From: a virus
DNA: 21,135 bases
Direction: 5' to 3' (one strand)
IMG/VR virus record: IMGVR_UViG_3300032315_000260
Location: 1 to 21,135 of that record
The translations under genes and the position numbers were made by a program. Under the pieces are notes generated by a model that was not told the origin of the DNA, did no database searches, and worked only from the letters and a program-made list of their open reading frames with translations. Positions 1 to 21,135 of this stretch are shown here, piece by piece (position 1 is the stretch's first letter; each line of letters begins with the position of its first letter).

Positions 1-975
1 AACAGAGACTGGGCTAAGACATTCTCAAACTCTTCGTTTGTAATTAGGCAGTGGGCTGCTGGTAAGGTTGACCCTGCTACGTTTAGCTGGTGGCTTGTCA
101 ATGGTGGTGGTGAAGAAGAGTTTATGAGGATTACAGAGAGTGGTGTAGGCGCTGCTGCTGTCAATGGCACTTCTCCTGACGCTATGGCACCGACCATGTC
201 TGATGGTTCTGCCACAGATTCTCCTTCTGTTTTTGCTAGTAGATATCAAAATGTTTTTAGTAATGAATCTTTGGTAAAAACATTTAATGCAAAACCTGCT
301 TGGAAACCTATAGTAGATGATGGTCTTAAGACTGTACAAAACTATAAGCTTGAGGGTGAAAGTCCTGAGTTTATGGAAGCTACACACCGTGCCGTTACTT
401 CGATGTTCATGGTTTCTCTTCCTGAGATTGACAAGGCACAGGATTCTATGAAGTCTTTCAATATTAAGAAACTTCTTGGTGACAAGACATTTTTGATTGC
501 AGATAGTATGTCTAAGTCTATGCCAGACAAGGGCATGGGTATGTACAATGTGATTAATACATACTCTAAAACTGCGGCAGCGGTTCTTGCTAATAACTTT
601 AAGATCCAGATGGAGGAACTTAAGGAAACAGAACTTGTTCCTTTCAATATTGAGATAGACCAAAATGGTAATGTTGAACTTGTGGTAAACCCTGAAGCAC
701 TTAGACTTGATACTAATCTTAAGAAGGCAATGGGTTCTTACAGATACGAAACACGAGCTAAAGGTTCGGTGGTTACTACTGAACAGGTTCCTACTGAGAC
801 AGATCCTAAGAAGATTCTGACTAACTATGTCTCTCTTCTTCAGGGTTCTAACGCTACTCAGGTCTTGGATATGGTGGAGTCTATGGCTGTTCTGGCAAGG
901 ACTAGCCGTAAGATCCCTGATAATGTAAAGCAAGGCAGAGATGCCCTTACAATCCTTCAGCAGAGTCTTCAGTAA
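1..975 (+). CDS. Internal virion protein, C-terminal part (partial)
   Basis: The frame is open from base 1, so the gene begins upstream of the window; 324 residues are visible. It reads NRDWAKTFSNSSFVIRQWAA at the edge, then a Ser/Ala/Gly-rich linker, then a mostly helical, Met- and Lys-rich region. No catalytic motif or membrane segment is evident. It stops at TAA 973-975, which overlaps the ATG of the virion lysin (TAATG). Lying directly before the lysin in the plus-strand virion module suggests the end of a large internal or ejected virion protein, as in T7-like phages. That role is inferred from context; no family is recognised from sequence. An inner ATG at 124 exists, but the open frame upstream shows it is not the start. 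Confidence 0.7.
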   Translation, partial: NRDWAKTFSNSSFVIRQWAAGKVDPATFSWWLVNGGGEEEFMRITESGVGAAAVNGTSPDAMAPTMSDGSATDSPSVFASRYQNVFSNESLVKTFNAKPAWKPIVDDGLKTVQNYKLEGESPEFMEATHRAVTSMFMVSLPEIDKAQDSMKSFNIKKLLGDKTFLIADSMSKSMPDKGMGMYNVINTYSKTAAAVLANNFKIQMEELKETELVPFNIEIDQNGNVELVVNPEALRLDTNLKKAMGSYRYETRAKGSVVTTEQVPTETDPKKILTNYVSLLQGSNATQVLDMVESMAVLARTSRKIPDNVKQGRDALTILQQSLQ

Positions 976-2027
976 TGGCCCTGTTGAAACCAGAAGTTCA
1001 GGGAGTAACAACTAATGCAACAGTACAGACTCCTCCTGTTGCGGTAGATCCTCAGGATATCTACAATCTAGGGACATCTGTTAAGACTTTGCTCGACAAG
1101 GTTACTGTCATGGACAAGGTTATAGACCCTGAGACAAAGGATCTTATTGAGCCTAGGATTACCCCCTCTGTACCAGATTCAGGTCTGTCTCCCCAAGCAC
1201 AGGGCTTTCTTGATGCTATTGCTAGTGCTGAAGGTACTGGTGGTGACTACAACATTATTGTCGGTGGTCAGAAATTTGAGGGTTATGAAGAGCATCCTAA
1301 CATCGTAGGTCTTGTTACAAAGGCTGGCTCTAGTACAGCCGCTGGTAAGTACCAGATTACAAAGCAGACATGGGATTACCTAAAGGGTAAGTACGATGAC
1401 CTTGGTCCCTTTGATCCCGCTAATCAGGACAAGGCTGCTTTCTACCTTGCCAAGGAAAGATATAAGAGAGGAACAAAAGGCAGAGACCTTGAGGCAGATC
1501 TTATGGCAGGGAATACCCAGTTTCTAAGAGAAGCCCTTCAGAAAACTTGGACTGGTATTGTGGTGAATAAAGATTTTGAGAAAACTGTTGCGGGTAATAT
1601 CAGGTCTAGAACGACTACAGTTCTGAAGCCTGTGGGGTTTACCACTATCAAGTATACCAATCAAGATGCTACCAGAAACAAACCTGTGGCTTTTGAACTT
1701 GAGGCAAAGCTTGACTCTGCTATCACAGAAGTCTTGGGTGTGGGGTACACAGTAGAGGTATTTTCTGGTGGTCAGGATGAAGAGAAGACAGGTTCTGTCC
1801 GTCATAACGTAGACAAAGAAGGTGCTGGTCTTGCTGCGGATGTCAAGATCTATGATCGTGAAGGAAAGCAAGTAAAGGACCGTAAGACTTTGGATAAGCT
1901 CAGAGACTTCTGGTTACAGAACGACTACGGATCAGTCGGTACGTACATGGGAGAGGCTGGTATGCACTTCGACGTATGGACTAAAGATAAACTACAACCC
2001 GGTATGGGTTCTACTTGGAGGTACTAA
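975..2027 (+). CDS. Two-domain virion lysin: lysozyme-like plus M15-like peptidase
   Basis: The protein has 350 residues. Residues about 72-195 look like a lysozyme/transglycosylase fold: IASAEGT with likely catalytic Glu86, then AAGKYQITKQTWDYL, and QDKAAFYLAKERYK, the pattern of GH104/lambda-R-like enzymes. Residues about 235-350 carry an M15 (VanY-like) metallopeptidase signature: SVRH (His277), GAGLAADV (Asp289) and MHFDVW (His331), the three expected zinc ligands. So it should cut both glycan strands and peptide cross-bridges. There is no signal peptide; the N-terminal 70 residues are Pro/Thr-rich. It lies next to an internal virion protein and has no holin beside it, so a virion-borne lysin used at genome entry is more likely than the lysis endolysin, though the latter is possible. 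Start ATG 975 is coupled to the upstream stop. Confidence 0.8.
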   Translation: MALLKPEVQGVTTNATVQTPPVAVDPQDIYNLGTSVKTLLDKVTVMDKVIDPETKDLIEPRITPSVPDSGLSPQAQGFLDAIASAEGTGGDYNIIVGGQKFEGYEEHPNIVGLVTKAGSSTAAGKYQITKQTWDYLKGKYDDLGPFDPANQDKAAFYLAKERYKRGTKGRDLEADLMAGNTQFLREALQKTWTGIVVNKDFEKTVAGNIRSRTTTVLKPVGFTTIKYTNQDATRNKPVAFELEAKLDSAITEVLGVGYTVEVFSGGQDEEKTGSVRHNVDKEGAGLAADVKIYDREGKQVKDRKTLDKLRDFWLQNDYGSVGTYMGEAGMHFDVWTKDKLQPGMGSTWRY

Positions 2028-2296
2028 TGGTTGAATATAGAGGTGAAAAGTTTGCTGGATATAATAAACCTAAGCGTACACCTAATGCTTCTAAGTCTCA
2101 TGCAGTACTGGCTAAAGAGGGTGACAAGGTAAAGCTTATCCGGTTTGGTCAGCAGGGTGTCTCAGGTTCTCCCAAGAAGGCTGGTGAGTCTGAGTCTTAC
2201 CGTAAGCGCAGAGAAAGCTTCAAGGCCAGACATGCCAAGAATATCTCCAAGGGCAAGATGAGCGCGGCTTTTTGGGCAAACAAAGTGAAATGGTGA
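2027..2296 (+). CDS. Conserved small phage protein of unknown function
   Basis: The protein has 89 basic residues. ATG 2027 is chosen because GGAGGT (2017-2022) stands 4 nt before it and TAATG couples it to the lysin; an in-frame TTG at 2015 lacks such support. Visible motifs are YRGEKFAGYNKPKRTPN, SHAVLAKEGDKVKLIRFGQQ and a C-terminal AAFWANKVKW. From memory this matches a small protein seen in many marine podoviruses and myoviruses, often near structural or packaging genes, with no known function. The Lys/Arg content (SYRKRRESFKARHAKN) suggests nucleic-acid or virion contact, which is inference. Confidence 0.85.
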   Translation: MVEYRGEKFAGYNKPKRTPNASKSHAVLAKEGDKVKLIRFGQQGVSGSPKKAGESESYRKRRESFKARHAKNISKGKMSAAFWANKVKW

Positions 2297-2299
2297 AGG

Positions 2300-3007
2300 A
2301 TGGGTAAGATAAAGAAGGAAGGCACAAGCCGTAGGAAGCCTTCCAAGTTTGACGGTAGTAAGCCAGCCATTATCCTCTTGCCTAAGACACAGATGCAAGG
2401 GGAGTATATTAAAGCCCTGAAGAACAGTGAACAGGTAATTGTTCTGGGTCCAGCAGGTACAGGTAAGACTTATATTGCTTCTGTCTTTGCTGCAAGTCTG
2501 TATCAGACAAAGACTATCGATAAGATTATTCTAACAAGACCTAACGTAGGGGCCAGTAAGTCTATTGGTTATTTCCCCGGTTCATTAGAAGAGAAGATGT
2601 CTCCTTGGATGGCACCTGTTATTGATGTCCTAAACAAGACACTTACTCCAGCAGTTGTAGAAATTGCTATTAAGAATAAGAATATTGAGATCATACCTTT
2701 TGAGACTATGAGAGGCAGATCATTTGAGAATGCTTTTATTATTCTTGACGAAGCCCAGAACACAACGCCTCATGAAATAAAGATGTTTCTGACAAGAGTT
2801 GGGGAGAACTCTAAGGTTCTGCTTAACGGGGATGTCTCACAGTCAGACATTCAAGAGACATCAGGTCTTAGTAAAACAATTATGATGGTCAAGAAGCACT
2901 GTCTTCCTGTTCCAATCATTGAGTTTACCATAGATGATGTGGTCAGATCACCTCTGTGTAAGATGTGGATTGAGGCTTTCATAGCGGAGGAGAAAAAGCG
3001 TGGTTAA
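2300..3007 (+). CDS. phoH: PhoH-like P-loop ATPase
   Basis: The protein has 235 residues. The Walker A motif GPAGTGKT lies at 50-57 and Walker B FIILDEAQN at 147-154, with LTRPNVGASKSIG and FETMRGRSFENAFI between them, all typical of PhoH. The length matches the single-domain phage form. PhoH genes are common auxiliary genes of marine phages. They were first linked to phosphate starvation in bacteria, but the phage function is not settled and RNA-related ATPase activity has been suggested. It sits in the late virion operon, 3 nt after the previous stop, and its own end overlaps the next tiny gene by 8 nt. The start ATG 2300 has only weak Shine-Dalgarno support (AGG is too close), so translation may depend on coupling. 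Confidence 0.93.
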   Translation: MGKIKKEGTSRRKPSKFDGSKPAIILLPKTQMQGEYIKALKNSEQVIVLGPAGTGKTYIASVFAASLYQTKTIDKIILTRPNVGASKSIGYFPGSLEEKMSPWMAPVIDVLNKTLTPAVVEIAIKNKNIEIIPFETMRGRSFENAFIILDEAQNTTPHEIKMFLTRVGENSKVLLNGDVSQSDIQETSGLSKTIMMVKKHCLPVPIIEFTIDDVVRSPLCKMWIEAFIAEEKKRG

Positions 3008-3131
3008 AGGTCTATATGCTAACATTAATGCCAAGCGTAAAGCTGGCAAGAAGATGAGAAAGAAGGGTGAGAAAGGCGCACCTACGGATAAAGCCTTTAA
3101 GGATGCTGCTAAGACAGCTAAAAAGAAATGA
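3000..3131 (+). CDS. Tiny Lys-rich conserved phage protein (43 aa)
   Basis: GTG 3000 starts inside the end of phoH, with AGCGGAGGAG (2983-2992) 7 nt before it as ribosome binding site. The peptide begins MVKGLYANINAKRKAGKKMR and ends DKAFKDAAKTAKKK; about a third of residues are lysine or arginine. The pattern KGLYANIxxKRxx...GAPTxKAFKxAAKTAKKK is one I recall from many marine phages, which supports a real gene despite its size and non-ATG start. Function is unknown. High positive charge and the virion-module location suggest a packaged or DNA-contacting peptide (inference). The stop TGA overlaps ATGATG of the next frame. Confidence 0.75.
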   Translation: MVKGLYANINAKRKAGKKMRKKGEKGAPTDKAFKDAAKTAKKK

Positions 3132-3172
3132 TGAAAACAACTAACACTGGTGATTTAAGAAGGAGTTCAGTG

Positions 3173-3337
3173 ATGCCCGGTAAAGGTCAGCTTTATAAGA
3201 AGAAGATGAAGCACGGTGGTAAAGAAGAAATGTCCGAGATGAAGGGCGGTAAGTACCGTGGTGGTATGAAGGAAGAGATGGCTGAAATGAAGGCCATGAA
3301 GAAGAAGTCTAAGGCTAAAAAGAAGGCCAAGAAGTAA
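3173..3337 (+). CDS. Tiny Lys/Met-rich basic protein (54 aa)
   Basis: ATG 3173 is preceded by AAGGAG (3159-3164) at a spacing of 8 nt, so it is chosen over the in-frame ATG 3128, which overlaps the previous stop but has no clear Shine-Dalgarno. From 3128 the product would be 69 residues. The protein begins MPGKGQLYKKKMKHGGKEEM, repeats a 'GGK(Y)...EEM(S/A)EMK' unit twice, and ends in a Lys-Ala tail. It is almost certainly disordered or a single charged helix. It belongs to a run of small Lys-rich late genes and may be packaged with DNA (inference). The stop TAA overlaps the next ATG (TAATG). Confidence 0.65.
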   Translation: MPGKGQLYKKKMKHGGKEEMSEMKGGKYRGGMKEEMAEMKAMKKKSKAKKKAKK

Positions 3338-3510
3338 TGGCTAAGAAGCCTACAAAGAAAGAAAAGAAAATTTCTAAGGTTATGAAGGAATTTAAGGAGG
3401 GTACACTACACTCTGGTAAAAATCCTAAGGGACCTAAGAAGGCAAAGGTTGTAAAGAATAAGAAACAGGCAATTGCAATTGCCCTTAGTGAAGCTAGAAA
3501 GGTAAAGTGA
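3337..3510 (+). CDS. DUF6496-like small basic protein (57 aa)
   Basis: The ATG overlaps the previous stop (TAATG at 3335-3339). The 57-residue product has the core KVMKEFKEGTLHSG followed by VVKNKKQAIAIALSEARKVK. 'VMxEFKxGxLxSGs...v.nrkQAIAIALSEA' is the hallmark of a small family (DUF6496 as I recall it) found widely in phages and bacteria; no function is established. It is highly basic and mostly helical at the C-terminus. Its place among other tiny Lys-rich late proteins suggests an abundant virion or DNA-associated role, which is not shown. Confidence 0.8.
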   Translation: MAKKPTKKEKKISKVMKEFKEGTLHSGKNPKGPKKAKVVKNKKQAIAIALSEARKVK

Positions 3511-3511
3511 T

Positions 3512-4516
3512 ATGGCAAAAAATCCAGTAAAGAAGAAGCCTCCTGCAAAGAAGGTACCTAGAGCCGCTAAAGATCTTAAGCCGGGAGATTCTAGAGCATC
3601 GTACCTTAAGAAGGCTACTGAAAAGAAAGCAAAGCCTCCGTCAGGTACACTGACAGATAGGATGGGAGAGGCTAAGTCTCGTCCTAATAAGGGTCTTCCT
3701 GCAAGAGTTGATAAGTCTAGAGGTAATCTGAACAGAGCTAATCCTCCCAAGGAAATTAGAATGGGTGGTCAGGGTGGTACAGGTAGGTCTCTGACAAGGG
3801 CTGCTTACTTGGACAAGTTCAAGCCTGTACCGCTTGGTGATAGACCTGCCCTTCTGTCTGGTCCTAAGGTAAAGGGCGGTGGCGTTGGTAACGCTCTGGC
3901 AAGAGGTGCTTTCCGTGCTGTTGGTGGTCCTGCTACCATGCTTGTCTCTATGACTACAGAAGCTGGTTCCGGTTCTGATAAGCCGTCAGGTAAGTTGTTC
4001 TCCCCGTCACAGAACAGGGCTGCTGGCAAGGGTAATCCTAAGACTGTTAATCCCTATAAGAAAAGGAAAGATGTTGTAGGCAGAAACCCCAACGAAGGTA
4101 TGGGTGTACCTTCAGCTAAGTCTGCTGCTTCAGCTAAAGCCGCTGTAGCCCGTGACTCTTACTTTACAGATGTCCCTTCTTATACGGGTACAAAAAAGAG
4201 TGGTTCTTATTTTAAGGATGTCCCTTCTTATACGGGTACAAAAAAGAGTGGTTCTTATTTTAAGGATGTCCCTTCTTATACGGGTGTTAAGCCATCTGTT
4301 AGTACAGCTAATGCTAGTGAATTTAAGAAAAAGAATCTGAAGGCTAACCAAAAGGTTGGTAAGAAGGTTATGGCTTCTGAGTCTACGGCAAAAGCCCCCA
4401 AGGCTCCGTCCTTTAAGGGTAACTGGACTGGTGCTACGCCTACTGAGATGCAGAAGAAGGGTGGGCAAAGAATTAAGAGGCCCAATCTCTTGAGCCTCTT
4501 TAGGGGTAAGCGATAA
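3512..4516 (+). CDS. Large basic low-complexity protein with 16-residue repeats
   Basis: The protein has 334 residues and no recognised domain. The first 100 residues are Lys/Arg/Pro-rich (MAKNPVKKKPPAKKVPRAAK). The middle (about 120-150) has a Gly/Ala segment. Residues 216-258 hold nearly three copies of SYFKDVPSYTGTKKSG, and the C-terminus is again Lys-rich. It is probably disordered and DNA- or capsid-binding. It is the last gene of the plus-strand virion module in this window and follows three tiny Lys-rich genes that share its N-terminal style. Candidate roles are a DNA-condensing or minor capsid protein; this is inference from charge and context. Start ATG 3512 lies 1 nt after the previous stop. 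Confidence 0.75.
   Translation: MAKNPVKKKPPAKKVPRAAKDLKPGDSRASYLKKATEKKAKPPSGTLTDRMGEAKSRPNKGLPARVDKSRGNLNRANPPKEIRMGGQGGTGRSLTRAAYLDKFKPVPLGDRPALLSGPKVKGGGVGNALARGAFRAVGGPATMLVSMTTEAGSGSDKPSGKLFSPSQNRAAGKGNPKTVNPYKKRKDVVGRNPNEGMGVPSAKSAASAKAAVARDSYFTDVPSYTGTKKSGSYFKDVPSYTGTKKSGSYFKDVPSYTGVKPSVSTANASEFKKKNLKANQKVGKKVMASESTAKAPKAPSFKGNWTGATPTEMQKKGGQRIKRPNLLSLFRGKR
4157..4285 (+). repeat. 48-bp tandem repeat, 2.7 copies, inside a CDS
   Basis: Units start at 4157, 4205 and 4253; the third stops after 33 nt. Unit 2 and the partial unit 3 are identical over that length. Unit 1 differs by three bases (TAC for TAT; ACA for AAG). The unit is exactly 16 codons, so copy-number change keeps the frame. 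Near-identity at synonymous positions indicates recent expansion by slippage or unequal recombination. Confidence 0.95.
4475..4501. terminator. Possible weak hairpin at the convergent gene junction
   Basis: AAGAGGC (4475-4481) pairs with GCCTCTT (4494-4500) around a 12-nt loop, inside the last codons of the plus-strand gene. A second small inverted repeat, GATTAA-ACA-TTAATC (4533-4547), follows in the 25-nt gap between the convergent genes. Neither has a proper U-tract, so termination here is only suggested by position. Confidence 0.3.
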
Positions 4517-4541
4517 TTCTTCCTACGTCAGTGATTAAACA

Positions 4542-4793
4542 TTAATCATCTGGGAAAGCGTACAATTTATTCATAAGTCTTTCTTTGGCTAAGGTAAGAA
4601 GCAGATAGACTTCTTCAGGACTAAAGTCCTCAGACCAAGAGATCTTAAAATGATCCCCGTGCCAGCCAACAAGTATAAGATTGTCGTAGTTACCCATACC
4701 TTCCTTTAGCAGATCATCTGCTGTAACCCCCGGAGTTTCCTCTGGGGGTTTTTCTTTCTGTACAAGCTTAAAGATCTTTGGTTCATCAGTCAT
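4542..4793 (-). CDS. Small phage protein of unknown function
   Basis: The protein has 83 residues. ATG at 4793 follows AAGGA at 8 nt spacing, 10 nt after the RNR stop, so it is the promoter-distal gene of the minus-strand block. The N-terminus (MTDEPKIFKLVQKEKPPEET) is polar. The C-terminal half, NLILVGWHGDHFKISWSEDFSPEEVYLLLTLAKERLM, looks like a small alpha/beta unit of a kind common in phage hypothetical proteins. No catalytic motif is visible. The frame is intact and the codon use resembles its neighbours. Confidence 0.75.
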   Translation of the reverse strand: MTDEPKIFKLVQKEKPPEETPGVTADDLLKEGMGNYDNLILVGWHGDHFKISWSEDFSPEEVYLLLTLAKERLMNKLYAFPDD

Positions 4794-4803
4794 TAGTGAT
4801 TCC

Positions 4804-6735
4804 TTACGTTAGGTCTACAATTTCACAGGCACCAGCAGTACAAGCAACAGTCTGGCTGGCTTTGGTAGTGTCTTCCTTCTCGTAGTCAGACAGCCTTGAC
4901 CAGTCGATAGTCTCAGGCATCTTGGCAAGAAGGGTCTGGTACTCTTCCTCAGAACAGTCCTCATACGGGGCTTGCTTGTAGATATGATCTGAGTGAGGAA
5001 GGAACGAAAGACCAGAAGCAATATCAAAGTTTGAGTATAGCCATGCCCCTACGTTAACCCATTCGTCAGGCTTAACAGAGACAGTGATCGAAGGCTTATG
5101 CTCACACCAGAACATGGCATAGATCTTCCAGAGGTTGAGGTGATCTTCTGCCTCAAGGTCATGCCTTGTCATTGCCCCATCAGGAGCTTTTACAGGGAAA
5201 CTGAACACAGTGGTATGGTCAGGCTTCATAATATCAGGCTCATTAGGGATACCCATGTCCTTCATGAACTGGGTAATCGGGTCCTTGTTATCCCCACGGA
5301 CACGGCGAGTGTAGTACGTGTTATGCCGGGGATGGATACCAGAGGCAGAGTCAACAAGCTGAGACACAGTACCTGAGGGCTTTACACAGGTAATGGCAGT
5401 AGACCTAGGGATACCAAGCTTGTCAGCCCAGATTGCGTTGGTATTAATCGCTGCATTCTTCAGGGCTGTCAGGGCCATAGGGAGCTTGCCTAGAGGGTTT
5501 GTCCCATTGAGGATGTCATGGTCCATGATACCTGTAAGACTGACTCCAAGGAGCCTCTCCTCTTCAGTATTCCTAGTCCAGATCTTCCTCAGGTAGGGGA
5601 AGTAGGTATAGGTAGCCTGAATTGTACCAAGGATAGTGGCAAGCTTTACCTTACGTTCGATATCAGTAAGGGTATCATTAGCCCTGACAACAACCTCAGT
5701 AAGGTTACAGAACTGGTACGGCCTAAGGATAATCTCTGAGCAAGGGTTAGTACCAAACTCATGGTTAGGATCACGCCGTTCGTTCTTACCAGTATGCTTC
5801 TGTGCTGCAACCCGGGAGAACATGCCGCGCTCACCAGTACCAGAGTCAACAAGGCTGGCCCATTCGTGAAGGAAGGTAGAGGCATCAGGCTTCTCAGTAT
5901 AGGCGACAGAGTTGTTAGCCAAGGACCTCTGAGGATTAGTTTCCCAGAACTGACCAGTCTTGGCGTTACGCATACGATCATCAGAGAGGTTGGACAAGGA
6001 GATCATGGCAGACCTACGGACTCCACCGACAACCACAACCTCACCGATCTTACACATGATGTCATGGCACTCAAGAGAGTTGAGCTTACGACCAGTGGCA
6101 TTACGGAAGACAGAACAGACAAAGCGGAAGAGCTGATCAAGAGGTTCAGGACCAGAGGCACGGCCACCAAAGACATTCAGTCTAGAACCAGCAGGGCGTA
6201 CCTTGGACATATCCCACTTGGGGATCTCGCCAGAGTACAGCAGAGAGATAAGCTGACGAAGAGCCTTGGCCCAACCTTCCTTGCTATCTGAGACAGAGAT
6301 GATTGTCTGGGAATCAAACATCTTCTCAGGTACTTCAGGAAGCTTAGAGACATACTGACGTTCGACACTGAAGCCCACACCAGTACCACACATCAGGATA
6401 AACATCGCCTCATCAAAGGACTTCATGTCATCTACGGGGAGGTACGAACAGTTATAGGCACAGGTGTTATCCCGTTCCAAGGCACGGCCAGCAGTCATCA
6501 TGGCCCGCATACTGGGCATGATCTCAAGGTTAAGGATGGCATTGCGAATGGCAATGTTAGTCTCAACAGCCTCTTCTGTCTCAGGCATCTTGGGATAGAC
6601 TACGTTCTCCATGAACCTGTCAACAGTTTCTTCCCAAGCTTCTCTACGGTTCTCTTTTTCAATCCATCTGGAGTACCTAGACTTGTGGATGAAAGCCTGA
6701 TAGTCAGTTGGAAGGGTCATCATATTCGTATACAT
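4804..6735 (-). CDS. nrdJ: Adenosylcobalamin-dependent (class II) ribonucleoside-triphosphate reductase, monomeric type
   Basis: The protein has 643 residues and converts ribonucleotides to deoxyribonucleotides with a B12-derived thiyl radical. The motif NPCSEI at 330-335 supplies the radical cysteine (Cys332), Asn330 and Glu334. Cys343 lies 11 residues further on, the same spacing as C408/C419 in the Lactobacillus leichmannii enzyme. Its redox partner is probably Cys96 in NTCAYNCSY. The C-terminal tail carries CTAGAC (Cys632/Cys637), the CX4C pair re-reduced by glutaredoxin or thioredoxin. MSKVRPAGSRLNVFGGRASG and VGGVRRSAMIS are family motifs. It is shorter than the 739-residue bacterial enzyme and no NrdA/NrdB pair is present. 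The start MYTNMM is supported by AAGGA 7 nt upstream. The gene needs host cobalamin; a phage glutaredoxin is encoded nearby. Confidence 0.95.
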   Translation of the reverse strand: MYTNMMTLPTDYQAFIHKSRYSRWIEKENRREAWEETVDRFMENVVYPKMPETEEAVETNIAIRNAILNLEIMPSMRAMMTAGRALERDNTCAYNCSYLPVDDMKSFDEAMFILMCGTGVGFSVERQYVSKLPEVPEKMFDSQTIISVSDSKEGWAKALRQLISLLYSGEIPKWDMSKVRPAGSRLNVFGGRASGPEPLDQLFRFVCSVFRNATGRKLNSLECHDIMCKIGEVVVVGGVRRSAMISLSNLSDDRMRNAKTGQFWETNPQRSLANNSVAYTEKPDASTFLHEWASLVDSGTGERGMFSRVAAQKHTGKNERRDPNHEFGTNPCSEIILRPYQFCNLTEVVVRANDTLTDIERKVKLATILGTIQATYTYFPYLRKIWTRNTEEERLLGVSLTGIMDHDILNGTNPLGKLPMALTALKNAAINTNAIWADKLGIPRSTAITCVKPSGTVSQLVDSASGIHPRHNTYYTRRVRGDNKDPITQFMKDMGIPNEPDIMKPDHTTVFSFPVKAPDGAMTRHDLEAEDHLNLWKIYAMFWCEHKPSITVSVKPDEWVNVGAWLYSNFDIASGLSFLPHSDHIYKQAPYEDCSEEEYQTLLAKMPETIDWSRLSDYEKEDTTKASQTVACTAGACEIVDLT

Positions 6736-6874
6736 CTTTTATCCTTAGTTTTTTACGTATGTATTCTTTATCAGATTCTTTTATTCGTTGTCTATACTTA
6801 TCATCAGACAGTTCCCGTGCATACGGGTTCCTGTCTTTAGGTTTCTTCTGAAAGGTTTTCTCTCTCCAGCCCAT
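6704..6874 (-). CDS. Small charged protein of unknown function (56 aa)
   Basis: ATG at 6874 opens a 56-residue frame beginning MGWREKTFQKKPKDRNPYAR and ending VYEYDDPSN. It overlaps the end of the upstream 60-residue gene by 38 nt and the start of RNR by 32 nt, in different frames, like other coupled genes here. It is rich in Lys, Arg, Asp and Tyr and mostly helical. The pattern (G/S)WREKTFxKKPKDxNPY resembles small phage proteins I recall next to nucleotide-metabolism genes, but I cannot name a family. It fills what would otherwise be a 100-nt gap. Confidence 0.65.
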   Translation of the reverse strand: MGWREKTFQKKPKDRNPYARELSDDKYRQRIKESDKEYIRKKLRIKDVYEYDDPSN

Positions 6875-7019
6875 TGTCGATCTCTTTAAGTTTATCCAGT
6901 TGAGCTAAGATGACATCTTCAAACCTATCATAAAACTCTTCTGGATCTATGTCAAGAATTTCAATCAACTCAATGAGAAAGAACCTGTCAAGGATAAGTT
7001 GCTTAAGATCGAACGACAT
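6837..7019 (-). CDS. Small acidic protein of unknown function (60 aa)
   Basis: The frame has 60 residues, beginning MSFDLKQLILDRFFLIELIE with an acidic middle (DIDPEEFYDRFEDVI), and should be all helical. ATG at 7019 lies 11 nt after the stop of the metallophosphoesterase, with only a weak GAG element upstream. The pattern 'LIELIEILDIDPEEFYDRFEDVI' recalls small helical adaptor-like proteins common in T7-like phages; no function can be given. It overlaps the next gene by 38 nt. Confidence 0.65.
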   Translation of the reverse strand: MSFDLKQLILDRFFLIELIEILDIDPEEFYDRFEDVILAQLDKLKEIDNGLERENLSEET

Positions 7020-7030
7020 CGCACACTCGT

Positions 7031-7783
7031 CTACTTAAACTCATTCTTGATTCTTTCCATACTGATCCACTCGTGATCATACATACCGTTGTTTACTCCT
7101 CTCTTGACTACTACTCCAGACCACCACATCTTGTTAGCCTGACCTGCGTATTCGTGCTTCCTGTCGATGTAACACCCGACTACCAGTCCATTGAGTCTTC
7201 GTCCGTCAGGTCCAGTCCTCTCTGCGAAATCTCTAGTGTGAGTGTGGCCTTGCGTACAGGATAGGAACTGTTTTGTAAGTAAGGTGTACGCTTGATGTTC
7301 ACCGCTTGTAGCTCTACCCATGACGCCCGTTGGGAAATAGTGCGAGTAATATACACCGTCCACTTCAACAGGTTCCAGAAAAGGGTAATCTTCCCAACCA
7401 AAGTCTTTGTATTGTAGATCTTCGACTGAGATAGTTCCGTCCAGTACAGCATCTTTCTGAATAGCCTTTTCAATCCGTCCATAGTCATGATTACCTGTTG
7501 TCATGAGGAAGCGGGGTAGCTTCTTCTTTGCTTCACGGATAGGCTTGAACATCATCTCTTGTGCCAGACAAGAAGCTTCGATGTCCTTCTTATACCTCCG
7601 TCCCTCAAAGCCTTTGGTCCCACGGTCATAAGAACAAAGACTAGGCATATCTGCCCAGTCACCAATACAGATAACCGTATCGGGCTTGACACTGGCAATC
7701 AGCTTTCCAAGGTAGGTAAACCGTTCAAGATCCTCATCAGGGCTGGCATGAGGATCTGGGATTATTAAGTGTGTCTTAGTCAT
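7031..7783 (-). CDS. Calcineurin-like metallophosphoesterase
   Basis: The protein has 250 residues. The dinuclear-metal motifs appear in order: DPH (Asp10, His12), GDWAD (Asp42), GNHD (98-100 for N-H-D), YYSHYF (His148) and GHTH (179-182). This set defines the calcineurin-like phosphoesterase fold. Substrates in phages range from nucleotides to DNA ends, and nothing in this sequence settles which. It sits between the RNR region and a small acidic gene, within the nucleotide/DNA-metabolism block, so a role in nucleotide turnover or DNA processing is the best guess. It overlaps the upstream gene by 8 nt. Such genes are regular members of SIO1-like phage replication blocks. Confidence 0.9.
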   Translation of the reverse strand: MTKTHLIIPDPHASPDEDLERFTYLGKLIASVKPDTVICIGDWADMPSLCSYDRGTKGFEGRRYKKDIEASCLAQEMMFKPIREAKKKLPRFLMTTGNHDYGRIEKAIQKDAVLDGTISVEDLQYKDFGWEDYPFLEPVEVDGVYYSHYFPTGVMGRATSGEHQAYTLLTKQFLSCTQGHTHTRDFAERTGPDGRRLNGLVVGCYIDRKHEYAGQANKMWWSGVVVKRGVNNGMYDHEWISMERIKNEFK

Positions 7784-7967
7784 CTAGGTCTTCTTCATCA
7801 ATGAGACCGACAAGAAGACAAAGGTCTAGTTCAGTATCCTGAAGAGCGTCTGCCCAATCGTCTTCATCGTATACTGTACCGTCATCGTACATAATCTCAA
7901 AGTACAGTCTGACCAAGGCACGGAGTTCTTCGTACATAATCTTATAGTCTGTCTGATAGTCTGTCAT
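7776..7967 (-). CDS. Small acidic protein of unknown function (63 aa)
   Basis: ATG at 7967 is preceded by AAGAGGT with 4-5 nt spacing. The frame stays open further upstream, but that extension runs into tRNA-Thr, so the shorter form is taken. The product begins MTDYQTDYKIMYEELRALVR and ends in a very acidic tail (LIDEEDLDD). It is mostly helical with no known motif. Such acidity can indicate a DNA-mimic or anti-nuclease protein, but there is nothing specific here to prove it. Confidence 0.7.
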   Translation of the reverse strand: MTDYQTDYKIMYEELRALVRLYFEIMYDDGTVYDEDDWADALQDTELDLCLLVGLIDEEDLDD

Positions 7968-7990
7968 TGTGACCTCTTTGTTTAAGTTAA

Positions 7991-8066
7991 TGGTGCTGGT
8001 AGTAGGACTTGAACCCACGACCTACCGCTTACAAGGCGGTTGCTCTACCAACTGAGCTATACCAGC
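7991..8066 (-). tRNA. tRNA-Thr (anticodon UGU)
   Basis: This is a 76-nt cloverleaf on the minus strand. The acceptor is GCTGGTA/TACCAGC with discriminator A and an encoded CCA. The D-arm is GCTC...GAGC, the anticodon arm ACCGC-CTTGTAA-GCGGT, the variable loop AGGTC and the T-arm GTGGG-TTCAAGT-CCTAC. Anticodon TGT (8031-8033 as ACA on plus) reads ACA. ACA is frequent in this phage's genes and typically rare in G+C-rich alphaproteobacteria, so it likely compensates for host codon bias. Confidence 0.95.
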
Positions 8067-8075
8067 ATTATCTAG

Positions 8076-8098
8076 GATTAGACTTTACTTTTCTAATC
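8076..8098. other. Hairpin in the spacer between the two tRNAs
   Basis: GATTAGA (8076-8082) and TCTAATC (8092-8098) form a perfect 7-bp stem with a 9-nt loop. On the minus strand it would fold between tRNA-Arg and tRNA-Thr in a joint precursor, where it could guide processing. On the plus strand it overlaps the promoter proposed for the HNH gene. Confidence 0.4.
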
Positions 8099-8112
8099 TT
8101 TTATGTTATAAT
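8084..8112 (+). promoter_or_regulatory. Sigma70-like promoter for the HNH gene
   Basis: TTTACT (8084-8089), a 17-nt spacer, then TATAAT (8107-8112) with an extended -10 TGT directly before it. The same TGTTATAAT element occurs in the strong promoter at 20143-20172. Transcription would start near 8119 and cross the whole tRNA-Arg gene in antisense before reaching the HNH start at 8210. Confidence 0.55.
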
Positions 8113-8114
8113 AG

Positions 8115-8192
8115 TGGCGGTCACGGCGGGACTCGAACCCACAACCTAATGCTTAGAAGGCATTTGCTACTATCCAGTTGAGCTACGCAACC
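8115..8192 (-). tRNA. tRNA-Arg (anticodon UCU) with a bulged D-stem
   Basis: This is 78 nt on the minus strand. The acceptor GGTTGCG pairs with CGTGACC (two wobble pairs), with discriminator G and an encoded CCA. The anticodon arm is AATGC-CTTCTAA-GCATT, the variable loop AGGTT and the T-arm GTGGG-TTCGAGT-CCCGC. Anticodon TCT reads AGA, common in this phage. The D-arm is unusual: GCTC pairs with GTAGC only if one T is bulged, where a normal tRNA would have GAGC. The tRNA may still fold and function, or be slightly decayed. Confidence 0.88.
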
Positions 8193-8209
8193 TTTACGAG
8201 GAGTATAAC

Positions 8210-8485
8210 ATGGGTTACAAAAACAAACAAGACCTCTATCGTAATCAGATAGAACGTTGGAGGAAAAGAAAACTAGAAGCTATTTCTTACAAGGGAGGGT
8301 CTTGTTGTAAGTGTGGGTACTCGAAGTACTACGGCGCTTTACATTTTCATCATAGAGATCCTTCTACAAAAGAAGCTAGTTGGAACAAGATAAGGTTATG
8401 GCCTTGGGAGAAGGTCTTAACTGAACTAGATAAGTGTGATCTTCTTTGTGCTAACTGTCATGCTGAAGAACATCTATCCAACTGA
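8210..8485 (+). CDS. HNH endonuclease (free-standing, homing-like)
   Basis: The protein has 91 residues. A basic N-terminal helix is followed by CCKC (32-35), LHFHHRDP (His47/His48, the HNH core) and LLCANCHAEEH (Cys80, Cys83, His84), giving the zinc-stabilised beta-beta-alpha metal nuclease fold. GAGGAG stands 6 nt before ATG 8210. It is the only plus-strand gene inside the minus-strand replication block and has its own promoter candidate, both typical of mobile free-standing endonuclease genes. Its last codons (HLSN, stop) are written in a tRNA D-arm-like sequence, and it overlaps the end of the convergent endonuclease VII gene by 12 nt. Homing activity is inferred from family and position. 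Confidence 0.85.
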   Translation: MGYKNKQDLYRNQIERWRKRKLEAISYKGGSCCKCGYSKYYGALHFHHRDPSTKEASWNKIRLWPWEKVLTELDKCDLLCANCHAEEHLSN

Positions 8486-8497
8486 GCTAAGGGTAGG
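8473..8497 (-). other. tRNA 5'-half remnant at the junction of two endonuclease genes
   Basis: On the minus strand this stretch contains TAGCTCAGTTGGATAGA preceded by a 7-nt CTACCCT. That is the order of a tRNA acceptor 5' strand, positions 8-9, and D-arm. The 17-nt core is closer to the tRNA consensus than the D-arm of the intact tRNA-Arg at 8115-8192. The similarity stops there, with no anticodon or T-arm. The stop codons of the HNH gene (plus) and the endonuclease VII gene (minus) both lie inside it. Confidence 0.65.
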
Positions 8498-8830
8498 AAC
8501 TATACCGTATGCTTTCTGTGTCTTTAGATATTCGTAAGCTCTCTTTGCTATGTTAACGTCATCACGAAAGATCCTTCCTAAGAGTACGTGATTACATCTG
8601 TAACATAAAAGCCCCCTAATTTCTCCAGTGGTGTGATTGTGATCGACTGCAAGGTTTCTCCGGGGTTTAATCTTTTCAGGAGATCGCTGACATATTGCAC
8701 AACATCCGTTTTGGATAGAAAGTATTGAATGGTACGCATCTCTTGTGAGTCCATACTTTTTCTTTATCTCCTTCCACCGTTGGGGAGAGTCGTTAAGCTT
8801 TGACTTCGGGGACTTCCGGTTCTTTTTCAA
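8474..8830 (-). CDS. Recombination endonuclease VII-like protein
   Basis: The protein has about 118 residues. The core is CCAIC (43-47), NLAVDHNHTTGEIRGLLC (DHNH at 63-66) and CYRCNHVLG (76-85): the His-Me/HNH zinc-nuclease signature of the T4 gp49 family, which resolves branched DNA and is common in T7-like replication blocks. The N-terminal part WKEIKKKYGLTRDAYHSIL also fits. The start is uncertain: no ATG exists in frame, and TTG 8830, inside the end of the exonuclease gene, is the best candidate but has no good Shine-Dalgarno. It may be the resident resolvase or itself a mobile endonuclease; its end lies in the tRNA remnant. Confidence 0.85.
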   Translation of the reverse strand: MKKNRKSPKSKLNDSPQRWKEIKKKYGLTRDAYHSILSIQNGCCAICQRSPEKIKPRRNLAVDHNHTTGEIRGLLCYRCNHVLLGRIFRDDVNIAKRAYEYLKTQKAYGIVPTLSSVG

Positions 8831-9623
8831 CGTGTGTCATCCAAACAGGACCAGTAGAGTAGATAAACTTCCTTAGTCCAACGTCCTTCCAACATTCAAG
8901 TTTGAAAGGACAATAAGAACAACCAGTAGGAAGCTTAAGATTGCCGGATTTACCCATAGGTTCAGGAGAGAAGCACCTATCAGGAGGATCTTTAGAGGCG
9001 ACAACTTCCTTAATATGATCAATCCTCCCTTGAATATCAACCCTATCATTGTCTTCCAGAGGCATGACAGTGATGTACCCGTTCTGCTTATCCACTGCAA
9101 CGTATGCCCCGTCATTCATCTTAGTACCCTGAAGGTATCCAGACAACTGAGGGATATACGCAAAGGGATCATCCTCCCTTAGTGTACCGTCTTTAAACTT
9201 CTTGAAAGAGTACGGTGAGGTAGACTTTACATCAACCAGAACATCATCGATGACAGCATCAATATGCCCAATGATGCCACTAACATCAACTTCTCTTTGT
9301 CGATCTTTGACAGAGTGTCCTGAAACTTCAGCCAGAAGAAGGACAACTTCTTCGATAAGATCTCCATACAGAAACTTAAGATAGGTAGGTCCATTGAACT
9401 CTTCCTTCTTTACAGATGGGTTACATTCGTACCAGAGCATACGATCAGGCTTGCCTACGTTAGACATCCTGAGTGTACGCCTGTCTTCCTTGGGCTTCAG
9501 GCGTTCGTGCATTAAACTAGCAAGCCTTGCACCAAACATCAGGCAAGCTTCAGTTACATTTTGTTCAGTCCCTTCTTCAAGGAGACGGTAGATGTCTGCG
9601 GTAAGAGTATTAATTGATGCCAA
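8793..9623 (-). CDS. PD-(D/E)XK exonuclease, RecB/Cas4-like
   Basis: The protein has 276 residues. The nuclease core is GHIDAVIDDVLVDVKSTSPYSF, with Asp122, Asp131-x-Lys133 and upstream Glu91/Glu92 in GDLIEEVV. A C-terminal CSYCPFKLEC looks like part of a Cas4-type metal-binding cluster. The N-terminal LRMSNVGKPDRMLWYE is typical of the phage branch, where the gene replaces T7 gp6 in host DNA breakdown and recombination. The start is TTG 9623, 13 nt inside the glutaredoxin gene; no in-frame ATG occurs before residue 29. It lies between glutaredoxin and endonuclease VII, a standard recombination/replication neighbourhood. Confidence 0.9.
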   Translation of the reverse strand: MASINTLTADIYRLLEEGTEQNVTEACLMFGARLASLMHERLKPKEDRRTLRMSNVGKPDRMLWYECNPSVKKEEFNGPTYLKFLYGDLIEEVVLLLAEVSGHSVKDRQREVDVSGIIGHIDAVIDDVLVDVKSTSPYSFKKFKDGTLREDDPFAYIPQLSGYLQGTKMNDGAYVAVDKQNGYITVMPLEDNDRVDIQGRIDHIKEVVASKDPPDRCFSPEPMGKSGNLKLPTGCSYCPFKLECWKDVGLRKFIYSTGPVWMTHVEKEPEVPEVKA

Positions 9624-9837
9624 GGAAATTCACCAATGCTAAATGACCACCAATACAAGTACCCCTATAGTAAGTCTGAGGTATTGTGATAAAACCCATC
9701 TGCTTTATAAACTCTTTTGCAAACAGGTTTTGATCAATGTTCCATTCAAAGTAATCATGACCTTCAGAGACAAGAAGATCTTTTGTCTTCTGACACCAAG
9801 AACAATCGTCCTTGGTAAATACAACAAATCTCTGCAT
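9610..9837 (-). CDS. grx: Glutaredoxin
   Basis: The protein has 75 residues, the usual size of a small phage glutaredoxin. The redox motif CSWC lies at 12-15, followed by FITIPQTYYRGTCIGGHLAL, where TIP carries the cis-proline and GG the glutathione-binding turn. It should supply electrons to the CX4C tail of the class II RNR encoded on the same strand; the pairing is inferred. AGGAG stands 9 nt before ATG 9837. The end overlaps the exonuclease TTG start by 14 nt, so the two are translationally coupled. Confidence 0.93.
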   Translation of the reverse strand: MQRFVVFTKDDCSWCQKTKDLLVSEGHDYFEWNIDQNLFAKEFIKQMGFITIPQTYYRGTCIGGHLALVNFLGIN

Positions 9838-9856
9838 TAGGATTCACTCCTGTTCA

Positions 9857-10201
9857 TTACCTATTATCTCCATCACCTTGGATCTTACCTTCAGCTTTAC
9901 GGATACCTAACTTCTCAAGGTTATGTTGGGCAATATCGCTCAAGAAGAAACCGTGATGTGAGGCAAGACATGAAAGATACCAGAGGACATCCCCAAGTTC
10001 AGCAAAGATCTTTTCCTTGAGGAGTGGGGTGTAACCAGCATCCCAGTATCTAGGGTCCATACGCGCAGTCTTCTGCATCAAGGACATAACCTCACCAACC
10101 TCTGCGGCAAGACCATAGGTCAGGTGAGTTTCTGTATTGTAAATAAGCGTATCAAGAGCCAAGTTCTGGTAATCATCTAGGCTCAAGGGTCTATGCTCCA
10201 T
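9857..10201 (-). CDS. mazG: MazG-like nucleotide pyrophosphohydrolase
   Basis: The protein has 114 residues, all helical. The metal site is formed by GLAAEVGEVMSL (Glu34, Glu37) and ELGDVLWYLS (Glu68, Asp71), the all-alpha NTP pyrophosphatase pattern. MazG proteins hydrolyse (d)NTPs and may lower alarmones or non-canonical nucleotides; in marine phages the true substrate is debated. ATG 10201 is preferred over TTG 10207 because AAGGA lies 8-9 nt upstream. The start lies inside the end of the DUF3310 gene (11-nt overlap). Confidence 0.88.
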   Translation of the reverse strand: MEHRPLSLDDYQNLALDTLIYNTETHLTYGLAAEVGEVMSLMQKTARMDPRYWDAGYTPLLKEKIFAELGDVLWYLSCLASHHGFFLSDIAQHNLEKLGIRKAEGKIQGDGDNR

Positions 10202-10508
10202 CTTCAAGTTCCTTTACCAAACGATTGAGATACCACTGTGCCTTCTTTAGATCTTCCAGAGGCTTCTTCTTGTACCGCCAACGGTGGAGATACTTCTTTG
10301 TATTACCCTCAAGATAACCAAGGTAGTTATCAAAAGGCATGTTGTCCTTGAGGTAGTCGATACACTCTATTTTGCCAGAGTTATAGTGGGAGGGGGACTC
10401 CACTGAATCCCCCATGCTGGTTGTTATCTTGGACCATTCCTCAGGACTGTAATACAAAGCGTAGTCTAGCTCTTCTTCTTGTGTATATTCATACATTGGT
10501 TCTGACAT
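10191..10508 (-). CDS. DUF3310 protein (T7 gp1.7-related family)
   Basis: The protein has 105 residues. The family signature spans 38-100: SPSHYNSGKIECIDYL, then LGYLEGNTKKYLHRWRYKKK and DLKKAQWYLNRLV. DUF3310 forms part of T7 gp1.7, a nucleotide kinase, and is found alone in many phages; whether the short form has kinase activity is unknown. The first 37 residues are acidic and Tyr-rich. ATG 10508 follows GAGGA at 5 nt and starts 1 nt after the SSB stop; an upstream in-frame extension (MRLRTK) has no better signal. It lies with MazG and glutaredoxin in the nucleotide-handling block. Confidence 0.88.
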   Translation of the reverse strand: MSEPMYEYTQEEELDYALYYSPEEWSKITTSMGDSVESPSHYNSGKIECIDYLKDNMPFDNYLGYLEGNTKKYLHRWRYKKKPLEDLKKAQWYLNRLVKELEDGA

Positions 10509-10509
10509 C

Positions 10510-11052
10510 TTAGTCCTCAATCTCAAAGGTCATGTCCTTGGACTTAGCCTTGAGTTCCTCAGACGGAGGGAAGTCCTCTCCCATCGCATCTGCAAACTCA
10601 TTAGGCTTAGCGTACTCAACAAGTTCAATAACCTTGATAGCACCGAACTTCTTCTTCTTGTTATCCTCATCCCACTCAATCATCTTGCCAAGCTTGATGA
10701 CCTTGCCGTACTTAGGCGTATCGTAAACACGCCAGTACACAACACACTCAGAGCCATTACCAATCAGAGACTTGGTACGCTTACCAGCCTGATCGATGAT
10801 AACCATCTCAGACTCAAAGCCCTTAAGATCTACCACAGGATTCCTCAGGGTAAGGAACTTACCGCCGTCATTGATCCGCTCCTTACCGTCCTTGATCTTC
10901 TTGTCAAGGCGCAGTTCAATAAGCTTCTTCTCAATCTCAGGGGTAACAGCAAGGTTAACCTCGTAGTTACCAAACTGAGAAGGTTCCTGTACATGGGCGA
11001 AGTAAACCTTGGTGCGAAACTCACCAGTCACAGTCTTCGATGAAGTAGCCAT
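10510..11052 (-). CDS. ssb: Single-stranded DNA-binding protein, T7 gp2.5-like
   Basis: The protein has 180 residues. The body is beta-rich with alternating basic and aromatic residues (YFAHVQEPSQFGNYEVNLAV, CVVYWRVYDTPKYGKVIKLG), consistent with an OB fold. The C-terminus is acidic (AMGEDFPPSEELKAKSKDMTFEIED), ending on aromatic-Glu-Ile-Glu-Asp, as in gp2.5, where the tail contacts polymerase and helicase. It begins the operon running SSB, DUF3310, MazG, Grx, Exo, EndoVII and has its own promoter candidate (11117-11144) and a leader hairpin (11067-11078). GGGAGA lies about 9 nt before ATG 11052. It is assigned from tail, size and context rather than a strict motif. Confidence 0.82.
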   Translation of the reverse strand: MATSSKTVTGEFRTKVYFAHVQEPSQFGNYEVNLAVTPEIEKKLIELRLDKKIKDGKERINDGGKFLTLRNPVVDLKGFESEMVIIDQAGKRTKSLIGNGSECVVYWRVYDTPKYGKVIKLGKMIEWDEDNKKKKFGAIKVIELVEYAKPNEFADAMGEDFPPSEELKAKSKDMTFEIED

Positions 11053-11066
11053 TTGTTAGTTCTCCC

Positions 11067-11078
11067 GGCCCTTGGGCC
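11067..11078 (-). promoter_or_regulatory. Hairpin abutting the SSB ribosome binding site
   Basis: On the minus strand GGCCC-AA-GGGCC is directly followed by GGGAGAACTAACAA and the SSB ATG. It belongs to a set of short G/C stems placed immediately before Shine-Dalgarno sequences on this strand (15249-15268, 15514-15533, 16906-16920, 18615-18634, 19504-19515). It could protect the 5' end or set translation rate. Confidence 0.55.
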
Positions 11079-11099
11079 ATTAGCGTTGCGTAGTTGTTT

Positions 11100-11109
11100 T
11101 ATGTAGGAA
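11100..11109 (-). promoter_or_regulatory. TTCCTACATA half-palindrome just past the SSB promoter -10
   Basis: The minus strand reads TTCCTACATA starting about 7 nt after the -10 hexamer, over the expected start of transcription. Full palindromes of the same motif occur at 17142-17155, 18683-18696 and 19359-19372. The position fits an operator. No binding protein is known. Confidence 0.35.
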
Positions 11110-11116
11110 GAGTTAT

Positions 11117-11144
11117 AGTGTAGCATATTCCAGACAGATGTCAA
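11117..11144 (-). promoter_or_regulatory. Sigma70-like promoter for the SSB operon
   Basis: On the minus strand TTGACA (11144-11139, perfect consensus) is followed by a 16-nt spacer and TACACT (11122-11117), with TGC directly before it as an extended -10. The -35 overlaps the DNA polymerase stop codon. Transcription would start near 11110 and serve SSB and the genes downstream, in the only gap (about 90 nt) between polymerase and SSB. Confidence 0.72.
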
Positions 11145-12856
11145 TGAGTCTCTGCCCAATTCTTGCCTATCTTGTATTCACCATCAAGGGGACAGTTAAG
11201 CTTGAAGTGTTGCCCTGCATCCCTGATAGCCTGTACTTGTAGTCTGCCTAACTCATCAGCCTTAGTCTCCTCTGCTTCTGTCTGCCATTCGTCATGGACC
11301 CAGACAACTTGCTTGAACCGGATCTTTTCCTTCTTGGCCTTGGTGTACCAGAGATAGTTAGCCATACGCATAACGATAGTCTCACCACCTTGGAGGTAGA
11401 CAGACAGTGACTTATGCTCAGACTCTATCCCGATCCTACGCCCGTCGATACTGACAAGGTAGCCTCTCTGTGCAGCCATAGAAGCCTTACGCTTGAGTTC
11501 CTTCAAGGCAGGAATAGACCTGAGGAAGTTATCCATAGCCTCTCCTGCCTGTCGTACAGAACACCCAAGTATCTGGGCAACCTTGGCCTGACCAGCCCCT
11601 AGTAGCCAAGCATAGATAAAGGTCTTGGCTGTTGGTCTGTCTTTGCAGAACTCACCCAAGGCATTCTTGTTGAAGGTATGGATGTCACCCTCAAGAAGTG
11701 TCTTGGTATACTCAGGATCGTTTAAGTAGTGGGCAAGTACACGAAGTTGTATTCCTGAAGCATCTGTTCCAACCAGACTAAAGCCACTGGGGACAGTCCA
11801 AGCCTCTCTGCATTCGTATGCAAATAGGCCAGATAAGCCACGTTCTGTGGTGATAGAGGGGATGTTTGCCATGTTTGGGTTTTGGTGGCTGGCTCTGTGT
11901 GTGACAGTACCGGGTACGATAACTTGCCCGTGGACTCTTCCATCTCTGTCCACTCTGTCGAGCCAGTCTTTGGCTGTCTTCCATCTTGTTTCAAGGATCT
12001 TCCACTTCTTCAAGTCTTTGATACACTCTGGCATGGGACTACCATCAGGCATGTGGTCAGGGATAGTGCCAAGGTTCTCCTGACATATCTTCCAACTCTT
12101 ACCTGTCTTGGTAGCCACGGTTGGCTTCCATCCAAACTCATCAAGTCTCTTGACAATCTGTGATGGTGAGCCAAGGTTGAATACTTCAACGTCATCCTTC
12201 AGTCTCTTTCCTGTTTTCTCAGAATACCTTTCTGTGACGATTGGTGGGAAGTACTTAATAATTGCTTCCTCAATCCGGTTAGCTTCTTCTGATGCACTTG
12301 TGTATATCTGCATTGCTATGTCTCTGTCCAACAGGAAACCATTACGGACCTGTTCTTGGATGATGTACTGAGTCACATGCTCAAGCCTGACAGACTCAGG
12401 AGAGAAACAGAAAAGTTTTTTACTAAGATACTTATACAGTTTCTCTGTGACATTTACGTCTTGCTTGCAGTACGTCTTCATCTCATCAGAGTACTGGGAG
12501 AAATCCTTAAAAGGAAGTTTCTTTTCCCCAAGTCTTTCTCCCCAAGAGTCTAGAGAATGACCTCCTTCAATAGTCGGATCGTACAGGCGTGACATGACCA
12601 GAGTGTCGGACTGTACTCCCAATGGGATAGTGATACCCCACAGTTTGGACAGGACAACAGAGTCGAAGCCGATACTGTTGTGTCCAATCCATTCATACCC
12701 TTCATGCTTTTCATAAAAAAGTTTGAACTTCTCTTTGTCTCTGAAGATATAATACCCATCCTGTCCACAGATCTTGGCTACCAGTAGATGTATAACTGTT
12801 GCATCAAGAGCGTCAGTCTCGATGTCCCATATCATACGTGTAAGTTGGTGTGTCAT
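11141..12856 (-). CDS. polA: DNA polymerase, family A, with 3'-5' exonuclease (T7-like)
   Basis: The protein has 571 residues. Exonuclease motifs: WDIETDAL (Asp11, Glu13), HNSIGFDSVVL (Asp65) and YCKQDV (Tyr129, Asp133). Polymerase motif A is GTDASGIQLR (Asp365, with Gln370 where T7 and E. coli have the Glu steric gate). Motif B is RPTAKTFIYAWLLGAG (Lys411; Tyr415 at the Pol I 762 position, as in T7). Motif C is VWVHDEW (His521, Asp522, Glu523). It is about 130 residues shorter than T7 gp5, and I see no obvious room for a thioredoxin-binding loop, so processivity may differ. The start MTHQLTR overlaps the upstream gene by 44 nt; MIWDIETD seven codons later is an alternative. Confidence 0.95.
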   Translation of the reverse strand: MTHQLTRMIWDIETDALDATVIHLLVAKICGQDGYYIFRDKEKFKLFYEKHEGYEWIGHNSIGFDSVVLSKLWGITIPLGVQSDTLVMSRLYDPTIEGGHSLDSWGERLGEKKLPFKDFSQYSDEMKTYCKQDVNVTEKLYKYLSKKLFCFSPESVRLEHVTQYIIQEQVRNGFLLDRDIAMQIYTSASEEANRIEEAIIKYFPPIVTERYSEKTGKRLKDDVEVFNLGSPSQIVKRLDEFGWKPTVATKTGKSWKICQENLGTIPDHMPDGSPMPECIKDLKKWKILETRWKTAKDWLDRVDRDGRVHGQVIVPGTVTHRASHQNPNMANIPSITTERGLSGLFAYECREAWTVPSGFSLVGTDASGIQLRVLAHYLNDPEYTKTLLEGDIHTFNKNALGEFCKDRPTAKTFIYAWLLGAGQAKVAQILGCSVRQAGEAMDNFLRSIPALKELKRKASMAAQRGYLVSIDGRRIGIESEHKSLSVYLQGGETIVMRMANYLWYTKAKKEKIRFKQVVWVHDEWQTEAEETKADELGRLQVQAIRDAGQHFKLNCPLDGEYKIGKNWAETH

Positions 12857-13109
12857 GCTCTAGCTTTCTCAGATGGTCCAAGGCTGATAGGATACTGTTA
12901 CAAAGGTTAGTAATATTCTCCCGGTCCTCGTCGTGCATTGTCGGTGGGTCTGATGGAACTTGGTACATCTCAAGGTATTCTTCTACCAATTTCCTATATG
13001 GGATAGTGATCTCTTTAGATCCATCTCCCTCAGAGGCTACATAAATACCAACCCCCTCTGGTGTAAGGTAAGCATCTACGTATACTGAGATATTAATATT
13101 AGTTCCCAT
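12813..13109 (-). CDS. Small protein of unknown function between helicase and polymerase
   Basis: The protein has 98 residues. ATG 13109 has a perfect AGGAGG 6 nt upstream, inside the last codons of the primase-helicase gene. The N-terminal half (NINISVYVDAYLTPEGVGIY and KEITIPYRKLVEEYLEMY) looks like a small beta-helix unit, and the C-terminal half is helical and charged. It overlaps the helicase by 11 nt and the polymerase by 44 nt, so all three are expressed together. A replisome accessory role is plausible from position only; no family is recognised. Confidence 0.75.
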   Translation of the reverse strand: MGTNINISVYVDAYLTPEGVGIYVASEGDGSKEITIPYRKLVEEYLEMYQVPSDPPTMHDEDRENITNLCNSILSALDHLRKLEHDTPTYTYDMGHRD

Positions 13110-14670
13110 CTTCTTCCTCCTGTCCAACCGGGGTATCCGGCTGTTCTTCAATAAGCCTACCTGATTCGGTATGATACCTTAAGTGTGTGGCAAGGCCAGT
13201 CATACCACTGAACCTGTTTTTTACAACCCTGACCTTGACAATGTGCCGTTCGTCAGGGTCATCTGCCTGAGTATTCCTTTCCAAACCCAGAATGATATTA
13301 CTAAGCTGCCCAATTCCGGCAGTCCCGCGAATATCAGAAAGACTAACAACAGCACCTTCCTCGTGCGACTGCCCATTAGGTTGCCTCCTTAGGTGTGCAG
13401 CCATGATAATACAGACAGAGAGTTCAACAGTCAAGGTCTTGAGCTTGGTGGCAATCTCATCCAATGCCCTGCGCTCATCGCCATTGCTCTGGTCTGAGAC
13501 AACGATAGAGATGTGGTCAAGGACGATGTACTTACAGTCAAGCGCCCTGACCAGATACCGGATAGTACCAAGGATCCTGTCGATAGAGTTAGAACCAAAG
13601 CTGTCGTAAAGAAACACACGCCCAGATCCAACAGTAGCCTTGTACGATTCATCAAACTCTTCTTTGGAGTACTCTGCATCAGGGAGGTACAGTCTCTTGT
13701 TAGCATGGACAGACATCAGCCCAAGGCCAGTGTCACGGATAGGTTCCTCAAGGAATAGGACACCAACATTAGCCTTGGTGTTATTCAACAGACCATAGAC
13801 TAGCTCTCTGAGGAACTGTGTCTTTCCAACACCTGTTCCAGCAATGACTGTAACAAGTTCTCCAGTCCTGAGTCCATAGGTGTAGTCATTGACACCATCC
13901 CACGGGTAGTAGACAGAGTCATACTCAGGCTTTGTGAGGAGTAAATCATAGATGCTTGCCCCGGATACAATACCATCAGGGGTGAAGGGTCCAGAGGTTC
14001 TGTGCTGTTCATAAAATTCCTTGATGTTGTTGTTGACCAGATAGTCTGAGGCATCCTTGTGCTGAGACAGCTTCATGATCCTTACTTTTTTAGGATCAAA
14101 GAGACTGGCGCACTTGGTCTGTGCCTCTTGTCCAGCCTTGTCATTGTCAAAGGCAAAGATGATACGCTTGAAAGAGTTAACCCATTCGTAGTTATTCTTT
14201 AGGTCAGATACTGCGGTAGATGCAGAACACACAGAGACAACAGGTTCATTCAACATCTGGTACGCAGATAAGGCATCAAGCTCACCCTCTACAATGGTGA
14301 TTGAGTTACCACCCTGAGGGAAAAGATTCTGACCAAAGAGTTCTACCTTACCCGGAGATCCTGACCAAGGGAACCCGGACTTGTCAGGCAGACGAGTCTT
14401 CACAGCAACTAGCTTACCGTCCTTGTAGTAAGGATAGAAGTGTTTGCCGTCCTGTTGCAGTACCTTGTACAGTTCAACAGTCTTCTGTGTCAGCTTCCGG
14501 TCAGGGATAGAGGAGAGTTCACCCTTCATCATCACTGGAGTATTACTCATGTTTGTCATCTCTTGTTCACCTTTGAAATATTTTAGACATACGAAGCAGT
14601 ACTGGTGATCACCGTAGTCGTATAGCCCATCACTCGATGTCCCACAAGGGCATGGTTGGTGTTTCTTCAT
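13099..14670 (-). CDS. DNA primase-helicase (T7 gp4-like)
   Basis: The protein has 523 residues with the full bifunctional layout. The N-terminal zinc module has CPC (7-9) and CFVC (25-28). The TOPRIM primase domain has IVEGELDALS (Glu128, Asp132) and AFDNDKAG (Asp175, Asp177). The RecA-like helicase has Walker A GTGVGKT (278-284), LFLEEP, the Walker B-like YIVLDHISIV and AAHLRRQPNG (H4 type). It ends in an acidic tail (QEEEDGN), as gp4 does. It should unwind the fork and prime the lagging strand with the polymerase and SSB encoded downstream. ATG 14670 lies inside the preceding zinc-protein gene (41-nt overlap) with a weak Shine-Dalgarno, suggesting coupling. Confidence 0.95.
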   Translation of the reverse strand: MKKHQPCPCGTSSDGLYDYGDHQYCFVCLKYFKGEQEMTNMSNTPVMMKGELSSIPDRKLTQKTVELYKVLQQDGKHFYPYYKDGKLVAVKTRLPDKSGFPWSGSPGKVELFGQNLFPQGGNSITIVEGELDALSAYQMLNEPVVSVCSASTAVSDLKNNYEWVNSFKRIIFAFDNDKAGQEAQTKCASLFDPKKVRIMKLSQHKDASDYLVNNNIKEFYEQHRTSGPFTPDGIVSGASIYDLLLTKPEYDSVYYPWDGVNDYTYGLRTGELVTVIAGTGVGKTQFLRELVYGLLNNTKANVGVLFLEEPIRDTGLGLMSVHANKRLYLPDAEYSKEEFDESYKATVGSGRVFLYDSFGSNSIDRILGTIRYLVRALDCKYIVLDHISIVVSDQSNGDERRALDEIATKLKTLTVELSVCIIMAAHLRRQPNGQSHEEGAVVSLSDIRGTAGIGQLSNIILGLERNTQADDPDERHIVKVRVVKNRFSGMTGLATHLRYHTESGRLIEEQPDTPVGQEEEDGN

Positions 14671-14809
14671 TCTCTACTTCTTTCATCAGCACTGTTCTGT
14701 GTATCATGTCAGAGCATTCCCTGCATGGGGAGAACCTGACTTGACCATTTCTTTTCTCAAGTCTTATCTCCCCATCAGGACAATCCTTATTACATAAAGC
14801 GCATCTCAT
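14630..14809 (-). CDS. Small zinc-ribbon-like protein (59 aa)
   Basis: ATG 14809 is preceded by GGGAG at 5 nt and overlaps the previous stop (ATGA). The product has CALC (3-6) and Cys10, then SPCREC (29-32) with His37, forming a treble-clef or zinc-ribbon-like CxxC...CxxC pair, followed by a polar tail. It overlaps the primase-helicase start by 41 nt. Tiny zinc proteins of this kind are common in phage replication blocks; whether it binds DNA or protein cannot be said. Confidence 0.78.
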   Translation of the reverse strand: MRCALCNKDCPDGEIRLEKRNGQVRFSPCRECSDMIHRTVLMKEVENEETPTMPLWDIE

Positions 14810-14979
14810 TTTATCTCCCAGTATCTACAGTGAAAGTATTTACCACATTCCTCAATCTCCTTCTGAGGATACCCGTTTTCTACTAACCATTCAAGTGTTC
14901 TGTTCTGGTGTTCCTTTGGTAGTACCTTAGGGAATCCGTACTTCCAACCTGAGGGTGGATCTATCATAGTCTTAGTCAT
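14806..14979 (-). CDS. Small conserved phage protein (57 aa)
   Basis: ATG 14979 starts a frame beginning MTKTMIDPPSGWKYGFPKVL and ending FHCRYWEIK. The middle has a helix with an HTH-like look (LEWLVENGYPQKEIEECGKY). 'DPPSGWKYGFPK' is a phrase I recall from several podovirus small proteins near replication genes. It overlaps the zinc protein by an ATGA quartet. The frame is intact and too short for coarse gene finders, but coupling and family resemblance support it. Confidence 0.75.
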   Translation of the reverse strand: MTKTMIDPPSGWKYGFPKVLPKEHQNRTLEWLVENGYPQKEIEECGKYFHCRYWEIK

Positions 14980-15002
14980 CCTTGCGTCTCCAGTTCACGA
15001 TT

Positions 15003-15233
15003 TTAACCCACTTGATCATCAACCAGAGGATCACCGCCTCCAGCCTGTCTGCCAGCCAAAGACCCATCAATATAACCCCTTATCATTGGTGAACCCCATC
15101 TCCGTATCCGCTGGAGTACTGACCGGAGCTTCTCGTTCTCTTTGCGTAGAAGTTCAAGTTCATCTGCTGCCAACCACCTATAGTCATCATATGACAGTGA
15201 ACCTTGACGTAGTTCATTTACAAGATTACTCAT
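15003..15233 (-). CDS. Small coiled-coil protein of unknown function (76 aa)
   Basis: ATG 15233 follows AGGAGG at 9 nt; an in-frame TTG two codons earlier has no support. Residues about 24-42 (AADELELLRKENEKLRSVLQ) form a Leu-heptad coiled coil, so it likely dimerises. The C-terminus is Gly/Asp-rich and loose (AGRQAGGGDPLVDDQVG). A leader hairpin (15249-15268) abuts its ribosome binding site. It resembles small phage coiled-coil proteins without known role. Confidence 0.7.
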   Translation of the reverse strand: MSNLVNELRQGSLSYDDYRWLAADELELLRKENEKLRSVLQRIRRWGSPMIRGYIDGSLAGRQAGGGDPLVDDQVG

Positions 15234-15248
15234 CTCCAAGATCCTCCT

Positions 15249-15268
15249 ACGGCCTTCACGGCCTGTGT
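15249..15268 (-). promoter_or_regulatory. RBS-linked hairpin, copy 1
   Basis: The plus strand reads ACGGCCTTCACGGCCTGTGT. On the minus strand this gives GGCC-GTGAA-GGCC, directly followed by GTAGGAGG, the ribosome binding site of the coiled-coil gene. An identical 20-mer occurs at 15514-15533, and a variant with paired base changes at 18615-18634. A 13-codon frame (ATG at 15271, stop TGA 15230-15232 overlapping the next ATG) runs through it. Confidence 0.7.
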
Positions 15269-15297
15269 CATGGTATACCTTATGTTATACCTATACT

Positions 15298-15498
15298 TCA
15301 CCCGGCGTGGTCCTTAGATTCTACACGATTCCCCGGTTCTGTAAAGGCTAAAATGTAATCCCTGATTTCAATCAGTTGGTAGTATTCATTCCCCGGTTCC
15401 TCGTTAAAGAAGTGATGCTCTTGATCCATGTCAAAGAGCCTGTGATCCAGACACCTGATGACCCGATCCCAATCCTTGAGAGGTAGATTTATATTCAT
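15298..15498 (-). CDS. Small protein of unknown function (66 aa)
   Basis: ATG 15498 follows AGGAGA at 8 nt. The product begins MNINLPLKDWDRVIRCLDHR and continues EEPGNEYYQLIEIRDYILAF. It is helical and acidic; 'W..vi..L......GNEYYQLIEIRDYI' resembles small phage proteins of unknown function. The next gene starts 64 nt downstream, after a hairpin, so the two may be controlled separately. Confidence 0.75.
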   Translation of the reverse strand: MNINLPLKDWDRVIRCLDHRLFDMDQEHHFFNEEPGNEYYQLIEIRDYILAFTEPGNRVESKDHAG

Positions 15499-15501
15499 GG
15501 C

Positions 15502-15798
15502 TTAGTTCTCCTGACGGCCTTCACGGCCTGTGTGTTTTGATAAGACATAAAAGCGAGAGTCGTTCAGACCCTTTACGAAGGGCACTGAGGGCCTTAGTTC
15601 CCTGTCAGCTAGGCTACCCACCACCCCATTAGACTTGTCCTTGTAGACCTTGTGCCTGTCGATTTTTAGGTAGTGTTTGTAGACCAAGGCAAGGACTTGG
15701 TTCTTGGTAAGGGATAGTTGCTTGGCAATCTTCTCACAAGACAGTCCGTCCTTACGTAACAGACACACTGCCTCAATCGTCTGCTTCGTGTGTGACAT
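15502..15798 (-). CDS. Small helix-turn-helix protein
   Basis: The protein has 98 residues. Residues 6-45 (TIEAVCLLRKDGLSCEKIAK, then QLSLTKNQVLALVYKHYLKI) form a trihelical HTH of the resolvase/sigma-region-4-like type: GLSxxxIAxxLxLxxxxVxxLV. The rest is basic and loosely ordered. It is the only likely DNA-binding regulator in the window, so it is a candidate to bind the palindromes described for this phage; that link is inference. The last 11 residues (KHTGREGRQEN) are encoded by the repeated hairpin element at 15514-15533, which suggests the reading frame grew into a regulatory element. The start at 15798 has a weak Shine-Dalgarno, and the gene begins 2 nt after the GP88 gene stop. Confidence 0.72.
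   Translation of the reverse strand: MSHTKQTIEAVCLLRKDGLSCEKIAKQLSLTKNQVLALVYKHYLKIDRHKVYKDKSNGVVGSLADRELRPSVPFVKGLNDSRFYVLSKHTGREGRQEN
15514..15533 (-). promoter_or_regulatory. RBS-linked hairpin, copy 2
   Basis: This is the identical 20-mer to 15249-15268, 265 bp away. On the minus strand GGCC-GTGAA-GGCC is followed by GTCAGGAGAAC, the ribosome binding site of the gene starting at 15498. The copy lies within the 3' end of the HTH gene. Confidence 0.7.
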
Positions 15799-15800
15799 AG

Positions 15801-16457
15801 TTAAGTCACTTTCTTGACACGGTTAACGGAAAGGTTAATCTTTTTCTTGGGTGTATGGAGAGGATACACGACAAGAGATACGTTTTTATCCCAACAGGTA
15901 CGGCATGGACCGCACTTACCACCCCGGGTATAGGCATCACACATTTTACCATTAGGGATCACATCTGAGACATTCTGAACCACAACAGAGCCATGCTCTA
16001 GGGTGTACTCCCCGTGTGTACTTGGTGATGAGTACCTGACGCTGGCATTTGGCAAAGTCTTGATTCGATCCAGCCAATACCTGATCTTGGGAATAGTGTA
16101 AGACTTAGACGGAAGCCAGTGATGACACCAAGGGGTGCGCCTGATGACCTCGTAGATCTTTTGTCCAAGTGCAGCAGAGTAAACGTCACCCGAATCAAAC
16201 CAACGGAAGTACCGCTCGTTGTCAAGGGCTTGGACCATATCATCTGTCCACTCAGTACGCTTCCAGTCCTTCCGGTTATGCTCTCGTGGACGGATAACAT
16301 TCTCCATCCTGTAGAAACCAGTCTTTGCATAGCAATCTTGACAGACCTCAATCACTTCCTTGGTAGTCTTGTTGATAGAACCGGGGCATGTATCCCCGGC
16401 TTGTAGTGACCATGATTTACCGGGCATCTTAGATGCCTTAGACAACAGGACAGGCAT
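15801..16457 (-). CDS. GP88-family protein
   Basis: The protein has 218 residues. The N-terminus LSKASKMPGKSWSLQAGDTC followed by VIEVCQDCYAKTGFYR (Cys24, Cys39, Cys42) and then FRWFDSGDV are hallmarks of the phage GP88 family, named after a mycobacteriophage product. A C-terminal cluster MCDAYTRGGKCGPCRTCWD adds four cysteines, so a metal or iron-sulfur site is likely. HHWLPSKSY and IRYWLDRI lie between. Function is unknown; the three-Cys layout has been compared loosely with radical-type enzymes, but no CxxxCxxC motif is present here. GGAGG stands 6 nt before ATG 16457. It is the largest gene of the small-gene block. Confidence 0.82.
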   Translation of the reverse strand: MPVLLSKASKMPGKSWSLQAGDTCPGSINKTTKEVIEVCQDCYAKTGFYRMENVIRPREHNRKDWKRTEWTDDMVQALDNERYFRWFDSGDVYSAALGQKIYEVIRRTPWCHHWLPSKSYTIPKIRYWLDRIKTLPNASVRYSSPSTHGEYTLEHGSVVVQNVSDVIPNGKMCDAYTRGGKCGPCRTCWDKNVSLVVYPLHTPKKKINLSVNRVKKVT

Positions 16458-16458
16458 T

Positions 16459-16638
16459 TTATTCCTCCATTATATCTGCTAATGTTTGTGTAGACCAGAC
16501 AGGTTCTACTTTAAGTATAACGTATTGATGTCCAAAGGTTTTCTTCAAACCTTCTGCGTACTCCTTTGCTTGTTCTAACTTCTGAAACCGTGCATGATAG
16601 TTCATGATGTTTTCATAATGCCTAAGAACATAGTACAT
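16459..16638 (-). CDS. Small protein of unknown function (59 aa)
   Basis: The ATG overlaps the previous stop (TAATG). The sequence begins MYYVLRHYENIMNYHARFQK and continues LEQAKEYAEGLKKTFGHQYV, a strand-helix-strand pattern. The preceding gene also starts MYY and has a similar plan (strand, helix with AIEWAKKY, strand), so the two may be diverged duplicates. The stop lies 1 nt before the GP88 start. No motif suggests a function. Confidence 0.72.
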   Translation of the reverse strand: MYYVLRHYENIMNYHARFQKLEQAKEYAEGLKKTFGHQYVILKVEPVWSTQTLADIMEE

Positions 16639-16892
16639 TAGAACTCCTCGTATGCGTTATCAGGATAATCCATAGGCTCTTGATAGCAAGACCAGACAAT
16701 CACCTCCTCTATGATAGGCTCACCTTCCCAGTTTATATCTACTTGATCTTCATAACAGACGTAAATTATAGGCCACCCGCCCATGTACTCAGACCTAGAA
16801 TACTTCTTTGCCCATTCAATTGCCCTATCCCTTGTATCAGTATCAAAGAGCAAAACTTTTTCTTCACCATCTTTACCATAGATATAGTACAT
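16638..16892 (-). CDS. Small acidic protein of unknown function (84 aa)
   Basis: ATG 16892 follows AGGAGG at 6-7 nt, itself next to the hairpin at 16906-16920. The sequence begins MYYIYGKDGEEKVLLFDTDT and has a central helix RAIEWAKKYSRSEYM; the C-terminus is acidic and aromatic (CYQEPMDYPDNAYEEF). The plan resembles the following gene. Net charge is strongly negative. No family recognised. Confidence 0.75.
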   Translation of the reverse strand: MYYIYGKDGEEKVLLFDTDTRDRAIEWAKKYSRSEYMGGWPIIYVCYEDQVDINWEGEPIIEEVIVWSCYQEPMDYPDNAYEEF

Positions 16893-16905
16893 TATTCTAC
16901 CTCCT

Positions 16906-16920
16906 ACGCCTTTACGGCTG
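16906..16920 (-). promoter_or_regulatory. RBS-linked hairpin, degenerate copy
   Basis: The minus strand reads CAGCC-GTAAA-GGC directly followed by GTAGGAGG, a 3-bp stem with the same loop class and the same distance to the ribosome binding site as the copies at 15249, 15514 and 18615. It overlaps the stop codon of the upstream gene. Confidence 0.45.
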
Positions 16921-17202
16921 TTCCACTATTGGTAGTGCAGATACCATAGTTGTAACCCAGTTATGTAGATCATCAATAGCGTCAGCTGCCTCTGATGTTT
17001 TATACTTCCTACCCGTATATCTCTCTGCACAGGCAAGCATCTTCTTGATACCCACCCCACGAGTAGGCTTCATCCCTGTTTTTACCCAGAGTCTGATGCT
17101 GATCTTAAGCATGTTAACCCTGAACAATTCAGTGGCATCTCTTCCTATGTAGGAAGTAGCTTCGCCTCTGCCCTTCGAGTACACGATATGAGAGTCATCC
17201 AT
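16912..17202 (-). CDS. Conserved phage protein of unknown function (96 aa)
   Basis: ATG 17202 follows AAGGAG at 8 nt and overlaps the previous stop (TAATG); GTG 17211 upstream is less likely. The core reads LKISIRLWVKTGMKPTRGVG, IKKMLACAERYTGRKYKTSE and AADAIDDLHNWV. I recall this helical pattern (LRLYxxTGMKxxRxxTPxxML...TGKKYKR...A..DL..W) from many phage and prophage proteins of unknown function. It may be a nucleic-acid-binding helical protein. A perfect TTCCTATGTAGGAA palindrome (17142-17155) lies within it. Confidence 0.78.
   Translation of the reverse strand: MDDSHIVYSKGRGEATSYIGRDATELFRVNMLKISIRLWVKTGMKPTRGVGIKKMLACAERYTGRKYKTSEAADAIDDLHNWVTTMVSALPIVEQP
17142..17155. promoter_or_regulatory. 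TTCCTATGTAGGAA palindrome inside a CDS
   Basis: This is a perfect 14-bp palindrome encoding part of SYIGR in the minus-strand gene. The same core recurs at 18683-18696, 19359-19372 and, as a half, at 11100-11109. It could be a fortuitous coding sequence here; it is listed because of the match to the other copies. Confidence 0.3.
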
Positions 17203-17411
17203 TAGTCCCACTCCTTAAAGTCACCTGCATCTACCTGATCATGATACCCTGCACGATAAGCATCATAGGCAGGAGTACCTTTTTCTATTTGTATCCTTTG
17301 TCCACTACCCGTACCTCCTGTCCAGTAGTGTGGATCAAAATCTCTGCGATAGTAAGCATCAGCACTACCCCTATCGTAAGGGCCACCATGCCTCATGTCA
17401 TACTTCATCAT
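17202..17411 (-). CDS. Conserved phage protein, HGGPYDRG type (69 aa)
   Basis: The ATG overlaps the previous gene (ATGATGA). The motifs RHGGPYDRGSADAYYRRDFD, PHYW and AYRAGYHDQ..GDFKEW define a small protein that recurs in many tailed phages, often early. It is rich in Gly, Tyr and Asp with no known fold or role. The stop overlaps the next start by 1 nt (TAATG). Confidence 0.82.
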   Translation of the reverse strand: MMKYDMRHGGPYDRGSADAYYRRDFDPHYWTGGTGSGQRIQIEKGTPAYDAYRAGYHDQVDAGDFKEWD

Positions 17412-17617
17412 GTCACCTTCTTAATGATACCATTTTCCATGTAGACATTGGCAAAGAACTCACGCCCCATGCCTGTGATATGAGGACGATTAGCTACAGT
17501 GAGGATACCATCATCACGATACTCAGGACCGAACAAGCTTGTTTCAATGTACCTGAGAGGCTCACCAATACGGGCCTTGAGTTCTTTCTTGCTTGGATAC
17601 TTTACTACCAGTGTCAT
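17408..17617 (-). CDS. Conserved phage protein of unknown function (69 aa)
   Basis: The sequence begins MTLVVKYPSKKELKARIGEP and continues LRYIETSLFGPEYRDDGILTV with a C-terminal strand ANVYMENGIIKKV. I recall 'PSKKELKxxIGxPLRYxETSxFGPEYxxxGxLTVVG' from other phages of this kind. It is probably a small beta protein of unknown function. It starts 1 nt after the upstream stop, and its own stop overlaps the next ATG. Confidence 0.8.
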   Translation of the reverse strand: MTLVVKYPSKKELKARIGEPLRYIETSLFGPEYRDDGILTVANRPHITGMGREFFANVYMENGIIKKVT

Positions 17618-17618
17618 C

Positions 17619-17975
17619 CTAGTAATTCCTTGATGAGTTAACAGTTACTTTCCATTCTTCCCAGTCCACCTCTGAGGCAAGGCGTTCAGGATTGCTGGCA
17701 TAGAAAGACCTACACCCACAACAATCGTATTCATGATGACATCCTACATGGGAAAAGGAATCTATCAGGGCTTGCCTCACCTCCTCCACGGGTATGCCTA
17801 GCTTTGGATATACCAGTACCCAATAGTAATGGAGGTTTGGTTCAGTCATATCATCAGTTTCTTTTACCCACTTCTCAAAGGATACGATCTCGTACCCTCC
17901 CACCTCCTTCCATATATCTTCGCTTTTCCAAGCGTCTTGGTACTTATAAGTTACCCTTAACTCAAGAGTCTGCAT
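17619..17975 (-). CDS. Cys-rich protein of unknown function (118 aa)
   Basis: The ATG overlaps the stop of the preceding tiny membrane peptide (TGATG). The N-terminal two thirds look like an alpha/beta unit (LELRVTYKYQDAWKSEDIWK, HYYWVLVYPKLGIPVEEVRQ). Then GCHHEYDCCGCRSFY packs four Cys and two His within 15 residues, a likely zinc site. The WEEWKVTVNSSRNY end forms a last strand. No family can be named. Confidence 0.75.
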   Translation of the reverse strand: MQTLELRVTYKYQDAWKSEDIWKEVGGYEIVSFEKWVKETDDMTEPNLHYYWVLVYPKLGIPVEEVRQALIDSFSHVGCHHEYDCCGCRSFYASNPERLASEVDWEEWKVTVNSSRNY

Positions 17976-18049
17976 CAGAGTTCTCCACTAGCTATAGCCA
18001 AACCAAGTACTACAATCTTTGCCATCAGGATATAGAAGAGCAGCGTCAT
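17975..18049 (-). CDS. Tiny hydrophobic membrane peptide (24 aa)
   Basis: GGAGG stands 5-6 nt before ATG 18049, inside the end of the upstream gene; the start overlaps that stop (ATGA) and the stop overlaps the next start (TGATG). The product is MTLLFYILMAKIVVLGLAIA plus SGEL, one continuous hydrophobic helix long enough to span a membrane. Its perfect fit into the coupled string, with no gap left over, argues that it is translated. It could modulate a membrane target or be a small lysis or exclusion factor; none is shown. Confidence 0.6.
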   Translation of the reverse strand: MTLLFYILMAKIVVLGLAIASGEL

Positions 18050-18228
18050 GCCACCCTCCCATCATAAACCCAGTATGCTCTTGGGGTCTCAGGCTTATCC
18101 ATCAGAGTAGACATCCACTTCATATGGTTCTCTGCTTTCTTCTTTGAAGAACAGATTTCAGAGATGTAAGTTATTTTTAGATTATAGTCATACCCCATTA
18201 CGATATAGACTTTACGTTCTTTCTTCAT
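18046..18228 (-). CDS. Small basic protein of unknown function (60 aa)
   Basis: The sequence begins MKKERKVYIVMGYDYNLKIT and continues YISEICSSKKKAENHMKWMS, a strand-strand-helix plan, ending AYWVYDGRVA. Similar small proteins with 'VYVVxxYDYxxxxI..ICSSKKxAE' occur in phages and may bind partner proteins. It starts 1 nt after the upstream stop. Its last codons contain the ribosome binding site of the membrane peptide. Confidence 0.72.
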   Translation of the reverse strand: MKKERKVYIVMGYDYNLKITYISEICSSKKKAENHMKWMSTLMDKPETPRAYWVYDGRVA

Positions 18229-18229
18229 G

Positions 18230-18571
18230 TCAGCACCCCCTTCTCATTTCTGCATTGATCATAGACTGATATTCAATCTCATCTAGTAAGTGTTGCTCGT
18301 ACTTTTTGATTTGATCCTCCGTCATCCTTTTATAGTCAGCCACCGCCACCTTCCCACTACCTTCGCAGCAATCGCATTCCCTATCGTAGTTACCAGCAAA
18401 GTAATCTTCTATGAACTCATCACCCTGTTCATGAAGATCATCCCAAGTAAACGCACCAAGGTATGAAGAGGACCGTCCTTCTCCACTACAGTGAGAACAT
18501 ATCTCCCATTTATACGGAAGACATACAGGCTCACCGTCATCTTCACTGTAAAGATATGGTAACTTAGTCAT
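18230..18571 (-). CDS. Double CxxCxGxG (DnaJ-type zinc) protein
   Basis: The protein has 113 residues. CSHCSGEG (25-32) and CDCCEGSG (66-73) are two DnaJ-like zinc half-sites 41 residues apart, enough for one four-Cys zinc centre. The insert between them is acidic and aromatic (FTWDDLHEQGDEFIEDYFAG), and the C-terminus is helical. DnaJ-type zinc modules in small phage proteins may recruit chaperones or bind unfolded proteins; here no J-domain is present. It is the first gene of the long coupled minus-strand string. AGGAGG stands 7 nt before ATG 18571, after a structured leader. Confidence 0.75.
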   Translation of the reverse strand: MTKLPYLYSEDDGEPVCLPYKWEICSHCSGEGRSSSYLGAFTWDDLHEQGDEFIEDYFAGNYDRECDCCEGSGKVAVADYKRMTEDQIKKYEQHLLDEIEYQSMINAEMRRGC

Positions 18572-18614
18572 GGCAAACCTCCTATGTTAAATTGCCTACA
18601 GCCACCGTCTACTC

Positions 18615-18634
18615 ACGGACTTTACGTCCTGTGT
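18615..18634 (-). promoter_or_regulatory. RBS-linked hairpin, covarying copy
   Basis: The plus strand reads ACGGACTTTACGTCCTGTGT. On the minus strand GGAC-GTAAA-GTCC replaces GGCC-GTGAA-GGCC of copies 1 and 2: a C-to-A and a matching G-to-T change keep the third pair. Flanking CAC/GTG and CCGT/ACGG can extend the stem. The ribosome binding site of the first string gene follows after about 30 nt. Confidence 0.65.
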
Positions 18635-18669
18635 AACGGCCACCTTCTATTCATTAAAAAAAAAAGAAG

Positions 18670-18696
18670 AAAAAAAAACCAGTTCCTACGTAGGAA
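18670..18696 (-). terminator. Palindrome followed by T9: possible second terminator
   Basis: TTCCTACGTAGGAA (18683-18696) is a perfect palindrome able to form a 5-bp stem. On the minus strand CTGG and nine T (18678-18670) follow it, then CTTC and ten T. Placed after the stronger terminator at 18711-18748, it could catch read-through. Equally the palindrome may be a protein site and the T-tract a bent or promoter-upstream element for the next operon. Confidence 0.4.
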
Positions 18697-18710
18697 AACA
18701 TGGAACAAAA

Positions 18711-18748
18711 AGGTACAAAAGAGAGGGGACACCCTAAGGCATCCCCTC
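18711..18748 (-). terminator. Intrinsic terminator of the 170-aa gene
   Basis: On the minus strand GAGGGGA (18748-18742) pairs with TCCCCTC (18729-18723) around a partly pairing 12-nt loop, followed by TCTTTTG and more T. It lies 22 nt after the stop of the 170-residue gene. This separates that gene from the long operon downstream, at least in part. Confidence 0.82.
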
Positions 18749-18769
18749 AATAAATCTTGTCAGTACTTT

Positions 18770-19282
18770 TTACTTAACTTTCTTCTGCATAAAGCTTTCG
18801 ATTGCGTGATGAATGGCTTTGTCAAAGGCCTTGATGTTTTCGTCCGTCATGCCAACGCGAATGGAATTGGCACGTTCAATCCAAGATGGTAAAGCAATTT
18901 CATTTAGATCAATTGCTTCAATCTTTGGTGCTTTTTCTTCTTCACTGGCAGTAGCAAGTTTGTTAGCGGCATTGATGGCCTTGCGCCATTCAGGATACTT
19001 AACCCCTTGGTGAGTGAGACCAAGCGTCATGGCCTTGCGGCTCAGGCTCCGATAGTTCGCCAGTGTCTTCGGCATCGGGTTTCCCTCAAGCCCTGCATCG
19101 CGGTCAGACCATTTGTTTGTGCTGGCAATGGAAGCCCAAACGCTATTGAGGTCCAGTCCTGCCTTCTCAGCGTTTCCCAAAGCCTCTAGCATCCTATCGG
19201 CCAATGCCGCGCCAGTGTTGGCGTTGGTGACAATGGTCAAAGCGATATCGTTAGCAGCCTTGATTATTTCGATTTTAGACAT
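18770..19282 (-). CDS. Early monocistronic protein of unknown function (170 aa)
   Basis: ATG 19282 follows AAGGTAAG at about 5 nt; the in-frame ATG 15 nt upstream has no Shine-Dalgarno. The sequence begins MSKIEIIKAANDIALTIVTN and is almost all helical, with Ala-rich repeats (ANTGAALADRMLEALGNAEK) and a Trp-containing middle (VWASIASTNKWSDRD). No known motif is seen. It is first on the minus strand, nearest the control region, and has its own terminator, so it is probably transcribed early and strongly. Base composition is richer in G+C, with more GCG/GCC/CGC codons than its neighbours, suggesting a different origin. A host-takeover or DNA-binding role is possible but unproven. Confidence 0.78.
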   Translation of the reverse strand: MSKIEIIKAANDIALTIVTNANTGAALADRMLEALGNAEKAGLDLNSVWASIASTNKWSDRDAGLEGNPMPKTLANYRSLSRKAMTLGLTHQGVKYPEWRKAINAANKLATASEEEKAPKIEAIDLNEIALPSWIERANSIRVGMTDENIKAFDKAIHHAIESFMQKKVK

Positions 19283-19332
19283 TTGCTTACCTTTCATTTG
19301 GTTTGTTTAAGCCCGTTAAGGGCATTGGACTT

Positions 19333-19387
19333 GGCTAGTCCCTCAGGTTCCCAGTGTTTTCCTACATAGGAAACTGAGGGACTAGCC
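19333..19387. repeat. Large inverted repeat with nested palindrome
   Basis: GGCTAGTCCCTCAG (19333-19346) and CTGAGGGACTAGCC (19374-19387) form a perfect 14-bp stem. The loop contains TTTCCTA-CA-TAGGAAA (19358-19373), another perfect 7-bp stem and one copy of the dispersed TTCCTACATAGGAA motif. It lies in the leader of the 170-residue gene. There is no U-tract, so it is an operator, a stabilising RNA stem or a replication structure rather than a simple terminator. Confidence 0.75.
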
Positions 19388-19404
19388 TAGGCAACCCCAC
19401 AGGT

Positions 19405-19410
19405 TGTCAA
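19405..19410 (-). promoter_or_regulatory. TTGACA box, possible -35 of an early promoter
   Basis: The minus strand reads TTGACA (19410-19405), a perfect -35. The best -10 is TAGGCT, 15 nt downstream at the edge of the large inverted repeat, which is poor. It is listed because it is perfectly placed for the 170-residue gene. Confidence 0.3.
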
Positions 19411-19447
19411 TCTGTAAACGGATTAGGTAAGACTTTTTTCTGTAGTA

Positions 19448-19492
19448 TCATCTCAGGCTTTTCGCTCTTATGGGGAGATGACTTTCAGGCAT
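19448..19492 (-). CDS. Possible 14-residue leader peptide
   Basis: GGGAG precedes ATG 19492 by 4 nt, directly after the stem CCCCGAACGGGG (19515-19504). The frame reads MPESHLPIRAKSLR. The coding stretch itself folds: CATCTC at 19480-19475 pairs with GAGATG at 19454-19449. Promoter, stem, ribosome binding site and folding leader in this order resemble an attenuation layout ahead of the 170-residue gene, but so short a frame may be chance. Confidence 0.25.
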   Translation of the reverse strand: MPESHLPIRAKSLR

Positions 19493-19503
19493 AGGTCTCC
19501 CGG

Positions 19504-19515
19504 CCCCGTTCGGGG
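19504..19515 (-). promoter_or_regulatory. G/C hairpin next to a ribosome-binding-like GGGAG
   Basis: The minus strand reads CCCCGAACGGGG, then CCGGGAGACCT and ATG. The layout is the same as at the SSB gene (stem GGCCCAAGGGCC, then GGGAGA). It lies about 35 nt after the start expected from the promoter at 19558-19585. Confidence 0.45.
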
Positions 19516-19557
19516 TTCTAAGGTCATTAACAATGTGAAACAGCAGGTAGAGGCCTC

Positions 19558-19585
19558 AACATAGTTGGTACCGGAACCGTGTCAA
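19558..19585 (-). promoter_or_regulatory. Sigma70-like early promoter, leftward
   Basis: On the minus strand TTGACA (19585-19580) is followed by a 16-nt spacer and TATGTT (19563-19558): a perfect -35 and a 4/6 -10. Expected start is near 19551. It would drive the 170-residue gene and, by read-through, the small-gene block. Confidence 0.55.
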
Positions 19586-19678
19586 GGTATACCTGCTATG
19601 CATGGATTGCATATCGGAAACCTAATGATATCAATGGGTTAAATCTCTACTAGATTAGTCGTGTATTGTTAGACAACA

Positions 19679-19953
19679 TAGGAATCTTTTTATTCCTACA
19701 TCTAGTAGTCATCAAGACCCCAAATCACTAGGGATAGATTCCCAGGTCCACTTTGGTCTAACCCCTTGATATTCCTACAAACATTTTTATTGACAACCAA
19801 TATATTCCTAAATGTTTTTATGTACATGCTAGGGATAAACTCCTAGGAAAACCCCAGGGATATATTCCTACCATGTGACATTCGGTCGCACAAAGAAATT
19901 TTACATATAATTTTTTTATAGGTATTTATTCCTAGGGTGGGAGTCGATTCCTA
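19679..19953. repeat. Array of TTCCTA-centred imperfect palindromes
   Basis: Cores start at 19693, 19739 (TTCCCA), 19772, 19805, 19840 (CTCCTA), 19865, 19929 and 19948. The best copies read (C)TAGGGATATATTCCTA(G), an inverted pair of TAGGnAT and ATTCCTA. The first is a clean inverted repeat, TAGGAAT-N6-ATTCCTA (19679-19698). Several spacings are 33, 33, 35 and 64 bp, near whole numbers of three helical turns. It looks like an iteron or operator array. Confidence 0.7.
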
Positions 19954-19961
19954 GGGAAAAC

Positions 19962-19984
19962 GGGTGGGTGGGGGACGAGGGGGG
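19962..19984 (+). other. G-quadruplex motif
   Basis: The plus strand has GGG-T-GGG-T-GGGGG-ACGA-GGGGGG: four G-runs with loops of 1, 1 and 4 nt, a strong canonical pattern, in otherwise A/T-rich surroundings next to the palindrome array. The last run can alternatively pair with CCCCC at 20000-20004 (stem 19978-20005). Confidence 0.75.
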
Positions 19985-20038
19985 AGAACTACCTCCTAGC
20001 CCCCTAAAACACAACTAAAGATTTTCTCAGAGAAATTC

Positions 20039-20066
20039 CAGACAAATGGACTACCTACGGTATAAA
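20039..20066 (+). promoter_or_regulatory. Weak sigma70-like promoter, rightward
   Basis: CAGACA (20039-20044), 16-nt spacer, TATAAA (20061-20066). The -10 is good and the -35 partial. It points towards the tail genes and would be a second promoter upstream of the stronger one at 20143. Confidence 0.3.
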
Positions 20067-20142
20067 TCTTTGGGTATACTGTGGCATAAATATCACACAA
20101 GGGATTTATTTAATAGATTAACAAATATTCTATCAAAGACTA

Positions 20143-20172
20143 TTGACTCCGGGGTCGGGGATATGTTATAAT
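20143..20172 (+). promoter_or_regulatory. Strong sigma70-like promoter, rightward
   Basis: TTGACT (20143-20148), an 18-nt spacer, and TATAAT (20167-20172) with TGT directly before it as an extended -10. This is the best promoter match in the window. Expected start is near 20179, giving a leader of about 240 nt before the tail gene at 20418. The TGTTATAAT block is shared with the HNH promoter at 8084-8112. Confidence 0.78.
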
Positions 20173-20293
20173 AATACATATTGTTGACCTCGGGGGTATT
20201 GTTAAGGGCAGTACTTTAGGTTGGAACTTAAGTTGTACATTTGGTAGATAATCCTTCATGAGTTCTACCGTAAAGGACTTTAACTGAAGGTTA

Positions 20294-20337
20294 TACCTTA
20301 GGTAAGAAAATCTCTATAGATTTTAATACCAAAGGTA
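20294..20337 (+). other. Three consecutive hairpins in the tail-gene leader
   Basis: TACC-TTA-GGTA (20294-20304), then AAAATCT-CTAT-AGATTTT (20307-20324), then TACC-AAA-GGTA (20327-20337): two matching small stems flank a perfect 7-bp stem. An earlier stem GGTAGA...TCTACC (20243-20269) lies in the same leader. No U-tract follows directly, so it is not a simple terminator. It may stabilise or process the leader RNA. Confidence 0.5.
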
Positions 20338-20386
20338 GTTAATCTGGTCTTTAACTTTACGTTAGTATTTTTTTTTTGTCTCCACT

Positions 20387-20403
20387 CCGCAGAGAAACTG
20401 CGG
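20387..20403 (+). promoter_or_regulatory. Hairpin just before the tail-gene RBS, repeated in the gene
   Basis: CCGCAG-AGAAA-CTGCGG, 6 nt before AAAGGT of the 20418 gene. A second copy, CCGCAG-GAGATA-CTGCGG, lies at 20467-20484 inside the coding region. A T10 tract (20368-20377) precedes rather than follows the stem, so it is not a terminator on the plus strand. Confidence 0.5.
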
Positions 20404-20417
20404 GTATAAAGGTTGTG

Positions 20418-20879
20418 ATGGGAATCTATAGCACATCAAATTCTATTAAAGTTACCATTGTAGGTTCCGCAGGAGATACTGCGGGAAAAGGTTTCTATGC
20501 ACCCGATGGTTCTGTTAGAGTAACTCTTGTTACAGGGGATTTTTATGTTGGAAGATATGCTCCTGATGGATCTATTAACGTAACACTTTCTACAGCAGGG
20601 GTAGGTATCTATCACCCATCAGGTGCTATTCGTGGTACAAATATTATCTCTGGTGCTACAGGTCTTTATTCTCCCAATGGTGGATATTACTTTGATGGCC
20701 TAGCCACAGCTTCTGAACTTCTCCTTGGATTTACAGAGCCTGATGGTTTTACCATTGATTTTCTTTCTAATACTTATACCATCAGAGATTCTCTGGGATC
20801 TGAAGGTTTGCTTTACACAGAAACAGTAGGTTTTGGACTTGACTTCACGGATAACACTTATACGGTTAAAGGACCATAA
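20418..20879 (+). CDS. Tail/fibre-associated protein with APDG repeats
   Basis: The protein has 153 residues. ATG 20418 follows AAAGGT at 4-5 nt; an in-frame TTG at 20376 lies just after the T10 tract and is less likely, though the upstream stretch (ETAGIKVV) resembles the internal repeat. The protein is a chain of short beta repeats: GIYSTSNSIKVTI, GFYAPDGSVRVTL, GRYAPDGSINVTL, GIYHPSGAIRGT, GLYSPNGGYYFDG. These are followed by two copies of a GFxxDFxxNTYTxx unit. Such (Y)APDGSxxVT repeats occur in phage and prophage tail regions beside fibre or spike genes. A receptor-side structural or assembly role is inferred. It is the first gene after the strong rightward promoter, and its stop abuts the next start. 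Confidence 0.75.
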   Translation: MGIYSTSNSIKVTIVGSAGDTAGKGFYAPDGSVRVTLVTGDFYVGRYAPDGSINVTLSTAGVGIYHPSGAIRGTNIISGATGLYSPNGGYYFDGLATASELLLGFTEPDGFTIDFLSNTYTIRDSLGSEGLLYTETVGFGLDFTDNTYTVKGP

Positions 20880-21135
20880 ATGACAATAACTACGAATGGT
20901 AAAGCCACTGATCTCATCACCTTCTCGCGCGGCTCTCTTGCCACCGTGACGGACAGCAACGGCTACATCAAGTGGTCACCGCATAATCTGCTGCTGGCGT
21001 CAGAGCAGTTTAATGCGAGTAATTGGAGCGTTAGCAGCGGCGCAACTGTTACCGCCAACAGCACTAATGCGCCTAATGGCACAACGACTGCTGATACTAT
21101 TGCCTTTACGTCTAGTGGGTATCACTACCAACTGG
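20880..21135 (+). CDS. Tail fibre/spike protein, N-terminal part (partial)
   Basis: ATG 20880 begins directly after the previous stop (TAAATG), and the frame runs off the window after 85 codons. It begins MTITTNGKATDLITFSRGSL and continues ATVTDSNGYIKWSPHNLLLA and SEQFNASNWSVSSGATVTAN. 'FSRxSxATxxDxxGxI...NLLxxSExFxxxxW' is a pattern common at the start of phage spike or fibre proteins, often leading to a carbohydrate-binding beta-sandwich. Codon use shifts sharply here (CTG CTG CTG GCG, many GCG/AGC/ACC) and G+C rises against the gene before, a sign that the receptor-binding module was acquired separately. Confidence 0.78.
   Translation, partial: MTITTNGKATDLITFSRGSLATVTDSNGYIKWSPHNLLLASEQFNASNWSVSSGATVTANSTNAPNGTTTADTIAFTSSGYHYQL

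Follow-up and report, generated by a model that had tools for sequence, protein, structure and literature searches.

Two endonuclease genes, lying on opposite strands of a viral genome, stop within the same two dozen nucleotides, and those nucleotides read as one half of a tRNA gene. How did such an arrangement come about, and what became of the rest of the tRNA? The DNA analyzed here (the window) is a 21,135-nucleotide stretch of an IMG/VR virus record. An earlier note on it had offered two possibilities: an invading sequence replaced most of a tRNA gene, or an HNH endonuclease cassette brought tRNA sequence along from a previous insertion site. As detailed below, comparisons with related phages favor the first of these, and they point to a cassette that carries a replacement for the tRNA it interrupts.

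Two Endonuclease Genes End Within a tRNA-Arg Half

The tRNA-like stretch occupies positions 8473..8496 on the minus strand. Read from 8496 to 8473 (CTACCCTTAGCTCAGTTGGATAGA), it consists of a 7-nt acceptor strand followed by a D arm, 24 nt in total, and it is identical letter for letter to nucleotides 1-24 of the intact tRNA-Arg(UCU) in three related contigs, L032 (which has a 98% identical exonuclease), L034 and L036. This exact identity confirms that both endonuclease genes end in the 5′ half of a tRNA. Within the window, the 17-mer TAGCTCAGTTGGATAGA at 8489-8473 (minus strand) has a single zero-mismatch occurrence, and three matches are found when up to three mismatches are allowed, compared to 0.19 expected. 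ARAGORN and Rfam called only the two intact neighboring tRNAs in the window; at 24 nt, the remnant is too short for either.

The stop codons and last residues of both proteins are encoded by the remnant, as the earlier note had proposed and as can be read directly from the two ORF ends. The HNH ORF (8210..8485, plus strand, 91 aa, antisense to the tRNAs) ends in CTA-TCC-AAC-TGA, read from the strand opposite the D arm, and its C-terminal codons L-S-N-stop (8474..8485) are thus the reverse complement of CTATCCAACTGA. An independent insert in another phage, L227, has an HNH gene with the identical LSN-stop tail. The endonuclease VII gene (8474..8830, minus strand), assigned by its PF02945 domain (1e-21; 77 bits against a cutoff of 23.6), has its last seven codons and stop in or at the tRNA 5′ half (CCT-ACC-CTT-AGC-TCA-GTT-GGA-TAG, or P-T-L-S-S-V-G-stop), with the first C of the CCT codon one base outside the tRNA.

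The earlier note treated these two genes alike. Both do end in the tRNA, but only the HNH gene arrived by insertion. In two phages whose site is empty (L038 and L039), endonuclease VII already ends 20 nt within an intact tRNA-Arg, and its overlap with the tRNA is therefore ancestral and older than the HNH insertion. The idea that the insertion created the endonuclease VII tail was rejected for this reason. In L032-L035, L001 and L048, endonuclease VII is replaced, on the upstream side of the tRNA, by another ORF, which is GIY-YIG-like as assigned by eye. It was also observed that several ORFs between the exonuclease and tRNA-Arg stop inside the tRNA, for example with a TAG formed by nucleotides 8-10 of the L035 remnant. 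The ends of the endonuclease VII and GIY-YIG-like ORFs inside the tRNA indicate that both sides of tRNA-Arg attract nuclease genes.

The HNH ORF has its own start and stop, and a Shine-Dalgarno sequence, GAGGAG, at 8198-8203. Its membership in the HNH endonuclease superfamily is established by its best profile match (PHROG 2255, HNH endonuclease, 3.9e-24), by the invariant residues C32, C35, H47, H48, C80, N82, C83 and H84 (pattern CxxCGY..HH..CANCH), and by an AlphaFold model with a pLDDT of 89.7, for which Foldseek returned weak matches, mostly to HNH enzymes (best E 0.24). A Pfam search with this protein gave no match, and the nearest PDB sequence (E 0.07), which belongs to a group II intron maturase, is uninformative.

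Empty and Filled Alleles at One Conserved Site

We collected relatives of the window through the adjacent exonuclease and then mapped them at the tRNA-Arg locus. The earlier note had suggested a comparison with relatives that lack the HNH gene, and such relatives exist: in L032, L034, L036-L041 and L033/L048, the HNH gene is absent and a single intact tRNA-Arg(UCU) occupies the position, followed by tRNA-Thr. In the window, this downstream neighbor is the tRNA-Thr(UGU) called by ARAGORN at 7991..8066 (minus strand). Moreover, when viral contigs were scanned for the native tRNA 5′ half, the native tRNA-Arg proved intact in all 37 stretches recovered, with the exception of L227 and of L238, which is the L001 contig. 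These are also the only two stretches with the HNH gene, which lies antisense beside the tRNA half. Searching the whole locus against phages with blastn gave only tRNA matches among the matches listed.

The sister contig L001 retains what the window has lost. Along the tRNA strand it carries the native 5′ half (CTACCCTTAGCTCAGTTGGATAG), the antisense HNH gene together with a complete and different tRNA-Arg(UCU), and the native 3′ half (TTCTAAGCATTAGGCCGCTGGTTCGAGTCCAGCAGGGTAGGCCA). The acceptor strands of the two halves pair at 7/7 positions, and the acceptor of the enclosed tRNA (GGTTGCG/CGCGACC) is unlike the native one. With the empty sites, these two halves around the insert bear out the proposal that an invading sequence replaced most of a tRNA gene. 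The window corresponds to the L001 insert minus approximately 50 nt that held the native 3′ half; this half, now useless, was lost from the window after the insertion.

The same layout is found elsewhere. L227 carries a native 5′ half (CTACCCGTAGCTCAGTTGGATAGA), the HNH gene, a very different tRNA-Arg(UCU) (beginning GGTCCTATGG) and a native 3′ end (CGGGTAGGCCATGC), while L300, L310 and L331 each have their own native halves and their own inserted tRNA-Arg(UCU). Native halves are thus present on both sides in L001, L300, L310, L331 and the cultured phage Bas92, and a 5′ half with a 3′ end in L227. The anticodon arm is partly missing from the native halves of the inserts. In L192/L035, the HNH gene is more divergent and the tRNA remnant is shorter. 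A cassette composed of an antisense HNH gene, a promoter-like site and a substitute tRNA-Arg(UCU) therefore recurs in several unrelated phages. The native 5′ halves differ by phage (CTACCCT in L001, CTACCCG in L227, GCGCTCT in Bas92), and each insert is flanked by the half belonging to its own phage, which makes the second possibility, of tRNA sequence brought by the cassette from a previous site, wrong for this stretch.

Cultured phages harbor both alleles. In the E. coli phage Bas92, the order is 5′ half (GCGCTCTTAGCTCAATGGATAG), antisense HNH gene, inserted tRNA-Arg(UCU) and 3′ half (TTCTAAGCTATTGGTTACAGGTTCAAATCCTGTAGGGCGCACCA), and its relative LAMP is an empty allele in which both Bas92 halves are present exactly. 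Empty alleles also occur in phiEco32 and Bas89, and filled alleles in Ptacy1532, Ptacy1479 and TH38. A second HNH family is inserted in the same native tRNA in Bas91 and Bas93, after a similar 5′ half; the profile of the window HNH family does not match the HNH proteins of these two phages. The second-family gene of Bas91 extends as far as a complete tRNA-Arg(UCU) and takes its stop codon from nucleotides 8-10 (TAG) of that tRNA.

A separate observation concerns an odd tRNA-Arg(UCU)-like RNA in L191 (3287-3362, plus strand), L299 (2787-2862, plus strand), L300 (2289-2374, minus strand), L459 (approximately 1440-1521, minus strand) and L452 (approximately 1425-1515, minus strand). The normal D arm is absent, the anticodon arm appears to sit within a short helix, and the T arm is preceded by a GGAGT stretch. 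With the Bas93 copy as query, blastn recovered this RNA from 124 phage records; most of the matches listed were unannotated.

A Substitute tRNA and a Shared Right End

The earlier note did not recognize the part played by the intact tRNA-Arg adjacent to the HNH gene, which is a substitute with the same anticodon and a different sequence. This cargo tRNA-Arg(UCU) is complete (8115..8192, minus strand; called by ARAGORN, 55.7 bits to the Rfam tRNA family, acceptor GGTTGCG) and lies 18 nt from the HNH start. It is 62-71% identical to the native tRNA-Args with which it was compared, and the cargo tRNAs of different inserts are 57-76% identical among themselves, the window/L001 pair excepted. The cargo anticodon was UCU in all filled Arg cases that were read (window/L001, L227, L300, L310, L331, L192 and Bas92).

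Two other tRNA-like sequences were noted. An empty-site tRNA-Arg in L033 (2566-2643, plus strand) combines the native acceptor CTACCCG with a D arm (GTAGCTCAACTGGACAGTAGCAA) identical to that of the L001 cargo, a mixture that suggests recombination between cargo and native tRNAs. In the window, 6891-6907 (minus strand, TAGCTCAACTGGATAAA), inside a small ORF (6837-7019), has 15 nt in common with the cargo D arm, probably by chance.

Beyond the cargo tRNA lies a right-end segment (8078..8098, minus strand) common to independent inserts. Its form is GATTAGA-N9-TCTAA or GAGTAGA-N9-TCTAA in window/L001 and GGATAGA-N9-TCTAA in L227, L300 and L310, with a spacing like that from D loop to anticodon, and it appears to mimic this portion of a tRNA. 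On the opposite strand, 8084..8112 forms a sigma-70-like site (TTTACT-17-TATAAT, 10/12 match), and this block aligns across the window, L001, L227 (TTGACA-16-TATAAC), L300, L310 and L192. The window match is modest, and promoter-like sites in the region as a whole show no excess over shuffled sequences; the site is a weak hint of an HNH promoter. Transcription of the HNH gene from this site, if it occurs, would begin on the far side of the cargo tRNA and cross that tRNA in antisense.

HNH Stops, Split tRNAs and Isoacceptors Across the Family

Of 84 non-redundant relatives of the HNH protein, 23 terminate within a tRNA gene, compared to 39 of the 588 other ORFs of the same loci (p=1e-7), a comparison that is conservative or at least rough given that the control ORFs include spurious ones. 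Stops no more than 15 nt from a tRNA add 11 relatives (35/588 controls; p=5e-9 for both classes together). The commonest stop position is tRNA nucleotides 8-10. No HNH start (0/84) lies inside a tRNA, compared to 52/588 control starts. The HNH gene of DC31 is not within a native tRNA. A search seeded with the divergent L035 protein yielded few relatives.

A split-tRNA detector found an HNH gene enclosed by tRNA halves in L001, L003, L015, L016, L124, L131, L133 and L149, with no detections in 69 control loci or in 1680 Markov-shuffled loci; detections without an HNH gene inside (L011, L113, L160) were set aside. A cargo tRNA of the same isotype is lacking in some of these splits: L003 and L131 have no such tRNA, and L133 has tRNA-Ile. 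Only in the Arg(UCU) clade, therefore, is the complete cut-and-replace form demonstrated.

Several structures were observed in passing. In L011 (1742-2065, plus strand), tRNA halves GCCCTCT/AGAGGGC surround a complete tRNA-Leu(UAA) with no HNH gene, possibly an insert that has lost its endonuclease. L016 has a HEARO (HNH-associated) RNA at 4044-4307 (plus strand), near another tRNA-inserted HNH gene. A long hairpin in the window (19331-19387, minus strand; GGCTAGTCCCTCAG...CTGAGGGACTAGCC), for which the only match was a weak one to a miRNA, is likely to be a terminator or some other structured element.

In a tree of 103 HNH cores labeled by the nearest tRNA (7 labels by hand, on the basis of the sequences), built from a short alignment whose deep forks are poorly supported, the labels Arg(UCU) and Asn(GUU) require 5 changes, compared to a shuffled mean of 16.0, and none of 500 shuffles was as low. 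The labels cluster strongly, and the HNH tree follows the tRNA isoacceptor. The clade that includes the window has 26 rows and moderate support, with 21 labeled Arg(UCU), and it contains bacterial chromosomal members. Within it, L298, L302, L307 and L410 have a tRNA-Arg(UCU) within 130 nt, and L364 is located at a tRNA-Arg(CCU). In Fibrisoma and other Bacteroidota (L366, L403, L372, L375), the HNH gene is antisense in an insert at the anticodon of tRNA-Arg(UCU). These inserts read as group I introns, although the L366 example scores below the Rfam family gathering score (43 bits, E 8e-8), and their position points to the anticodon site as the target.

Discussion

We consider it likely that the window harbors a free-standing HNH homing endonuclease specialized on tRNA-Arg(UCU), whose cassette supplies a replacement tRNA. 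The HNH gene lies outside any intron or intein, with no intron in the window or in L001, and filled and empty alleles exist at one conserved site, as is characteristic of free-standing homing endonucleases. It belongs to the HNH family rather than having the GIY-YIG domain of SegB-type enzymes, and the catalytic intron that defines a group I intron-encoded endonuclease is absent around it. The anatomy that carries this reading is directly observed: empty and filled alleles, flanking native halves with cargo between them, protein tails read from tRNA, and tracking of the isoacceptor. HNH cleavage and tRNA rescue are what we infer from these sequences.

On the tRNA strand, the cassette comprises the antisense HNH gene, the complete cargo tRNA-Arg(UCU) and the right-end segment holding the putative HNH promoter. 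The break in the native gene falls between its D loop, after GGATAG[A], and its anticodon loop, with TTCTAA. During mixed infection, the endonuclease might nick or cut HNH-less tRNA-Arg genes between these loops, and repair via short tRNA homology (GGATAG, TCTAA) at one or both joints could then copy the cassette. The native tRNA would be destroyed, and the cargo, with the same anticodon and an altered body, would restore AGA decoding. At 62-71% identity to native tRNAs, the cargo would probably escape cutting. Insertion would thus be cheap, and clean loss would be impossible without losing the tRNA. However, in window/L001 the cargo anticodon arm equals the one in the L001 native 3′ half, making resistance of the cargo less obvious; escape would rest on the D arm or flanks. 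Phage tRNAs may also be dispensable, in which case "rescue" might be a by-product rather than a function.

An unlikely alternative is a two-step history, wherein a tandem pair of tRNA-Arg genes acquired an HNH gene in or next to one copy, which decayed and left the intact tRNA as a bystander. Loci dense in tRNAs are common, many family members just adjoin tRNAs of various isotypes, and the wide variation between cargo sequences would also fit such a history. However, the intact tRNA lies between the native halves in L001, L300, L310, L331 and Bas92, and so arrived with the insert. Empty relatives have only one tRNA-Arg at the site, and unrelated phages share the order of antisense HNH gene, tRNA-Arg and promoter block.

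Far less probable is that the insert is, or recently was, a group I intron that carries an HNH ORF and splices itself out, and that the halves still yield a tRNA. Group I introns of tRNA genes do house close relatives of the HNH gene in Bacteroidota, CPR, Omnitrophota and L149 (the L149 insert is a true intron of this type; L113 has another, with no HNH gene inside). However, Rfam gave no intron match in the window at E<5, on which basis such an intron was rejected, and none in L001, L227, L300, L310 or L331 at the thresholds used. Moreover, the insert is fully taken up by the HNH gene and an intact tRNA, the halves lack part of the anticodon arm, and the window has no 3′ half. Finally, a chance match where the ends of the two protein-coding genes overlap, for which the shortness of the remnant and its coding on both strands might speak, is refuted by the empty sites, where the exact native 5′ half sits at the syntenic position, and by both halves in L001, and has a negligible probability.

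Returning to the cut-and-replace reading, a broader and more tentative proposal is that these elements constitute a natural cleave-and-rescue drive. HNH lineages, each tuned to one isoacceptor, would spread from phage to phage as they cut the tRNA gene and leave a divergent, uncuttable tRNA with the same anticodon, such that tRNA bodies are replaced wholesale and the anticodon is kept. The second, unrelated HNH family of Bas91 and Bas93 would do likewise at the same tRNA.

These arrangements offer a concrete mechanism for the fast turnover of phage tRNA genes, in which selfish endonucleases target a gene and carry its substitute. Genes for tRNAs are conserved and ubiquitous targets. Phage tRNAs are also known to counter host defenses that cut tRNA (PMC13096335, PMC11555353), and forced replacement of tRNA bodies could thus alter sensitivity to such defenses. 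As cultured E. coli phages offer both the filled allele (Bas92) and the empty one (LAMP, phiEco32), the invasion of essential targets is directly testable.

Comparison with Known Systems

Several known systems share features with this cassette. Group I introns with endonucleases are known in tRNA genes, and those with HNH ORFs have the same HNH clade, the same tRNA-Arg(UCU) anticodon-loop target and, in Bacteroidota, the antisense orientation. However, a group I intron restores its tRNA by splicing, whereas the phage cassettes are intron-less and bring a second tRNA. Mitochondrial homing endonuclease genes (for example, in Allomyces atp6) duplicate the end of the gene they displace. They likewise enter a functional gene and supply a replacement for the displaced part, but their targets are protein genes and the replacement is a fused C-terminal piece rather than a complete isoacceptor tRNA. 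Integrase-type elements regenerate tRNA 3′ ends, and similarly preserve the function of the target tRNA with sequence borne by the element. The cassette differs in having no integrase and in interrupting the gene in the middle, leaving both halves broken.

The closest free-standing counterpart is SegB of T-even phages, a GIY-YIG homing endonuclease encoded among tRNA genes that cuts the tRNA-region DNA of relatives and drives the spread or amplification of tRNA genes (PMC13096335; reviewed in PMC2988022). The segB 3′ end and the tRNA-Tyr 5′ end share microhomology (PMC13096335). Like the window HNH gene, segB is a free-standing endonuclease gene embedded among tRNA genes, but it lies between intact tRNAs and has no reported split native tRNA with a same-anticodon substitute. 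Our search covered the open-access literature and turned up no endonuclease cassette described as splitting a tRNA gene and carrying a divergent tRNA with the same anticodon. Free-standing homing endonucleases near tRNAs are already known from SegB, and relative to that literature the new part is the split-and-replace form.
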